The position numbers and the translations under genes are program-made. Shown piece after piece: positions 1 to 64,000 of a stretch of DNA of 64,000 bases. The notes beneath the pieces are model-generated. The model searched no databases. It was not told where the DNA came from and worked only from the letters and a program-made list of their open reading frames with translations. Within the stretch, counting starts at the first letter, position 1, and every line of letters starts with the position of its first letter. The stretch comes from Pseudomonas violetae (lineage in GTDB: Bacteria > Pseudomonadota > Gammaproteobacteria > Pseudomonadales > Pseudomonadaceae). The stretch spans positions 372,001 to 436,000 of the forward strand of contig NZ_JAKNRW010000003.1 of the NCBI RefSeq assembly GCF_023072615.1, in the 5' to 3' direction.

Positions 1-869
1 AGAGCTCAGCGAATGTATGCGTATGCGCTATTCCTGAATTCTGCATTGCGCGATAAGGACTATGGGCGGATAGGTCGGTTCTACCGGCTGGCCTACGCGG
101 CAGGTAGCTACAAAGCCGCTGCGAATTTGCATACATTGATATCGCAGGGTCTGGTCGAAAGCAGTAATGCCGATAAAGAAGTCTTAGATATCGTAGAGGG
201 CCTCATTAAGGCAGGTGTTCCCGGTGGTTATTATGACATGGGGCATTATCTGGAGCTTGGATATGGAGTAAAGCAAGATACCAGTAAGGCGAATACCTAT
301 TTTCGACGTGCAGCAGATCTGGGGAACCCCGATGCGCAATTTTACGTTTCAAGGCTACTAGAAACAGTCAAAGGCGCAGGTAAGGTTGTCGCCGCAATGC
401 GGCGATGCGCGATGAATCAAGGGCATGCCAAAAGTGGATACCGCTACGGAATTTTGTTCAAAGTCCGAGATATGTACCCCGAGGCTGTAGAAGGTTTCCA
501 GGCTGGAACTCGTAACGGCGACGGTAATAGCGCGGCAGTTCTAAGTGAAGGGTTCTCAACGTCTGACCCTACGAACGGTTTGTATTATTTTGGGCTGGCT
601 GAGGATCCGGAGCGAGCCAGCCGATATAAACAGATCGCCACCTTCTTAAGTAAATTCGAGCACTTGGGGCCAAAATTCCGGATATCGACAACATAGTCCC
701 TCTACCGCCCGCCAAACTTCCGGATTGGGACGGTACATTCGAATGGAAGCGAAAACGCGACTTCACCCCACCACCAGAAAAACCCTCCGAAGAATTGATT
801 CTGGAAATTGCCAGGGAAAACAACCTTGATCCAGAAACAGGCTTGAGTTTGCCGAGCGGTACTCAGTAA
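1..869 (+). pseudogene. Sel1-repeat / DUF6396-type protein, frameshifted, 5' end outside window
   Basis: The reading frame is open from the window edge; the first ATG is at 13, but the true start is probably upstream. The first 220 codons carry Sel1-like helical repeats (YDMGHYLELGYGV...ANTYFRRAADLGNPDAQFY). The frame closes at 694-696 after a run that no longer looks like the family. If the frame drops back one base near 666-675 (a GGGG-CC-AAAA tract), it stays open to a TAA at 867-869 and reads KIPDIDNIVPLPPAKLPDWD and then PEKPSEELILEIARENNLDP, which I recognise as the conserved C-terminal end of DUF6396 Sel1 proteins. This is therefore one gene with a one-base deletion, or an assembly error in a homopolymer. 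Proteins of this family are usually exported or lipoprotein-like accessory proteins of unknown function. The 143 bases after it, up to 1012, hold no convincing gene. Confidence 0.72.
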
Positions 870-1012
870 CCCGAAGGCAGTTACATCCCGAATCCGCATC
901 GGTTGGAACCAACTGATACGCGGCACGGGCCAACTCGCCTGATTTCCCGTCACACACTTTAAAAGAAATAGCCAACATGCTGGGCGATGGCACCGTCAAC
1001 ACCTATGGATGC

Positions 1013-1969
1013 TTAAGCAACTGGGGCCTCCAGGCATCCTCCCTCCTGTTGCGTGCAAGCCTGGATAATCTGCGCACGCAGCCAGCGGTTGGCGTTGCCT
1101 TGATCAACGCTCTGATGCCACTGCATATCCAGGCAAAATCCCGGTAACCCCACCGGCGCTTCGCAACACCCAAACCCGCCATCGCCAGCAAGCGCCTGTT
1201 GAATACTCTTCGGCAACATCACCACGAACTCCGTCCCCTTGATCATCTTCAACGCCGCGCCATAACTGTTGGCCCGCGCTACGATCTGGCGGCTGCGCCC
1301 CTGTTGTGCCAGCCAGCCGTCGACCATGTTACTGCTGGAAGTCCACGGGGTTGGGAACACGTGGCGGCGTTCGACGAGCTGATCCAGGCTCAAGCGGTGC
1401 TCGCCGGGAGCCGCGGGTTTGTCGAAGACGCAGACCAGTTGATCTTCCAGCAGCGTCGCCGACTTGATGTCGCCGTGGCTGCGATGGAAGTTCGGACCGA
1501 AGCAGATCACCAGGTCGAGGCTGCCGTCGCGCAGGGCTTGGGCCGGGATGTCGGTTTCGAGTTTGTGCACGTTGACGGTCACCGGCCAGTCGGCAAACGC
1601 GAAGTGCTTGAGCAGGCGTGGCAGGATCAGTTGTTCGAAATATTCCGGGGCGCACAGGTTGAAGGTGGTCGGCTGCAGGGCAGGGTCGAAGGTCGTTGCG
1701 CCGGCGTGGCACAGGTTAATGTGTTCGAGGACTTTCAACACGTGCGGGTACATGCGGTCGGCTTTGTGAGTGGGCTGCATGCCGGAACGACTGTAAAGGA
1801 ACAACTCATCGGCAAAAGCCGCGCGTAGTTTCTTCAGGCAGTAACTCACCGTCGACTGGCTGACGCACAGGGCTTCGGACACGGCGGTGACGTTGTGTTG
1901 CTGGTACACGGCAACGAACACCATGAGGTCCTGCATGTCGAGCTTTCTAAGTACGTTGCTGTTGAGCAT
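1013..1969 (-). CDS. LysR-family transcriptional regulator
   Basis: 318 residues, the usual LysR length. The N-terminal winged helix-turn-helix lies at about residues 10-65 (NVTAVSEALCVSQSTVSYCL), followed by an inducer-binding domain. The start chosen is the ATG at 1969 (MLNSNVLRKL), because the longer reading frame upstream has low-complexity, non-conserved residues and overlaps the upstream transporter gene. It lies 89 bp downstream of the MFS gene on the same strand, so the two may be co-transcribed. The nearby glutamine-synthetase-like gene is divergent from that MFS gene. It probably controls this small amine-related locus. That role is inferred from context, since LysR specificity cannot be read from the sequence. 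Confidence 0.9.
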   Translation of the reverse strand: MLNSNVLRKLDMQDLMVFVAVYQQHNVTAVSEALCVSQSTVSYCLKKLRAAFADELFLYSRSGMQPTHKADRMYPHVLKVLEHINLCHAGATTFDPALQPTTFNLCAPEYFEQLILPRLLKHFAFADWPVTVNVHKLETDIPAQALRDGSLDLVICFGPNFHRSHGDIKSATLLEDQLVCVFDKPAAPGEHRLSLDQLVERRHVFPTPWTSSSNMVDGWLAQQGRSRQIVARANSYGAALKMIKGTEFVVMLPKSIQQALAGDGGFGCCEAPVGLPGFCLDMQWHQSVDQGNANRWLRAQIIQACTQQEGGCLEAPVA

Positions 1970-2058
1970 CCATTGCGTCTCGCAGTCCTTGTTGCGCAGG
2001 TGGGCGCAACGGTCTGCGAAGGATCCTAACGGATCGACGGATTCAGGAGAATCGTCCT

Positions 2059-3243
2059 TCAGTGAATGTGTCGAGCGTAGTGCCGGGGATCGAAGCGCAG
2101 GACCATCAGGATCATCAGCGCCACGACGGCAGTCAGGCCCCACCAGGCCCACTCGAAGCTGCCCAGATGATCGCGAATCATACCCGCGAGCAGTGGCGAG
2201 ACACCGGCGATCAGGTAGCCGATGCCCTGCACGAACGCGGTCAGGCTTCCCGCACGTTGCGGGTGGTCCAAGTGGTCCATGGACACGATCAGGCTCATTG
2301 GAAACAGCCCGCCAATGCCCAGCCCCAGCAGGCATGGCCACATCAGGCTCAAGTACTGCGGGCCGAGGATCAGGCCGCAGAAGCCGGCCATGATCAGTCC
2401 CAGCAACACCACCAGCACCAGGCGGCGGTCACGGCTGCGGTTGGCGATGGCCGGGGTGGCCAGGCCGGACAGCACTTCCATGGCTGTCAGGAAACCCAGA
2501 AGCAAGCCGGCGTCCTGTTCGCTCCAGCCTTTTTCCACATAGTACGGCGCCAACCAGGCCAGCACGCAAGTGTAGGACGCGGTGCCCAGGCCGAAGAAGA
2601 TGGCGAGCAGCCAGGCGCGGGAATTGTTGAAAAAAGACTGCCTGGTGGCCGACTTTGATTCGATCAGCGATTGCTGCGCGGGCTGTGCCATCCAGAAAAT
2701 CAGGGCGACTACCGCGAGCGCGGCCCAGACTGCCAGGCCGACTCGCCAGCTACCGGTGCGAATCATCACCAGCGGGGCAAAGGCGGCGGCGATGGCCGCG
2801 CCGCCCATGATCGAGGTGACATAGAGGCCCATGCACAGAGCGACGTTGTCCCTGAAACGCGACTTGATCAGGGCTGGCATCAACGCCTGAATCAGGGCAA
2901 TGCCCACGCCTGCCAGCACGGCGCTGAGAATCAGTTCGGCTGCGGAGTCGAGGAACAGTCGTGATGCGGTAGCCACACCGATGATCAGCAGGGACAGGAC
3001 CACGGTCCGATGTTCGCCCAGGCGCTGGCTGACGCGGATGCCGAAGAACATGGCCACACCCATCGCCATCACCGGGAGCATGGTCAGCAGCGACGCCAGG
3101 CTGAAACTCAGTTCAATGTCCCCGCGAATCGCCGACAGCAACGGGCCGATGGCGGCCATGGAGGGGCGCAGGTTGAGCGCAACCAGGACGATGGCAAACA
3201 TTAGTAGAAGGGCGGGGCGGGCGGTGGTGCGGACGGTTTCCAT
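2059..3243 (-). CDS. MFS transporter, CynX/NimT family
   Basis: 394 residues with about 12 hydrophobic segments and no signal peptide. The N-terminus (VALNLRPSMAAIGPLLSAI) carries the LRP motif of the cyanate permease CynX / 2-nitroimidazole transporter NimT family of the major facilitator superfamily. It is an inner-membrane transporter with unknown substrate. It lies upstream of a LysR gene on the same strand and diverges from a gamma-glutamyl ligase gene, so a small organic anion or amine-derived compound is a reasonable guess. The start at 3243 gives the typical short cytoplasmic leader before the first membrane segment. Confidence 0.88.
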   Translation of the reverse strand: METVRTTARPALLLMFAIVLVALNLRPSMAAIGPLLSAIRGDIELSFSLASLLTMLPVMAMGVAMFFGIRVSQRLGEHRTVVLSLLIIGVATASRLFLDSAAELILSAVLAGVGIALIQALMPALIKSRFRDNVALCMGLYVTSIMGGAAIAAAFAPLVMIRTGSWRVGLAVWAALAVVALIFWMAQPAQQSLIESKSATRQSFFNNSRAWLLAIFFGLGTASYTCVLAWLAPYYVEKGWSEQDAGLLLGFLTAMEVLSGLATPAIANRSRDRRLVLVVLLGLIMAGFCGLILGPQYLSLMWPCLLGLGIGGLFPMSLIVSMDHLDHPQRAGSLTAFVQGIGYLIAGVSPLLAGMIRDHLGSFEWAWWGLTAVVALMILMVLRFDPRHYARHIH

Positions 3244-3625
3244 GGATCGGACCTTGAATGAGCAGGTGCCGATTAAGCCGGCGCGAGTTGGCGGGCGGCA
3301 AATCAGAAAGTCGTCTTTGGTATTTGGAAACTAAATAGTGCTGATTGTTTAGCCAACCCACACCCAAGGTTCTTCAAATGCCGATTTAATACCCCAACCA
3401 CCCGTGTGACGCTGCTGTCATCTGTTTTGCACGGTTTGTCCTATGGACGGTTGCCCCGTCACACTTCCTTCCGAACTGGCCTTCTGGGCGCTGTGGCACT
3501 GCCGTCACGCGCGCCCGCCGGATTTCTGCGTTCTGCGTTGATTATCAATAAACGGTCCCGGCTCGTTTCGGGATCAATCGGGCAGCGCGTGCGCGCTTGC
3601 CTGACACGCAAACAAGAGAAATCCC
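3244..3625. promoter_or_regulatory. Divergent intergenic region between MFS transporter and GS-like gene
   Basis: 382 bp with no gene. It must hold the promoters of both flanking genes. It contains TTAGCCAAC at 3349-3357, the same nine bases that form one arm of a perfect palindrome after the ligase gene at 5059. I see no clear sigma-70 or sigma-54 hexamers. The ligase start at 3626 is preceded by a weak purine-rich tract (AAGAGAAA). Confidence 0.4.
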
Positions 3626-5008
3626 ATGAGCAGTGCCACGACCGCCTTCGCCACACAGCAGGAAGCCCTTACCTTTCTGGAACAGAATCCGGACATCGAG
3701 ATGTTCGAGCTGTTTATCCTCGACAACAACGGCGTGCCCCGGGGCAAGTTGTTGCATCGCGATGAGCTGCTGGCGGTGTATGCCACCGGCCGTCCCCTGC
3801 CGAGCACTATCCTGGGCCTGACCATCAATGGCGACGACGTGGAAAACTCCGGGCTGGTGTGGGACGTGGGTGACATCGATTGTCGGGCCTATCCGGTCAG
3901 CGGCAGCCTGACGCGCATGCCGTGGCGCTTGATTCCTACGGCGGCGGTGCAGGTCAGCATGCATCCCTCCGAGGGAATGCCGGCGACCATTGCCGACCCG
4001 CGGCATCTGCTGGCCAAGGTGATTGAAGGCTTGCAGGCAGATGGTTATTACCCGGTGATGGCGGCGGAGCTGGAGTTCTACCTGCTGGATCAGCAGCGCG
4101 ATGGCAATGGCCGACCACAGCCAGCTCGGGACGTCGACGGTGGTCGTCCGCGTGGTACTCAAGTCTATGGTTTGCGGGAGCTGGAGCAGATCGAGCCGTT
4201 CCTGGCCGATCTCTACAGTGCGTGCAAACTCCAGGGCATTCCGGCGCGCACGGCGATTTCCGAATACGCCCCGGGGCAGGTGGAAATCACCCTCGAACAC
4301 CGTACCGATGCGTTGCAGGCCATGGACGAAGCGGTGCGTTACAAGCGGCTGGTCAAGGGCGTGGCGCATAAGCACGGGATGACGGCGTGCTTCATGGCCA
4401 AACCTTTTGATGACCTGGCGGGCACTGGCATGCACATGCACGTCAGCCTGGCGGACTGCGAGGGTAACAACCTGTTTGCCGGCGAAGCGGCGGATGGCAC
4501 GCCGCTGCTCAGGCATGCGGTCGGCGGCATGCTCAGCACCCTGCTGGATTCATTGCTGCTGTTTTGCCCCAACGCCAACTCCTATCGCCGCTTCCAGACC
4601 AACAGCTACGCGCCGCTGGCGGCCACCTGGGGCGTGGACAATCGTACGGTCAGCTTGCGCGTGCCTGGCGGCCCGGCGTTTTCACGGCATATCGAGCACC
4701 GCATCTGTGGCGCCGATGCCAACCCGTACCTGGCCGCTGCGGCGATCCTGGCCGGCATTCATCGAGGCATCCGGGAACAACTCGACCCTGGGGCGCCGGT
4801 GGAAGGCAATGGCTATGCCCAGGCCAAGGAACTACTCCCCACCGATTGGCTGACCACCTTGCGCGCGCTGGATGCGTCGAGCTGGGCGCGAGAGGCATTT
4901 GGCGCTGAATTTCTCGGGGTTTACCTGGCGGTGAAACGGGCTGAGTATCGGCAGTTCATGGGCGAGGTCGGCGAACAGGATTGGCGCTGGTACTTGCATC
5001 AAGCCTGA
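3626..5008 (+). CDS. Glutamine synthetase family protein, probable gamma-glutamylpolyamine/amine ligase
   Basis: 460 residues, colinear with the glutamine synthetase fold. Metal-binding glutamates lie in AELEFYLLD (E148, E150). Other motifs are EYAPGQVEITL, the GTGMHMHVSL nucleotide/glutamate loop and the C-terminal HRICGADANPYLAAAAILAG. It resembles PuuA/SpuI-type ligases, which join glutamate to the amino group of an amine using ATP. The C-terminal region that carries the adenylylated tyrosine of true GlnA is not recognisable. It would act in the cytoplasm as the first step of gamma-glutamylated amine catabolism. No other Puu-pathway genes are adjacent, so the substrate is unknown. The ATG at 3626 gives the family N-terminus (a short leader, then an FLEQNPDIEMFELFILD region). 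Confidence 0.9.
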   Translation: MSSATTAFATQQEALTFLEQNPDIEMFELFILDNNGVPRGKLLHRDELLAVYATGRPLPSTILGLTINGDDVENSGLVWDVGDIDCRAYPVSGSLTRMPWRLIPTAAVQVSMHPSEGMPATIADPRHLLAKVIEGLQADGYYPVMAAELEFYLLDQQRDGNGRPQPARDVDGGRPRGTQVYGLRELEQIEPFLADLYSACKLQGIPARTAISEYAPGQVEITLEHRTDALQAMDEAVRYKRLVKGVAHKHGMTACFMAKPFDDLAGTGMHMHVSLADCEGNNLFAGEAADGTPLLRHAVGGMLSTLLDSLLLFCPNANSYRRFQTNSYAPLAATWGVDNRTVSLRVPGGPAFSRHIEHRICGADANPYLAAAAILAGIHRGIREQLDPGAPVEGNGYAQAKELLPTDWLTTLRALDASSWAREAFGAEFLGVYLAVKRAEYRQFMGEVGEQDWRWYLHQA

Positions 5009-5058
5009 ATAAAAGCTGAATCATTCTCAACTGAGCTGTCAGTTTGATCAATGTGCCA

Positions 5059-5081
5059 TTAGCCAACTAATCGTTGGCTAA
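5059..5081. promoter_or_regulatory. 23-bp palindrome downstream of the GS-like gene (operator or weak terminator)
   Basis: Perfect 9-bp arms, TTAGCCAAC and GTTGGCTAA, are separated by TAATC. It begins 51 bp after the ligase stop and ends 105 bp before eptA. It is followed only by ATTTTC, so it would be a poor intrinsic terminator. The same arm sequence is found once in the region upstream of the ligase (3349-3357), which would suit a regulator site. Confidence 0.5.
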
Positions 5082-5127
5082 ATTTTCACAAAAAATTGAT
5101 GGTTGGATGCCTAGAGTTATCGTGGCC

Positions 5128-5156
5128 GGGACAAATGAAATTTTCACATTTGTCCC
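5128..5156. promoter_or_regulatory. Inverted repeat upstream of eptA
   Basis: Arms GGGACAAATG (5128-5137) and CATTTGTCCC (5147-5156) are perfect complements separated by nine AT-rich bases. The repeat ends 30 bp before the eptA start codon, so it could be an operator over the promoter or a hairpin in the leader. No canonical PmrA or PhoP direct repeat was found here. Confidence 0.5.
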
Positions 5157-5186
5157 AGGCACCTCTCTCCAGGATCAGCCGTTATT

Positions 5187-6836
5187 ATGTTGAAGTTAAA
5201 AGCCGTTCGCCCCGAGTGGGTGACATTAGCTGCCAGTGCCTTTTTATTAACATGTTTTAATTTCGTATTGTGGCAGCACCTGTCCGAAATCACCGCCAGC
5301 GACGGCCAAGGCCTGGTCATGCGGGCCGCGTTCGGGGTGATGATCCTGGCGGCCTTCAATATCGTGCTGACCTTGTTCGCGTTTCGGCCTGTCTTGAAGC
5401 CCGTCCTCACGCTGATCTTCATGTGCAGCGCCGGTGTGGCTTACTTCATGAATCAATATGGCGTGCTCATAGACATTGGCATGCTGCGCAATTTTGCCCA
5501 AACCAACGCAACGGAAGTTCGTGATTTACTGTCGCTGAAGATGCTGGCCTATATATTTTTGTTAGGCGTTTTGCCGTCTTGGTTGTTGTGGAAGCTTCCT
5601 GTCAGTTATCGACGTTGGCACCGTGAATTGATGAGCAAGGGGGTGGTGAGTGTGGCGTCGGCTGCGGTCATTGGCGCGATTGCGCTCATCAATTATCAAG
5701 GCCTGTCCTCATTGTTTCGCAACCACCATGAACTGCGCCTGATGGTTGTGCCGAGTAACTACATCGGGGCCTCATTTGGTTTTCTGCGTGAGCAGGTGGT
5801 CTCGGCACAGCGACCCTTCGTGAAGATTGGCGAAGACGCCCAGCGAAAACCCGACTGGCAAACCCACGACCGTAAATCCCTGACGGTGCTGGTGGTTGGC
5901 GAAAGTGCCCGGGCGGAAAACTTCGGCATTCTTGGATACGGTCGCGATACCACGCCCGAACTCAAGAAGGAGGCCGGCCTGATCGCGTTCACTGATGTGC
6001 ATTCTTGTGGCACAGAAACGGCAGTCTCGGTGCCGTGCATGTTTTCCAACATGGGCCGTAAGGCTTACAACGCAAGCCAGGCGAAGAGCGAAGAGGGCCT
6101 GCTGGATGTGCTCAAGCGAGCAGGACTGGACGTAATCTGGCGTGACAATCAGTCGGGATGCAAAGGAACCTGCGACCGCGTCACCTTCGAAGACGTCAGC
6201 AATTTGAAGACGCCGGGGTTATGTGCAAGCAGTGAATGCCGCGATGAAATTCTCCTGCAGGGCCTGCAGCATTTCATTGACTCCCTGGACAAGGACACCG
6301 TACTGGTCCTGCACCAGATGGGCAGCCATGGCCCGGAATACTTCAAGCGTTACCCCAAAGAATACGAGCACTTCACCCCCGTTTGCGAAAGTAATGCGCT
6401 GAACAATTGCAGCCGCGAAAGTATCATCAATGGTTACGACAACACCCTGGTGTATACCGACCATGTACTGTCTTCGCTGATCGATGTGTTGCGCAGCAAT
6501 CAGGACAAAGTCGATACGGCGATGCTCTATCTGTCGGATCACGGCGAATCACTGGGCGAGTACAACCTGTTCCTGCATGGAACGCCTTACATGCTCGCAC
6601 CGGACCAGCAAAAGCATGTCGCGATGCTGGCCTGGTTCTCCGACAGTTATCAAAAGTCCTTTTCGGTGGACACCCATTGCCTGCAGTTAAGTCGTGACAA
6701 ACCCCTGAGCCAGGACAACTTGTTCCACTCGATGCTGGGACTGCTGGAGGTCAACAGTCAGGTCTACAACCAGGACCTGGATATGTTTGCCGGTTGTCGT
6801 GGCGCGGTGAGCGACGGTGTGCTGGCTAAACAATAG
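5187..6836 (+). CDS. eptA: Phosphoethanolamine-lipid A transferase
   Basis: 549 residues, the normal EptA/PmrC length. The N-terminal third has about five membrane segments. The C-terminal periplasmic half is a sulfatase-like domain with the metal-binding VVGESARAENFGILGYGRD motif, the nucleophile threonine T278 in TETAVSVPC, and LYLSDHGESLG near the end. Several periplasmic cysteines (SGCKGTCDR, CASSECRD, CESNALNNC) match the disulfides of this family. It moves phosphoethanolamine from phosphatidylethanolamine to lipid A phosphates at the outer face of the inner membrane, which in this family lowers binding of cationic peptides. It stands alone, with no adjacent two-component genes and a weak Shine-Dalgarno (AGGA, spacing 12). 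Confidence 0.93.
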   Translation: MLKLKAVRPEWVTLAASAFLLTCFNFVLWQHLSEITASDGQGLVMRAAFGVMILAAFNIVLTLFAFRPVLKPVLTLIFMCSAGVAYFMNQYGVLIDIGMLRNFAQTNATEVRDLLSLKMLAYIFLLGVLPSWLLWKLPVSYRRWHRELMSKGVVSVASAAVIGAIALINYQGLSSLFRNHHELRLMVVPSNYIGASFGFLREQVVSAQRPFVKIGEDAQRKPDWQTHDRKSLTVLVVGESARAENFGILGYGRDTTPELKKEAGLIAFTDVHSCGTETAVSVPCMFSNMGRKAYNASQAKSEEGLLDVLKRAGLDVIWRDNQSGCKGTCDRVTFEDVSNLKTPGLCASSECRDEILLQGLQHFIDSLDKDTVLVLHQMGSHGPEYFKRYPKEYEHFTPVCESNALNNCSRESIINGYDNTLVYTDHVLSSLIDVLRSNQDKVDTAMLYLSDHGESLGEYNLFLHGTPYMLAPDQQKHVAMLAWFSDSYQKSFSVDTHCLQLSRDKPLSQDNLFHSMLGLLEVNSQVYNQDLDMFAGCRGAVSDGVLAKQ

Positions 6837-6988
6837 GCTTATCGAGGCGGCCTGCAGCCTTTAAAACTCGGTCTGTCAGACATTTCTTACTGTCATGCAG
6901 GTCTTTTCGCTAAAGCTCTTGTTCAGTGGAGGCGCGGAAATCGCCGGGGGCGATATATACTGCGCGCCATTCTTCAAGGGAGAGCCGT

Positions 6989-8122
6989 GTGGCCATCGAT
7001 ATTCACTGGATTCGCGACAACGATAGCCTCGGCCGCTTTTGCGCCGAATGGCAGCAGCTGCCCTACGTTGCCCTCGACACCGAATTCATGCGGGTCGACA
7101 CCTTTTATCCGATTGCAGGTCTGCTGCAGATCGGCGATGGCGTACGTGCTTACCTGATTGATCCGTTGACCATCGACAACTGGCAGCCGCTTGCCGCGTT
7201 GCTGGAAAACCCCGCGGTGGTCAAGGTGGTGCATGCATGCAGCGAAGACCTCGAGGTGTTGCTGCGCCTGACCGGTAGCCTGCCGACGCCACTATTCGAC
7301 ACGCAACTGGCGGCCGCGTACCTGAACCTGGGTTTCTCCATGGGCTATTCGCGGCTTGTGCAGGAAGTGCTGGGTATCGACCTGCCCAAGGGCGAGACTC
7401 GTTCGGACTGGCTGCAACGTCCGCTTTCCGACACTCAGATCAGCTACGCTGCGGAAGATGCCCTGCACTTGGCGGAAGTTTTCGTACGCCTGCGTCCGAA
7501 GCTGTCTGACGACAAGTACAACTGGGTCCTGGAAGATGGCGCGGAACTGGTCGCCAACTTACGTCGGGAAATCGATCCGTACGAGGTCTACCGCGAAGCC
7601 AAGTTGGCCTGGAAGCTGTCCCGTGCCCAACTGGCCGTGTTGCGTGAACTGTGCGCCTGGCGCGAGCGCGAAGCCCGCGCCCGCGACCTGCCGCGCAACC
7701 GCATCGTGCGCGAACACTCCCTGTGGCCGCTGGCGCGCACCCAGCCGGACAGCCTTGGCGCGCTGGGGAAGATCGAGGACATGCATCCACGTACCGTGCG
7801 TCAGGACGGCGAGTTTCTGCTTGATCTGATTAAGCGCTCAGGCAATGTGTCGCCTGATCAATGGCCGCCCGTCGTGCCTGAACCTTTGCCGGTGGATGCC
7901 GCCGCGCTGATTAAACAGCTGCGGACGATCGGCCAGGCCGAAGCCGAGCGCCTGAACATCGCGCCGGAATTGATGCTGCGCAAGAAAACCCTGGAAGCCT
8001 TGCTCAAGAGCGGCTTCCCCAATGGTCCCTACCAATTGCCTGATTCGCTGCGTGGCTGGCGCCGCGAATTGATGGGCCAGGCGCTGCTCGATAGCCTGGC
8101 CACCGCCGGAGAACAGCCTTGA
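6989..8122 (+). CDS. rnd: Ribonuclease D
   Basis: 377 residues. The 3'-5' exonuclease domain carries the DEDDy residues: D30 and E32 in ALDTEFMR, the Asp in [10 protein letters not shown], and YAAEDALHL. It is followed by two HRDC-like helical segments. The enzyme trims 3' ends of tRNA and other structured RNAs in the cytoplasm. The GTG at 6989 is chosen over an in-frame ATG at 6926 because an AAGGGAG ribosome-binding site lies six bases before it and the residues before it are not family-like. The stop codon overlaps the start of the next gene by four bases. Confidence 0.95.
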
Positions 8123-8412
8123 AACGTATTTGCTCCATTTATCGAAGCCTGAAAAAGAACGAGATGTACCTCTACGTGCTCAAGAGCGATGCCCTGGAGC
8201 GCGTTCCGGAAAGCCTGATGACGGCTTTCGGCAAGCCGCACCACGCCTTTGACCTGGTGCTCACACCCGAGCGCAAGCTGTCGCGCGAGGACATCGCGGT
8301 AGTCCTGGAAAACCTCGACAAACAGGGTTACCACCTGCAAATGCCGCCCGCTGAAGACGAATACATCGAGCATCTTCCGGAAGAGTTGCTGCGACGCAAC
8401 GACCCAATGTAG
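8119..8412 (+). CDS. YcgL domain protein
   Basis: 97 residues beginning [20 protein letters not shown] and containing the PEDE-like acidic tail region ([16 protein letters not shown]) of the YcgL family (DUF709). The function is not established. It starts with TTG inside the TTGA that also ends rnd, so translation is probably coupled to rnd and the two form an operon. The rnd-ycgL order is conserved in Pseudomonas. Confidence 0.93.
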
Positions 8413-8526
8413 TCGGCCAAGGCTGCGAGCTTCCTTGAAACACTGGAATTGATATCTGGCGATGACCGCGCGGTGGAGAGTGACTCCAGCGGCGGTTGTC
8501 CGCACTGTTTTCGAAAGGTTTGAACC

Positions 8527-9459
8527 ATGCGCGTTCTGATTGCTGAACACGACCATCCTGTGTACGCCCAACTGTTGCGTCAGGCTGCGCCTGAGCTGGA
8601 AGTGCTGACCAGTGGTGACTCCGCCGAACTTGCCAGTCAGGCCGCCGACTGTCCGATCTGGCTGGGTCAGCCGGACCTGCTGGCGAACCTGCTGCGTCAG
8701 GGCCATGAGCCGCAATGGCTGCAGTCGACTTGGGCGGGTATCACGCCGCTGCTCGCCGACAGCTTGCCACGGCACTACCGGCTGACCCGTGCGGTCGGGA
8801 TTTTTGGCCAGGTCATGGCCGAGTACGTGCTCACCTATTTGCTGGGGCATGAGCGCGAGGTGCTGCCGCGCCTGGTCAGTCAGGTCGAGCGTAAGTGGGA
8901 CAGTCGCCAGGGCCAGAGCCTGGCGGGTCGCAAGGTGTTGATCGTCGGCACTGGCGACATCGGCCAGACCGTTGCCAGGTTTCTGCAGCCCTTTGGTCTC
9001 GAGTTGTACGGCATTGCCAGCGATGCCCGCGAGCAGGCGCCGTTTGTGGAGATAGGCACACTGGCGGACCTGCCACGGCTGGTGGGTGAAGTGGACTACG
9101 TGATCAATCTGTTGCCGAACACGCCTCATACCCACGACCTCTACGATGCTGCGCTGTTCAAGCAGTTCAAGCCCACGGGGTTGTTCCTTAACGCAGGGCG
9201 CGGTGTCGCGGTAGTCGATGCCGATCTGGTGGAAGCCTTGAAGGAAGGGCATCTGGCAGGCGCGGTCATCGACGTTTGCCGCCAGGAGCCACTGCCGCAG
9301 CGGCATCCGTTCTGGACGGCGTGGGGCTTGCTGCTGACCGGTCACAGCTCGGCACCGACCTCACCTGCGATGATGGTGCAGCTGTTTGTCGAGAATCTGC
9401 GGGCGTATCAGGCGGGCGAGGCGTTGCGCGGGGAAGTGGATTTCAATCGCGGGTATTGA
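8527..9459 (+). CDS. D-2-hydroxyacid dehydrogenase (glyoxylate/hydroxypyruvate reductase-like)
   Basis: 310 residues. The Rossmann motif VLIVGTGDIGQTVARFLQPF lies near residue 140. The catalytic triad of the family is visible as Arg in NAGRG, Glu in CRQEPLP and His in TGHSSAP. The family reduces 2-keto acids such as glyoxylate or hydroxypyruvate with NAD(P)H in the cytoplasm. It resembles GhrA-type enzymes. AAAGG lies eight bases before the ATG. The 114 bp before it hold nothing recognisable. An inverted repeat after it can act as terminator. Confidence 0.9.
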   Translation: MRVLIAEHDHPVYAQLLRQAAPELEVLTSGDSAELASQAADCPIWLGQPDLLANLLRQGHEPQWLQSTWAGITPLLADSLPRHYRLTRAVGIFGQVMAEYVLTYLLGHEREVLPRLVSQVERKWDSRQGQSLAGRKVLIVGTGDIGQTVARFLQPFGLELYGIASDAREQAPFVEIGTLADLPRLVGEVDYVINLLPNTPHTHDLYDAALFKQFKPTGLFLNAGRGVAVVDADLVEALKEGHLAGAVIDVCRQEPLPQRHPFWTAWGLLLTGHSSAPTSPAMMVQLFVENLRAYQAGEALRGEVDFNRGY

Positions 9460-9477
9460 GTCGTCTCCAAAAAGATC

Positions 9478-9541
9478 GCAGCCTGCGGCAGCTCCTACAG
9501 GGCTATGTGTACACCTGTTGCTGCCGCAGGCTGCAATTTTT
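9478..9541. terminator. GC-rich inverted repeat / terminator between converging genes
   Basis: Perfect 15-bp arms (GCAGCCTGCGGCAGC at 9478-9492 and its complement at 9520-9534) are followed by AATTTTTT. It belongs to the GATCGCAGCCTGCGGCAGCT repeat type seen again at 12013 and, as a half copy, near 23437. Confidence 0.7.
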
Positions 9542-9546
9542 TGTTC

Positions 9547-10140
9547 TTAGAGGGTGAAATCACCCTCAGCCGCCAACTCAGCCAACGGCCGGCGCGGGCT
9601 TGGCAATTCACGTGACTGCAGATATTGCGCCAAAGTCGCCTTGTCCCCCAACTTGCCCACAGCTACCGCCGCGTGCAGGGCATATCCCTCGGGGATGTTC
9701 AGCTCCTTGCGGGTCAGCGCCTGGTCAAACCCGGCCATCCCGTGAGTGTGCCAGCCGCTGATGCTCGCTTGCAGGGCCAGATGCCCCCAAGCCGAACCGG
9801 TGTCGAACGTGTGCCATAGCGCCGGTGTTTCTTCACTAGCGCCCGGGGCGGTAAAGCTAGTCTTTGAGATCACGATGATCAGTGCCGAGGCGTGTTGCGC
9901 CCAGCTGCGGTTAAATTCGTTGAGCAGGCCAAGGTAACGCTCCCAGTTCGGCGTATCGCGACGCGCATACAAGAATCGCCAGGGCTGCGAGTTGTAGGCC
10001 GACGGAGCCCAGCGTGCAGCTTCGAAGAAGCTCAGCAGGGTTTCCTCGGGAATTGCTTCGCCAGTGAATGCGCGAGGTGACCAGCGATCGGTGAACTGCG
10101 GGTGGATTGCGTAATCGGCAACACGCGGGTTGGCACTCAT
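9547..10140 (-). CDS. Nitroreductase family oxidoreductase
   Basis: 197 residues. It matches the small FMN-dependent nitroreductase fold: an N-terminal RWSPRAFTGEAIPEETLLSFFEAARWAPSAYNSQPW-type FMN-binding region (residues about 17-52) and a HTFDTGSAWGHLALQASISGW helix. It probably reduces nitro or quinone compounds with NAD(P)H. The physiological substrate is unknown. The ATG at 10140 gives the family N-terminus; the longer frame upstream is low-complexity. Confidence 0.88.
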   Translation of the reverse strand: MSANPRVADYAIHPQFTDRWSPRAFTGEAIPEETLLSFFEAARWAPSAYNSQPWRFLYARRDTPNWERYLGLLNEFNRSWAQHASALIIVISKTSFTAPGASEETPALWHTFDTGSAWGHLALQASISGWHTHGMAGFDQALTRKELNIPEGYALHAAVAVGKLGDKATLAQYLQSRELPSPRRPLAELAAEGDFTL

Positions 10141-10302
10141 CGACAGATACCTTGTTCGGTTTGAAAGTGGGCGACGCAAAACCCTACGTGGCGGCGTCAA
10201 AACTGACAAGTGCGTTCTACCGGCAGTCGCCAATGCTTGGCCCTCAGAGCTTGGGGCACTAGACTGGCGGCCTTTTCACCACCTGATGTTGATGCTCGAA
10301 CC

Positions 10303-10752
10303 ATGGCCGCCAAAGTCGAACCGTTCTGGATACGCAAAACCCTCGATCAACTCGATCAAGAGGAATGGGAATCTCTGTGCGACGGCTGCGGCCTGTGCTG
10401 CCTGCAAAAGCTCGAAGATGAAGACGACAACAGCGTCTATTACACGCGAATCGCCTGCAAATTGCTGGACTTGAAGACCTGTCAGTGCACTGATTATCCC
10501 AATCGTCGCGAGTCGGTGCCAGACTGTATCCAGCTCACGCCGGGAAAAGCCGACGAATTTAAATGGTTGCCGCCGACCTGCGGTTACCGCCTGGTCAGTG
10601 AGGGCAAGGATCTGCCGCTCTGGCACCATCTGGTCTGCGGTGACCGCGATGCGGTTCACCATGAACGCATTTCACAATCAGGACGCATGCTGGCTGAAGG
10701 CAGCGTGGCCGAAGACGATTGGGAAGACCATCTGATTTTCCGCGCGGGTTGA
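10303..10752 (+). CDS. YcgN family cysteine-cluster protein
   Basis: 149 residues. The cysteine pattern CDGCGLCC near residue 27, followed by [17 protein letters not shown], a VPDC and a PPTCGYR, is that of the UPF0260/YcgN family, thought to bind zinc or an iron-sulfur cluster. The function is unknown. The start MAAKVEPFW at 10303 matches the family. An in-frame upstream stretch from 10210 is not conserved. Its neighbour genes (rnd, ycgL, hydroxyacid dehydrogenase) keep the same company in other Pseudomonas. Confidence 0.92.
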
Positions 10753-10778
10753 TTGTCCGCTCGCCACAAGGAGTGTGT

Positions 10779-12008
10779 ATGGCTGTGGGAGTGCGCCAAG
10801 TGCTGGTGGTAGGGCTGCTGGCCCTGAGTTCATCGGTGTGGGCGGCGAAGAAAGTCGATCTGGATTACCACGTGCGCCTGTTGCCGCAGAGCGACCAGGC
10901 CGTGGTGCGGCTGACGCTCGCCCAGGGTTCGGCAGTGCGTAGCCTGGATTTCGACCTGGGCGATGGCAGCCATTACAGCGACTTCAAGGCCGACGGCCAG
11001 TGGCAACTCGTGCCGGGCAAGCAGGCGCGCGGCATCTGGCGTCCAGCTGCCGACAAGTCCAGCCTGAGCTATCGTGTACGGATCAGCCACGGTCGCAAGA
11101 GCGGTAGCTTCGAGACGCGCATGACGCCCACCTGGGCGCTGATGCGCGGCGATGACCTGGTGCCCGCCGCCAGACTCGATCAACAGGACGGCATCGAGTT
11201 GGTGTCGCGCCTTGAGTTCGAGTTGCCGGCGGGCTGGAAGAGCGTGGAAACAGCCTGGCCGCGGATCGGCCGGAACAAATTCCGCGTTGATAACGTCTCC
11301 CGGCTGTTCGACCGACCCACAGGGTGGATGCTCGCCGGTCGCCTGGGTACTCGTCGCACGCGGCTAGGGGAAACTGAGGTCACGGTGGCGTCCCCCCTGG
11401 GACAGGGCATGCGGCGCATGGATGTGCTGACGCTGCTGACATTCATCTGGCCGCAGGTCCAGGCGGTATTCCCACGCCATCCGACCAAGCTGCTGATCGT
11501 CGGTGCCAATGACCCGATGTGGCGCGGGAGCCTGGCGGCACGTGAATCCATTTATCTCAACTCACGGTTGCCGCTGGTGAGCGAAAGCGGCAGCAGTGCA
11601 CTGGTGCGCGAATTGGCCCAGTTGTTTGCACGCATCAACGACGAGCATCGCAGCGACTGGATCAGTGAGGGATTTGCCGAGTATTACGCCATCGAGCTGG
11701 TGCGTCGCGCGGGTGGCATGAGCGATGAGCGGTATGCCAGTTTGCACACGAAATTGGCGCGAGATGGCGGGAAGGTCACGACTTTGCGTGGCGAGCAGAT
11801 CGGTTCGGCGCAGATTGGCCGGGCGGTCCTGCTGCTGGGGGAACTGGATCAGGAGATACGCATCAAAACCCGTAACAAGCGGTCGCTGGATGATGTGCTG
11901 CGCGGGGCGATGCGGGTGGAGGGCATCGATACTAAGGAATTTGTGCAGCTTGCCGAGAGTGTCATTGGCGAGCCTTCCAAGGTTCTGAATACCGGGCTGC
12001 TCCAGTAA
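10779..12008 (+). CDS. Secreted M61-like peptidase-fold protein without zinc ligands
   Basis: 409 residues with a signal peptide (residues about 1-22, ending SVWA). The middle and C-terminal part look like a glycyl aminopeptidase (M61/gluzincin) fold: a beta-rich N-terminal domain, then a helix with VRELAQLFARIN and, after a short loop, DWISEGFAEYY. In active enzymes the first helix is HExxH. Here it is R277-E-L-A-Q281, so both histidines are lost, while the distal Glu (E297 in SEGFAEYY) remains. It is probably catalytically dead and periplasmic. AAGGAG lies eight bases before the ATG and 26 bp separate it from ycgN, so the two may share a transcript. Confidence 0.75.
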   Translation: MAVGVRQVLVVGLLALSSSVWAAKKVDLDYHVRLLPQSDQAVVRLTLAQGSAVRSLDFDLGDGSHYSDFKADGQWQLVPGKQARGIWRPAADKSSLSYRVRISHGRKSGSFETRMTPTWALMRGDDLVPAARLDQQDGIELVSRLEFELPAGWKSVETAWPRIGRNKFRVDNVSRLFDRPTGWMLAGRLGTRRTRLGETEVTVASPLGQGMRRMDVLTLLTFIWPQVQAVFPRHPTKLLIVGANDPMWRGSLAARESIYLNSRLPLVSESGSSALVRELAQLFARINDEHRSDWISEGFAEYYAIELVRRAGGMSDERYASLHTKLARDGGKVTTLRGEQIGSAQIGRAVLLLGELDQEIRIKTRNKRSLDDVLRGAMRVEGIDTKEFVQLAESVIGEPSKVLNTGLLQ

Positions 12009-12012
12009 GTCA

Positions 12013-12108
12013 AAAGATCGCCGCCTTCGGCAGCTACAGGTACCCAGTCGTACGCAACATCTGTGAACGATCCGATACCTGTAGAGCTGCCGAAGGCTGC
12101 GATCTTTT
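12013..12108. repeat. Imperfect long inverted repeat, REP-like, also a possible bidirectional terminator
   Basis: The left arm (AAAAGATCGCCGCCTTCGG, 12013 onward) and the right arm (ending GCTGCGATCTTTT, 12108) are near-complementary over about 32 bases around a 30-base loop. It fills the space between two converging genes. Confidence 0.7.
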
Positions 12109-12112
12109 ACTC

Positions 12113-12490
12113 TTAAGCCCCGGTCTTCGGCGAAACCAGCGAATCATTGCCAGTCACCGTAGCCGTGCTGGTTGCCGCCTCGGCATTCTTCTTCAGCCGA
12201 CTCAACTCTTCCCCGGCGCGCTCGATCTTCGCCCGCACGTTGTTCATGTCCTGACGACTTTTTTCCAGCAGGCTCTTGGCCGAACTGTGTCCCGTAATGC
12301 CCCGGGCGAGTGCCACGCCGCCGATCGCTACCTGGATCAAACCAAAAATCCCACCGCGCCGCAGGCCCTTACCCATCATCACCACACCACCGGCGAGTGA
12401 GCCAATGCGTTCCCAACCGTGAACGTTCTGCTCGGGATAAGTCTGGAAGGGGGTGGATTCGATGCGCTGTACGCGTTTGAGTTCGCTCAT
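12113..12490 (-). CDS. YgaP-like/DUF2892 membrane protein
   Basis: 125 residues. A central glycine-rich hydrophobic hairpin (ERIGSLAGGVVMMGKGLRRG, then FGLIQVAIGGVALARGITGH) matches the DUF2892 (YgaP-type) transmembrane region. It is followed by a charged, probably coiled-coil C-terminus (about residues 70-110). The inner-membrane location is inferred and the function unknown. GGAGACAG precedes the start at 12490. Confidence 0.75.
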   Translation of the reverse strand: MSELKRVQRIESTPFQTYPEQNVHGWERIGSLAGGVVMMGKGLRRGGIFGLIQVAIGGVALARGITGHSSAKSLLEKSRQDMNNVRAKIERAGEELSRLKKNAEAATSTATVTGNDSLVSPKTGA

Positions 12491-12582
12491 GATCTGTCTC
12501 CTGGCGGGATGGACTGCTTCAAGAATAGATAATTAAGCTGACTACCATCGCGGGTGGCTTGTTCCATTGGATGTGCGGCGAT

Positions 12583-13053
12583 TCAGCGGAATTTCGCTCC
12601 GGAGCGGGTGTTCAAGCCTTTGGCCATACGGTCGTAGAGCACGACGTTTACGGTTGCTGCGAGGTTCATGCAGCCGGTTGTCGGGATGTAGACCACGTCT
12701 TCACACCAGTCACGAATCTCCTTGTCCAGCGAGCCGTCTTCCGGGCCGAAGATGTAGAGGGCGCGATCAGGATGAGTGTATTCAGGCAGCGCGCGGGCAC
12801 CTTCGACCAGTTCGACAGCGACCGGGACGCAACCCAGGGGCAGGATTTTTTTCAGGTCATCGATGCCGATCAGCGGGATATCGTAGTGGACTCGCTTGGT
12901 GTCGGTAACGAAATCGGCGGCGCGTTCATAACGCTTGCCGGTGTAGAACACGGAGGCCACTCCATAGCAGCCAGCGGCGCGCATGACCGAACCGACGTTT
13001 TCCGGTGACTTGGGGTTATACAAACCAATGCAGCTGTACCGTTTGTCTGCCAC
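12583..13053 (-). CDS. TrmH/SpoU family RNA 2'-O-methyltransferase
   Basis: 156 residues, a minimal SPOUT domain. Motif 1 is N-P-K-S-P-E-N-V-G-S-V-M-R-A. Motif 2 is YIFGPEDGSL, and motif 3 is YIPTTGCMNLAATVNVVLYD, which forms the knotted AdoMet site. It would methylate a ribose 2'-OH in tRNA or rRNA. It lacks the N-terminal substrate domain of TrmH or RlmB, like other short stand-alone members. The exact target cannot be assigned. It is monocistronic, with a REP doublet between it and yajD. Confidence 0.9.
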   Translation of the reverse strand: MADKRYSCIGLYNPKSPENVGSVMRAAGCYGVASVFYTGKRYERAADFVTDTKRVHYDIPLIGIDDLKKILPLGCVPVAVELVEGARALPEYTHPDRALYIFGPEDGSLDKEIRDWCEDVVYIPTTGCMNLAATVNVVLYDRMAKGLNTRSGAKFR

Positions 13054-13134
13054 GAGCGGGGTGCCTTCGGGAAAAAACGGGGATTATACGGGGATTGGGG
13101 GAGGGGTGTTGGTTTGGAGAACTGTGGTGGCTGG

Positions 13135-13242
13135 GCGGGCCTCTTCGCGAGCAAGCCCGCTCTCACAGGGATCTTCAGTGATCGAAAGTCCCAGGTCCAC
13201 CCGGATCCCCTGTGTGCGGGCTTGCTCGCGAAAGGGCCCGCC
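13135..13242. repeat. REP doublet (REPIN)
   Basis: Left copy GCGGGCCTCTTCGCGAGCAA... (13135-13173) and inverted right copy (13203-13242) surround about 30 bp. It lies between the methyltransferase and the HNH nuclease gene. Confidence 0.85.
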
Positions 13243-13258
13243 CGGTCGCTGAATTTCT

Positions 13259-13633
13259 TCAGTCTTCCTTCTTCATCAACCCGGCCAGCGCTGCAAACGG
13301 GTTATGCGTCGCCTTGGCGATTTTCGGCGAGCTCAACGAACCCTCGCTAAAGTACTGCTGGTCGGTGTACCGCGAGTGCTCATTGTCATGGCAGTACAGG
13401 CACAGCAACTCCCAGTTCGAGCCGTCCTGGGGATTGTTGTCGTGGTTATGGTCACGGTGGTGCACGGTCAATTCGCTCAGGCGCTTGCCGGAAAATTCAC
13501 GGGTGCAGCGGCCGCACACGTGCGGGTACATCTTCAGGGCCTTGTCGCGGTAACCCATTTCCTTGTCGCGCTGGTTATCGGCGAGGATGCGGTCCAGCTT
13601 CGAGGTGTTGGTCGGGGTTGTTGACGAACTCAT
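13259..13633 (-). CDS. YajD family HNH nuclease
   Basis: 124 residues. A CGRC...CLYC zinc knuckle (VCGRCTREF and ELLCLYCHDNEH) frames the HNH core TVHHRDHNHDNNPQDGSNWE. This is the YajD family, whose cellular role is unknown. It is a stand-alone cytoplasmic protein with no toxin-antitoxin or phage context here. The start at 13633 gives a short variable leader before LDRILADNQRDKEMGYRDKA. Confidence 0.9.
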   Translation of the reverse strand: MSSSTTPTNTSKLDRILADNQRDKEMGYRDKALKMYPHVCGRCTREFSGKRLSELTVHHRDHNHDNNPQDGSNWELLCLYCHDNEHSRYTDQQYFSEGSLSSPKIAKATHNPFAALAGLMKKED

Positions 13634-13683
13634 GGGTTCACCTTTGTAAAAAAGACTAATGACGGTTATGAACAGAGTTTAGC

Positions 13684-14370
13684 TCAGCCCTTGAGTTTCT
13701 CGGCAATCCAGATGGTGTGGCGGGTGCCCTTGTTGCCGTGGGCAAAGACCTGAACTTCCTCAGCCTTGAAACCGGCCTTTTTCAGTTTGTCGGAAAACTG
13801 CCGGTCGGCACTCGCCGACCACACCGCCAGTACGCCTTTAGGCCGCAGAGCTTTAGCGCATGCGCTCAAGCCGCCGGCAGAATACAGCCAGCTATTGGCC
13901 TTCTGGGTCAGGCCTTCGGGGCCGTTATCGACGTCGAGCATGATCGCATCGAATCCCTGGGGTTCGGCCTGCAGCACCTTGGCGACATCTTCCATGCGGA
14001 TCACCGTGCGCGGGTCGAGCAGCGGGTTGCCGGCTTTTTCGCCTAGCGGTCCGCGGTTCCACTCGACAACGCCGGGCACCAATTCTGCGACCACCACTTC
14101 AGCATTCTTGCCCAGGTGCTGGAGCGCCGAGGCGAGGGTAAAGCCCATGCCCAGGCCGCCGATCAATACCCGCGAATTCGGCCGCCCGGCAACCTTGCGG
14201 CAGGGGATTTCGGCCAGCGCATCCTCGGAACCGTGCATGCGGGTGTTCATCAACTGCCCACCGTCACCACCCTGGATCTTGATGACGAAGTCTTCGCCGT
14301 ACTCGAACAGGCACAGGGCACCGCCATTTTCAGGGATGGGGGTGGTGTCGAGCAGAACGAAACGTTTCAT
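13684..14370 (-). CDS. Spermidine synthase-like methyltransferase-fold protein
   Basis: 228 residues. The Rossmann fold of the spermine/spermidine synthase superfamily is visible in RVLIGGLGMGFTLASALQHL, VVVAELVPGVVEWN and DAIMLDVDNGPEG. The N-terminal beta-strand domain is reduced compared with SpeE, so polyamine synthesis is uncertain. Many such short forms are annotated as spermidine synthase without evidence. The ATG at 14370 is preceded by a GAGAG tract. Codons before it are not family-like. Confidence 0.8.
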   Translation of the reverse strand: MKRFVLLDTTPIPENGGALCLFEYGEDFVIKIQGGDGGQLMNTRMHGSEDALAEIPCRKVAGRPNSRVLIGGLGMGFTLASALQHLGKNAEVVVAELVPGVVEWNRGPLGEKAGNPLLDPRTVIRMEDVAKVLQAEPQGFDAIMLDVDNGPEGLTQKANSWLYSAGGLSACAKALRPKGVLAVWSASADRQFSDKLKKAGFKAEEVQVFAHGNKGTRHTIWIAEKLKG

Positions 14371-14476
14371 GGGGCTCTCTTGAGAAAAGTTGGCTTGAGT
14401 AGATTGGGCATAGGGGAGGGCAAACACGCGCAGTTGGGAGTAGCCTGAGCAAACAACAAGGCTAACGGAGCCATTG

Positions 14477-14767
14477 ATGAAGCGCACCATTCTAACGGTC
14501 ATTGCCTTGGCCGCGCTCTCGATAACTGCAGTGCAGGCCCAGGAACTGCAAACCATTCCTACCAGCCCGGCGCCAATGCTCGGGTCGCCGGGTACCGCGA
14601 CACCGACACCTTACCCACAAATTACTCCGACCAGCGTGTCCACGGCGGGCGCCGGCAGTGGCGGCGCCCCTTTGCTACCGCCGATCGAAATGCCCAATCC
14701 GCCCAAGGACCAGACATTGCCGGGCCTTGAGCAGAACAGCACGAAGATCAAATCTCCCGGCGGTTAA
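14477..14767 (+). CDS. Small proline-rich secreted protein
   Basis: 96 residues from the ATG at 14477 (GGAG six bases upstream; a TTG just before is less likely). A Sec signal peptide ends near AVQA|QE. The mature part is short, rich in proline, threonine and glycine (TPTPYPQITP, APLLPPIEMPNPP) and has no cysteines or known domain. It is probably an unstructured periplasmic or cell-surface peptide. It converges on the oligopeptidase gene. Confidence 0.7.
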   Translation: MKRTILTVIALAALSITAVQAQELQTIPTSPAPMLGSPGTATPTPYPQITPTSVSTAGAGSGGAPLLPPIEMPNPPKDQTLPGLEQNSTKIKSPGG

Positions 14768-14780
14768 ATTTGGCGTGGTG

Positions 14781-16835
14781 TCAGGCGATGCCCAGCACCT
14801 TGAACACAAATGCGTATTCCAGCGCCACGTCACGCAAGCCCTGATAACGTCCGCTCATCCCGCCATGCCCGGCACCCAGTTCGGTCTTGAGCAGCAGTGG
14901 GTTGGTGTCAGTCTTGGTTGCGCGCAATTTAGCCACCCACTTCGCAGCCTCCCAATACTGCACGCGGCTGTCGTTGTAGCCGGCAATCACCAAGGTTGCC
15001 GGATAAGCCTGGGCAGTCACGTTTTCGTAAGGTGCATACGCCTTGATGCGCTCGTACACCCCGGGTTCTTCAGGGTTGCCCCACTCGTCGTACTCGGTGA
15101 CGGTCAACGGCAGGTCCGGATCGAGCATGGTGTTGAGCACGTCGACGAACGGCACTTCGGCAATGGCCACGCCGAACAACTCGGGCCGCTGGTTGAGCAC
15201 CGCACCGATCAACAGGCCGCCGGCACTGCCGCCGCTGATCGCCAACTGCGGGGCGGTGGTGTAGCCGTTGGCGGTCAGGTGCTCGGCGCAAGCGATGAAG
15301 TCGCTGAAGGTGTTGTGTTTGTGCTCCTGCTTGCCAGCACGGTACCAGGCTTCGCCGAGTTCGCCGCCGCCACGCACGTGGGCAATGGCGAACGCGACTC
15401 CGCGATCCAGCAGGCTCAGGCGTGCGTGGGAAAACCATGGGTCGAGGCTTTCGCCATACGCGCCGTAGCCGTACAGATACAACGGAGTCGGTTGGCCCAG
15501 GGCCTCGCGCTTGACCACCAGGCTGATCGGCACCTGCGTCCCGTCGGGGGCCGTTGCCCACAGGCGCTGGCTGACGTACGCATCGGCATCGAACGGGCCG
15601 AGCACCGGGGTTTGCTTGAGTACCTTTTGTTCGCCGGTGGCGAGGTCCAACTGGCGGATCTGCGCCGGCCGGTTCAACGCTTCGTACCGCAGGCGGATCC
15701 GCTGGCTGGCGAACTCCAGGCTGTTCTGCACGTGAAGGCTGTAAGCCGCGTCGGGCAACTGCACGCGGTAGCTGGGCAGATCCTGCGGATGCACTTCAAT
15801 CACCGGCAGCCCACCGACCCGCAGGCTCAGGGTCATGGCCCCGGCATTGAGGCTCATGCCATCGATCATTGTGAGGTGGCTGTGGGGAATCAGGTTCTGC
15901 CACTGTTCCTCGGTCGGGGCCATGCCCGTATCGTCAGCGTGGTACAGGGCGAAATTGATGCCGTCGCGGTTAGTTCGGATAAACCAGCTCCACTGGCCAT
16001 CGAGCGCGCCGTGGTCGACGTCGTATTCATGGCCTTCCCGGCGCGGAGCAACGCAGGTGAACCCTTGATGTGGCTGCTCAGCGTCGAGTATCCAGACTTC
16101 GCTGGTGGTCTTGCTGCCCAGCGCGAGGAGCAGTTGTAGCTCGGAACTGGAGCGGTAGCAATGCAGGAAGAATCGCCCGTCCGGTTCATGAAACACCTCC
16201 TCGGCCGCCGTGCCGTCGAGGCGGTAGCGGTACAGCTTGTGCGGGCGATGGGTGTCGTCGAGCTCTGCGAAGAACAGCGTCAGGCTGTCGTTGGCCCAGG
16301 TCATGCTGCCGTCGCAGTCCTCGAACTCCAGTTCACTGACGCGGCCGTTGGACAATTCCTTCACGAATAGCGTGTAGATCTCGTCGCCCGTGGAGTCGAT
16401 GCTGTAGGCCAGGCGCTGATGGTCCGGGCTGATGCTGAATGCCCCCAGGGAAAAGAAGCCGCCCTTGGCCAGCTCGTTCGGGTCCAGCAGCAGCTGTTCC
16501 TGGCTTTCGTCGAGTTGCAGGCTGTCATCGGCCGGGCGCGGGCAGCGGTAGTGACGCGCGTACTCGTCACCGGCGGTGGTACGGGTGTAATAAAGGTACG
16601 GGCCCCAAGGCGAGGGGAGGGACAGGTCGGTCTCGAGGATCCGCCCCTTGATCTCCTCGAACAGGCTTTCACGCAGGCCGGCCTGATCGGCGGTCTGAGT
16701 TTCCTGATAATGGTTTTCAGCCTTCAGATAGTCGAGCACCGGGTCGGTGTCGCGTTCCTGCAGCCAGGCATACGGGTCTGGACCTTCAGCCTTGTGGGCA
16801 ATGGGTGCGTCGTAAATATTGGCGGATGGAGGCAT
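14781..16835 (-). CDS. ptrB: Oligopeptidase B (S9A prolyl oligopeptidase family)
   Basis: 684 residues with an N-terminal seven-bladed propeller and a C-terminal alpha/beta hydrolase domain. The catalytic serine S537 lies in ISGGSAGGLLIG, the Asp in YNDSRVQY, and the His in GAGHGG. The GGGELGEAWYRAGK and YEWGNPEE-like regions match oligopeptidase B, which cuts small peptides after Arg or Lys in the cytoplasm. The start at 16835 (MPPSANIYDAP) is chosen because the reading frame before it lies partly in a REP element. Confidence 0.93.
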   Translation of the reverse strand: MPPSANIYDAPIAHKAEGPDPYAWLQERDTDPVLDYLKAENHYQETQTADQAGLRESLFEEIKGRILETDLSLPSPWGPYLYYTRTTAGDEYARHYRCPRPADDSLQLDESQEQLLLDPNELAKGGFFSLGAFSISPDHQRLAYSIDSTGDEIYTLFVKELSNGRVSELEFEDCDGSMTWANDSLTLFFAELDDTHRPHKLYRYRLDGTAAEEVFHEPDGRFFLHCYRSSSELQLLLALGSKTTSEVWILDAEQPHQGFTCVAPRREGHEYDVDHGALDGQWSWFIRTNRDGINFALYHADDTGMAPTEEQWQNLIPHSHLTMIDGMSLNAGAMTLSLRVGGLPVIEVHPQDLPSYRVQLPDAAYSLHVQNSLEFASQRIRLRYEALNRPAQIRQLDLATGEQKVLKQTPVLGPFDADAYVSQRLWATAPDGTQVPISLVVKREALGQPTPLYLYGYGAYGESLDPWFSHARLSLLDRGVAFAIAHVRGGGELGEAWYRAGKQEHKHNTFSDFIACAEHLTANGYTTAPQLAISGGSAGGLLIGAVLNQRPELFGVAIAEVPFVDVLNTMLDPDLPLTVTEYDEWGNPEEPGVYERIKAYAPYENVTAQAYPATLVIAGYNDSRVQYWEAAKWVAKLRATKTDTNPLLLKTELGAGHGGMSGRYQGLRDVALEYAFVFKVLGIA

Positions 16836-16884
16836 GAAGAAGTCTCGGACAATGTACAAAAAATAGGATTTGCTCTGCAGACCT

Positions 16885-16974
16885 TGTAGGAGCGAGCTTG
16901 CTCGCGATGGGGCCGGAACATTCAACATCCGTGTTGACGGGTCTCCAGTCATCGCGAGCAAGCTCGCTCCTACA
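16885..16974. repeat. REP doublet (REPIN)
   Basis: Left copy TGTAGGAGCGAGCTTGCTCG (from 16885) and its inverted copy ending CTCGCTCCTACA at 16974 surround about 35 bp. It separates divergent genes, so it lies in a promoter-bearing gap. Confidence 0.9.
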
Positions 16975-17058
16975 GAGGCTGTGTCTTGTCCTGAGGTATT
17001 GGGACAAGCCTGACGTGCGAAAAGTCGTTACTATAAGCGTCTCTTTGCCTGCCTTGCC

Positions 17059-17556
17059 ATGGACACCATGACCGAGAACGACTATCTGATCGCCTGGGGC
17101 TTCTACGCCTTTGCCGCTTTGGGCTGCCTGCTGGTATGGATGCGCCTGACCCGCTGGATGTGGCGTTGGCTGCGCGAGCCGCTGCGACTGCTGGTGGCCG
17201 TGTTGCTGTTCAGCCCGACCGTGATCGATCCGGTGAAGGCCAAAGTCGCCCCGGCTGTCGCCATCACCGCCCTGGACTTGATGTTCAAAGTGGGCAACAA
17301 CGCCTGGCGAGCCATTGGCGACCTGTTGCTGTACGGGATGATCGTGTTCGGCATCTATTTGGTCTACGTGGCGATCCGCTTCCCCCTGGAACGCGCAGCC
17401 AACGCCCGCAAGGCCCAGACCGCTGCTGTCCAGGCCGCCGCCCGGGCCGACGAGCCTGAAGACGAGCATCTGTTCGGCGGTGCCGGCGATGATCGCTATG
17501 GCCGTCCCCCGGTACCCAGCAACCCTCAACGTTTGCGGGTCGAACCCCGTCTGTAA
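17059..17556 (+). CDS. Conserved inner-membrane hypothetical protein
   Basis: 165 residues. Three hydrophobic stretches (residues about 10-26, 43-60 and 92-110) are followed by a hydrophilic, alanine-rich C-terminus ending [13 protein letters not shown]. Homologues in Pseudomonas are sometimes labelled MFS transporter, but the protein is far too short for that. The function is unknown. There are two possible starts (17059 and 17068). No good ribosome-binding site was seen. It sits 32 bp before the amidotransferase gene and may be co-transcribed. Confidence 0.75.
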
Positions 17557-17588
17557 CCTTGCCCCAGCCTTTCATCGAGAGTCCGAGC

Positions 17589-18365
17589 ATGTGTGAGTTA
17601 TTGGGCATGAGCGCCAATGTCCCGACCGATATCGTGTTCAGCTTTACCGGGCTGATGCAGCGCGGCGGGCGTACCGGCCCGCACCGTGACGGTTGGGGCA
17701 TCGCCTTCTATGAAGGTCGTGGATTGCGGCTATTCCAGGACCCGGCCGCGAGCTGCGAGTCCGAGGTCGCAAACCTGGTGCAGCGCTATCCGATCAAGAG
17801 CGAAGTGGTGATCGGGCACATCCGTCAGGCCAACGTCGGCAAGGTCTGCCTGTCCAACACTCATCCGTTCGTCCGCGAATTGTGGGGGCGCAACTGGTGT
17901 TTCGCGCACAACGGCCAGCTTGCCGATTTCCAGCCAATCACCAGTTTCTACCGCCCTGTGGGCGATACTGACAGTGAGGCGGCATTCTGCGACCTGCTCA
18001 ACCGGGTGCGCGCAGCATTTCCCGAGCCGGTTGAAGTCGAAGAGTTGTTACCCGATCTGGTCGCCGCCTGCGCCGAGTACCGTAGCAAGGGCGTATTCAA
18101 CTGTCTGCTCAGTGATGGCGACTGGCTGTTCTGCTATTGCTCGACCAAACTGGCCCAGATCACCCGTCGAGCCCCGTTCGGCCCGGCGCGGTTGAAGGAC
18201 GTCGACGTGATCGTCGACTTCCAGGCGGAAACCACGCCCAATGACGTGGTGACGGTGATCGCCACCGAACCGCTGACCGAAAACGAAACCTGGACCCGCT
18301 ACGAACCGGGCCAGTGGAGCCTGTGGCGACGTGGTGAATGCGTCAGCCAGGGCAAGACCGCATAA
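17589..18365 (+). CDS. Class II glutamine amidotransferase (YafJ-like)
   Basis: 258 residues. The start at 17589 is fixed by the N-terminal nucleophile: processing of Met exposes Cys2 in [10 protein letters not shown], as in all class II (Ntn) amidotransferases. Further signature residues are [18 protein letters not shown], the oxyanion-loop region HIRQANVG, and [20 protein letters not shown]. No synthase domain is attached, so the acceptor is unknown. It is probably in an operon with the next gene (11-bp gap). Confidence 0.9.
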
Positions 18366-18376
18366 GGATCTTCCCG

Positions 18377-18919
18377 ATGTTGCTCAGTTATCTACGGCTA
18401 GTGTTGTTTGCGGCGGGCCTGTTGATCGGGGTGCAGGTGCCGGGTTTCATCAATGATTATGCCAAGCGGGTCGAGGCGCACCTGATAGAGGCGCAGACCA
18501 GCCTGAGTGGTTTTCAGGGCACGGCCAATCAGTTCTTCAAGGGCGACATGCAAGCGCTGGTGAACCACTACCGCGTCAGCGAAGACCCGATTTTCCGCAG
18601 CGATGCCGACAGCCTGAGCATTCTGCTCACGCGGCAACTGGCCCTCGATAAACAATTCCAGGCCATGCAAGGCCCGTGGTACATCCGCGTGCTGCAAGTC
18701 GCCTTGGCCGCTGATCCGGACATCCGCAAGGAAACCTGGAACGGCTACAGCTATCAGATTCTGCTGACGCCGGAAGCGATGATCTGGGGCATGAGCGGCG
18801 CCTTGCTGCTGTCGTTCGGCATTGAGTGCCTGTTCCGGCTGATCGATTGGGTGGTGCTGGGTGGCAAGCGTCTGCGCCAGAGCCGGCCGATTGAGGACAG
18901 GGATGTGCGTGGGCTCTGA
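18377..18919 (+). CDS. DUF2937 family membrane protein
   Basis: 180 residues with a hydrophobic N-terminus (LRLVLFAAGLLIGVQVPGF) and a second membrane segment near the C-terminus (MIWGMSGALLLSFGIECLF). The soluble middle would face the periplasm. This layout and sequence match DUF2937, of unknown function. AAGGA lies eight bases before the ATG at 18377. It follows the amidotransferase by 11 bp and is probably translated from the same message. Confidence 0.85.
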   Translation: MLLSYLRLVLFAAGLLIGVQVPGFINDYAKRVEAHLIEAQTSLSGFQGTANQFFKGDMQALVNHYRVSEDPIFRSDADSLSILLTRQLALDKQFQAMQGPWYIRVLQVALAADPDIRKETWNGYSYQILLTPEAMIWGMSGALLLSFGIECLFRLIDWVVLGGKRLRQSRPIEDRDVRGL

Positions 18920-18948
18920 GATCAAAGGATCGTGCCGGCAAAAAGCAT

Positions 18949-19021
18949 CGCGAGCTAGCCCACTCCCACAGTAGATTTTTGCTACACCGCAGATCGACTG
19001 TGGGAGTGGGCTAGCTCGCGA
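18949..19021. repeat. REP doublet with perfect arms
   Basis: Two exactly complementary 25-base arms (18949-18973 and 18997-19021), each containing GCGAGCTAGCCCACTCCCAC or its complement, are separated by 23 bp. The core has CTAGC where most copies have a CTTGC centre, so this is a distinct subtype. It lies between converging genes. Confidence 0.9.
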
Positions 19022-19043
19022 AAGCGTTCGACCAGACAACAAA

Positions 19044-20222
19044 CTACTTGGACAAATACCGCATCCCTTCCTCCAGCCCGCGCAACGTCAACGGGTACAT
19101 CTGGTCATCGATCAAGTCCCGCACAATATTGGTCGAGGACGTATAACCCCAGGTGTCCTTCGGATACGGATTGATCCAGATGACCTTCTTGTACTTCTCC
19201 ATGAAGCGCTGCATCCACACATAACCGGCTTCTTCGTTCCAGTGTTCGACGCTGCCCCCAGCCTGGGTGATTTCGTAGGGGGCCATCGCGGCATCCCCGA
19301 TAAAGATCACTTTGTAGTCGGCGCCATACTTGTGCAGCAGGTCCTGGGTCGAAGTGCGCTCGGACGTGCGACGCATGTTGTTCTTCCACACCGATTCATA
19401 AATGAAGTTGTGGAAATAGAAGTACTCCAGGTGTTTGAACTCGGTTTTGCAGGCCGAGAACAGTTCCTCGCAGATCTTCACGTGGGCGTCCATCGAGCCG
19501 CCGATGTCGAACAGTAGCAACAGTTTGACCGTGTTGCGTCGTTCCGGACGCATCTGGATATTCAGCAGCCCGGCATCGCGCGCGGTGTGGTCGATGGTGC
19601 CGTCGATGTCCAGTTCTTCGGCCGCACCCTGGCGGGCAAATTTACGCAGTCGGCGCAGCGCGACCTTGATGTTGCGTGTGCCCAGCTCCACCGAATCGTC
19701 GAGGTTCTTGTATTCGCGCTGGTCCCAGACCTTGACCGCCTTGCCTTGGCGCTTACCCGCATCACCGACACGAATCCCTTCCGGATTGAAGCCGCCGGAA
19801 CCGAACGGGCTGGTGCCGCCAGTACCGATCCACTTGTTGCCGCCGGCATGACGTTCCTTCTGTTCCTCGAGGCGTTTCTTGAACTCCTCGATGAGCTTGT
19901 CCAGGCCGCCGAGGGACTGGATCGCCGCGCGCTCTTCGTCCGTCAGGGACCGTTCGAACTCCTTGCGCAGCCATTCTTCAGGGATTAACGCCTGCAGGTG
20001 GTCATCGAGTTTTTCCAGGCCGTTGAAGTACGCTCCGAAGGCGCGGTCAAACTTGTCGAAATGCTTTTCGTCCTTCACCAGAATCGCCCGGGACAAATAG
20101 TAGAACTCGTCCATATCGGCAAAGGTTACGCGCTGTTTCAGTGCGTTGATCAGGTCCAGCAGCTCACGCACCGAGACCGGCACCTTGGCGGCGCGCATTT
20201 CATTGAACAGGTTGAGCAGCAT
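19044..20222 (-). CDS. VWA domain protein of a MoxR-VWA pair (CoxE-like)
   Basis: 392 residues. The C-terminal half is a von Willebrand A domain with the MIDAS motif LLLFDIGGSMDAH (D-x-G-x-S) and later conserved GYTSSTNIVRDLID. The N-terminal half is helical and charged (FKKRLEEQKERH) with a glycine-rich linker (GTGGTSPFGSGGF). Such proteins bind a partner MoxR ATPase and act as metal-dependent adaptors in protein assembly or maturation. The moxR gene lies 32 bp upstream on the same strand, so the two are one operon. The client is unknown. Confidence 0.9.
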   Translation of the reverse strand: MLLNLFNEMRAAKVPVSVRELLDLINALKQRVTFADMDEFYYLSRAILVKDEKHFDKFDRAFGAYFNGLEKLDDHLQALIPEEWLRKEFERSLTDEERAAIQSLGGLDKLIEEFKKRLEEQKERHAGGNKWIGTGGTSPFGSGGFNPEGIRVGDAGKRQGKAVKVWDQREYKNLDDSVELGTRNIKVALRRLRKFARQGAAEELDIDGTIDHTARDAGLLNIQMRPERRNTVKLLLLFDIGGSMDAHVKICEELFSACKTEFKHLEYFYFHNFIYESVWKNNMRRTSERTSTQDLLHKYGADYKVIFIGDAAMAPYEITQAGGSVEHWNEEAGYVWMQRFMEKYKKVIWINPYPKDTWGYTSSTNIVRDLIDDQMYPLTLRGLEEGMRYLSK

Positions 20223-20254
20223 GGCTATCGCCCTCTATCTTGTTAAAAGAGGGA

Positions 20255-21100
20255 TCAGCGCGAACCGCGACGGCTCATGAACGCCAGGCGCTCCAGCAAC
20301 TGCACGTCCTGTTCGTTCTTCACCAGGGCGCCAGCCAAGGGTGGAATGGCCTTGGTTGGATCGCGTTCGCGCAGCACGGCCTCGCCAATATTGTCGGCCA
20401 TCAGCAGCTTCAGCCAGTCGACCAGTTCCGAAGTCGAAGGCTTCTTCTTCAGGCCCGGCACTTTTCGCACATCGAAAAACACGTCCAGCGCTTCGCTGAC
20501 CAGGTCTTTTTTGATGTCCGGGTAGTGCACGTCGACGATCTTCTGCAGCGTGGTGCGATCCGGGAAGGCGATGTAATGGAAGAAGCAGCGGCGCAGGAAA
20601 GCGTCCGGCAGCTCTTTTTCATTGTTGGACGTAATGATGATGATTGGACGCTTCTTGGCCTTGATGGTCTCGTCGATTTCGTAGACGTAGAACTCCATCT
20701 TGTCGAGTTCCTGCAGCAGGTCGTTGGGGAACTCGATGTCGGCCTTGTCGATCTCGTCGATCAGCAGGATCACTCGCTCCTCGGACTCGAACGCCTCCCA
20801 CAGCTTGCCCTTTTTCAAGTAATTGCGGACGTCGTGAACCTTGTCGGTGCCCAGTTGCGAATCACGCAGGCGACTGACCGCGTCATATTCGTACAAACCC
20901 TGATGGGCCTTGGTGGTGGACTTGATGTGCCAGGTGATCAGCTTGGCGCCAAAGGATTCGGCCAGTTGCTCGGCGAGCATGGTCTTGCCGGTGCCTGGCT
21001 CTCCTTTGACCAGCAGCGGCCGCTCCAGGGTGATGGCGGCGTTGACCGCCAGCTTCAGGTCATCGGTGGCGACGTAGGCCTGGGTGCCTTCGAACTTCAT
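20255..21100 (-). CDS. MoxR family AAA+ ATPase
   Basis: 281 residues. Walker A GEPGTGKT is at residues 33-40, Walker B at VILLIDEIDKAD, sensor 1 at IIITSNNEKELPDAFLRRC with the arginine finger, and a lid domain near the C-terminus. This is a short MoxR form that pairs with the CoxE-like VWA gene just downstream. Members couple ATP hydrolysis to remodelling or metal insertion in partner proteins. No obvious cofactor enzyme lies beside it, so its target cannot be named. Confidence 0.93.
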   Translation of the reverse strand: MKFEGTQAYVATDDLKLAVNAAITLERPLLVKGEPGTGKTMLAEQLAESFGAKLITWHIKSTTKAHQGLYEYDAVSRLRDSQLGTDKVHDVRNYLKKGKLWEAFESEERVILLIDEIDKADIEFPNDLLQELDKMEFYVYEIDETIKAKKRPIIIITSNNEKELPDAFLRRCFFHYIAFPDRTTLQKIVDVHYPDIKKDLVSEALDVFFDVRKVPGLKKKPSTSELVDWLKLLMADNIGEAVLRERDPTKAIPPLAGALVKNEQDVQLLERLAFMSRRGSR

Positions 21101-21247
21101 CTGCTAATCCTCGAACGGTGACGCCGACCTGAGCGAAGCAGGGCGGGACGGGCGAATTAAATGTAATGCCCGACTATAACGCGCAGGCCGGTCGACTGTG
21201 AACGCAGACGGATTATTCAGTCTCTGAATGGAGCGTCACTTAGTGAC

Positions 21248-22324
21248 TCAACCCGCATCCGGCTTCGGCCGCTCGTACCGGGCATTAAACGCCTGAACGA
21301 ATCCGTTGCGCAAAATCTGCAAAAACGCCTGGAATGCGTCGATATCTTGCCGGTGCACATTGCCGCTCAGCTCGACACGGGTGGCAAACTGGTTCTTGCC
21401 CTGGTTCTTCAGCACCGTCTCCGAACCGCCGACGATGGCCTCCCAGATGGAGCGGAATACGCCTTTGTCTTTGTTTTCCACGTCTTGCTGCCAATTGAAG
21501 ACATCGACGTCCTTGAGCAACGGCTTGATGTAACCCTTGAGCTGACCCTTGTTGGCTTCGGCTTCGATGACCACATCGCCATGTCCTGCGTTGAAGTCGA
21601 ACTTGCCATAGGCAGAAGCGAAATCATTCATGCGCTTGAGTTCGATGTCCCGTGCCCGCAGGCGGAAGTCGAAGTCCTCGAAGTTGCTCAGCGGGTCGAA
21701 GGTCGCCGTGGTTTCCAGCGGTGCATGGCCAAGCAAAAGGGCCTTGCCCTCGAAGCGGGCGTCACGCCGGCCTTCGGTATCCACCACGTTGGTCAGGTTA
21801 TAGATGCTGGCGTTGACCTTGGTGGCGTTCATGTTTACAGGTGGTTTGGAGTTAAAGTTGCGAAAGCTGATCTTGCCATCGTTGATACGGACTTCGTTCA
21901 AGGTGATCGGTGCCAGTTTGCTCAACTGGGCGCGCCAGTCGGTGCCTTGGCCGGTCTGGGAGTTCTGCTTGTTGGCGCCACCGTCTACGAAGTTGACCTC
22001 GGGATTGAGGAACTGCACCTCGGCCACGACAGCGTGGTCGTACCACAGCGAGTGCCAGCTGACGGACAGGTCGATCAACGGCGCGTTGACGAACGGCACT
22101 GGGACCTTACCGTCGATCTTGACGATTTTCAGCCCGTTGATCTTGTAGGCACCACGCCATAGCGCGAGGTCGACGTCAGTGATCTGGCCGCGGTAGTCAC
22201 CCATGTCGGCCAGTTTCTCGTTCAAGTAGTCGCGCACCATGTAGGGCAGGGCGATGTGCAGCGCAACCAGAAGTACGACGACCCCGGCAATGATCCATAG
22301 CGGCCAACTGTAGCGACGTTTCAT
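21248..22324 (-). CDS. DUF748 domain protein (AsmA-like, cell envelope)
   Basis: 358 residues with an N-terminal membrane anchor ([21 protein letters not shown]) and a long periplasmic beta-rich region. The region contains [20 protein letters not shown] and [16 protein letters not shown], typical of DUF748. These proteins resemble AsmA family members linked to envelope lipid transport or integrity. That role is inferred for this one. The start at 22324 gives the charged MKRR leader before the anchor. It diverges from cysK across 127 bp. Confidence 0.82.
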
Positions 22325-22451
22325 GATGACAATTCTCCAGCGATGTAAAGCCATTGACTGTTGTTGTAACAGGACGTTCGACCTGACTGGACGACCACGA
22401 GCAACAGGCTTACCTTGGAGCGCTATTTCAATGCTGTATAAGGACCCAGCC

Positions 22452-23426
22452 ATGAGCCGTATTTTCGCTGACAACGCCCATTCCATCGGCAATACGCCCT
22501 TGGTGCAGATCAACCGGATCGCACCGCGCGGCGTGACTATCCTGGCCAAGATCGAAGGACGTAACCCCGGTTATTCGGTCAAGTGCCGGATTGGCGCCAA
22601 CATGATCTGGGACGCCGAAAGCTCCGGAAAACTCAAGCCTGGCATGACCATCGTCGAACCCACTTCGGGCAACACCGGTATCGGCCTGGCGTTCGTTGCC
22701 GCTGCCCGGGGATACAAACTGTTGCTGACGATGCCGGCCTCCATGAGCATTGAGCGCCGCAAGGTACTCAAGGCCCTGGGCGCTGAGCTGGTCTTGACTG
22801 AACCTGCCAAGGGCATGAAAGGCGCTATCGAAAAGGCCGCTGAAATCGTCGCCAGCAATCCCTCCACTCACTTCATGCCTGCGCAGTTTGAAAACCCGGC
22901 CAACCCGGCGATTCACGAAAAAACAACCGGTCCGGAAATCTGGAACGACACCGACGGTGCGGTCGATGTGCTGGTAGCGGGTGTAGGAACCGGCGGAACT
23001 ATTACCGGGATCTCGCGGTATATCAAGAATACCCAGGGCAAACCGATTCTCTCTGTGGCCGTGGAGCCGGTGGTATCGCCAGTGATTACCCAAGCGCTGG
23101 CCGGCGAGGAGATCAAGCCAAGCCCGCATAAAATCCAGGGAATCGGCGCCGGTTTTGTCCCGAAGAACCTCGATCTGTCGATGGTCGACCGGGTCGAGTT
23201 GGTGACCGATGACGAATCCAAGGCCATGGCCTTGCGCTTGATGCAGGAAGAAGGAATTTTGTGCGGCATCTCCTGCGGAGCGGCGATGGCCGCAGCGGTG
23301 AGACTGGCCGAGACTCCGGAGATGCAGGGCAAGACCATTGTGGTTATCCTGCCGGACTCCGGTGAGCGTTATCTGTCGAGCATGTTGTTCAGTGATCTGT
23401 TCACCGACCAGGAGAACCAGGCGTAA
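22452..23426 (+). CDS. cysK: Cysteine synthase A (O-acetylserine sulfhydrylase)
   Basis: 324 residues. The PLP lysine is in GYSVKCRIG, the substrate loop is [10 protein letters not shown], the phosphate-binding glycine loop is [10 protein letters not shown], and SCGAAMAA is near the end. It forms cysteine from O-acetylserine and sulfide in the cytoplasm. The ATG at 22452 ([17 protein letters not shown]) is the known family start. An in-frame ATG 21 bases earlier is not conserved. A partial REP-type sequence and a strong hairpin lie after the stop. Confidence 0.95.
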
Positions 23427-23490
23427 CGAGGCGTCCCCCTGCAGGAGCTGCCGGAGTCTGCGATCTTTGATCTTGTTTTTACAGTTCATG

Positions 23491-23520
23491 AGCGGGGCCT
23501 GACCCAAGTCAGCCCCCGTT
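23491..23520. terminator. Strong hairpin between cysK and lpxO
   Basis: AGCGGGGCCTGAC pairs with GTCAGCCCCCGTT around a CCAA loop, with one C-C mismatch. It has no T-run on either side, so it is an atypical terminator for cysK, or a leader structure if lpxO transcription begins upstream of it. Downstream to 23675 the sequence is AT-rich and should hold the lpxO promoter. Confidence 0.5.
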
Positions 23521-23675
23521 CCGCAATCCCGTGCTAATAATTATTTTTACTGAATCCTTAACGCTGAATATTAAATTTCATGGGTATTTCCCGATGCCGG
23601 TAGTGATTATCATGGCCGGCTGCCACGTCGGGTAGATGGCGTTGTGCAGAGTTGCCTATTATCAAGGAGTTGTTG

Positions 23676-24614
23676 ATGACCTTTTCCTTTGCCGCGAAGG
23701 CATCTTTGTTACTGTTGTTCCTGGGCAGCACTCTCTATGTGCATTTGCGTGGCAAGGCGCGACTGCCGGTCCTGCGCCAGTTCGTCAACCATTCGGCTTT
23801 GTTCGCCCCTTACAACGCCTTGATGTACCTGTTCTCGGGAGTGCCTTCCAAGCCTTACCTGGACCGCAGCAAGTTTCCGGAACTGGACGTACTCAAGGAT
23901 AACTGGCAGGTGATTCGCGACGAGGCGATGCACCTGTTTGACGAGGGCTACATTCGCGCAGCCGAGAAGAATAACGATGCGGGTTTCGGCTCATTCTTCA
24001 AGAAGGGCTGGAAGCGTTTCTATCTCAAGTGGTACGACAAACCACTGCCTTCAGCCGAGACGTTGTGCCCTAGAACCGTGGCTCTGGTTAGCAGCATTCC
24101 CAACGTCAAAGGAGCCATGTTCGCTTTGCTGCCTGGCGGCAGCCACCTGAATCCGCACCGTGATCCGTTTGCCGGTTCGTTGCGTTATCACCTGGGATTG
24201 TCGACGCCCAATTCCGACGCGTGCCGGATCTTCGTCGACGGCCAGGAGTACGCTTGGCGCGATGGTGAAGATGTGATGTTCGATGAGACCTATGTGCACT
24301 GGGTCAAGAACGAAACCGACATGACCCGGGTGATCCTGTTCTGTGACATCGAACGACCGCTGAGCAACCGCTTCATGACCCGGGTCAACCGCTGGATCAG
24401 TGGCTTGCTGGGCCGAGCAACCGCGCCTCAGAACCTGGATGACGAACGGGTAGGCGGAATCAACCAGGCCTATGCCTGGAGCAAGAATTCCAGTGATAAA
24501 TTCAGCGGTGTGATCAAGCAGTGGAAGCGGCGCAATCCCAAGGCCTACCGTGTGCTGCGGCCCGTATTGGCGGCGGTGGTGTTGGCTTTGTTGGGGTATT
24601 GGTTGTTTGGCTGA
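23676..24614 (+). CDS. lpxO: Lipid A hydroxylase LpxO (aspartyl/asparaginyl beta-hydroxylase family)
   Basis: 312 residues with a hydrophobic N-terminal anchor and a C-terminal membrane segment (PVLAAVVLALLGYWLFG). The 2-oxoglutarate/Fe(II) core has H161 and D163 in NPHRDPF, the second His in ETYVHWVKN, and an Arg in MTRVILFCDIERP. In Pseudomonas, LpxO adds a 2-hydroxyl to a secondary lipid A acyl chain at the cytoplasmic face of the inner membrane. AAGGAG lies 6 bases before the ATG at 23676. More than one lpxO paralogue is common in the genus, so the exact paralogue is not fixed. Confidence 0.88.
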   Translation: MTFSFAAKASLLLLFLGSTLYVHLRGKARLPVLRQFVNHSALFAPYNALMYLFSGVPSKPYLDRSKFPELDVLKDNWQVIRDEAMHLFDEGYIRAAEKNNDAGFGSFFKKGWKRFYLKWYDKPLPSAETLCPRTVALVSSIPNVKGAMFALLPGGSHLNPHRDPFAGSLRYHLGLSTPNSDACRIFVDGQEYAWRDGEDVMFDETYVHWVKNETDMTRVILFCDIERPLSNRFMTRVNRWISGLLGRATAPQNLDDERVGGINQAYAWSKNSSDKFSGVIKQWKRRNPKAYRVLRPVLAAVVLALLGYWLFG

Positions 24615-24625
24615 CGCCGGCCCCC

Positions 24626-24653
24626 TCTGTGGGAGCGGGCTTGCTCGCGAAGG
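24626..24653. repeat. Single REP copy
   Basis: A lone CTGTGGGAGCGGGCTTGCTC-type sequence without an inverted partner, in the 61-bp gap between converging lpxO and the EamA gene. Confidence 0.75.
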
Positions 24654-24675
24654 CATGATCAGCAACCCCCAAGGA

Positions 24676-25569
24676 CTACCGGCCAACCACCTTGGCCGGT
24701 TTCAACACCAGCCACAACGCCACGGCAATCAACACCCCGCCATAGATATGCGCCATCGACAACGGTTCATCGAGAAACAAGGCCCCCCACAACACCCCGA
24801 ACGGCGGGATCATGAACGTCACCGTCATCGACTTCACCGGCCCGACCGAAGTCAGCAGGCGGAAGTAAATGATGTACGCGAGCGCCGTGCACCCAAGGCC
24901 CAATCCCAGCAGCGATAACCAGACACTCCAGCCACCCCAGCTCGCCGGCGGCTGGGTGATCACGCTGTAGCCGAACAGTGGCAACAGGAACAGGGTCGCC
25001 CCGAGCATGCTGCCCAGCGCCGACAAACGGCTGTCGAGACCGCCGGCCTGATCCAGCCAGCGCCGGGCAAGAAACCCGGCGAAACCGTAGCAGGTCGTGG
25101 CCAGCAGGCAGGCGAGGGCGCCCATCAGCAACTGCAGATCGAACGCCACCGGCCCGGCACGGGTCAGGATTCCGACGCCAACCAATCCCAGGAACACTCC
25201 GCCCAACTTCGCCGGAGTCAGCTTTTCACTGAAGAACAGCCCGCCGATCAGCACGCCCATCAACGGCGTGGTGGCATTGAAAATCGCCGAGTAGCCCGCC
25301 GGCAGCACCTGGGCTGCTACGGAATACAGGGTCGCCGGGATGCCGGAGTTGATCACCCCGAGCAGCATCACTGTCTTGAGTTTGCCCTTAAAGTCCCAGC
25401 TGATGCGCATCAGTCCCAAGATCACCAACAGGCTGGCAGCGGCGATCGACACCCGAAAAAACCCGGTGGGCACGGTGCCGATGACCGGCGCGATGATGCG
25501 CATGAACAGAAAGCTCGCACCCCAGATGGCTGCCAACGACAGCATGCGAAAAATATCGACGGGGTTCAC
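24676..25569 (-). CDS. EamA/DMT superfamily permease
   Basis: 297 residues made of two EamA repeats and about ten membrane segments. The first repeat has LAAIWGASFLFMRIIAPVIG. The second ends with the typical FGVLWGALFLDEPLSMAHIYGG. It is probably an inner-membrane metabolite exporter with unknown substrate. The GTG at 25569 is chosen because AAGGA precedes it and the first membrane segment follows at once. The longer frame before it is hydrophilic and not conserved. It diverges from aceK. Confidence 0.88.
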   Translation of the reverse strand: MNPVDIFRMLSLAAIWGASFLFMRIIAPVIGTVPTGFFRVSIAAASLLVILGLMRISWDFKGKLKTVMLLGVINSGIPATLYSVAAQVLPAGYSAIFNATTPLMGVLIGGLFFSEKLTPAKLGGVFLGLVGVGILTRAGPVAFDLQLLMGALACLLATTCYGFAGFLARRWLDQAGGLDSRLSALGSMLGATLFLLPLFGYSVITQPPASWGGWSVWLSLLGLGLGCTALAYIIYFRLLTSVGPVKSMTVTFMIPPFGVLWGALFLDEPLSMAHIYGGVLIAVALWLVLKPAKVVGR

Positions 25570-25698
25570 GGCACGGTCCTTCCTTGATTGGCGCGCAAGT
25601 GTCGCGCCAGTCGGGGCACAAGGCAATGGTTGCGTTGCGTAACAAAGGGCCACTAAGCTCAGGCTCCAATGACAAGAACAGCCGCCGAGGTTTTACCT

Positions 25699-27420
25699 AT
25701 GCCGCAGCAATGGCCAGCCGCCGATATCGCCCGAATGATCCTCGATGGCTTTGACGATTACCGCGAGCATTTCCGCCAGATCACTGACGGTGCGCGTGCG
25801 CGATTCGAACAGGCCCAGTGGCAGGAAACGCAGTCGGCATCGGCCGCGCGGATCAATCTCTACGAAGACAAAGTCGCTGAGACGGTGGAACGCCTGCGCT
25901 CCTCTTTCCAGACCGAGGCGTTGATGGACGTCAGTTGCTGGCCGCTGGTCAAGAGCGCGTATATCAGCCTGATCGACCTGCGCTTCGACGATGAACTGTC
26001 CGAGACCTGGTACAACTCGATCTTCTGCGGGCTGTTCAGCCATGACCTGATCAGCGACGGGTGCATGTTCATCCACACCACCCGGCCGAGCCTGCGCCGT
26101 GCTCGGGCCGCGCAAACGCGCATCTACAAGCCCCAGGGCCAGTTGTCCGGAATGCTCGCGAGCATTTTCTCCGACTACCGTTTTGGCGAAGATTACGCCG
26201 ACCTGCCAGGAGACCTGCGCCGCCTCGAAGCGCAACTGCGCGAGAACTTGCCGGACTGGGTCTGCAAGGACCCGGAACTGAGCGTCGAACTGTTTTCCTC
26301 GGTGCTGTACCGCAACAAGGGTGCGTACCTGGTGGGGCGCATCTACACCCGGGACGAGCAATGGCCGCTGGTGATTCCGCTGCTGCACCGTGAAGGTCGC
26401 GGGATCCAGATTGATGCGCTGATCACCGATGAAGCCGACGTGTCGATCATTTTCTCGTTCACCCGCTCGTATTTCATGGTGGATGTACCGGTGCCGGCCG
26501 AATTCATTGGCTTCCTCAAGCGAATACTGCCGGGCAAGCACATCGCCGAGCTGTACACCTCGATCGGTTTCTACAAGCATGGAAAGTCCGAATTTTACCG
26601 GGCGCTGATCAACCACCTGGCCAACACCGACGACCAGTTCATCATGGCACCCGGCGTGCGCGGCATGGTGATGAGCGTGTTCACCCTGCCGGGCTTCAAT
26701 ACCGTGTTCAAGATCATCAAGGACCGCTTCTCGCCGTCGAAGAACGTCGACCGCGCCACGGTGATTGAGAAGTATCGCCTGGTGAAGAGCGTCGACCGGG
26801 TTGGCCGCATGGCCGATACCCAGGAATTCGCCGACTTCCGTTTCCCGTTGAGCAAGTTCGACCCGGCATGCCTGGAGGAGCTACTTGAAGTGGCAGCCTC
26901 CACGGTGTCGGTGGAAGGCGACACGGTACTGATCCGCCACTGCTGGACCGAACGACGGATGACCCCGCTCAATTTGTACCTGGAAAACGCCAATGACGAT
27001 CAGGTTCGCGAAGCGTTGGAGGATTACGGCCTGGCGATCAAGCAACTGGCGGCGGCGAATATCTTTCCTGGCGACATGCTGCTGAAGAATTTCGGCGTCA
27101 CCCGTCACGGCCGCGTGGTGTTTTATGACTACGACGAGATCTGCTTCCTGACCGAAGCCAACTTCCGCCATATCCCGCAACCGCGCACGCCTGAAGATGA
27201 AATGGCATCAGAACCGTGGTATTCGATCGGGCCGCTGGATGTGTTCCCAGAAGAATTTCCGCCGTTCCTGTTTGCCGACGCGGGGCAAAGGAAGCTGTTC
27301 GATCAGTTGCATGGCGAGTTGTACAACGCCGATTACTGGAAAAGCCTGCAGGAGGCAATTCGGGCGGGCAAGGTGATTGATGTGTTCCCGTATCGGCGCA
27401 AGGGCCTCGATAACGAGTGA
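25699..27420 (+). CDS. aceK: Isocitrate dehydrogenase kinase/phosphatase
   Basis: 573 residues, full length. The N-terminal regulatory domain begins [21 protein letters not shown]. The kinase domain has the ATP-binding loop [20 protein letters not shown] and later [23 protein letters not shown]. AceK phosphorylates isocitrate dehydrogenase to divert carbon into the glyoxylate bypass and reverses this. It is not in an aceBAK operon here, as is usual in Pseudomonas. The start at 25699 has GAGG eight bases upstream; an in-frame ATG at 25669 lacks one. Confidence 0.95.
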
Positions 27421-27435
27421 CTTGTTGCGCCCGCT

Positions 27436-27544
27436 GCGCGGCCGATCGCGAGCAGGCTCACTCCCACACTGGAACTATTGCGACCACAAGAATGGGGGCG
27501 CCGCAGTCAAATGTGGGAGTGAGCCTGCTCGCGATCGGCCGCGC
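27436..27544. repeat. REP doublet with 32-base perfect arms
   Basis: The arms at 27436-27467 and 27513-27544 are exact complements and contain GATCGCGAGCAGGCTCACTC. It sits between aceK and hrpA, which run in the same direction, so it may separate their transcripts. Confidence 0.9.
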
Positions 27545-27606
27545 GCGGTCGTAAAATCTGCGACAATCGTCCGCCTGCGCCACTAGACGACTGAATTGCG
27601 TACCCG

Positions 27607-30600
27607 ATGACCGACGAATCGCCCTCCATCGACAAACTGCTGAAAAACCTCGATCACGCCATGCTCGCCGACCGCCACCGGCTGCGTCGGCAGCTGCTTG
27701 AGCTGCGCAAGAAGCCGGACGAAGCCAAGCTGGCGCAGTGGGTGACTCGCATGCAGGCGTCCTGCGACCAGGTGCTGGCGCGGCGTGCCAGCCTGCCGGT
27801 GGTGCGTTATGACGACAGCCTGCCGATCGCCGCCAAGCGCGATGAGATCAAGGCTGCGTTGCTCAAGCATCAGGTATTGATCATCGCGGGCGAGACCGGC
27901 TCGGGTAAAACCACCCAGTTACCGAAAATCTGCCTGGAAATCGGCCGTGGCCAGCATGGCCTGATCGGCCACACGCAACCTCGTCGAATTGCCGCCCGCA
28001 GCGTGGCGAGTCGGGTTGCCGAAGAACTGGGTACGCCATTGGGGGCGCTGGTCGGCTATCAGGTGCGGTTCGAGGACCAAAGCGATTCCAACACCCTGAT
28101 TAAACTGATGACTGACGGCATCCTGCTGGCGGAAACCCAGAACGATCGTTACCTGGAACGCTATGACACGATCATCGTCGACGAAGCCCACGAACGCAGC
28201 CTGAACATCGACTTCCTGCTGGGTTACCTGAAAACCCTGCTGCCCCGTCGCCCCGACCTTAAGGTCATCATCACGTCGGCCACCATCGATCTGGAGCGCT
28301 TCTCCAAGCATTTCGATGATGCGCCGATCGTTGAAGTCTCCGGTCGCACCTTTGCGGTGGAAACCTGGTACCGCCCGCTGACCCTGGAGCAGGACGAAGA
28401 GGGTAACCGCGTCGAAGATGACTTGACCGTGGATCAGGCGATCCTGGCCACCCTCGACGAAATTGCCGCGTTCGAACGCAGCGAGCGCAAAAGCCCTGGC
28501 GATGTGCTGGTGTTCCTGCCCGGCGAACGAGAAATCCGCGACGCTGCCGACATGCTGCGCAAGGCCCAGCTCAAGCACACTGAAATCCTGCCGCTGTACG
28601 CACGGCTGTCGCCGGCCGAACAGCAGCGGATCTTCCAGTCGCACCCGGGCCGTCGGGTGGTACTTGCCACCAACGTTGCGGAAACCTCGCTGACCGTGCC
28701 CGGCATCCGCTACGTGATCGACAGCGGCACCGCGCGTATCAGCCGCTACAGCTATCGGGCCAAGGTCCAGCGCCTGCCCATCGAAGCGATTTCCCAGGCC
28801 AGCGCCAATCAGCGTAAAGGCCGTTGCGGCCGGGTCGAACCGGGCATTTGCGTACGCCTGTACAGCGAAGAGGATTTCATTGGGCGCCCGGAATTTACCG
28901 ACCCGGAAATCCTGCGCACCAACCTCGCTGCCGTGATCCTGCAGATGCTGCATCTGCGCCTCGGCGAGATCACCGATTTTCCGTTTATCGAACCACCCGA
29001 TGGTAAAGCCATCAGCGACGGTTTTAACCTGCTACAAGAGCTCTCGGCGGTAGACCGCAACAGCCAGCTGACACCGCTTGGTCGCCAGCTGGCGCGGCTG
29101 CCGGTAGACCCGCGCATGGGCCGTATGCTGCTTGAAGCCGCTAGGCTCGGTAGCTTGCAGGAAGTGCTGATAGTCGCCAGTGCCATGTCGATCCAGGACC
29201 CACGCGAGCGTCCACCCGAGCGCCAGCAGGCTGCTGATCAGGCCCATGCCCAGTGGAAAGATGTGGACTCGGATTTCGCCGGGCTGGTCAATCTGTGGCG
29301 TGGTTTCGAGGAGCAGCGCCAGGCACTGACCGCCAGCCCGCTGCGCAACTGGTGCCGCAAGAATTTCCTGAATTACCTGCGCCTGCGCGAATGGCGTGAC
29401 TCCCATCGCCAGCTGAGCCTGATCTGCCGCGACATGCAACTGAGCCTCAATAAAGAGCCGGCGGATTACCCGAAACTGCACAAAGCCGTGCTCTCCGGTC
29501 TGCTTAGCCAGATCGGCCAGAAGGCCGACGAGGGCGATTACCTCGGTGCTCGTCAGCGACGTTTCTGGATTCATCCATCGTCCGGCCTGGGCAAGAAACG
29601 TCCGCAATGGCTGATGACCGCCGAGCTGGTGGAAACCACCAAGCTCTATGCGCGTATGGTCGCCAAGATCGACTCTGACTGGATCGAGCCGCTGGCCGGC
29701 CACCTGATCAAGAAAAACCACTTTGAACCCCATTGGGAGAAGAAGCGCGGGCAGGTGGTGGCTTACGAGCAAATCACCCTGTTCGGGCTGATCGTGGTCG
29801 GTCGCCGTCCGGTGCATTACGGTCCGATCGATCCGGTGGTTTCGCGAGAGCTGTTCATCCGCGAAGGCCTGGTGCGGGGCGAGATTCAGTCCAAAGCCAA
29901 ATGCCTGTCGGCCAATGCGCAGTTGCTGGAACAGCTCGACGAACTGGAAGCCAAGGCCCGTCGTCGCGACATCCTGGCCGACGAAGAAACCCTGTTCGCC
30001 TTCTACGATGCGCGGTTGCCGGCGGAGATCCACCAGACCGCGACCTTCGACAGCTGGTATCGCGTCAACAGCCAGAAAGATGCGCAGTTGCTGATCATGC
30101 GCGAGGAAGACGTGTTGGCCCGGGAGGCCAGCGAAGTCACCGCGCTGCATTATCCGGACACCCTGCACATCGGCGATCTGGAGCTGGCCCTCAGTTACCA
30201 TTTCGAACCGAACCATCCCCGGGACGGCGTGACCCTGCGCGTGCCAGCGCCATTGCTACCGATGCTGCCACCGGAGCGCCTGGAATGGCTCGTGCCTGGC
30301 GTAATCGAGGCCAAGTGCATAGCCCTGGTGCGCAACCTGCCCAAGGCTCTGCGGAAAAACTTTGTGCCGGTGCCGGATTTCGTCAAGGCCGCACTGCAGC
30401 GCATGACGTTTGCCGAGGGCTCATTGCCCCAGGCACTGGGGCGCGAATTGCTGCGCATGACCGGCGCGCGGGTCAGCGATGAAGCCTGGGCTGAGGCGGC
30501 GCAGCAGGTTGACAGCCATCTGCGCATGAACCTGGAAATCGTCGATGGCCAAGGCAAATTCCTCGGCGAGGGGCGCGATCTGGCCGAACTGACTGCGCGT

Positions 30601-31518
30601 TTTGCCGAGGCCAGTCAGGCCGCGCTGGCCGTGCCGCACACTGCCAAAAGTCAGCAGCCGGTGGAGGCGAAGGTGTTTGCCGCAGTGGCGGAGAAAACCC
30701 AACAGAAGATCGCCGGGCTGTCGATGACGGTCTACCCGGCGTTGGTGGAAGAAGCCGGCACCGTCAAGGAAGGGCGTTTCTCGACCCCGGCCGAAGCCGA
30801 ATTCCAGCATCGTCGCGCCTTGCAGCGCCTGCTGATGCAGCAACTGGCGGAGCCGGCCAAATTCCTCCGTGGCAAGTTGCCGGGGCTGACTGAGCTGGGG
30901 TTGATGTACCGCGACATGGGGCGCATCGACAGCCTGGTGGAAGACATCCTGCTGGCCAGCCTTGACAGTTGCATTCTTGAGGGCGAAGACCCGCTGCCCC
31001 GCGATGGCGCCGGACTCGCGGCATTAGCTGAGCGCAAACGCGGGGGGTGGACCGAGCACGCCGAGCGCTTGGCGAGGTTGACCCTGGACATTCTCAAGCT
31101 CTGGCATGGTCTGCAGAAGCGCTTCAAGGGCAAGATCGACCTGGCACAAGCCGTGGCCTTGAACGACATCAAGCAACAACTTGGCAACCTCGTGTATCCG
31201 GGCTTTGTGCGCGAGACGCCAATGCAGTGGCTCAAGGAATTGCCGCGTTATTTGAAAGCCATCGAGCAGCGCTTCGAAAAACTTGGCGCGCAGGTGCAGA
31301 AGGATCGGGTCTGGAGTGGCGAACTGTCCGGTCTGTGGGCGCAATACCAGACTCGCGCGAACAAGCACGCCCAGGAAGGCAAGCGCGATCCGCAACTGGA
31401 GTTGTATCGCTGGTGGCTGGAGGAATACCGGGTTTCGCTGTTTGCCCAGCAGTTGGGCACCAAGGTGCCGATCTCGGACAAGCGCCTGAATAAGCAGTGG
31501 ACCCAAGTCGAGCCATAA
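27607..31518 (+). CDS. hrpA: ATP-dependent RNA helicase HrpA (DEAH box)
   Basis: 1303 residues, the full HrpA length. Motif I is GETGSGKTTQLP near residue 97, motif II is VDEAHERSLNIDFLLGYL, motif III is ITSATIDLERFSKHF, and motif VI falls in QRKGRCGR. The helicase-associated domains and the long DUF3418 C-terminal region typical of bacterial HrpA follow. It unwinds RNA and is linked to mRNA processing and ribosome rescue. It is monocistronic, between two REP elements. Confidence 0.95.
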   Translation: MTDESPSIDKLLKNLDHAMLADRHRLRRQLLELRKKPDEAKLAQWVTRMQASCDQVLARRASLPVVRYDDSLPIAAKRDEIKAALLKHQVLIIAGETGSGKTTQLPKICLEIGRGQHGLIGHTQPRRIAARSVASRVAEELGTPLGALVGYQVRFEDQSDSNTLIKLMTDGILLAETQNDRYLERYDTIIVDEAHERSLNIDFLLGYLKTLLPRRPDLKVIITSATIDLERFSKHFDDAPIVEVSGRTFAVETWYRPLTLEQDEEGNRVEDDLTVDQAILATLDEIAAFERSERKSPGDVLVFLPGEREIRDAADMLRKAQLKHTEILPLYARLSPAEQQRIFQSHPGRRVVLATNVAETSLTVPGIRYVIDSGTARISRYSYRAKVQRLPIEAISQASANQRKGRCGRVEPGICVRLYSEEDFIGRPEFTDPEILRTNLAAVILQMLHLRLGEITDFPFIEPPDGKAISDGFNLLQELSAVDRNSQLTPLGRQLARLPVDPRMGRMLLEAARLGSLQEVLIVASAMSIQDPRERPPERQQAADQAHAQWKDVDSDFAGLVNLWRGFEEQRQALTASPLRNWCRKNFLNYLRLREWRDSHRQLSLICRDMQLSLNKEPADYPKLHKAVLSGLLSQIGQKADEGDYLGARQRRFWIHPSSGLGKKRPQWLMTAELVETTKLYARMVAKIDSDWIEPLAGHLIKKNHFEPHWEKKRGQVVAYEQITLFGLIVVGRRPVHYGPIDPVVSRELFIREGLVRGEIQSKAKCLSANAQLLEQLDELEAKARRRDILADEETLFAFYDARLPAEIHQTATFDSWYRVNSQKDAQLLIMREEDVLAREASEVTALHYPDTLHIGDLELALSYHFEPNHPRDGVTLRVPAPLLPMLPPERLEWLVPGVIEAKCIALVRNLPKALRKNFVPVPDFVKAALQRMTFAEGSLPQALGRELLRMTGARVSDEAWAEAAQQVDSHLRMNLEIVDGQGKFLGEGRDLAELTARFAEASQAALAVPHTAKSQQPVEAKVFAAVAEKTQQKIAGLSMTVYPALVEEAGTVKEGRFSTPAEAEFQHRRALQRLLMQQLAEPAKFLRGKLPGLTELGLMYRDMGRIDSLVEDILLASLDSCILEGEDPLPRDGAGLAALAERKRGGWTEHAERLARLTLDILKLWHGLQKRFKGKIDLAQAVALNDIKQQLGNLVYPGFVRETPMQWLKELPRYLKAIEQRFEKLGAQVQKDRVWSGELSGLWAQYQTRANKHAQEGKRDPQLELYRWWLEEYRVSLFAQQLGTKVPISDKRLNKQWTQVEP

Positions 31519-31540
31519 ACGCTGTAGCAAGGAAGATTAC

Positions 31541-31640
31541 CTGTGGCGAGCGAGCTTGCTCGCGCGGGGCTGCGCAGCGGCCCCCAAATTTTGTGAGCGC
31601 TGCGCACCCAAGCGGCAGCAAGCTCCCTCGCCACAAAAGC
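31541..31640. repeat. REP doublet, diverged subtype
   Basis: Left copy CTGTGGCGAGCGAGCTTGCT (31541) and inverted copy ending GAGCTTGCT-complement/CTCGCCACA surround GCTGCGCAGC-type inner repeats. It is the same subtype as the element at 59594 (GGCGAG/GGCTAGGGAGC outer ends, GGGCTGCG inner). The rest of the 351-bp gap to 31869 holds no gene, only the presumed promoter of the next gene. Confidence 0.8.
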
Positions 31641-31869
31641 TCCCTGCCACATTGGGTCCGTGTTTCATCCAGCAAATAGGGCCAAACCCCGCGCTTTATG
31701 GCAAACTTCGCGCCTATAAACGCCGGCCCTGCGGTTTTGAGCCTTCGCGGCTGCAGGCGCACCGGAATAAAGCGATGCCAGGTTTGCGTCCCCCGGATGG
31801 GAATAGACCCTTTGTGTGTTGGTACGTCGGTGCCAATGCTTTCTGCCTGAACAGATTAGAGAAACGACC

Positions 31870-32991
31870 ATGCATAATGTCGTCATCAGTGGCACCGGCC
31901 TGTACACCCCGGCCAACAGCATTTCCAACGAAGAGCTGGTGCAGTCTTTCAACGCTTATGTCGCGCTTTTCAACGCCGACAACGCCGAAGCGATCGCTCG
32001 CGGCGAAGTCGAAGCCTTGACCGAGTCCAGTGCCGCGTTTATCGAAAAAGCCTCTGGCATCAAGAGCCGTTTTGTCATGGACAAGGACGGCATCCTCGAT
32101 CCGCGGCGCATGGCGCCACGTCTGCCGGAACGTTCGAATGACGAATGGTCGGTGCTGTGCCAGATGGCCATCGGTGCTGCCGAGCAGGCTCTGCAACGCG
32201 CCGGCAAGACCGCTACGGACATCGACGGTGTTATCGTCGCCTGCTCCAACCTGCAACGCGCCTACCCGGCCATTGCCATCGAAGTCCAGGAAGCGTTGGG
32301 CATCCAGGGGTTCGGCTTCGATATGAACGTTGCCTGTTCGTCAGCGACCTTTGGCATCCAGGCTGCAGCCAACAGCGTGCAACTGGGCCAGGCCCGGGCC
32401 ATCCTGATGGTCAACCCGGAAGTCTGCACCGGCCACCTCAATTTCCGTGATCGTGACAGCCACTTCATCTTCGGTGACGCGGCCACAGCGGTGATCATCG
32501 AGCGTGCCGACCTCGCTACCTCCAAACACCAATTCGATGTCGTCAGCACTAAGCTGCTGACCAAGTTCTCCAACAACATCCGCAACAACTTCGGCTTCCT
32601 TAACCGCGCGGCGCAAGAGGGCATCGGTGCCAAGGACAAGCTTTTCGTGCAGGAAGGCCGCAAGGTATTCCGCGATGTATGCCCAATGGTGGCCGAGCTG
32701 ATCGCCACTCACCTGGAAGAAAACCAGTTGAACGTGACTGACGTGAAGCGCTTCTGGCTACACCAGGCCAACCTCAGCATGAACCACCTGATCGTGAAGA
32801 AGCTGCTGGGCCGCGAGGCTACGGAAGAAGAAGCACCGGTGATTCTTGATACCTATGCCAACACCAGCTCTGCGGGTTCGGTGATTGCGTTCCATAAGAA
32901 CCAGGAAGACCTGGCGGCGGGTTCGCTGGCGGTGCTCAGCTCGTTCGGCGCCGGCTACTCGATCGGCAGCGTGCTTCTGCGCAAGCGCTGA
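31870..32991 (+). CDS. Beta-ketoacyl-ACP synthase III family protein
   Basis: 373 residues, longer than FabH (about 320). The catalytic triad is visible: C156 in NVACSSATFG, H298 in WLHQANLSMN and N331 in YANTSSAGS. An extra charged segment lies at about residues 35-85 (SFNAYVALFNADNAEAIARG). The family condenses an acyl-CoA with malonyl-ACP. In Pseudomonas a relative of this type has been linked to feeding medium-chain acyl-CoA into fatty acid synthesis. I cannot tell from the sequence whether this is that enzyme. The ATG at 31870 (MHNVVISGTGLYTP) is the family start. It is not in a fab cluster. Confidence 0.87.
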   Translation: MHNVVISGTGLYTPANSISNEELVQSFNAYVALFNADNAEAIARGEVEALTESSAAFIEKASGIKSRFVMDKDGILDPRRMAPRLPERSNDEWSVLCQMAIGAAEQALQRAGKTATDIDGVIVACSNLQRAYPAIAIEVQEALGIQGFGFDMNVACSSATFGIQAAANSVQLGQARAILMVNPEVCTGHLNFRDRDSHFIFGDAATAVIIERADLATSKHQFDVVSTKLLTKFSNNIRNNFGFLNRAAQEGIGAKDKLFVQEGRKVFRDVCPMVAELIATHLEENQLNVTDVKRFWLHQANLSMNHLIVKKLLGREATEEEAPVILDTYANTSSAGSVIAFHKNQEDLAAGSLAVLSSFGAGYSIGSVLLRKR

Positions 32992-33020
32992 AGTTCATAC
33001 CCACCTATACACATTCACTG

Positions 33021-33116
33021 TAGGAGCGAGCTTGCTCGCGATGGTCGTCAACAATGCCGCTGGGAGCCTGGCACCCCGCGGCGCTCTCACGACCATCGCG
33101 AGCAAGCTCGCTCCTA
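33021..33116. repeat. REP doublet with 28-base perfect arms
   Basis: The arms at 33021-33048 and 33089-33116 (TAGGAGCGAGCTTGCTCGCG and complement, extended by ATGGTCGT) are exact complements. It lies between converging genes. Confidence 0.92.
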
Positions 33117-33143
33117 CCGTGGAACGGGGGAATGTGCGAACGC

Positions 33144-33202
33144 AAAAAACCCGCAATGCACTATCGGACGGATGATGGGGACCGATAGCGCAAAGCGGGT
33201 TT
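33144..33202 (-). terminator. Rho-independent terminator of the porin gene
   Basis: Read on the minus strand, AAACCCGC...CTATCGG pairs with CCGATAG...GCGGGTTT and ends in six T. It lies 46 bp after the porin stop. Confidence 0.8.
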
Positions 33203-33247
33203 GGAAAGGCGACTCGGGCATCCCTGCCCGAGCCGAACAGCGGGTTA

Positions 33248-34564
33248 TCAGAACTTGGCTTCAGCATCCAGTTGCAGGGTGTTGATTTTCGAGTCGCGCA
33301 AGGTGGCGTTGGTGTAGTCGGATTTCGCCATCAGGTAAGTCGCGCCGAGGGAGAAGTTCTTGTCCAGCTCGTAGCTCACCTTCAGCTTGCTGCCGCGCGA
33401 ACCGGTGAAACCGTTGGCGAAGTCAGAGTCGGTGAAGGCGCCAACCACTGCGTTACGCTGTACGTCGCGATAGTTGTAGTCCAGGCCGAAACCGTAGACC
33501 TTGGTCTTCACACCTGCCAGCCAGCCCATGTCCTGATCGTTGCTGGCATCCTGGTTATTGACCACCTGGCCATACAACGACAGCGGCATTGCCAGGCCAC
33601 CGATGTCCAGCTGACCGAAGCCTTCGTACAGCTTGAATTGCTCGTTCGGGGTGTTGCCGTTGGTGGCCAGTACCGATGGAATGCTGGTGCCGCCTGCGGT
33701 GATGTCGTCGTCGTTGTCATAGCCGTAGATGCTGCCACCCAGGGTCAGCTTCAGGTTGTCGGTGATGGCAAAGCGCGCGCCCAACTGGCCGGCGTACAGG
33801 CGCAGGTCGTGCTTGAACTGCACGCCTTCACCGTCGACGTTATCCTTGAGGGTGTAGTGACCGGCGCTGCCGAACAGTTCGGTGCTCGCGCCCAGCGGGT
33901 ATTTGTAAGTGACGGCCAGGCCTTCCGGGCTGATATCGCTATCCCAGATGATGTCGCCCATGCTCACCCATTGCTGCGGCATCTTGCCGCCTACGATGTG
34001 CAGGTTCTTGATCGCGTCTGGGTGGTAGTCGACGTAACCCTGGTCCAGCCAGATAGACTTCTTGTCAAAGTAGTTGTCCAGGCTCTGGTTGGTGGAGCGA
34101 GCGTCGTCGTTGTTGCCGGTAGCGATACGGATACCGGTGTCGACTTGCGGGTTGATCTCGGTGTAGGCACCCAGGCGGGCACGAACGCGTTGGCGATTCG
34201 CATCCCGGTTGTTGGAAACGCCATCGTTCTTGATGGTTTCCTGACGGAAACGCACGTCGCCTTTGAACTGGGTCTTGGCCGCCCAGGCCAGTTTCTGGTC
34301 GAAAGTGCTCAGTGCGTCTGTCTTCTTCGCGGTGGCCGCGATCTGCTCGTTGGTCTCTTGCTGAGCCTGACGGGCGATTTGCTGGTCTTTCTGATCCCTG
34401 GCCAGCTCGGCTTGCAGTTCGCTGTATTGCGCATTGGTAATCGAGCCGTTTGCCTTGAGCATGTCGAGCAGTTTGGCGTCGACTGCGGCACTGGCCGGAA
34501 CGCTCATGGCCAGCAACAGACCACCACACAGGGCCGCCGCAGTTTTCGTGGAAGCAAGACGCAT
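33248..34564 (-). CDS. Putative outer-membrane porin
   Basis: 438 residues. A signal peptide (residues about 1-26, ending PASA|AVDA) is followed by a short coiled-coil-prone segment (about 40-80, AELARDQKDQQIARQAQQETNEQ) and then an amphipathic beta-barrel with alternating polar and aromatic residues. It ends in a terminal phenylalanine (LDAEAKF), a signal for Bam insertion. This is the putative porin family common in Pseudomonas. The permeating solute is unknown. GGAG six bases before ATG 34564 fixes the start. It diverges from the next gene across 281 bp with no further gene. Confidence 0.88.
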   Translation of the reverse strand: MRLASTKTAAALCGGLLLAMSVPASAAVDAKLLDMLKANGSITNAQYSELQAELARDQKDQQIARQAQQETNEQIAATAKKTDALSTFDQKLAWAAKTQFKGDVRFRQETIKNDGVSNNRDANRQRVRARLGAYTEINPQVDTGIRIATGNNDDARSTNQSLDNYFDKKSIWLDQGYVDYHPDAIKNLHIVGGKMPQQWVSMGDIIWDSDISPEGLAVTYKYPLGASTELFGSAGHYTLKDNVDGEGVQFKHDLRLYAGQLGARFAITDNLKLTLGGSIYGYDNDDDITAGGTSIPSVLATNGNTPNEQFKLYEGFGQLDIGGLAMPLSLYGQVVNNQDASNDQDMGWLAGVKTKVYGFGLDYNYRDVQRNAVVGAFTDSDFANGFTGSRGSKLKVSYELDKNFSLGATYLMAKSDYTNATLRDSKINTLQLDAEAKF

Positions 34565-34845
34565 ATCAATCTCCGAAGATGAGAGTGGATGACTGAGCCA
34601 TCCAGGGCACAACCGACCTTTGATGGACGGAACACAGTGGCGGGGTAGACCCCGACGCTCTAAAAACAGGCGCCAGTATCGCGATCGTTTATGACAGCGC
34701 GGTGGCAAAGTGATGGCGTTGCGATGACGATACGAATTCGCCTGGAATGCCTTTTCCAGAGCACTGCGGTCGGATAGGTCGTGTAGCTTGCGCCGCGATA
34801 AGCGATACTCGCGGGGCTTTCACGCATTCAGGTGAAGAGGAATTT

Positions 34846-35970
34846 ATGCCGTTGCAGCGACTGGAAAATCTGTCCGAAATTGCCCCGCATACCTGGGATG
34901 CCCTGGTTCCGGAGGCCCAGCCGTTTCTGCGCCATGCCTTTCTCAGTGCCTTGGAAGACAGCGCCAGCATCGGCCCGCACTCCGGCTGGCAGCCCGAGCA
35001 TCTGTTGCACGTCGAGGGCGATCGGCTGATCGCCGCGCTCCCCAGTTACCGCAAGTGGCACTCCTATGGTGAGTACGTGTTCGATCACGCTTGGGCGGAT
35101 GCCTGCGAGCGGGCGGGTATCGACTATTACCCCAAGCTGCTGACTGCCGTGCCGTTCAGCCCGGTTAGCGGGCCGCGCCTGCTGGCGGCCAGCGTGGAGG
35201 AAGGCTTTGAATTGCTGCAAAGCCTGCCGGGTTACCTGGAGATCGAAGGACTTTCCAGCGCCCACATCAACTTCACCGATCCTTTTACCGATGCCGCACT
35301 GGCGCAGCAGCCGGGCTGGTTGCAGCGAATCGGCTGCCAGTACCACTGGCAAAACCGTGGTTACCGGGATTTCCAGGATTTCCTCGACGCCCTCAGTTCG
35401 CGCAAGCGCAAGCAGATGCGCAAGGAACGCGAGCAGGTCGCGGGGCAGGGCATCGAGTTCGAGTGGCTGGAAGGGCGGCAACTGAGCGAGGCGCAGTGGG
35501 ATTTTGTCTATGCCTGTTACGCCAACACTTATGCGGTGCGGCGACAGGCGCCCTACCTGACGCGGGCGTTTTTCAGCCTGTTGGCCGAGCGTATGCCCGA
35601 GTCAATTCGGGTGGTCCTGGCCAAACAGGGCGCACGCCCGGTGGCGATGGCCTTCAGCCTGGTGGGGGGCGGCAGTTTTTACGGGCGCTACTGGGGCTGC
35701 CTGGCGGAATTCGACCGCCTGCACTTTGAGACCTGTTTCTATCAGGGCATGGATTATGCCATCGCCAATGGCTTTCAGCGCTTCGACGCCGGCGCTCAGG
35801 GCGAGCACAAGTTGATCCGCGGCTTTGAACCGGTGATCACCCATTCCTGGCACTACTTGCGCCATCCCGGTCTGAAGTCGGCGGTCAAAGACTTCTTGCA
35901 GCAGGAGCGTCGGGGTGTGCTGGCTTACGCCGAGGACGCGAGGACCGCCCTGCCTTATCGACAGGAATGA
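34846..35970 (+). CDS. DUF482/FemAB-like GNAT-fold acyltransferase
   Basis: 374 residues. The N-terminal FLRHAFLSALEDSASIGPHSGWQPEHLL and the central RKRKQMRKEREQV followed by RYWGCLAEFDRLHFETCFYQGMDYA match the DUF482 (peptidogalycan biosynthesis/recognition) family with two GNAT-like folds. The substrate is not known. AAGAGGAA lies four bases before the ATG at 34846. It converges on aqpZ with 15 bp between stops. Confidence 0.87.
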   Translation: MPLQRLENLSEIAPHTWDALVPEAQPFLRHAFLSALEDSASIGPHSGWQPEHLLHVEGDRLIAALPSYRKWHSYGEYVFDHAWADACERAGIDYYPKLLTAVPFSPVSGPRLLAASVEEGFELLQSLPGYLEIEGLSSAHINFTDPFTDAALAQQPGWLQRIGCQYHWQNRGYRDFQDFLDALSSRKRKQMRKEREQVAGQGIEFEWLEGRQLSEAQWDFVYACYANTYAVRRQAPYLTRAFFSLLAERMPESIRVVLAKQGARPVAMAFSLVGGGSFYGRYWGCLAEFDRLHFETCFYQGMDYAIANGFQRFDAGAQGEHKLIRGFEPVITHSWHYLRHPGLKSAVKDFLQQERRGVLAYAEDARTALPYRQE

Positions 35971-35985
35971 TCCTCGCACCCGGTC

Positions 35986-36681
35986 TCAGCCGTCTTCCTT
36001 GCCCAGCCAGCGGTAGGTCACTCCGCCGACCACCGCACCGAGCAACGGCGCGACCCAGAACATCCACAACTGCGCGATCGCCCAGCCTCCAACGAGCAGC
36101 GCCGGACCGGTACTGCGGGCCGGGTTGACCGAGGTGTTTGTCACGGGGATCGAGATCAGGTGGATCAGCGTCAGGGCCAAGCCGATGGCGATTGGTGCCA
36201 GTCCCGCCGGCGCGCGCTTGTCGGTGGCGCCGAGGATGATCAGCACGAACATTGCCGTCATTACCAACTCGCAGACAAAGCCTGCCGCCATCGAGTACTT
36301 GCCGGGAGAGTGTTCGCCGTAGCCGTTGGAGGCCAGCCCCGCCGACAGATCGAACCCTTCCTTGCCGCTGGCGATGTAGTAGATCAGGCCTGCAGCGATA
36401 ATCGCGCCGATCACCTGAGCGACGATGTAGGCAGGCAGTTCCCGGGCCGGGAATCGACCGCCGACGTACAAACCGACAGAGACTGCCGGGTTCAGATGAC
36501 AACCGGAGATATGGCCAATGGCGAAGGCCATGGTCAGTACCGTGAGGCCAAACGCCAGGGCCACACCCAGTACCCCGATTCCAAGCGGAGAAGACGCGGC
36601 CAAGACCGCACTGCCGCAACCTCCCAACACCAGCCAGAACGTGCCGAACAACTCAGTAACTGAACGTTTGAACAGAGACAT
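35986..36681 (-). CDS. aqpZ: Aquaporin Z
   Basis: 231 residues, the AqpZ length, with six membrane segments. The two NPA boxes are HLNPAVSVG and SVNPARSTG. The selectivity-filter His and the Arg after the second NPA are those of water channels rather than glycerol facilitators. It sits in the inner membrane and lets water cross. The start at 36681 ([15 protein letters not shown]) is the family start. The codons before it are not conserved. The 203 bp to the ABC transporter hold nothing recognised. Confidence 0.95.
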
Positions 36682-36884
36682 GAGAGCGTCCTTGATAGGC
36701 TTCCTATCGAGACTGTATCGAGTTATGCATCCTGCAGATTTACGACAGGCTCGTCTCCAGAACCTTGCCTGAGTACAGCAGGATTTTTGTGGAATGCCAG
36801 CGCCGAAAAAACCGCCAGGGCGCGTGGTCAAGGGGCTATGGCGGTTTTATGTTTGTAAGTTGCTCCCACAGGGGCGGGGGGAAC

Positions 36885-38717
36885 TCAGTCGATCCCGACG
36901 AATCCGCCCGTCTGGTGCTGCCACAACCGCGCATACAATCCGCCATGGGCGAGCAATTCGGAATGGCTGCCGGTTTCCGCGATCCTGCCGTTTTCCAGCA
37001 CTACCAGGCGGTCCATCCGCGCGATGGTCGAAAGCCGGTGGGCGATGGCGATCACGGTCTTGCCTTGCATCAGGGTTTCGAGGCTTTCCTGGATCGCGGC
37101 CTCGACTTCCGAGTCCAGTGCCGAGGTGGCTTCGTCCATGATCAGGATCGGCGCGTCCTTGAGCAGCACCCGGGCAATGGCGATCCGCTGGCGCTGGCCG
37201 CCGGAGAGTTTCACACCTCGCTCGCCCACATGCGCATCAAACCCGGTACGGCCTTCAGAGTCCGACAGCAGCGGTATGAACTCATCGGCGCGGGCCTTGC
37301 GCACGGCTTCCCAGAGTTCAGCGTCGGTGGCGTCGGGTTTGCCGTAGAGCAGGTTGTCGCGAATCGAACGGTGCAGCAGCGAAGTGTCCTGGGTGATCAT
37401 GCCGATGCGCTCGCGCAGGCTTTCCTGACCGACTTCGGCGATATTCTGGCCGTCGATCAGGATGCGCCCGCCTTGCACGTCATACAGGCGCAACAGCAGG
37501 TTGACCAGGGTCGACTTGCCGGCACCGGAGGGCCCGATCAAACCGATCTTTTCACCCGGCCTGATGGTCAGGTTGAGGTCGCCGATGATCCCGCTCTTCT
37601 TGCCGTAGTGAAAATCGACCTGTTCGAAACGCACCTCGCCACGAGGCACTGTTAGCGGTTTGGCCTGATCGCGGTCGGTCACGCTGACCGGTTGCGCGAT
37701 GGTCTGCAAACCGTCCTGGACCATGCCGATGTTTTCAAAGATGCCGTTGACCACCCACATGATCCAGCCGGACATGTTGACGATGCGAATCACCAGGCCG
37801 GTCGCGAGGGCAATGGCGCCAACCGAGATCAGCGACTGGGTCCACAGCCATAGCGCCAGGCCGGTGGTGCTGACGATCAGCAGGCCGTTCAAGCTGGTGA
37901 TCACCACGTCCATGCTGGTGACGACGCGGCCGGCCAACTGGGCCTTTACCGTTTGTTCCTCGATGGCCTCCTTGGCGTATTGCTGTTCGAAGTTGGTGTG
38001 GGCAAACAGCTTCAGCGTGGTGATGTTGGTATAGCCGTCAACGATCCGCCCCATGAGTTTGGAGCGGGCATCAGAGGACACCACCGAGCGTTCCTTGACC
38101 CGTGGGACGAAATAGCAGAGCGCGCCAATGTACGCCGCGATCCACGTCAGCAAGGGCATCATCAGGCGCCAGTCGGCTTCGGCGAACAGCACCAGCGAAC
38201 TGATCGCATAGATCAGGACATGCCACAGCGCATCCACCGCTTGCACGGCGGAATCGCGCAGGGAGTTGCCAGTCTGCATGATGCGTTGGGCGATGCGGCC
38301 AGCGAAGTCATTCTGGAAGAAATTAAGGCTTTGTTTGAGCACGTAGCTATGGTTCTGCCAGCGGATCAGGCTGGTCATGCCGGGGCTGAGTGTCTGGTGC
38401 ACCAGCAGGTCATGCAAGCCGACAAAAATCGGCCGAAAGACCAGAGCGACCACCGCCATCCAGGCCAGTTCGATGCCATGCTCCTGAAAAAAATTGACGT
38501 TGGGTGTGCCCTGGGTCAGATCGATGATGCGGCTCAGATAACTGAACAGAGCCACTTCGATCAGCGCACCGATCAGGCCGACAACCAGCAGGGCGGCGAA
38601 ACTCGGCCAAACCTGCTTGAGGTAATAGGTGTAGAAGGGGAGAACCCGATCTGGCGGTGCCGCCGTAGGTGCATCACGGAAAATGTCGATCAGTTGTTCA
38701 AAACGGCGATAAAGCAT
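36885..38717 (-). CDS. ABC transporter with fused permease and ATPase
   Basis: 610 residues. An N-terminal domain of six membrane helices (about residues 35-320) is followed by one nucleotide-binding domain with Walker A GPSGAGKST, signature LSGGQRQ, Walker B ILIMDEATSALD and the H-loop AIAHRLSTIA. This is an MsbA/multidrug-type exporter half that works as a homodimer. The substrate is unknown; a lipid or drug is possible. The start at 38717 gives MLYRRFEQLIDIF; residues upstream in frame are not conserved. Confidence 0.9.
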   Translation of the reverse strand: MLYRRFEQLIDIFRDAPTAAPPDRVLPFYTYYLKQVWPSFAALLVVGLIGALIEVALFSYLSRIIDLTQGTPNVNFFQEHGIELAWMAVVALVFRPIFVGLHDLLVHQTLSPGMTSLIRWQNHSYVLKQSLNFFQNDFAGRIAQRIMQTGNSLRDSAVQAVDALWHVLIYAISSLVLFAEADWRLMMPLLTWIAAYIGALCYFVPRVKERSVVSSDARSKLMGRIVDGYTNITTLKLFAHTNFEQQYAKEAIEEQTVKAQLAGRVVTSMDVVITSLNGLLIVSTTGLALWLWTQSLISVGAIALATGLVIRIVNMSGWIMWVVNGIFENIGMVQDGLQTIAQPVSVTDRDQAKPLTVPRGEVRFEQVDFHYGKKSGIIGDLNLTIRPGEKIGLIGPSGAGKSTLVNLLLRLYDVQGGRILIDGQNIAEVGQESLRERIGMITQDTSLLHRSIRDNLLYGKPDATDAELWEAVRKARADEFIPLLSDSEGRTGFDAHVGERGVKLSGGQRQRIAIARVLLKDAPILIMDEATSALDSEVEAAIQESLETLMQGKTVIAIAHRLSTIARMDRLVVLENGRIAETGSHSELLAHGGLYARLWQHQTGGFVGID

Positions 38718-38799
38718 CGGCTCTCCGCCCGCGCACGGGCTCTCCTTTGACAATGCGAACGGCGCCGTCACAGGCGCCGCTCGGTACTGGCCGTGCAGC

Positions 38800-39357
38800 T
38801 TAGTCGATGCGTTTGGCCGACTTGATGAACACAGGATCCGCCGGCACATCTTTCATGCCGCCGCGCATGGTAGTCGGTGAGTTGACGATGATGTCGACCA
38901 CGTCCATGCCCTTGACGACTTTGCCGAACACCGCATAGCCGTCGCCCTGGTCGAGGAAATCGTTATCCTTGACGTTGATGAAGAACTGGCTGGTGGCCGA
39001 ATCCGGCGCCGAAGTGCGGGCCATGGACAAGGTGCCACGTACGTTGACCAGGCCGTTCTTGTGCTCGTTCTTGATCGCCGCCTTGGTGTCTTTTTGTTGC
39101 ATCTGTTGAGTGAAGCCGCCGCCCTGGACCATGAAGCCAGGGATCACGCGGTGGAAGATCGTGTTGTTGTAGAAGCCGCTGTCTACGTACTCAAGAAAGT
39201 TCTTGGTACTGATCGGCGCTTTGACTGGGTCCAGTTCGATTTCGATCTGGCCATTGGTGGTTTCCAGCAGCACGTGCGGCGCCTTGGCGGGTGTGGCGGC
39301 CATCAGGTTGGCGGCAAACAGAACGGTGCCAGCGGCGAGGGCGATTTTTTTCAGCAT
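38800..39357 (-). CDS. ppiA: Periplasmic peptidyl-prolyl cis-trans isomerase (cyclophilin)
   Basis: 185 residues. The signal peptide ends near [10 protein letters not shown]. The cyclophilin core has [15 protein letters not shown], the catalytic Arg of [21 protein letters not shown] and [16 protein letters not shown]. It speeds proline isomerisation during protein folding in the periplasm. Its start overlaps the end of the upstream hydrolase gene by seven bases, so translation is likely coupled. Confidence 0.93.
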
Positions 39358-40166
39358 GGGTCAGTGATCCTGAGTGTGGTGGTGTCGACTGCGGTGAGAA
39401 ACTCGAGCAGGGTTTTGTTGAAATGTTCGGGCTGATCAAGCGGGGTGGCGTGGCGCGAATCGGCAATCACTACCAGCCGCGCATCAGGCAGCAGTTTTAC
39501 ATAGTTTTCTTTAAGGGCGACCGGGGTGTAGTCACGGTCTGCGCTGATGATCAGGGTTGGACAGGAGACCCTGGAAAGTCGTTCCTGAACGCCCCAGCCG
39601 ACTATGGCATCGAAGCTGGCGAGATACGCATGTTTGTCGTTTTTTGCCCAGCGCTGCGCCATCTTCTGACGAAGGTCGGCCTGCTCCGGCTTGGGAAACA
39701 GTTTGGCGCCCAGGGCTTTGCCGATGGTGCCCAGGGTTAACGCGCGCATCATGCTCCAGCGCTTGAACCACTGCCAGTAATCATCGCGGCTGCGCAGTTT
39801 GACCTCGGGTGCACTGTTAACGATACAAAGGCTTTTGAGCAACTGCGGCTGATCCACGGCCAGTTGGAAACCGATCATGCCGCCCATCGACAGGCCCACA
39901 TAATGCACGGCGCCAACATTCAAATGCTCGATCAGGGCGATCAGATCGGCGCTGAACCCGGTAATGCTATAGCGCTCGCGGGGTTTGTCGGAACGCCCGT
40001 GGCCGCGGATATCCGGGACAATCACCCGGTAGCGGGCTGATAGCGCCGGGATCTGCATCTCCCAGTCCAGGGTGCTGGAGCCGAGGCCATGGACCAGCAG
40101 CAACGGGGTGCCACGGCCATATTCCTCATAGTGCAGGTTGCAACCTTCATGTTCAAAATAGGCCAT
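39351..40166 (-). CDS. Alpha/beta hydrolase
   Basis: 271 residues of a single alpha/beta hydrolase fold. The oxyanion region is [12 protein letters not shown], the nucleophile elbow is GLSMGG, the acid is in SADRDYTP and the histidine in [15 protein letters not shown]. It is a cytoplasmic esterase or lactonase type enzyme with unknown substrate. It follows a LysR gene by 14 bp and overlaps ppiA by seven, so LysR-hydrolase-ppiA may be one transcript. Confidence 0.88.
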
Positions 40167-40180
40167 GCAGTCACTCCATG

Positions 40181-41104
40181 TCAGGCTTGTTCTGGGGCCG
40201 CAAACGGCGCATCCAGCGGCGCGGTGTCGAAGGTGCGCAGCAGGTCGATGAGGATCTGCGTCGCCGGGCCCAGGGGTTTGTCCTTGTTCGAATACAGGTA
40301 GAAGCTCGGATTACGACTACCGCCCTGATCCAAAGGTAGCAGCTTGAGCGAACCTTCCTTCAATTCGCGTTCGATCATGTGCCGGGGCAACCAGGCAAAG
40401 CCCAGGCCGCTGCTGACAAAAGTCGCTGCGGTGGCCAGGCTGCCTACAGTCCAGCGCTGTTCGGCACCCAGCCAGCCGACATCCCGGGGTTGCTGGCGAC
40501 CGGAGTCGCGAATCACCACCTGCATCTGGCTTTCCAGGTCCTGAAAGCTCAATTCACGGTTCAGGCGATGCAGTGGATGATCGGGGTGGGCCACGGCGAC
40601 AAATTCGACGTCGCTCAATTCCGCGCCCAGGTAGCCTGGAATGCTAAATCCGGTGATTGCCAGGTCGGCAACCCCTTCCAGCAACACTTCCTCGACGCCG
40701 GACAGCACTTCTTCGCGCAGCCGCACCCGACAGCCGCGACTTTGCGGCATGAATGCGGTCAGGGCTCGCACCAGGCGTGCGCTCGGGTAGGCGGCATCGA
40801 CCACCAGGCGCACTTCGGCTTCCCAACCCTGTTCCATATGGTGAGCCAAGTCTTCGAGCTGACTCGCCTGTTTCACCAACTGCCGGGAGCGGCGCAGCAG
40901 CACCCCGCCGGCTTCTGTCAGCACGGCCTTGCGGCCATCGATACGCAGCAGTGGTACGCCGAGTTGGTCCTGCATACGCGCTACGGTGTAGCTGACAGAC
41001 GATTGCGAGCGATGCAGCGCTTCGGCGGCCTGGGCGAAACCGCCGTGATCGACCACGGCCTGCAACGTTCGCCATTGATCAAGGGTCACGCGGGGCGCTT
41101 TCAT
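40181..41104 (-). CDS. LysR-family transcriptional regulator
   Basis: 307 residues. The winged HTH is near residues 8-65 (TLQAVVDHGGFAQAAEALHR, then SQSSVSYTVARMQ) and an effector domain follows. It lies 14 bp before the hydrolase gene and diverges across only 49 bp from a small secreted-protein gene. The target genes are not certain. The azoreductase gene 620 bp away is another candidate, since such pairs are known. Confidence 0.92.
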   Translation of the reverse strand: MKAPRVTLDQWRTLQAVVDHGGFAQAAEALHRSQSSVSYTVARMQDQLGVPLLRIDGRKAVLTEAGGVLLRRSRQLVKQASQLEDLAHHMEQGWEAEVRLVVDAAYPSARLVRALTAFMPQSRGCRVRLREEVLSGVEEVLLEGVADLAITGFSIPGYLGAELSDVEFVAVAHPDHPLHRLNRELSFQDLESQMQVVIRDSGRQQPRDVGWLGAEQRWTVGSLATAATFVSSGLGFAWLPRHMIERELKEGSLKLLPLDQGGSRNPSFYLYSNKDKPLGPATQILIDLLRTFDTAPLDAPFAAPEQA

Positions 41105-41153
41105 GTTGAGCTCCTCTTGTCCTAAGCTGGCAGCACTTATTGGAGACTGCCGA

Positions 41154-41468
41154 ATGAAAAAATTCTGTTATCTGGTGCTGGCGATGTTGCCATTGACTGC
41201 CTTTGCCTATCCGATCGACGTCACCAAGCAGCTCAATGGCATGAGCATCGACTACAACGCTTCCGACACGGATAGCGACATTGCCTCCATCCAGGTCAAC
41301 AACTACGGCACTGTCGATGCAACCTGCAAGGTGGTCTTCACTAACGGCCCTGAAGCGCCGCGCACTCGCAAGATCGAGGTACCCGCCGGGAAACACAGCT
41401 TCGCCACCGCCAAGTTCACCCGTACCATTATCAAGATGCGCATCCAGCTGACTTGCTCTCCGAAATAA
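41154..41468 (+). CDS. Small secreted protein, conserved in Pseudomonas
   Basis: 104 residues. The signal peptide is MKKFCYLVLAMLPLTAFA with cleavage before YPIDV. The mature part is about 85 residues, beta-rich, with two cysteines (DATCKVVF and QLTCSPK) that could form a disulfide. Relatives are sometimes mislabelled 3-phosphoglycerate kinase, but no kinase motif is present. The function is unknown. A TGGAGA site precedes the ATG. Confidence 0.8.
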   Translation: MKKFCYLVLAMLPLTAFAYPIDVTKQLNGMSIDYNASDTDSDIASIQVNNYGTVDATCKVVFTNGPEAPRTRKIEVPAGKHSFATAKFTRTIIKMRIQLTCSPK

Positions 41469-41490
41469 CTTCAGGATGATGAGGAAGACT

Positions 41491-41582
41491 CTGTGGGAGC
41501 GAGCCTGCTCGCGATAACGGTGTGCTCGTGTCCAACAATGCGGACTGACCGACCGCTATCGCGAACTGACTCACTCCTACAG
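41491..41582. repeat. REP doublet, decayed right copy
   Basis: The left copy CTGTGGGAGCGAGCCTGCTC (41491) is intact. The right copy (CTATCGCGAACTGACTCACT, 41555-41582) has several mismatches, so this is an older, degenerate element. Confidence 0.75.
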
Positions 41583-41723
41583 GTGCGAGCTCAAGCTGTA
41601 TGCTGAGTTTATAAACGAATTTATCGATGGGTTGTAGCAGTTATTTGCGCTTTTTAATCGATATGGCTCTGTTTAACCTTCACTCCATCGTCTTACAGCA
41701 TTCTCAGATGGAGCCTACAACCT

Positions 41724-42323
41724 ATGTCACGCGTCCTGATCATCGAAAGCAGTGCCCGCCAGCAAGATTCGGTTTCCCGTCAACTGACCCAAACCTTCAT
41801 CAGCCAGTGGAAAGCCGCGCACCCGGCCGACCAGATCACCGTCCGTGACCTCGCTGCGAATCCGGTGCCACACCTGGACAGCACGCTACTGGGTGGCTGG
41901 ATGAAACCGGCGGATCAGCGCAATGACAGCGAACAGGCCTCGTTGGAACGCTCCAACCAGTTGACAGACGAGTTGTTGGCCGCCGATGTCCTGGTGATGG
42001 CCGCGCCGATGTATAACTTCGCCATTCCTAGCACCCTGAAAGCCTGGCTGGACCATGTGTTGCGTGCCGGCATGACGTTCAAATACACCGAAACCGGCCC
42101 GCAAGGTCTGCTCAGCGGCAAGCGCGCCTACGTGCTGACCGCACGCGGCGGGATCTATGCCGGCGGCCCGGCGGATCATCAGGAACCGTACCTGCGCCAG
42201 GTGATGGGGTTCATCGGCATCAACGATGTGACTTTCATCCATGCCGAAGGCATGAACCTGGGTGGGGACTTCCAGGAGAAGGGCCTGAATCAGGCAAAAG
42301 CCAAGCTGGCCCAGGTTGCTTGA
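41724..42323 (+). CDS. azoR: FMN-dependent NADH-azoreductase
   Basis: 199 residues of the flavodoxin-like AzoR family. The phosphate-binding start is VLIIESSARQQDSVSRQLT, followed by MAAPMYNFAIPSTLKAWLDHVLRAGMTFKYTETGPQGLL. It reduces azo dyes and quinones with NADH using FMN, probably for quinone detoxification. It is followed by a Rho-independent terminator at 42433. Confidence 0.92.
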   Translation: MSRVLIIESSARQQDSVSRQLTQTFISQWKAAHPADQITVRDLAANPVPHLDSTLLGGWMKPADQRNDSEQASLERSNQLTDELLAADVLVMAAPMYNFAIPSTLKAWLDHVLRAGMTFKYTETGPQGLLSGKRAYVLTARGGIYAGGPADHQEPYLRQVMGFIGINDVTFIHAEGMNLGGDFQEKGLNQAKAKLAQVA

Positions 42324-42432
42324 TATGTTAATCGTCAGATAATCGCTGGATGTTCTAGTGACCTGGCGTGACCCCTTCAAGGTTTTTACGCGCATCGAAC
42401 CTCCCTTTGCACTTGTGCTCCTGAGTGCTGCC

Positions 42433-42470
42433 GCCCGATTGAACGCTTTAGCGAGATCGGGCTTTTTTTT
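42433..42470 (+). terminator. Rho-independent terminator
   Basis: GCCCGAT (42433-42439) pairs with ATCGGGC (42456-42462), followed by eight T. It stands 110 bp after the azoR stop, so azoR has a long 3' end, or a small RNA ends here. Confidence 0.8.
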
Positions 42471-42490
42471 GCCTATGGTTTTTTTGACCC

Positions 42491-42558
42491 TGTACATATC
42501 CATTCCTGCGTAAGGGCGGAACCAATATCAGCCCTCACCCAAACAATGGATATGTACA
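42491..42558. repeat. 68-bp element with perfect 14-bp terminal inverted repeats
   Basis: The ends TGTACATATCCATT (42491-42504) and AATGGATATGTACA (42545-42558) are exact complements. The 40-base inside has a second short pair, AGGGC/GCCCT. It encodes nothing. It could be a non-autonomous mobile repeat or an operator/RNA hairpin upstream of the permease gene at 42623. No clear target-site duplication is visible. Confidence 0.7.
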
Positions 42559-42622
42559 AAATTCAAACTGCGATAACCCAAAAAAACCGTTATCGTCGCC
42601 GCCATTCAAAACGAGGCGACCC

Positions 42623-43489
42623 ATGGGCTATCTACTTTTCGTGACGTTGATCCAGGCGTTTTCCTTCAGCCTGATCGGCGAATACCTCGCCGGGCATGTC
42701 GACAGCTACTTCGCAGTGCTGGTACGCGTAGTGCTGGCAGGATTGGTGTTCATCCCCCTGACACGCTGGCGCTCGGTAGAGCCGGCGTTCATGCGTGGGA
42801 TGCTGCTGATCGGGGCACTGCAGTTCGGCGTGACCTACGTCTGCCTGTACCTGAGCTTCAGGGTACTGACCGTGCCTGAAGTGCTGCTGTTCACCATCCT
42901 CACGCCGCTGCACGTAACCCTGATTGAAGACGCGCTGAACCGCCGCTTCAACCCCTGGGCCCTGGTCGCTGCACTGGTAGCTGTGCTGGGCGCCGCCGTG
43001 ATTCGTTATGACCGGATCAACCCGGACTTCTTCATGGGCTTCCTGTTGCTGCAGCTGGCGAACTTCACCTTCGCCGCCGGGCAGGTGCTCTACAAACATC
43101 TGGTGGCTAAACACCCAAGCGATCTGCCGCACTATCGGCGTTTCGGTTACTTCTACCTGGGCGGGTTCGCCGTGGCACTCCCCGCATTCCTGCTGTTCGG
43201 CAAAGCCGACTTCCTGCCCGAGGCGCCGCTGCAATGGGGTGTACTGGTATTCCTCGGCCTGGTCTCGACCGCGCTCGGGTTGTACTGGTGGAACAAGGGG
43301 GCGTGCATGGTCAACGGCGGGACGCTGGCGGTGATGAACAACCTGCACGTGCCAGTGGGGTTGTTGCTCAATCTGCTGATTTGGAACCAGCATGAAGAAC
43401 TGGGACGGCTGCTCTTTGGTGGGATGGTGATCCTGGCGGCGGTGTGGATCAGTCGGTTGGGTATCCGAAGGCCGGCAGTCGCACAGTAA
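42623..43489 (+). CDS. EamA family transporter, YigM/carboxylate-amine type
   Basis: 288 residues and about ten membrane segments with two EamA repeats. Its sequence (SFSLIGEYLAGHVDSYFAVL, ALGLYWWNKGACMVNGGTLA) resembles the YigM group, some of whose members import biotin. Similar proteins are labelled carboxylate/amino acid/amine transporter. The substrate cannot be decided from the sequence. The start at 42623 gives a membrane segment from residue 3. Confidence 0.85.
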   Translation: MGYLLFVTLIQAFSFSLIGEYLAGHVDSYFAVLVRVVLAGLVFIPLTRWRSVEPAFMRGMLLIGALQFGVTYVCLYLSFRVLTVPEVLLFTILTPLHVTLIEDALNRRFNPWALVAALVAVLGAAVIRYDRINPDFFMGFLLLQLANFTFAAGQVLYKHLVAKHPSDLPHYRRFGYFYLGGFAVALPAFLLFGKADFLPEAPLQWGVLVFLGLVSTALGLYWWNKGACMVNGGTLAVMNNLHVPVGLLLNLLIWNQHEELGRLLFGGMVILAAVWISRLGIRRPAVAQ

Positions 43490-43491
43490 AA

Positions 43492-43572
43492 ACTGTGGGC
43501 TTGCTCGCGAATGCAGTGTGTCAGTCGACATTAATGTTCAATGGCACACCGCATTCGCGAGCTCCCACAAGT
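43492..43572. repeat. REP doublet, shortened left copy
   Basis: The left copy lacks a few bases of the GAGCGAGC core (ACTGTGGGCTTGCTCGCGAA). The inverted right copy (CGCATTCGCGAGCTCCCACA) is also shortened. It lies between converging genes. Confidence 0.75.
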
Positions 43573-43583
43573 GAGAGTCGGTA

Positions 43584-44882
43584 TTACATGACGTGTTTTT
43601 GTGGTTCTGGAACCGCACTCGCGCCTAGCACAGCCGGCAACAGACCCGCTCGCAAATCCCCGCCACTGGGTTGCTGATAAAGACTCAAGCCAAACTCCGG
43701 CAGCACCGCGAGCAGGTAATCGAAAATATCCCCCTGAATCCGCTCGTATTCAGCCCACGCCGTGGTGCGGGTGAAGCAGTAAATCTCCAGCGGAATGCCC
43801 TGGGCAGTGGTTTGCATCTGGCGGACCATGCAGGTCATGTTCGGCTGAACCTCCGGATGGCTCTTCAGATACGCCAGGGCATAGGCGCGGAATGTGCCTA
43901 TGTTGGTCATCCGCCGCCGGTTGGCCGCCATCGCCGCGACGTTGCCCTGGGCTTCGTTCCACGCCTTGAGTTCGGCGTGCTTGCGACTGATGTAGTCGGT
44001 CAGCAGATGCACCTGGGACAGCTTCAGCTCTTCGTCATCGCGCAGAAAGCGCACGCCACTGGCGTCGATGTTCAGGCTGCGCTTGATCCGTCGTCCACCA
44101 GACTGCTGCATGCCGCGCCAGTTCTTGAATGACTCGGACATCAGGCGCCAGGTCGGGATCGACACGATGGTCTTGTCGAAATTCTGCACCTTCACGGTGT
44201 GCAGCGTGATGTCGACCACGTCGCCATCGGCGCCGACCTGCGGCATTTCGATCCAGTCGCCGACCCGCAGCATGTCATTGCTGGTCAGTTGCACGCTGGC
44301 GACAAACGACAGCAGGGTGTCCTTGTAGACCAAAAGGATCACCGCCGACATGGCGCCCAGGCCCGACAGCAGCAACAGCGGCGAACGATCAATCAGGGTG
44401 GCTACGATGATGATGGCACCAAACACGTACAACACCATTTTCGTCAGTTGCACGTAGCCTTTGATTGAGCGGGTGCGTGCGTGTTCGGTGCGCGCGTAGA
44501 TGTCCAGCAAGGCGCTGAGCAGGGCGCTGAACGCCAGCAGCAGGAAGAGGATGGTGAAGGCCAGTGCGACGTTACCGAGGAAGACCAAGCTGGTTTTGCT
44601 CAGCTCTGGAACCAGATGCAGGCCGAACTGGATGACCAGCGACGGGGTCATCTGTGCCAGGCGATGGAAGACTTTGTTGTGCCGCAGGTCGTTCATCCAG
44701 TGCATGGCTGGCTGACGCCCGAGGAGTTTGGCGGCGTGCAGGATGAGGTAGCGCGCCACTCGTCCGAGGACCAGGGCAACCACCAGCAACACCACCAGCG
44801 CCAGGCTGGAATGCAGGAGCGGGTGCTGATCTAGGGCACCCCAAAGGTCTTGGACGTTGAGCCAGAGCTGTTTGATATCCAT
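43584..44882 (-). CDS. Mechanosensitive ion channel, YbdG-like (MscS superfamily)
   Basis: 432 residues. Several N-terminal membrane helices precede the pore helix SGLGAMSAVILLVYKDTLLS. Then come the MscS beta domain (VGDWIEMPQVGADGDVVDI) and a long cytoplasmic part with VSIPTWRLMSESFKNW. The layout and the insertion after the beta domain match YbdG (miniconductance) rather than small MscS. It opens on osmotic downshock in the inner membrane. Confidence 0.9.
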   Translation of the reverse strand: MDIKQLWLNVQDLWGALDQHPLLHSSLALVVLLVVALVLGRVARYLILHAAKLLGRQPAMHWMNDLRHNKVFHRLAQMTPSLVIQFGLHLVPELSKTSLVFLGNVALAFTILFLLLAFSALLSALLDIYARTEHARTRSIKGYVQLTKMVLYVFGAIIIVATLIDRSPLLLLSGLGAMSAVILLVYKDTLLSFVASVQLTSNDMLRVGDWIEMPQVGADGDVVDITLHTVKVQNFDKTIVSIPTWRLMSESFKNWRGMQQSGGRRIKRSLNIDASGVRFLRDDEELKLSQVHLLTDYISRKHAELKAWNEAQGNVAAMAANRRRMTNIGTFRAYALAYLKSHPEVQPNMTCMVRQMQTTAQGIPLEIYCFTRTTAWAEYERIQGDIFDYLLAVLPEFGLSLYQQPSGGDLRAGLLPAVLGASAVPEPQKHVM

Positions 44883-45075
44883 AAGCTAAAACGGTTCTTC
44901 TGTAGGACGCGACGGGTCGATTAGAGCATTTAAGACGCTTCGTATTACGTCTTGAGACAAACAAGGCAACAAAAAAGCTGCTGATTAGCGCTGTTTGTAT
45001 AAAGAAACTCGGCCTACGCTCTCGAAACCGGTAACCTATGCAGCTGTTTTTTTGTATTTCTTCGAGGTAGCACCC
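44883..45075. promoter_or_regulatory. Divergent region and likely structured leader of the DEAD-box helicase gene
   Basis: 193 bp without a gene. AAGACG (44932-44937) pairs with CGTCTT (44948-44953), and a GCAGC-TTTTTTT tract lies at about 45040-45052, shortly before the start codon. These features could be a leader hairpin or attenuator. No clear promoter hexamers were identified. Confidence 0.35.
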
Positions 45076-46422
45076 GTGTTTTCCCAATTCGCCCTGCACG
45101 AACGCCTGCTCAAAGCCGTGGCCGAGCTTAAATTTGTCGAGCCAACGCCTGTGCAAGCAGCGGCTATTCCGCTGGCGCTCCAAGGGCGTGACCTGCGGGT
45201 GACTGCGCAAACCGGTAGCGGCAAAACCGCTGCTTTCGTTTTGCCGATCCTCAACCGTCTGATCGGCCCGGCTAAAGTCCGCGTCAGCATCAAGACCCTG
45301 ATCCTGCTGCCGACCCGCGAGCTGGCCCAGCAGACCATCAAGGAAGTCGAGCGCTTCGCCCAGTTCACGTTCATCAAGTCCGGCCTGATCACCGGCGGTG
45401 AAGACTTCAAGGTCCAGGCTGCCATGCTGCGCAAGGTGCCGGACATCCTGATCGGTACGCCGGGGCGGATGATCGAGCAACTGAACGCCGGCAACCTCGA
45501 CCTCAAGGAAGTCGAAGTGCTGGTGCTCGACGAAGCCGACCGCATGCTCGACATGGGCTTTGCCGAGGACGTCCAGCGTCTGGTGCAAGAGTGCACCAAC
45601 CGTCAGCAGACCATGCTGTTCTCCGCGACCACCGGTGGTTCGGGCCTGCGGGAGATGGTCGCCGCGGTGCTGAACAACCCTGAGCACCTGCAACTGAACA
45701 ACGTCAGTGACCTGAACGCGACCACTCGTCAGCAGATCATCACCGCTGACCACAACCAGCACAAAGAGCAAATCGTCAACTGGCTGCTGGCCAACGAGAC
45801 CTACCAGAAGGCCATCGTGTTCACCAACACTCGCGCCATGGCCGACCGGATCTACGGTCGCCTGGTGGCGCAGGACTACAAAGCGTTCGTGTTGCACGGC
45901 GACAAGGACCAGAAAGACCGCAAGCTGGCCATCGACCGCCTGAAGCAGGGCGGCGTGAAGATCCTGGTGGCAACTGACGTTGCAGCTCGCGGCCTTGACG
46001 TCGATGGCCTGGACCTGGTGATCAACTTCGACATGCCACGCAGCGGCGACGAATACGTACACCGTATTGGTCGCACCGGCCGTGCCGGTAACGATGGCCT
46101 GGCGATCTCGTTGATCTGCCACGGCGACTGGAACCTGATGTCGAGCGTCGAGCGCTACCTCAAGCAGAGCTTCGAGCGCCGTACCATCAAGGAAGTTAAA
46201 GGCACCTACGGCGGACCGAAGAAGGTCAAGGCTTCGGGCAAGGCTGTTGGCGTGAAGAAGAAAAAGGTCGACGCCAAAGGCGACAAGAAGAAAACCGGCG
46301 CCAAGGCGCCGACCAAGCGCAAAATCGCCAACCGTCCGAAGACCGACGCCCTGTCGCTGGTCAGCAAGGACGGCATGGCCCCGCTCAAGCGCCGCAAGCC
46401 GCAAGCGCCGGCCACTGAATAA
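45076..46422 (+). CDS. DEAD-box ATP-dependent RNA helicase
   Basis: 448 residues. The Q motif is FVEPTPVQAAAIPLALQGRD, motif I AQTGSGKTAAF, motif II VLDEADRMLDMGF, motif III FSATTGGSG and motif VI HRIGRTGRAG. A lysine-rich tail (about residues 380-448, KKKKVDAKGDKKKTGAKA) should bind RNA. It belongs to the SrmB/RhlE-like group used in ribosome assembly and RNA turnover in the cold. The GTG at 45076 (MFSQFALHERLLKA) is preceded by GAGG. The in-frame codons before it are non-conserved. Confidence 0.92.
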   Translation: MFSQFALHERLLKAVAELKFVEPTPVQAAAIPLALQGRDLRVTAQTGSGKTAAFVLPILNRLIGPAKVRVSIKTLILLPTRELAQQTIKEVERFAQFTFIKSGLITGGEDFKVQAAMLRKVPDILIGTPGRMIEQLNAGNLDLKEVEVLVLDEADRMLDMGFAEDVQRLVQECTNRQQTMLFSATTGGSGLREMVAAVLNNPEHLQLNNVSDLNATTRQQIITADHNQHKEQIVNWLLANETYQKAIVFTNTRAMADRIYGRLVAQDYKAFVLHGDKDQKDRKLAIDRLKQGGVKILVATDVAARGLDVDGLDLVINFDMPRSGDEYVHRIGRTGRAGNDGLAISLICHGDWNLMSSVERYLKQSFERRTIKEVKGTYGGPKKVKASGKAVGVKKKKVDAKGDKKKTGAKAPTKRKIANRPKTDALSLVSKDGMAPLKRRKPQAPATE

Positions 46423-46440
46423 GCGGTAAAAGCGATGCAT

Positions 46441-46470
46441 AAAAAACCCGGACCAGTGTCCGGGTTTTTT
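46441..46470. terminator. Bidirectional Rho-independent terminator
   Basis: AAAAAACCCGGAC and GTCCGGGTTTTTT form a perfect 13-bp stem with a CAGT loop. It serves the helicase gene on the plus strand and can also serve the small gene converging on it. Confidence 0.9.
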
Positions 46471-46489
46471 ACGTCTTCTGATCTTGTTG

Positions 46490-46765
46490 CTAGCTCTCAG
46501 CTTTTTTTTCTGCCGAACTCATCTCTTTGAGCCGCTGATCAATCAACTGGCACTTGTCCGGCAAATCCGCACTGGCAGTCCCCAGATCCATCTTCTGCAA
46601 CTCGTCGTTGATCTCCTTGGCTTTTGCCGGATTTTGCTCGGTCAGCCGCGTAACTTCTTTGGCCAACTGTTCGCGTTTGGCTGTGGCTTCTTCGGGCGTA
46701 CAGGCCCAAACAGGCAGGGCGCAGGCAAGCATGGCGGCAAGCGTGATCTTCAGCAGTGTCTTCAT
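46490..46765 (-). CDS. Small periplasmic hypothetical protein
   Basis: 91 residues. The signal peptide ends near LPVWA|CTPEE. The mature part is helical and charged (AKREQLAKEVTRLTEQNPAK) with a second cysteine in LPDKCQLIDQ. The mature N-terminal Cys could suggest a lipoprotein, but VWAC is a poor lipobox, so a disulfide is more likely. The function is unknown. It converges on the helicase terminator. Confidence 0.75.
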   Translation of the reverse strand: MKTLLKITLAAMLACALPVWACTPEEATAKREQLAKEVTRLTEQNPAKAKEINDELQKMDLGTASADLPDKCQLIDQRLKEMSSAEKKAES

Positions 46766-46852
46766 GGGGGTGGCCTCGTTTCCGGTTAAGGCGGTATAAC
46801 GGGTTGAGCATCCAGAGGCGCAAAAAGTTCAGAAACGCGGCCGCCCAAACAT

Positions 46853-47584
46853 TCAGCGGTGGCAGCAACTGGCCGGTGCTTGCTTCTCATAGCGGTCGTG
46901 GTGGCGCACCCACTCCATGATTTTCTCTTCATTGCGGCCCTTGGGCGTAAGATCCAGATAGTTGTAAGCGCCAACCAACAGGTCGAGGCCCCGGGCATAG
47001 GTGGAATAAGTGTGGAAAATTTCTCCGGCTTCGTTGCGATAGAAGACGCTGAGGCCAGGGAGTTCTTTCTCTGCACTGTCAGACCTTTCGTAGTTGTAGG
47101 TGGCTTTTCCCGCAGCGATATCCTCGGCCCGTACCGAAACCCCAAAGTCGTAGTTAAAATTGCCGCCTTGTGATGACACCCAGTCAAACTTCCAGCCCAT
47201 GCGTTGCCTGAAAGCCTCGAATTGGGCATAGGGCGCATGAGAAACCGCAACCACGGCGACGTCGTGATGGGTCAAGTGCTGGTTGGCTCCGTCGATATGA
47301 TCGCTCAGGAACGAACAGCCTGGGCACCCTTCGTCCCAGCCCTCTGCAAACATGAAGTGGTAGATGATCAGCTGGCTATGGCCGCCAAACAGGTCAGCCA
47401 GTTTCAATTCACCGGCAGGGCCCTGGAAGTGGTAGTCCTTGTCGATCTTGACCCATGGTAAGGCGCGGCGTTCGGCACTGAGTTTGTCGCGTTCCCGAGT
47501 GAAGGCTTTTTCATGGGCCAGGTGTTGCCGGCGCGCGGCAATCCATTCTTCCCGGCTCACGACCGGATGATTCTGAACGTTCAT
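46853..47584 (-). CDS. DUF899 thioredoxin-like protein
   Basis: 243 residues. The family pattern includes RRALPWVKIDKDYHFQGPAG, LIIYHFMFAEGWDEGCPGCS (with the CxxC pair) and SVFYRNEAGEIFHTYSTYARG. These thioredoxin-fold proteins are of unknown function. It ends in SCCHR, so extra cysteines could bind metal. The start at 47584 (MNVQNHPVVSREEW) is preceded by a GGAGAA-type site on the minus strand. The 177 bp to the next gene hold nothing recognised. Confidence 0.87.
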   Translation of the reverse strand: MNVQNHPVVSREEWIAARRQHLAHEKAFTRERDKLSAERRALPWVKIDKDYHFQGPAGELKLADLFGGHSQLIIYHFMFAEGWDEGCPGCSFLSDHIDGANQHLTHHDVAVVAVSHAPYAQFEAFRQRMGWKFDWVSSQGGNFNYDFGVSVRAEDIAAGKATYNYERSDSAEKELPGLSVFYRNEAGEIFHTYSTYARGLDLLVGAYNYLDLTPKGRNEEKIMEWVRHHDRYEKQAPASCCHR

Positions 47585-47761
47585 GGTGGGTTCTCCTGCG
47601 CTTAGCTGGGAGGTGACTGACACCAACTAGTCGTCTGGTCCGCGCCCAATTCGACACACCGCCAGTCGATGCCGTTGAAAATCCAGGCTGAACGGCCAGG
47701 GCCGGCGCAGGTCAAACTTTATGAAGGCCATCTAACTCTCTGGCTTGGAGGTTAAATCAGG

Positions 47762-48151
47762 ATGACGACTTATAACTGGGATTTGATTGAATGCTTGCTG
47801 CATGAAGTGCAGGGCGATGACACAAGCTTCGCGCCCCGTGCCTATGCAGAAAAGTACGCAGCGGCGAAGGCGACTGAAGGTGCAGAAAGCGAAAACCTTG
47901 ATCACCTGAAAGCGGTGGCAGGTGAGTACGAAAAATTGCTGCTGGAGCGCGGCTATATTGAACCTCGGCCAGACGAGCAGGGGGGGTCGGGGTCCAACTA
48001 CATTTTGACTGCGCGAGGTTCTAGTTTGTTGAGCCTGATCGACAGCAGTATTCCGGGTAATGACCACCCGCGCCAGGTCCTGGATGAGCAGGACGATGCG
48101 CTGGCTGAGCTGACGTTCGATGAAGTAGCGTCAAAAGCGCAGATTGCCTGA
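47762..48151 (+). CDS. Hypothetical protein, possible winged-helix domain
   Basis: 129 residues, acidic and cytoplasmic. Residues about 1-95 could form a helical winged-helix-like fold (a helix, then LLLERGYIEPRPDEQGGSGS followed by YILTARGSSLLSLI, which resembles the wing and last helix of small DNA-binding proteins). The C-terminus is acidic (DEQDDALAELTFDEVASK). I do not recognise the family and assign no function. GGAGG lies eleven bases before the ATG. Confidence 0.6.
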   Translation: MTTYNWDLIECLLHEVQGDDTSFAPRAYAEKYAAAKATEGAESENLDHLKAVAGEYEKLLLERGYIEPRPDEQGGSGSNYILTARGSSLLSLIDSSIPGNDHPRQVLDEQDDALAELTFDEVASKAQIA

Positions 48152-48164
48152 AGCGTTGAAAATG

Positions 48165-48288
48165 TAGGAGCGAACTTGTTCCGGGCGAGGTTGCGACAAG
48201 GGACTTGAAGGCACCGCAGGGTGTCAGGTTTCCAGCGTTACCGTTGACGACCATCGTCAGAGCGCCGCCCGGAACAAGCTCGTTCCTA
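48165..48288. repeat. REP doublet overlapping a stop codon
   Basis: The arms at 48165-48187 and 48266-48288 contain TAGGAGCGAACTTGTTCCGG and a near-perfect complement. The right arm's first three bases on the minus strand are the TAG stop of the DUF6279 lipoprotein gene. Confidence 0.85.
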
Positions 48289-49161
48289 GAGCGCCGCCTT
48301 TAAGCATTTCAGTTCAGTGAAGTCCTTTCGCACTCCCTTGATCTTCTTCAGCAACCGCTCCCGTTGAGCAGGAGTACTTTCAGCCATCAAATCAACAAAC
48401 AGCGACCGCGCCTGTGCTTCGGTTTTTGCGTAAGCCTGGCGATAAGCCTGCGTCCACAAACTCTCCCTATTTACCAGAAGGGTCTCGATGCGCTGCGCGA
48501 ACTCCGGACTCTGGCGTTGTCCAACCGCCGCGCTGAATTGCTTCTGCCAATGCGCACGGTTGGCGATCCATTGGGTGTTCTGGTCACCCAGTGCCTTGGA
48601 CCAGTCGGCTACCCGTTGCTTTTGAGTTGTACTCAACGGACCCAGCCAGTCATCCAAACGTTTCTCCATGCGCTGGGCACGCTCCTTGATCTGCTGATCC
48701 AGGGATGGTTTGAGGTATTCGTCCTGACGCTTGCGCTGATCCTTGGCAAACGCATCATTCATTTCTGCCACTTGCTTGTCGTCCAGGCCCTGCAAGAGCT
48801 CGATGGCAGACGGGGTGATTTCCCTGGCGGTCTGGGCGATGGCGTCCTTGGCTTCCTGGGTCCGGGCTTGCAGCGCCGCTTCGGTCACTTGGTTGTTTTC
48901 CACCATGACCTGCAGGCTATCCAGCCAATCCAGATACCCCGGCAGTTGGGTCGTACAATGCCAGCTCAGGTGTTCCTTGAGGCGCTCGTTGAACCAGCCC
49001 TTCTGCTCGCCGTTCATGTCCAGGTAGTCGCTGAGCGTCCAGGGAATGATCACGTCGAGGTTGCGATAGGCCAGGCCCACGCGGCTGCATGCGCCGAGGG
49101 CGAGGCTGAGGGCGAGGCTGAGGGTGAGGATGACGGCGAGACATTTAAACCAGCGCAACAT
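48286..49161 (-). CDS. DUF6279 family lipoprotein
   Basis: 291 residues. A lipoprotein signal peptide (SLALSLALGAC, lipobox LGAC) is followed by a helical, charged mature part (QRKRQDEYLKPSLDQQIKER). It matches the DUF6279 lipoproteins common in Pseudomonas, of unknown function; lack of Asp at +2 suggests outer-membrane sorting. The signal peptide core is encoded by 12-base tandem repeats. The TAG stop lies within a REP arm. Confidence 0.85.
   Translation of the reverse strand: MLRWFKCLAVILTLSLALSLALGACSRVGLAYRNLDVIIPWTLSDYLDMNGEQKGWFNERLKEHLSWHCTTQLPGYLDWLDSLQVMVENNQVTEAALQARTQEAKDAIAQTAREITPSAIELLQGLDDKQVAEMNDAFAKDQRKRQDEYLKPSLDQQIKERAQRMEKRLDDWLGPLSTTQKQRVADWSKALGDQNTQWIANRAHWQKQFSAAVGQRQSPEFAQRIETLLVNRESLWTQAYRQAYAKTEAQARSLFVDLMAESTPAQRERLLKKIKGVRKDFTELKCLKAAL
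49096..49131. repeat. Three 12-bp tandem repeats in a lipoprotein signal sequence
   Basis: GAGGGCGAGGCT occurs twice exactly and once with two changes. On the coding (minus) strand each unit encodes four signal-peptide residues (LALS). Gain or loss of a unit would keep the frame and change the length of the hydrophobic core by four residues. Confidence 0.85.
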
Positions 49162-49260
49162 GGTCGAATCCTTGCAAAAGCCGGGCTACTTGAAGAGATT
49201 CTTATGTGAACGCAGGACCAGCCTCGCAGTTCATATGATCAGTCGAAGCCGCTCGACCGC

Positions 49261-49977
49261 TCAGTAGAAGCTGCGCTCAGCCCTGAGGGTCACCAGCCCG
49301 TCGCACTGACTGTTGTGCCCCGAATAGGCGGAGCAGTCACTGCCGCTGAGATTGGAATCGCTGTAAATCAAGTCCAGGTCGATACCCATTAGGGGGCGGG
49401 AGAGCTGCACCGACCAGTCGGTAAAACTGCCGATATAGCCGCCGTCTACCGAGATCGGCGCGTTTAACTGGTGGCTGGTGTACTTCATGCTCACACCAAT
49501 ACCAAACGGCTTGTTGCCGCCGAGATCGGCAAACAACGTGCTGTTCTGCTTGTCCGGATCGTTGCTGAACGCGGCGCCGAAACGGCTGCCCAGAAAGGTC
49601 AGGCCGCCGAACAGCTCCTGGCTGTCGAGGGTGTCCACTTTCGGATAGCTGTAGTGAATCATGCCGACTTCGTAGCCAAGCGTCTGGTCGAAGGGCTGCT
49701 TGAAGCCCATGTAGGAGTCGACTTCCAGATTGTTGCCTGAACTCAGGCCCATGCTGGGCGACCATTGACCGACGTAAAAACCGCTGTCGTGGCTCAGATC
49801 GAGGCCGCCGTGGAATGAGCCGACAGTGGCCGGTTTGACCAGGCCCTGGGCCATGCTGCGGCTGGGGGTGGTGCCCAGCTTCAGGTCGAACTCGCCCAAC
49901 TCGCGCTGGAAGACTTGCGCATGGGCGAGCGAACACGACAGCAGGGTGCCGAGCAATATGAGTGGGGGTTTGAACAT
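49261..49977 (-). CDS. TorF family putative porin
   Basis: 238 residues with a signal peptide ending AHA|QVFQ and a mature beta-barrel of alternating strands, closing with a terminal aromatic pair (AERSFY). The order GSFHGGLDLSHDSGFYVGQW, then GYIGSFTDWSVQLSRPLMG is that of the TorF/Gcw-chp outer-membrane family. It has two cysteines in an extracellular-type loop (SDCSAYSGHNSQCDG). The solute is unknown. It is monocistronic. The 204 bp to the next gene hold nothing recognised. Confidence 0.85.
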   Translation of the reverse strand: MFKPPLILLGTLLSCSLAHAQVFQRELGEFDLKLGTTPSRSMAQGLVKPATVGSFHGGLDLSHDSGFYVGQWSPSMGLSSGNNLEVDSYMGFKQPFDQTLGYEVGMIHYSYPKVDTLDSQELFGGLTFLGSRFGAAFSNDPDKQNSTLFADLGGNKPFGIGVSMKYTSHQLNAPISVDGGYIGSFTDWSVQLSRPLMGIDLDLIYSDSNLSGSDCSAYSGHNSQCDGLVTLRAERSFY

Positions 49978-50181
49978 ACGTCACTCCATGAACAGCGCCA
50001 GGCAGGAACGTAAAAGCTGCTGAAACGCTTGATCTAGACGTATGCAAGGATACCGGCGAATGCTCGGCGCTGAAGTCCGTTCGTCGATTTTTGAGAATTT
50101 GGAATTTGCACAGGTACTTCGAGGGGTTCCAGTCCAAGCGCTTCGAAGCTCAAAGCGCCTACGGACCAGTTGATGCGGTTG

Positions 50182-50370
50182 TTATTTTTTGCCTAGCGTG
50201 ATCTGCTTGGACGGGCCGAATGTCTGGCCGCTGACGCCTTTGGCAATTTGCTGGATCTCGCCGCCGGACTTGAGGAACGCAGCGATCTGGTTGTTGATCG
50301 ATTCGCTGGTTTCAACGGCTGGAGCTGGCTTTGCTTTGCTGTTGGATGCTTTTACACGCATGGCGGCCAT
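50182..50370 (-). CDS. Small basic conserved hypothetical protein
   Basis: 62 residues from ATG 50370 (MAAMRVKASNSK) or 59 from 50361. It is lysine-rich at both ends, with a central amphipathic helix (ESINNQIAAFLKSGGEIQQIA) and the tail FGPSKQITLGKK. There is no signal peptide. It may bind nucleic acid or ribosomes, but this is only inferred from charge. TATACT on the minus strand at about 50396-50401 could be its -10 box. Confidence 0.65.
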   Translation of the reverse strand: MAAMRVKASNSKAKPAPAVETSESINNQIAAFLKSGGEIQQIAKGVSGQTFGPSKQITLGKK

Positions 50371-50720
50371 TAACCTGTAGAAAATTAACTTGGCCAAGTA
50401 TAGTACAGGAAATACTTGACAATTGCTTGGTAAATATCACCCGATTTAATCTATGCAACAGCGTGATTTAACCCGGGCGAAGATTCTCGTGGCCGTCCTA
50501 AGCTCCTGTTTTAACTAAAAACGTGTCGATGCCAGGGAGGTTTTTGAGCAATCGATATCGGCTGAAACTCTGCGGGCTGGTCGGACGAGTGGCCCTTATC
50601 CGTGCAGCAAACCCGTGAAATACAAGCTTTTCAGGGGATTTTGTGGCGCAATCGGGCTGGGCGCAGAACGCTGGCCGTAAAACCGGGTAGAATGCCGCCC
50701 ACGCAATGAGGGTATTGGAC

Positions 50721-51557
50721 ATGGCTTTAATCGGGCGTTACAACAGTTTGCAAGTGGTTAAACACACTAACTTCGGTTTATATCTGGACGGCGGTGCGGA
50801 TGGCGAAATCCTCCTGCCTAATCGTTATATTCCTAAAGATATTCCCAGCGAAGATGAAGATTGGCTCAACGTTTTCATTTATCTGGACAGCGATGACAAA
50901 CTCATCGCAACTACCGAAAAGCCGAAAGTTCAAGTCGGTGAGTTTGCCAGTTTGAAAGTTGTTGAAGTCAACAGCATCGGTGTATTCCTCGATTGGGGAC
51001 TGCCGAAAGACCTGCTGCTGCCGTATTCCGAAGAAAAGCGCCAGATGACTGCGGGCGAGTATGTCGTGGTGCACGTCTATCTGGACAAGCACACCCGTCG
51101 CATCACCGCCACTGCACGGTTGGATCGCTACCTGGACAAAACCCCTGCCCATTACACTCCAGGCCAGGAAGTGGATCTGTTGGTGGCCGAAGCGACCGAT
51201 ATGGGTTTCAAGGCGATCATCAATAACAAGCACTGGGGCCTGATCCACAAAAACGAAATTTTCAAGTTCATGCGTGCCGGCAAGGAAGAAAAGGGCTTCA
51301 TCAAGGAGGTCCGTCCCGACGGCAAGATCAGCTTGAGCCTGCAGCCGGTTGGCGAAGAAGCTGCCACCAGCCTGAACTCGAAGATTCTCGCCAAGTTGCG
51401 TGAAAACAATGGCAGCCTGCCGGTCAGCGACAAAAGCGATCCTACCGTGATCAGCAGTCTGTTCGGCGTCAGTAAAGGCAACTTCAAGAAGGCGATCGGC
51501 GCGTTATACAAGAACGGTCAGATCGTTATTCATGCCGATCGTATTGAACTAAGCTGA
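50721..51557 (+). CDS. CvfB-like S1 domain RNA-binding protein
   Basis: 278 residues. S1-type beta-barrels (LGRYNSLQV-like start, then GEFASLKVVEVNSIGVFLDWG and EVDLLVAEATDMGFKAIINNK) are followed by a C-terminal winged helix (SDPTVISSLFGVSKGNFKKAIGALYKNGQI). This is the YitL/CvfB family, which binds RNA and affects virulence gene expression in Gram-positive bacteria. The role here is unknown. GAGGGT eight bases before ATG 50721 fixes the start over an earlier in-frame ATG at 50706. Confidence 0.9.
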   Translation: MALIGRYNSLQVVKHTNFGLYLDGGADGEILLPNRYIPKDIPSEDEDWLNVFIYLDSDDKLIATTEKPKVQVGEFASLKVVEVNSIGVFLDWGLPKDLLLPYSEEKRQMTAGEYVVVHVYLDKHTRRITATARLDRYLDKTPAHYTPGQEVDLLVAEATDMGFKAIINNKHWGLIHKNEIFKFMRAGKEEKGFIKEVRPDGKISLSLQPVGEEAATSLNSKILAKLRENNGSLPVSDKSDPTVISSLFGVSKGNFKKAIGALYKNGQIVIHADRIELS

Positions 51558-51601
51558 TGGCCCACCAGCCCCATGCTTATCAACAGAGGGGGTGGACGAA
51601 C

Positions 51602-51994
51602 ATGAAAAAAGAGTTATTTGCCTATGCGGGCACCTTGCTGGCGTTTCTGGTGCTGGATGGCCTCTGGCTCGGCGTGTTGATGGCGTCGAAGTACAAGTCG
51701 CTGCTCGGTTCGCTGATGCTCGACAAACCGCTGCTGGGGCCGGCAGCGGTTTTCTATCTTCTGTATGTTTTCGGTTGCGTGGTGTTCGTGGTGCTGCCAT
51801 CGACCAGTTGGCAGCGTGCGGCGTGCATGGGTGCCTTGTTGGGCCTGGTGGCGTATGGCACGTATGACCTGAGCAACTGGGCGACGCTGAAAGGTTGGTC
51901 GGCCCAGTTGGCATTCATGGACATGGCGTGGGGCGCCTTTGCCACGTGCATCGCCTGCACCGTCGGTTACTGGGCGGCCCGCAAAGCGTTGTGA
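51602..51994 (+). CDS. DUF2177 family membrane protein
   Basis: 130 residues, four membrane segments. LVLDGLWLGVLMASKYKSLL and LVAYGTYDLSNWATLKGWS are signatures of DUF2177, of unknown function. It follows the CvfB gene by 44 bp on the same strand and converges on an MFS gene with 12 bp between stops. Confidence 0.87.
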   Translation: MKKELFAYAGTLLAFLVLDGLWLGVLMASKYKSLLGSLMLDKPLLGPAAVFYLLYVFGCVVFVVLPSTSWQRAACMGALLGLVAYGTYDLSNWATLKGWSAQLAFMDMAWGAFATCIACTVGYWAARKAL

Positions 51995-52006
51995 TGGCCT
52001 GCCACC

Positions 52007-53188
52007 TCAACGGTGAACGATGGTTGCACGGTCACTGGCGCTAGTCCTCCGTGCAGCATTGATGGGGCTGACCGACAGCACGCCCGCGATCAGCAAGCCG
52101 CTGCCGGCCACGATCAACGCAGGCTGCAAACTGTTGCTGTAATGGCTGCTTAACGCAGCCAGCAACGGGCCTGCGAGCTGACCCACGGCGAAGCACGCGG
52201 TCAATAATCCCGCGTTGCGCTGGGTGGTATGGGGCGCCAGCTCCCGGGAGCGTTGCATCACCAGTTGCATGCAGGCCAGGAATGGCCCGCCACACAGGAG
52301 CACACCCAACGCCAGGCCCGTGCCACTGCCCAGCAGGCAGGCGAAGACGCCCGCCGCCTGCAGCCATAACGTCGCCATCAACCAGTGCCGGGTGGCGTTC
52401 GGATTGTGCCGGCGCATGCTCACCACCCCTACACCGGACGCAGCGGCCAGGCCGAAACATGGCCAGAACAGATCGGCTTGCCATTGGCCCTGGAACTGCG
52501 CGCTGGCCATCTGCGAGAGAAAGGTGGCGGGAATGATGTAGCCCAATCCGTACAACCCATAGACCAGGCCCAGGCGGCCGATGCCTCGGTGGCCGCTGCC
52601 TGTATCCACGGGCGCGGTAGGTGCTGCGGCAACCGGCCGGGGCAGAAACGGCAGGATGCCCAGCAACATCACCAGCCCTACTGCAGCGTACACCAGCCAT
52701 AAAGTAGCCGAGGTCTGCCTCAGTAAGTTCGAGCCCAGCGCCAGCAGCCCGGTCAGAAAAATCCCCAGGCCCGGTCCGGCAAATACCAGGGCGCCGAGCC
52801 GCGGACGACCCGCTGCGACGGCCAGGGGCTGACTCAGGGCGGTAATCATCACCAGCACCCAGGCGCTGGCCACGCCGGTTCCGAATCGCAACAGCAGATG
52901 CGACCAGAAACCGTCGGCCCAGAACGAAGCCAGGGTCAGCAGGACACATAACCACAAGCCACCCTGCAATCGTCTTCGGACCTGTGTGGGCCTTCGAGAA
53001 AACATGGAGTCCACTGCGCCGACGAAATAACCCAGGTAATTGGCGGCGGCGATCAGTCCCGCAGCGGTCAGGTCGATCTGGCCTTCACTGAGCAGGTGCG
53101 GCAGTTGAGGCGTCAGGGCGAAGCGGCCGATGCCCATGGCCATCATCAAGGCGATAAAACTGGCAGACAAGCGAATCAAGGGGGTCAT
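52007..53188 (-). CDS. YbfB/YjiJ family MFS transporter
   Basis: 393 residues and about 12 membrane segments. MAMGIGRFALTPQLPHLLSEG and GLIAAANYLGYFVGA are signatures of the YbfB/YjiJ family of the major facilitator superfamily. The substrate is unknown. A LysR gene diverges from it across 101 bp with a palindrome between them, so that regulator probably controls this exporter. Confidence 0.9.
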   Translation of the reverse strand: MTPLIRLSASFIALMMAMGIGRFALTPQLPHLLSEGQIDLTAAGLIAAANYLGYFVGAVDSMFSRRPTQVRRRLQGGLWLCVLLTLASFWADGFWSHLLLRFGTGVASAWVLVMITALSQPLAVAAGRPRLGALVFAGPGLGIFLTGLLALGSNLLRQTSATLWLVYAAVGLVMLLGILPFLPRPVAAAPTAPVDTGSGHRGIGRLGLVYGLYGLGYIIPATFLSQMASAQFQGQWQADLFWPCFGLAAASGVGVVSMRRHNPNATRHWLMATLWLQAAGVFACLLGSGTGLALGVLLCGGPFLACMQLVMQRSRELAPHTTQRNAGLLTACFAVGQLAGPLLAALSSHYSNSLQPALIVAGSGLLIAGVLSVSPINAARRTSASDRATIVHR

Positions 53189-53250
53189 GGTGAAGACCTG
53201 CTGAAGATCAATGACCGTCAGGCTAGGACAGATTGACTTTCTTTAAAAAT

Positions 53251-53273
53251 GAATAATAGTGAGTAACTTATTC
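53251..53273. promoter_or_regulatory. Candidate LysR operator
   Basis: GAATAA and TTATTC are exact complements with an 11-base spacer (TAGTGAGTAAC). The site is AT-rich and lies between the divergent MFS and LysR genes, 17 bp before the LysR start codon. LysR boxes are often such partial dyads in this position. Confidence 0.55.
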
Positions 53274-53289
53274 TTATTTGGAGAATGGT

Positions 53290-54183
53290 GTGGAATTCAG
53301 TCAGTTGCGCATCTTCCAGGCCGTTGCCGAGGAGGGCTCCATTACCCGAGCCGCTGAGAGGTTACATCGGGTGCCGTCAAACCTGTCGACCCGGGTTAAG
53401 CAGTTGGAGGAGCAGCTTGGTGTAGAGCTTTTCCTGCGCGAGCGTCAGCGCCTGCAACTGTCGCCTGCGGGAAAAGTCCTGCTGGACTACACCGCCAAAC
53501 TGTTCAGCCTGCATGACGAAGCACAGTCGGCCGTGCAAGGTGGGCAACCGGCGGGAGACTTTGTGCTCGGTACCATGTACAGCACGGCCGCCATCCACCT
53601 TCCAGCGCTTCTGGCGCGCTATCACCGCAGTTACCCTGCGGTGAACCTGCAGGTCCAGTCGGCCCCCAGCGGCGAGTTACTGGAAGGACTGCTGACCGGT
53701 CGGCTGGATGCGGCACTGGTCGACGGCCCACTGGAACTGGCCGGACTCGACGGCTTGCCTCTGTGCGACGAACGGCTGGTACTAATCAGCGAGGCCGATC
53801 ATCCGCCGGTGCGTAGTGCACTGGATGTGCAGGGGCGTTCGGTGTTCACGTTTCGCCAGGGGTGTTCCTACCGGATGCGCCTGGAAGCCTGGTTTGCCCA
53901 TGATCATGCAGCCATGGGCCGTGCCATGGAGATTGAGTCTTATCCGGGAATGCTCGCCTGTGTGATCGCAGGCTCTGGTGTGGCACTGATGTCGGAGTCC
54001 ATGCTCGCCAGCCTGCCAGGACGGGAAAGCGTGGCCGTGCACCCGCTGGCCGAGCCCTTTGCCAGTGCGACCACCTGGCTGATGTGGCGTAAGGGCATGG
54101 TCGGGGCCAATCTGAATGCATGGATAGAGCAGCAGCAGGCGGTCTACCCGGCGCTGTCGACACCGGTCCAGGCGATTGCTTGA
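53290..54183 (+). CDS. LysR-family transcriptional regulator
   Basis: 297 residues. The HTH (TRAAERLHRVPSNLSTRVKQLEEQL) is of the sub-group that has PSNLS where most have QSALS, as in PtrR/YneJ. The effector domain has VLGTMYSTAAIHLPALLARY and ends ALSTPVQAIA. The GTG at 53290 is chosen because GGAG lies six bases before it and MEFSQLRIFQAV is the family start. It diverges from a YbfB-type exporter, which it probably controls together with itself. Confidence 0.9.
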   Translation: MEFSQLRIFQAVAEEGSITRAAERLHRVPSNLSTRVKQLEEQLGVELFLRERQRLQLSPAGKVLLDYTAKLFSLHDEAQSAVQGGQPAGDFVLGTMYSTAAIHLPALLARYHRSYPAVNLQVQSAPSGELLEGLLTGRLDAALVDGPLELAGLDGLPLCDERLVLISEADHPPVRSALDVQGRSVFTFRQGCSYRMRLEAWFAHDHAAMGRAMEIESYPGMLACVIAGSGVALMSESMLASLPGRESVAVHPLAEPFASATTWLMWRKGMVGANLNAWIEQQQAVYPALSTPVQAIA

Positions 54184-54323
54184 ACTATCTGATCGGGATT
54201 TGGATCAATTCAGTAACAGATCATTGTTTCTTTTGCCGAGCATTGCGTAGGACTTCGGACTATTATCAGTGCGAAGCGACTTCAGAATTCCGGTCGCTCG
54301 GCACTACCCTGAAGGGGGGCACC

Positions 54324-54452
54324 ATGAAAGAGAAAATCCAAAACTGGCTGCACGACTTGGGTGTCGCACTCGGTTTGATCGAACCGCCTCTGCAACCTGT
54401 GCCAATCCGTACAGACGACGAACAGCGTCGACGCCAGCAGCGCCGCCGTTAG
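54324..54452 (+). CDS. 42-residue small basic protein
   Basis: MKEKIQNWLHDLGVALGLIE followed by PPLQPVPIRTDDEQRRRQQRRR. An amphipathic N-terminal helix, a proline hinge and an arginine-rich tail give it a clear design. AAGGGGGG lies five to six bases before the ATG. I believe similar short proteins occur in other Pseudomonas, but this is from memory. The 140 bp before it, after the LysR stop, hold no gene. Membrane or nucleic-acid association is only inferred. Confidence 0.6.
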   Translation: MKEKIQNWLHDLGVALGLIEPPLQPVPIRTDDEQRRRQQRRR

Positions 54453-54455
54453 TTG

Positions 54456-54558
54456 TTGTAGGCGCTAGCTTGTTCGCGATGGTCGCAAATGATCACACGG
54501 GCAAGCAGGCTGCATGCGGTGCTCCAACCAATGGCGAGCAAGCTCTGCTCCCACAGGA
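54456..54558. repeat. REP doublet, strongly decayed
   Basis: Left copy TTGTAGGCGCTAGCTTGTTC and right copy GGCGAGCAAGCTCTGCTCCC are recognisable but share only part of the core. It starts four bases after the stop of the 42-residue gene. Confidence 0.65.
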
Positions 54559-54602
54559 CTCCCGCAGTCAGGTAGAGCCTCAGTAATCCTTTGGCAGGTA
54601 CG

Positions 54603-54854
54603 CTAGTGCCTCCCAATCTCAATCAAAAAACGGCTCAGATCACCGGCCGTTTTTGCACTTCTGATCATCCGATCTTCCTCGCCGGTAAACGCCGTCAACC
54701 CTAGTTCATCCTCCAGATGGAAGATCATCTCCTCAATATCCTCCTTGTCCAACCCCAGTTCATCAAGCTTTGAGTCGTCGTCGAAATCCTCCCTCGATTC
54801 CAGCAGGCGGCTGATAAAACGATGCACGGTGGCACGAATGGCTGCTCTTTTCAT
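54603..54854 (-). CDS. ACP-like protein lacking the phosphopantetheine serine
   Basis: 83 residues, acidic and helical. Residues 30-51 (LDELGLDKEDIEEMIFHLED) line up with the LGxDSLxxVELVxxLEExF region of acyl carrier proteins, but the position of the modified Ser holds Lys37. It could be a carrier-protein fold used for protein binding rather than acyl transfer, or an unrelated four-helix protein. The start at 54854 has only a weak ribosome-binding site. It stands alone, downstream of nothing related. Confidence 0.65.
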   Translation of the reverse strand: MKRAAIRATVHRFISRLLESREDFDDDSKLDELGLDKEDIEEMIFHLEDELGLTAFTGEEDRMIRSAKTAGDLSRFLIEIGRH

Positions 54855-54958
54855 GATCGATCTTCGCGGGCTAGTTATTGTTGTCCCACTCTTGAGTACA
54901 GCAGGCCGCTGCTGAACCAGGGCTGCCGCTCGTCTTGCATTCACCTTTTCTGCAAGCG

Positions 54959-54994
54959 AAAAAAAACGGGTGTGGCAACCGACGCCACACCCGT
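54959..54994 (-). terminator. Rho-independent terminator of the gbu transcript
   Basis: On the minus strand ACGGGTGTGGC and its complement (54984-54994 and 54966-54976) form an 11-bp stem, and eight T follow. It lies 31 bp after the stop of the symporter gene at 55025. Confidence 0.9.
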
Positions 54995-55024
54995 CGAAGA
55001 AAACGTTAAGTCATTTTTTCGCTA

Positions 55025-56404
55025 TCAGATCATGCTCGCCGCCACTGACGGGCGACGGGACATCAGGCTTACCACCACAAAGCTCACCAGGCCGACAGCC
55101 AGGCTGTAGTAGATTGGCGTGTTGGCATCGAGGCCGTCCTTGAACATGAACACCAGTGCGGTGGCAAAACCCATGCCCATGCTGGCAATGGCGCCGGCGG
55201 TCGTTGCGCGTTTCCAGAAAATGGCCCCGATCAGCGGGATCAACATGCCACCCACCAGGAGGTTGTAGGCCAGGGTCAGGGCGCTGATAACGTCATTGAC
55301 CACCAGTGCGATGCCAAGTACGGCGATGCCGGTCAGCAGGGTAAACAGCCGGTTGATGCGCAGGCTCGACTGTTTGCCACCACGCAGTTTCGGCAGCAGG
55401 TCCTCTGTCAGTGTGGTAGACGCCGCGAGAAGGCCGGCGCTGGCGGTGGACATCATGGCGGCCAGTGCGGCAGCAATGACCAGGCCACGGATGCCGTCCG
55501 GCAAGGACAGTTTGACGATGGCGGCGAAGGCGTTGTTGACGTTGTCCAGGTCCGGAATCAACACGTGGGCGGCCATGCCTATCAGGGCGCAGGCCAGTCC
55601 GTAGAGGATGCAGTAGAAGCCAGCGAAAGTACCCGCATACTGGGCAATTTTCGCGGTCTTGACGGTGAACACCCGCTGCCAGATGTCCTGGCCGATCAGA
55701 ATCCCGAAGAAGTAGATCATGAAGTAGGTGATGATGGTGTCCCAGCCGATGGTGGTGAAGCTGAAGGCGCTAGCCGGCAGTTTCAGCACCAGTTCATCCC
55801 AGCCGCCGACGCGGTACAGGCAGATGGGTAACAGGATGAACATCAGGCCGACGGTCTTGATCACGAACTGGACGATGTCGGTCAGCGTCAGGGACCACAT
55901 GCCGCCGATCGCCGAGTAAACCACTACCACACCGCCGCCGAGCAGTACCGAGACCCAGAAAGGCAGGCCAAACAGCACTTGCAGGACGGTACCGATCGCC
56001 AGGATCGAGGTCACGCCGATCATCAGCGCGTACGCCAGCATGATCGCTGCGCTCGCGGAGCGGGCCATCGGGTTGTAGCGTTTTTCCAACACCTGGGTGA
56101 CGGTGTAGATCTTCAGCTTGAGCAGTGGCTTGGCGAGGAACAGGTTCAACGCCACGATCCCGCAGCCCAGCGCCGCGCACAGCCAGAATCCGGAAATACC
56201 ATGGACATAGCCCAGGCGCACGGTGCCGACGGTGGACGCACCACCCAGGACGGTTGCGGCCATGGTACCCATGTACAGGGTCGGGCCGAGGTTGCGACCG
56301 GCAACCAGGTAGTCTTCGTTGGTCTTGGCCTTGCGCATGCCGAAGTAGCCGAGGACCAGCATCGCGGCGGCGTATATGAGAACGACGAATAAATCCAAAG
56401 CCAT
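55025..56404 (-). CDS. Sodium:solute symporter (SSS family) of the gbu cluster
   Basis: 459 residues, about 13 membrane segments. The SSS patterns YFGMRKAKTNEDYLVAGRNL and AAALAAMMSTASAGLLAAST are present. It should import a solute with sodium. Its place as the last gene of the set gbuA, NTF2-like, NCS1 permease, symporter matches the order known in P. aeruginosa, where the cluster serves 4-guanidinobutyrate use. Its substrate may be guanidinobutyrate or a product, not shown directly. A strong terminator follows. Confidence 0.9.
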   Translation of the reverse strand: MALDLFVVLIYAAAMLVLGYFGMRKAKTNEDYLVAGRNLGPTLYMGTMAATVLGGASTVGTVRLGYVHGISGFWLCAALGCGIVALNLFLAKPLLKLKIYTVTQVLEKRYNPMARSASAAIMLAYALMIGVTSILAIGTVLQVLFGLPFWVSVLLGGGVVVVYSAIGGMWSLTLTDIVQFVIKTVGLMFILLPICLYRVGGWDELVLKLPASAFSFTTIGWDTIITYFMIYFFGILIGQDIWQRVFTVKTAKIAQYAGTFAGFYCILYGLACALIGMAAHVLIPDLDNVNNAFAAIVKLSLPDGIRGLVIAAALAAMMSTASAGLLAASTTLTEDLLPKLRGGKQSSLRINRLFTLLTGIAVLGIALVVNDVISALTLAYNLLVGGMLIPLIGAIFWKRATTAGAIASMGMGFATALVFMFKDGLDANTPIYYSLAVGLVSFVVVSLMSRRPSVAASMI

Positions 56405-56500
56405 GATGGCGTGTCTCCGATTGTCTTTTTTATGATGAGGCTGGAAAGCAGTGTGGTAATCAGGCCACAGGTATTCACCTCATTACCGTGTCAGTTGTAT

Positions 56501-58009
56501 TCAGGTGGCTTGTCTTATGACCGGCTTACCAAGCGGCTCCATGCCTTTGCTGCGTAAATCATTCGGGCCAAACACCGCCCTGGGTTCGGGGAACAGGCTC
56601 AGCAGTACCAGGTACACCACCGAGGCCAGGCCCAGGGTGACTGGCAGGCTGATGTCGATGCCGTCGGCCAGGTTGCCCAGCGGTCCAACGAATTGTCCTG
56701 GCAGGTTGACGAAGCACAGACCCACCAGCGCACTCGGGATCCATGCCCCCAGGCCACGCCAGTTCCAGCCGTGGGTGAACCAGTAGCGGCCACCTTTTTC
56801 GCCGCGGGTGAATACCTGCAAATCATCCGGGCAATAAAAACCACGGCGCACCACCAGGCCAATGATCATGATCACCATCCATGGCGTGGTGCAGGTGATG
56901 ATCAGTACGGCGAAAGTCGAAACGCTTTGCACCAGGTTGGCGGCGAAGCGACCGATGAAGATGAAGGCAATCGACATCACCCCGATCAGCAGCGTGGCCT
57001 TGACCCGGGACAGCACACGCGGAAACACGCTGGACATGTCCAGCCCGGTGCCATAAAGGGAAGTGGTGCCCGTGGACATGCCGCCGATCACCGCGATCAG
57101 GCACACCGGCAGGAAGAACCAGCTGGGCGAAACGGCCAGCAGCCCGCCGACATAGTTATTGGCGGCGATGTAGTTCGGTGCCTTGATTGCCACGATGGTG
57201 GCAGTGGCCAGGCCGAACAGGAACGGGATCAGGGTGGCAAGCTGTGCCGCGATCACCGCGAACATGATCCGGCCCTTCGGGGTGTCACGCGGGATGTACC
57301 GCGACCAGTCACCTAGGAACGCGCCGAAGGAAATCGGGTTGCTCATGGCCACCAGCGCCGCACCGATAAACGCTGCCCAGAAGCCGGCCTGGCCCATGGC
57401 GACGGTGCCGGCGAACTGGCTGTCGAAGGTCGGGGCGAAGGCGAAGATGCCGAGCAGGAACAGCGCGCTGGCCGCCCATACCGCAATGCGATTGACCCAC
57501 AGCATGAAGCGGAAGCCGTAGATACACACGGTCAGCACCAGGATCGCAAATAATCCGTAGGCCAGGCCCAGGCTCAGGTCGGTTTCCGGCAGGCCGATCA
57601 GGCGTTTGGCGCCGCCGATCAACGCATCGCCCGAGCTCCACACCGACAGTGAGAAGAAGGCGATGGCGGTGAGCAACGACAGGAACGAACCGACGATCCG
57701 CCCGTGCACGCCGAAGTGCGCACCGGAAGACACGGCATTGTTGGTGCCGTTGATCGGGCCGAACAGGCCCATTGGCGCAAGGATCAGAGCGCCGAGCACG
57801 ACGCCCAGCACGATCGCCCAGACACCGGCCTGGAAGGACAGGCCAAACAACACCGGGAAGCTGCCGAGCACGGCGGTTGCGAAGGTGTTGGCGCCGCCGA
57901 AGATCAGGCGAAAAAGGTCGTTGGGACGGGCATCGCGTTCGTGATCCGGGATCTGTTCGACCCCGTTTGTTTCAATGCTGCTAAGGCTTTTTTCTTTGTT
58001 GTTATTCAT
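56501..58009 (-). CDS. NCS1 family permease of the gbu cluster
   Basis: 502 residues with about 12 membrane segments. IFGGANTFATAVLGSFPVLFGLSFQ and SNPISFGAFLGDWSRYIP are patterns of the nucleobase:cation symporter-1 (cytosine/purine/allantoin) family. It carries a hydrophilic N-terminal extension (residues 1-30). In the gbu cluster it probably imports a guanidino or amine compound rather than a nucleobase; this is inferred from context. The gap to the symporter gene is 96 bp. Confidence 0.9.
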   Translation of the reverse strand: MNNNKEKSLSSIETNGVEQIPDHERDARPNDLFRLIFGGANTFATAVLGSFPVLFGLSFQAGVWAIVLGVVLGALILAPMGLFGPINGTNNAVSSGAHFGVHGRIVGSFLSLLTAIAFFSLSVWSSGDALIGGAKRLIGLPETDLSLGLAYGLFAILVLTVCIYGFRFMLWVNRIAVWAASALFLLGIFAFAPTFDSQFAGTVAMGQAGFWAAFIGAALVAMSNPISFGAFLGDWSRYIPRDTPKGRIMFAVIAAQLATLIPFLFGLATATIVAIKAPNYIAANNYVGGLLAVSPSWFFLPVCLIAVIGGMSTGTTSLYGTGLDMSSVFPRVLSRVKATLLIGVMSIAFIFIGRFAANLVQSVSTFAVLIITCTTPWMVIMIIGLVVRRGFYCPDDLQVFTRGEKGGRYWFTHGWNWRGLGAWIPSALVGLCFVNLPGQFVGPLGNLADGIDISLPVTLGLASVVYLVLLSLFPEPRAVFGPNDLRSKGMEPLGKPVIRQAT

Positions 58010-58063
58010 GATCTGCTCCGATCATAAAGGCGCGCTCATCGTGTGTGAGCGTCACCTGTTTGG

Positions 58064-58486
58064 CTAAGGGTTTGGCAGCCCTTCCGGCATCGCGGATAAA
58101 TGTTCGTGGCAGGCCAGCCAATGGCCTTGTTGTTCTTGGCCAGACGGCTGTTTTCTGAAAACAATCGTCTCGCGCTCTTGGCTGAAGTGTTGCTCCCCTT
58201 GCATGCGCAGCTCGGTGGCCACGTCATGGATGAAAATCGCCACATCACCCTGGAGGCTGACGAAAGCGTTGCTTGAGGTGCACGAGAGCACCTCGAAGCC
58301 ATCCACGGAGCGCCAGCTGTTCCACAACGCTTGATAGGCATCGCGCGACAGCAGGGGCTGTTCGAGGGTGTAGAAGACGAAGCTGGCATCGGCGCTAAAA
58401 GCGCCGAAGTAGGCTTCGTGGTCGTTACGGGCAAAGGCCGACACCAGATCGGCGGCGGCTTGCAATACTTGATCGCGCTCGTTCAT
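58064..58486 (-). CDS. NTF2/SnoaL-like protein of the gbu cluster
   Basis: 140 residues of the nuclear-transport-factor-2-like fold (N-terminal helix QAAADLVSAFARNDHEAYFGAF, then strands FVFYTLEQPLLSRDAYQALW and GDVAIFIHDVATEL). Such small cone-shaped proteins can be isomerases, dehydratases or ligand-binding subunits. No clear catalytic set was recognised. It follows gbuA by nine bases and keeps this position in other Pseudomonas, so it is probably part of the pathway or its control. Confidence 0.85.
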   Translation of the reverse strand: MNERDQVLQAAADLVSAFARNDHEAYFGAFSADASFVFYTLEQPLLSRDAYQALWNSWRSVDGFEVLSCTSSNAFVSLQGDVAIFIHDVATELRMQGEQHFSQERETIVFRKQPSGQEQQGHWLACHEHLSAMPEGLPNP

Positions 58487-58495
58487 GACCAGCCC

Positions 58496-59446
58496 TCAAC
58501 GATGAACCACGCCCGGGAGTACGCAGAGCATTTCGTACAGCAGGTTGGCGGCCAGCAGCGAGGTATTTCCGGTGGTGTCGTAAGCGGGCGAGACTTCTAC
58601 CAGATCGCAACCGACCAGGTCGAGGCCTTGGCAGCCACGCACGATCTCGATCGCTTGAATGGTCGTCAGGCCGCCGATCTCCGGGGTACCGGTGCCCGGA
58701 GCCCAGGCCGGATCGATGCCGTCAATGTCAAAACTCAGGTACACCGGACCGCCACCGACTTTCTCCCGAACTTCAGCCATCAGCGGCGCGAGGGATTTGT
58801 GCCAGCACTCTTCTGCCTGGACGACGCGAAAGCCCTGGTTGCGGCTCCAGTTGAAGTCGTCGGCGGTGTAGCCCTGGGCGCGCAGGCCAATTTGCACTAC
58901 GCGGTCCGGGTCCAGCAGGCCTTCCTCGACAGCGCGACGGAAGGTGGTGCCGTGGGCGATTTTCTCGCCGAACATGTGATCGTTGACATCCGCGTGGGCG
59001 TCGATGTGCACCAGGCCGACTTTGCCGTGCTTTTTGTGGATGGCACGCAGGATCGGCAGGGTAATGGTGTGGTCGCCGCCCAGGGTCAGGGGGATCACGT
59101 CGTGTTCGAGGATGTTGTCGTAGGACTCTTCGATGATCCGTACGGCGTCCAGCAGATTGAAGGTGTTGATTGCGACGTCGCCGATGTCGGCCACCGACAG
59201 CGAATCGAACGGAGCAGCGCCGGTCGCCATGTTGTACGGGCGGATCATTACCGATTCGGCGCGGATTTCCCGAGGTCCAAAACGGGTGCCAGGGCGCAGG
59301 GAGGTACCGATGTCCAGGGGCACGCCAACGAAGGCAGCGTCCAGGCCGGCAGCGGTAGGCACATGGGGAAGTCGCATCATGGTGGCGATGCCGCCGAAGC
59401 GCGGCATTTCGTTGCCGCCCAGTGGTTGGTGAAGGATCTTGTCCAC
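58496..59446 (-). CDS. gbuA: Guanidinobutyrase
   Basis: 316 residues of the arginase/agmatinase (ureohydrolase) family. The manganese ligands are seen in LGGDHTIT, VHIDAHADVND and SFDIDGIDPAWAPGTG. It begins VDKILHQPLGGNEMPRFGG and matches the P. aeruginosa GbuA sequence closely as I recall it. It splits 4-guanidinobutyrate to 4-aminobutyrate and urea. GTG at 59446 has GAGG nine bases upstream; ATG codons at 59464 and 59461 do not. It heads the gbu operon and diverges from gbuR. Confidence 0.93.
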   Translation of the reverse strand: MDKILHQPLGGNEMPRFGGIATMMRLPHVPTAAGLDAAFVGVPLDIGTSLRPGTRFGPREIRAESVMIRPYNMATGAAPFDSLSVADIGDVAINTFNLLDAVRIIEESYDNILEHDVIPLTLGGDHTITLPILRAIHKKHGKVGLVHIDAHADVNDHMFGEKIAHGTTFRRAVEEGLLDPDRVVQIGLRAQGYTADDFNWSRNQGFRVVQAEECWHKSLAPLMAEVREKVGGGPVYLSFDIDGIDPAWAPGTGTPEIGGLTTIQAIEIVRGCQGLDLVGCDLVEVSPAYDTTGNTSLLAANLLYEMLCVLPGVVHR

Positions 59447-59529
59447 GGGTTCAGGCCTCATCATTTTTTTGTATTAGGCGCCGATTCTGCGAAATGTAGT
59501 GGCGGGGAAGAATCGCTACGGACAAATAC

Positions 59530-59553
59530 TTAGTTCAGGTTTTTCTAAACTAA
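59530..59553. promoter_or_regulatory. Candidate GbuR operator
   Basis: TTAGTT and AACTAA are exact complements with a 12-base spacer (CAGGTTTTTCTA) between gbuA and gbuR. It lies 84 bp before the gbuA start, the usual distance for a LysR recognition site. A REP doublet (59594-59726) separates it from gbuR; otherwise the 303-bp gap holds nothing more. Confidence 0.6.
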
Positions 59554-59593
59554 TGCAGAGCACACAGATAGACTGTCGACGCGAACACAACCC

Positions 59594-59726
59594 CTGTGGC
59601 TAGGGAGCTTGCTCCCGCTGGGCTGCGAAGCAGCCCCAAAACCATTACCCCATTGCATCAGATGTAACGCATCAGGCATTTCACGACTGCTGCGCAGCCG
59701 AGCGGGAGCGAGCTCCCTCGCCACAA
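59594..59726. repeat. REP doublet between gbuA and gbuR
   Basis: Left copy CTGTGGCTAGGGAGCTTGCT (59594) and inverted right copy ending GGGAGCGAGCTCCCTCGCCA (59726) with inner GGGCTGCGAAGCAGC-type repeats. It is 133 bp long and ends 24 bp before the gbuR start codon, so gbuR transcription either runs through it or starts inside it. Confidence 0.85.
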
Positions 59727-59749
59727 AAGCGACGTACCGAGGAGCTCCC

Positions 59750-60643
59750 ATGGCCAACGCTTTACCTGACCTGAAACTATTGCGCATTTTTGTCAGCGTG
59801 GTTCGCCATCAGGGGTTTGCCACTGCCCAGCAGGAGCTCAACCTCTCGACCTCGGCCATCAGCACCTACATGAGCCAGCTCGAAGCTGCCCTCGGCCTGG
59901 TGCTCTGCCATCGCGGGCGTGGCGGTTTCAGCCTGACCAGCAAGGGTGAGCTGTTCCATCAGGAAACCCTGCGGCTGCTGGCCGAGCTCGAAGGGTTCGA
60001 GCAATATGCCGCAGCGCTCAAGGGCGAGTTGCGCGGCACGCTGAACCTGGGGGTCATCGACTCCACCGTCAGCGACAAGGCCCTGCCGTTCGCCGAGGCC
60101 ATCGGCGCCTACAGCCAGGAGCACCCGGCCGTGCATCTGCACTTGTCGGTCATGAGCCCCTACGAGCTGCAACTCGGCGTGCAGGACAATCGCCTGGACC
60201 TGGCCATAGGCGCGTTTTCCACGCGCATGAGCGGGCTGGTCTACATGCCGCTGTACCGGGAGCAACACTGGTTGTACTGCAGCAGCCGGCATCCGCTGTT
60301 CACCGAGCGGCGCATCCCTGAGCAGGTCATCACCCAGCAGCGCATGGTCGGTCGGGGCTACTGGAGCCAGGCGGAACTGGCGCGGCACGGCTTCAAACAC
60401 AGCGCTGCCACGGTGGAGAGTATGGAAGCGCAGTTGATCCTGGTGTTGTCGGGTGCATACATCGGCTACCTGCCCGAACACTACGCCCAGGCCTGGGCCG
60501 ACAAGGGTGATCTGCGGGTGTTGCTGCCGGCGACCTTTGGTTACCAGGCGCCTTTTTCCATGATCGTGCGCCGTGGTCGCAGCCGCGAACCGTTGATCCA
60601 GACGTTCCGCGACCTTCTGAAAGCGCAACTCAATCAGGCTTGA
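59750..60643 (+). CDS. gbuR: LysR-family regulator of the gbu cluster
   Basis: 297 residues. The HTH (GFATAQQELNLSTSAISTYMSQLEAALG) and effector domain (LNLGVIDSTVSDKALPFAEA) are typical. It diverges from gbuA exactly as GbuR does in P. aeruginosa, where it activates gbuA in response to 4-guanidinobutyrate. GAGGAG lies five bases before the ATG at 59750, which is chosen over an in-frame start within the REP element. Confidence 0.87.
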   Translation: MANALPDLKLLRIFVSVVRHQGFATAQQELNLSTSAISTYMSQLEAALGLVLCHRGRGGFSLTSKGELFHQETLRLLAELEGFEQYAAALKGELRGTLNLGVIDSTVSDKALPFAEAIGAYSQEHPAVHLHLSVMSPYELQLGVQDNRLDLAIGAFSTRMSGLVYMPLYREQHWLYCSSRHPLFTERRIPEQVITQQRMVGRGYWSQAELARHGFKHSAATVESMEAQLILVLSGAYIGYLPEHYAQAWADKGDLRVLLPATFGYQAPFSMIVRRGRSREPLIQTFRDLLKAQLNQA

Positions 60644-60647
60644 AATA

Positions 60648-61244
60648 ATGTCCAGAAACCATTGCCCGCGCTGCCTGCGCCCAGAAGCCCATTGCCTTTG
60701 CCCCTTGATCCCGAGTCTCGACAGCCGAACCCGGGTGCTGGTGCTGCAGCATCCGAGTGAAGTGAGCCACGCGTTGAATACTGCACGGTTGGCTGCGCTT
60801 GGCCTGACCAATGCCGTGTTGATCGTCGGTGAAGTGTTTGCGGATCTGCCGGCTCTGTTGAATCAGCCGGGGTACCAGGCGCGGCTGCTGTTTCCGGGCG
60901 AGGATGCGCAAACGTTGCAGGGCTATGTCGCGGATGATCAGGCGCTATTGCTGGTGGTCCCGGACGGTACCTGGCGCAAGGCGCGCAAGATGCTGCACCT
61001 CAACCCGCAGCTGGCGGCGTTGCCCAGGGTGACGCTGGCGCAGGGCGGGGTGTCCCGGTATCGACTGCGCAAGGCGCCGGGGCCGGGGGCTTTGTCAACG
61101 GTGGAGGCGATTGTGCAGGCGTTGCAGGTGCTGGAAGCGCCGAGTTCTTTTGAGCCGCTGCTGAAGCCGTTCGAGGCGTTGATCGAGGGACAGATTGCGG
61201 CGATGGGGGAGGAGGTTTTTTTGCGTAATCATGGGCCGAAGTAG
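60648..61244 (+). CDS. DTW domain tRNA-uridine aminocarboxypropyltransferase
   Basis: 198 residues. The N-terminal zinc-type pattern CPRCLRPEAHCLC is followed by the DTW-domain motifs VVPDGTWRKARKML (the D-x-T-W core) and LSTVEAIVQAL. Enzymes of this family (TapT/YfiP) add a 3-amino-3-carboxypropyl group from AdoMet to a tRNA uridine. It starts four bases after the gbuR stop, so it may be co-transcribed with gbuR, though no functional link is known. Confidence 0.9.
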   Translation: MSRNHCPRCLRPEAHCLCPLIPSLDSRTRVLVLQHPSEVSHALNTARLAALGLTNAVLIVGEVFADLPALLNQPGYQARLLFPGEDAQTLQGYVADDQALLLVVPDGTWRKARKMLHLNPQLAALPRVTLAQGGVSRYRLRKAPGPGALSTVEAIVQALQVLEAPSSFEPLLKPFEALIEGQIAAMGEEVFLRNHGPK

Positions 61245-61293
61245 GTGTTGCCCGCGAAGACGGTAGACCTATCACCACAACTCCAGGCCAGAC

Positions 61294-62667
61294 CTACCGC
61301 TCGCGCATCGCCTCGGTCCGCGCCTTCAGCACAGGCTTGAGCAGGTAATCCAGCACACTCTTCTCCCCGGTGATGATATCCACCGTCGCCACCATCCCCG
61401 GAATGATCAGCAATGGCTTGACATCCCCACCCAGGTGATTCTTGTCGGTGCGCACCTGAATCAGATAAAAGCTGTTGCCCTTGTCATCGGTGATGGTGTC
61501 CGCGCCAATCAACTCCAGCTTCGCCTTCAACCCGCCATAGATCGTGTAGTCGTAGGCACTGAATTTAACCATCGCCCGCTGCCCAGGATGCAGGAACGCC
61601 ACGTCCTGCGGACGGACCTTGGCCTCGATCAGCAGGTTGTCTTCCAGCGGCACGATTTCCATCATGTCGCTACCTGGTTGGACCACGCCACCGATGGTGT
61701 TGACCTTGAGCACCTTGATAATCCCGTGAACCGGCGAGACAACAGTGGTGCGGGTTACGCGGTCGTCGATGGCGATGCTCGAAGCGGTGATTTTCGACAG
61801 GTCGGTGCGTTTCTCGTTGAGCTCCTTGGCGGCGTCCGAACGGAAGGATTGTTCGGACTCGTCGATCTTGCTTTTGATTTCAGCGATCGCCGATTCAGCC
61901 CGAGGGATGGCCAGGGTCGTGGCATTCAGCGAGCCGCGAATTTCCACCGCGCTGCGCTTGAGCCGAAGGATTTCCACTGGCGACACCGCACCGGTACCGA
62001 CCAGCGGAGCGGACATGTTCATCTCTTGTTGGAGTAATGCCAGGCTCGAACTGAATTGCCCTTGTTTCGAGCGAAATTCCGCCAGCTCTTGGGTTTTTTG
62101 CCGAAGTTGTTCGCTGAGCGTGCGCTGTTCACTGGCCAGTCGACGCTGCCGTTGTTCATAGAGCGAGCGTTCGTCTTCGGCCACCTGCGGCGCCTTGGCG
62201 ATCACCTCGGCCGACAGCTTGAAAGGCCGGCCTTCCGCCTCGGCGGACAGGCGTTCAACTTGGGCGGTCAAGGCATACCGATCCACCTCGCTTTCACCCT
62301 TATTCGATAAAAAACGCGTGTCGTCCAGGCGCAGCAGGGTATCGCCCTTGTCCACCATTTGCCCCTCGCGGACAAAGATCTCGGTGACGATGCCGCCTTC
62401 CAGGTTTTGAATTACCTGAACCTTGCTCGACGGAATCGCCTTGCCTTCACCCATGGTGACTTCCTGGAGCACGGCGTATTTGGCCCAGACCACTGCGCTG
62501 ACTATCAGCCCGGCTGCCAGCCACACGGTGATTCGCGACCAGCGTGGTGAATCCTGCAATGTCGCGCCGGCGGTCTCCGGCATGAACTCGCTCTCGGCGC
62601 TTTTCCTGAAACTGCCGAAGTAACCGCGCGGCTTTGAATCAGACGTGTCGGATGTTGATCGGGCCAT
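61294..62667 (-). CDS. lapC: HlyD-type membrane fusion protein of a type I secretion system, LapC-like
   Basis: 457 residues. A cytoplasmic leader with serines precedes one membrane segment (ITVWLAAGLIVSAVVWAKYA). A biotinyl-lipoyl-like hairpin domain with a long coiled coil (residues about 145-300, RRLASEQRTLSEQLRQKTQEL) and a C-terminal barrel follow. IPSSKVQVIQNLEGGIV and YDYTIYGGLKAKLELIGADT are HlyD/LapC patterns. It joins the LapB ABC transporter to an outer-membrane pore for adhesin export. GGAG six bases before ATG 62667 fixes the start, nine bases after lapB. The MapC paralogue is an alternative name. Confidence 0.85.
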   Translation of the reverse strand: MARSTSDTSDSKPRGYFGSFRKSAESEFMPETAGATLQDSPRWSRITVWLAAGLIVSAVVWAKYAVLQEVTMGEGKAIPSSKVQVIQNLEGGIVTEIFVREGQMVDKGDTLLRLDDTRFLSNKGESEVDRYALTAQVERLSAEAEGRPFKLSAEVIAKAPQVAEDERSLYEQRQRRLASEQRTLSEQLRQKTQELAEFRSKQGQFSSSLALLQQEMNMSAPLVGTGAVSPVEILRLKRSAVEIRGSLNATTLAIPRAESAIAEIKSKIDESEQSFRSDAAKELNEKRTDLSKITASSIAIDDRVTRTTVVSPVHGIIKVLKVNTIGGVVQPGSDMMEIVPLEDNLLIEAKVRPQDVAFLHPGQRAMVKFSAYDYTIYGGLKAKLELIGADTITDDKGNSFYLIQVRTDKNHLGGDVKPLLIIPGMVATVDIITGEKSVLDYLLKPVLKARTEAMRER

Positions 62668-62676
62668 GGGCAACTC

Positions 62677-64000
62677 CTAGACCGCTGCAGAGCCGACGCG
62701 GCCCTTGCGCAGTGCATCGATGACCGCTTCTTTTGGACCGTCGGCGACGATCCGTCCGTTATCCAGTACTACCAGCCGATCCACCAGGCTGAGCATGGAG
62801 GTCCGGTGGGTGACCAGCAGCAAGGTTTTGCCCTGGACCCAGCCGTGGAGTTTTTGCCGCAGGACGTCTTCGCTGCTGTTGTCCATGGCGCTGGTGGGCT
62901 CGTCGAGCAGCATGATCGGCGGATCGAGCAACAAGGCCCGGGCCAGCAGCACGGCCTGGCGCTGGCCACCGGAAAGCAACTGCCCGCGTTCACCCACGGG
63001 CCGGTCGAAGCCTTGGGGGTGCTGACGGGCGAGTTCGGTGACGCCGGTGAGTTCCGCTACTTCCAGCATCCGCGCATCACTGATGTAGCGAGCGCCCAGT
63101 GTCAGGTTGTCGCGCAAGCTACCGGCCAGCAAAGGCAAGTCATGCGCAACGTAACCAATTTGCTGGCGCAAATCGGCGACGTCGAGTTGTCGCAGATCCA
63201 GGCCGTCGAGCAGCAACTGGCCCTCTTCGGGTGTGTAGAAACCCATCACCAGGCGGGCGAGGGTGCTTTTTCCCGAGCCGCTGCGGCCGATGATCCCGAT
63301 GCGCTCACCGGGTTTCATGCTGAAACTGACGTTGTGCAGCGCCGGGGCACTCTGGCCGTTGTAGTGAAAGGTCACGCCACTGACGTCGAGGGCGCCTTGC
63401 AGTTGCGTGCGCTCCAAGGGCCGTTGCCGGGCGTCACGCTCCTGAGGCAGGCCCATCAGCGCGTCGGTACTTTTCATGGTCAGCTGTGCTTGTTGGTAAC
63501 GCGTGATCAGGCCAGCGATTTGCCCGAGCGGCGCCAGCACCCGGCTGCCGAGCATGTAGGTCGCCACCAGTGCACCGACGCTGAGGTTACCGGCGATGAT
63601 GCTGTAGACCCCGGCGACGATGGTCGCCATACCGGAAAATTGTTGGATGAACAGGGTGCCGTTGGTGGCCAGGGCTGAGAGATTGCGCGCGTGGCTGTCG
63701 AGGCGGGTCAGGGCGCCGTGGGTGGTTTCCCATTTGTGCTGACGTTCGCTTTCGGCGCTGCAAGCCTTGAGGGTTTCCAGGCCACCCAGGGTTTCAATAA
63801 GTAGGGCCTGACGTTCCGCACCCAGGGTCAGGCTTTTTTGCACGGTGTCGCGCAGGCGCGCCTGGATAATCATTGCGAAGAGGATGGTGATCGGGAATGC
63901 CAGCAATGGGATCACCACCAGCCATCCACCCAGCAGGCCGATCACCACCAGCATCAGCGCGGCGAAAGGCAGGTCGATCAGGCTGGTGAGGGTCACAGCG
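62677..64000 (-). CDS. lapB: Type I secretion ABC transporter, LapB-like (5' part outside window)
   Basis: About 440 C-terminal residues of a protein usually near 718. It starts in the membrane domain (SLIDLPFAALMLVVIGLLGG) and ends with the ATPase: Walker A GRSGSGKST, signature LSGGQRQ, Walker B MLLDEPTSAMD and H-loop VTHRTS. The reading frame is open to the window edge, so the missing part, including any C39-like N-terminal domain, lies beyond 64000. It forms an operon with lapC. No adhesin or outer-membrane partner is in the window. Confidence 0.87.
   Translation of the reverse strand, partial: AVTLTSLIDLPFAALMLVVIGLLGGWLVVIPLLAFPITILFAMIIQARLRDTVQKSLTLGAERQALLIETLGGLETLKACSAESERQHKWETTHGALTRLDSHARNLSALATNGTLFIQQFSGMATIVAGVYSIIAGNLSVGALVATYMLGSRVLAPLGQIAGLITRYQQAQLTMKSTDALMGLPQERDARQRPLERTQLQGALDVSGVTFHYNGQSAPALHNVSFSMKPGERIGIIGRSGSGKSTLARLVMGFYTPEEGQLLLDGLDLRQLDVADLRQQIGYVAHDLPLLAGSLRDNLTLGARYISDARMLEVAELTGVTELARQHPQGFDRPVGERGQLLSGGQRQAVLLARALLLDPPIMLLDEPTSAMDNSSEDVLRQKLHGWVQGKTLLLVTHRTSMLSLVDRLVVLDNGRIVADGPKEAVIDALRKGRVGSAAV

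Follow-up and report, generated by a model that had tools for sequence, protein, structure and literature searches.

An acyl carrier protein homologue without the carrier serine in Pseudomonas

Acyl carrier protein (ACP) is the cell's fatty-acid shuttle. A small gene of Pseudomonas violetae, located at 54603..54854 on the minus strand of the 64,000-nucleotide stretch of DNA analysed here (the window), encodes what is a well supported ACP homologue lacking the serine that bears phosphopantetheine. The explanation we favour, with about an even chance of being right, is that the product is an ACP paralogue which cannot be phosphopantetheinylated, is kept by selection and, in the main branch of its family, to which the window gene belongs, docks through helix II as a non-carrying stand-in for ACP.

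The gene starts with an ATG at 54854 and encodes 83 amino acids, with the stop codon included in the coordinates. Translation of the minus strand gave the protein MKRAAIRATVHRFISRLLESREDFDDDSKLDELGLDKEDIEEMIFHLEDELGLTAFTGEEDRMIRSAKTAGDLSRFLIEIGRH, which has no inner stop and is acidic (net charge -8). A mechanical list of open reading frames (ORFs) contained an upstream GTG start resulting in a 113-aa version; the position of the ATG at 54854 was found to be the start in nearly all homologues, one of which has GTG there. The ACP motif that surrounds the carrier serine aligns with residues 33-51 (LGLDKEDIEEMIFHLEDEL), as an earlier sequence-only reading of the window had proposed. In both HMMER and hhalign alignments the ACP serine pairs with Lys37 (codon 54744..54746, minus strand), the slot that is tallied over the homologues below. 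The equivalent of recognition helix II, residues 36-51 (54702..54749, minus strand), was located from the AlphaFold secondary structure (helix 37-51) and from conservation of the contact residues in the main branch.

Taken alone, the protein is a weak match to known carriers. It scored 12.6 bits against PF00550 (E 0.17; cut-off 20.8) and gave E-values of 0.011-0.041 against the NCBIfam ACP models, all under their cut-offs. Its top matches among PDB sequences were ACPs (E 0.006 and 0.0088), and LptB transporters made up 3 of the 19 matches at E up to 1. The caution of the sequence-only reading, which had left room for a convergent helical protein, was therefore fair. A profile of 33 homologues gave 117 matches to PDB sequences at E up to 1 (best E 1.1e-5), and the best 60 of these 117 were all carrier proteins, including mitochondrial ones. 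PF00550 was matched by 31 of the 33 members at E up to 1, with a best E of 5.5e-5. Profile-profile comparison of the family with 19 ACPs in hhalign yielded E 1.1e-4 at a probability of only 57%.

Shuffled sequences were used as controls in both directions. The family profile scored 19 genuine proteobacterial ACPs at 14.7-27.4 bits, above every one of 5700 shuffled ACPs (maximum 12.2). With the ACP profile, conversely, the 33 members reached 6.5-18.4 bits (mean 12.8); in 9900 shuffles the 99.9% level was 8.4 and the highest score 12.4 bits. For 14 members of a second, divergent branch the scores were 4.5-19.9 bits (mean 9.7), and 4200 shuffles of these reached a 99.9% level of 9.1 and a maximum of 13.4. 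Some single members thus lie within the extreme tail of the shuffles, those of the divergent branch most of all.

Further evidence came from what the family profile finds outside the family. It matched 60 of 398 genomes of the taxonomic family at E 0.01, and the 35 listed matches that lacked a clear full-length member locus were fetched and inspected. Thirteen belonged to the divergent branch, 4 were truncated, stop-containing or remnant copies, and 18 were genuine carriers, all 18 of which are full-length and hold Ser in the carrier slot. A class-wide search of 274 genomes matched 14 besides that of the window at 1e-4, and Ser was present in 11 of the 11 loci fetched. Across all fetched loci, the ORFs outside the family that scored above 12 bits comprised Ser-bearing carriers, apparent tandem copies in L043 and L047, and a remnant in L133. 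Searching the window's own genome returned the gene itself and one chance-level match (E 0.87) only. Its AcpP scored 20.5 bits with the same profile when scored directly, and we take its absence from the search to be due to the search's first filter. In a tree of 44 short sequences, computed with long-branch warnings, the two Ser-less branches formed one clade with support of 92/80 (not starred).

The structure predictions gave a mixed picture. Two AlphaFold runs were made from an alignment of five close sequences (the window and four related loci), which is too shallow to decide the packing, and gave mean pLDDT values of 87.1 and 88.7 and pTM values of 0.76 and 0.78; four of the five models in run 1 and three of the five in run 2 were the other, lower-scoring ones, with mean pLDDT of 66-73. 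Both runs placed helices at 2-19, 37-51, 58-65/66 and 70-82, which is the helix order of ACP. Structure prediction against ACP had been set by the sequence-only reading as a test that could refute it; from these five-sequence models the helix order stood, and the superposition was poor. Foldseek returned mostly ACPs and carrier domains, none of them at E 0.001, with rmsd values of 4.7-8.5 Å and TM-scores by query length that did not exceed 0.48 for model 1 or 0.46 for model 2. In VIA-align, the best Z for model 1 was that of a class I LysRS (5.3), and for model 2 those of Csm subunits (5.7-7.2) and NarX (5.7), with ACPs at 3-4 in both cases. No sequence search pointed to Csm subunits, NarX or the other bundles that outranked ACPs for model 2.

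The poor packing agreement (Z 5-7 for other helical bundles, as good as or better than ACPs), the scores of the query alone under the Pfam and NCBIfam cut-offs and the single members inside the upper shuffle tail would all suit an acidic helical protein that resembles ACP by convergence. Against this stand the carriers that fill the best 60 of 117 PDB matches, the real ACPs that outscore every shuffle and the Ser-bearing carriers that make up all 18 full out-of-family and all 11 inspected class-wide matches. Because of this profile specificity, the shuffle controls and the nature of the inspected out-of-family matches, the sequences argue for common descent with ACP rather than chance likeness. 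Convergence was rejected on the profile, shuffle and specificity tests and is in our estimate very unlikely, so that of the two relationships considered in the sequence-only reading it is kinship with ACP that held.

The sequence-only reading had also asked whether homologues have Ser at the carrier position. The 131 loci of the family, some of which are the same genome found twice, encode 113 distinct proteins, and the carrier serine is absent from all 113. In the main branch (98 distinct proteins) the slot is occupied by Lys in 90, Thr in 4, Arg in 3 and Ile in 1, and in the divergent branch (15 distinct proteins) by Glu in 8, Asp in 4 and Gln, His and Ala in 1 each. Since the serine is replaced by Lys (or Thr, Arg or Ile), and mostly by acidic residues in the sister branch, phosphopantetheinylation should not be possible, and the proteins probably carry no 4'-phosphopantetheine or other prosthetic group. 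The available part of one report describes the AcpP mutant S36T as not modifiable and non-functional (PMC3340395). The prevalence of Lys in the main branch could point instead to carriage by another residue, with Lys37 or a different side chain acylated or otherwise modified. The other residues found in the slot, three in the main branch and five in the sister branch, speak against such a role, as does the fact that we know of no enzyme that acylates or modifies ACP folds at such a residue; we regard this as an unlikely reading, to be given very little weight.

The gene is under purifying selection. The median dN/dS was 0.16 (quartiles 0.12-0.21) over 2090 of 2628 pairs from 73 equal-length genes. 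In the main branch Gly34, Glu48 and Asp49 are invariant in 98 of 98 proteins and Asp39 is kept in 97. Residues D36, D39, E42, F45, E48 and D49 form a face of helix II and correspond to D35, D38, E41, M44, E47 and E48 of E. coli AcpP. We take E47 and E48 to be contact residues. The other four, D35, D38, E41 and M44, are named as contacts in the sections available of two papers (PMC3340395; PMC13343975). When six polar positions were drawn at random 20000 times, only 2 draws were as conserved in the main branch as these six equivalents. In the divergent branch 11500 of 20000 draws were as conserved, so that the face shows no excess conservation there, and among its acidic positions only the first two are kept throughout. 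Conservation of the acidic and hydrophobic face is thus confined to the main branch, and since the divergent branch lacks it, a single docking role common to both is doubtful.

In AcpP, helix II (L42, V43 and M44) mediates contacts with SpoT and with fatty-acid enzymes, as far as the available text of that study goes (PMC3340395). The conserved face of the main branch fits a mimic. Under the favoured explanation selection has maintained the gene product as a small free-standing protein, whose helix-II face would dock, in the main branch, onto a partner that reads ACP or onto one specialised for the ACP-like protein. Such docking would bring no cargo; the protein would instead occupy, compete for or regulate the partner. 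Both the docking and its purpose are inferred. A narrower version, which we consider possible though rather improbable, is a genus-specific natural ACP decoy that competes with AcpP at a regulatory or metabolic partner, for example SpoT or a fatty-acid enzyme. Some ACP partners depend on the serine or its 4'-phosphopantetheine arm, which speaks against the stand-in: IscS does not bind AcpP S36T, according to the part of the paper at hand (PMC13343975). The poor superposition of the two AlphaFold models on ACPs counts against it as well.

Of 298 genomes sampled from the genus, 80 (that of the window included) matched the single sequence at E 0.001. This count is a lower bound, because the family profile finds divergent copies that the single sequence misses, some of them in genomes scored as empty. 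The named relatives are Pseudomonas sp. (4 loci). An order-wide search with the single sequence matched 2 of 293 genomes, both Pseudomonas, and within all of these samples Ser-less members were found in Pseudomonas only. Disrupted copies are present at the same locus in four genomes (L131, L132, L133 and L134), showing that the gene can be lost. Both this handful of truncated or remnant copies and the limited presence among the sampled genomes indicate that the gene is dispensable, a point against the stand-in. The patchy presence and the disrupted or fragmentary copies are also what a decaying relic without function would leave behind, but the low dN/dS over the 2090 pairs and the helix-II residues that are invariant across 98 distinct proteins are not, and decay is accordingly an unlikely account, with only a slight chance of being correct. 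In L043, L044 and L047 a second, shorter ACP-like ORF lies about 240 bases upstream of the gene. In L043 and L044 it encodes 75 aa (MNRTDIQ...). Its end is separated from the first gene's start by 13 bases. It lacks the motif loop, yet the family profile gave it 14.2 bits in L043 and 18.1 bits in L047, which points to a tandem duplication. A mobile origin was rejected, as plasmid and phage records held no match to the gene, a PADLOC scan returned nothing and PHROGs gave a single chance-level match (E 0.17).

Along the minus strand of the window, a ureohydrolase gene is followed by one for a small protein with no family assignment, then by an NCS1-like transporter, a sodium symporter, a hairpin and the ACP-like gene. 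The ureohydrolase (58496..59464; agmatinase family by NCBIfam, 216.1 bits, cut-off 174.3) was also found at many loci with a long enough fetched flank. The sodium/solute symporter (55025..56404) was assigned by synteny and by a match to the NCBIfam model sss (E 2.6e-41) whose 142.1 bits are below the cut-off of 184. Between it and the ACP-like gene, a pattern scan found a terminator-like hairpin with a T run (54965..54995, minus strand), which is a consensus match only. Beyond the ACP-like gene lie a convergent small gene of the PA1414 family (54324..54452, plus strand; NCBIfam NF041729, E 2.2e-25) and a LysR regulator of the PtrR (putrescine utilisation) family (53278..54183, plus strand; NF047711, 458.9 bits, cut-off 400). 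This order recurs in part at the fetched loci, within the reach of their flanks. No fatty-acid, polyketide or peptide synthesis gene was found among the six window neighbours scanned against NCBIfam, and Rfam had no match at E up to 1 in 53000-56500.

In L036 and L046 the ACP-like gene adjoins a gene that is absent from the window and whose HxHxDH motif we take to indicate a metallo-hydrolase. Two blocks recur in 15 aligned upstream regions (about 54870-54930 in the window, minus strand). In L036 the block GACGAGTGGCAG belongs to the coding end of the metallo-hydrolase-like gene, and the similar stretch in the window may be what a deletion left of that gene. The second block, near GCCTGCTGTACTCA, is intergenic, a possible promoter or regulator site. 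Anr-type boxes (at least 8 of 10 matches) were not enriched upstream of the ACP-like gene (5 of 127, compared with 3 of 127 in shuffles). Upstream of the PA1414-family gene they were found in 57 of 122 cases and in 4 of 122 shuffles, with positions that differ among the matches listed.

The PA1414-family gene is the most constant of the neighbours tested. It lies beside 129 of the 131 family loci (122 by pattern and 7 by profile), including L117, L120 and L123, which yielded none of the other neighbours tested; it was not found in L047, nor in L071, which begins near a contig end. Its product is small and, judged by eye, has an arginine-rich C-terminus and a helix-like N-terminus. The ACP-like protein could thus be a neofunctionalised adaptor that has kept the ACP fold and now binds a target outside the set of ACP partners, such as the PA1414-family product. 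The constancy of this convergent neighbour, the acidity of the query and near-invariant residues that are not conserved in ACPs, for example R7, H11, T54, A55 and T57, favour such an adaptor.

The wider distribution of the neighbour counts against it. A profile of the PA1414-family peptide matched 160 of 248 Pseudomonadaceae genomes, 153 of them over the cut-off, and among the 30 best-scoring fetched loci an ACP-like member was beside 11, with none found by profile in the other 19. In 6 of 7 inspected loci from another genus without a member, an ORF of 241 aa, again with the motif that we assign to metallo-hydrolases, takes the place of the ACP-like gene (not clearly so in L174); the earlier PA1414 pattern had no match in those loci. 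Because the PA1414-family gene is far more widespread than the ACP-like gene, their adjacency is weak evidence of joint function, and the pairing can be shared locus ancestry. Moreover, convergent genes are not co-transcribed, and in L046 an extra gene separates the pair. The adaptor is a tentative possibility, though one to be taken seriously. In P. aeruginosa the locus has been described as the sRNA SicX; the available portion of that report states that start-codon and frame-shift mutations did not matter and that blastn at over 90% identity gave no homologues elsewhere (PMC10247376). Among 71 same-length PA1414-family genes beside the ACP-like family, mean pS was 0.463, mean pN 0.050 and median dN/dS 0.02, and 17 same-length genes from loci without it gave pS 0.232 and pN 0.067. 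Judging from these substitutions, strong selection seems to act at these loci on the PA1414-family peptide itself.

Multi-domain synthases are known to include degenerate carrier domains that lack Ser. Exact-phrase searches of one open library, which are weak evidence, brought up no report of a natural Ser-less ACP family like the present one. The family resembles AcpP (PF00550, TIGR00517) in size, helix order, acidic character, the LGxDxxD...LExE motif and profile homology and, in the main branch only, in the helix-II contact residues. It differs in the loss of the phosphopantetheine serine from its 113 distinct homologues, in scores of the query under the family cut-offs and, by alignment, in being about 4 residues longer after helix II. 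A Pseudomonadaceae carrier subfamily, LGLDSIKVMDLLMELEDEFDISIP (L136-L146 and L203-L205), shares LGLD and LEDEF with it and matches the family profile more weakly; this subfamily keeps Ser, has another C-terminal half, and its members in the tree fall outside the Ser-less clade. The engineered AcpP S36T is likewise unmodifiable with the rest of helix II intact, as described in the parts available of both papers (PMC3340395; PMC13343975), but is a laboratory mutant, whereas the loss in the present family arose in nature and has persisted in many species. That a single Pseudomonas genome can encode several ACP paralogues is shown by AcpP1, AcpP2 and AcpP3 of P. aeruginosa, all of which, in the accessible text of that study, keep the serine and are phosphopantetheinylated (PMC5686131).

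ACP is a hub, and its contacts are hard to dissect because its carrier function is essential. If the decoy were true, a pathway would be tuned without the carriage of acyl groups. More generally, a natural homologue with the docking face, without the cargo site and under selection in many species would allow docking to be studied apart from carrying, and might show which of the ACP partners is controlled through binding alone.
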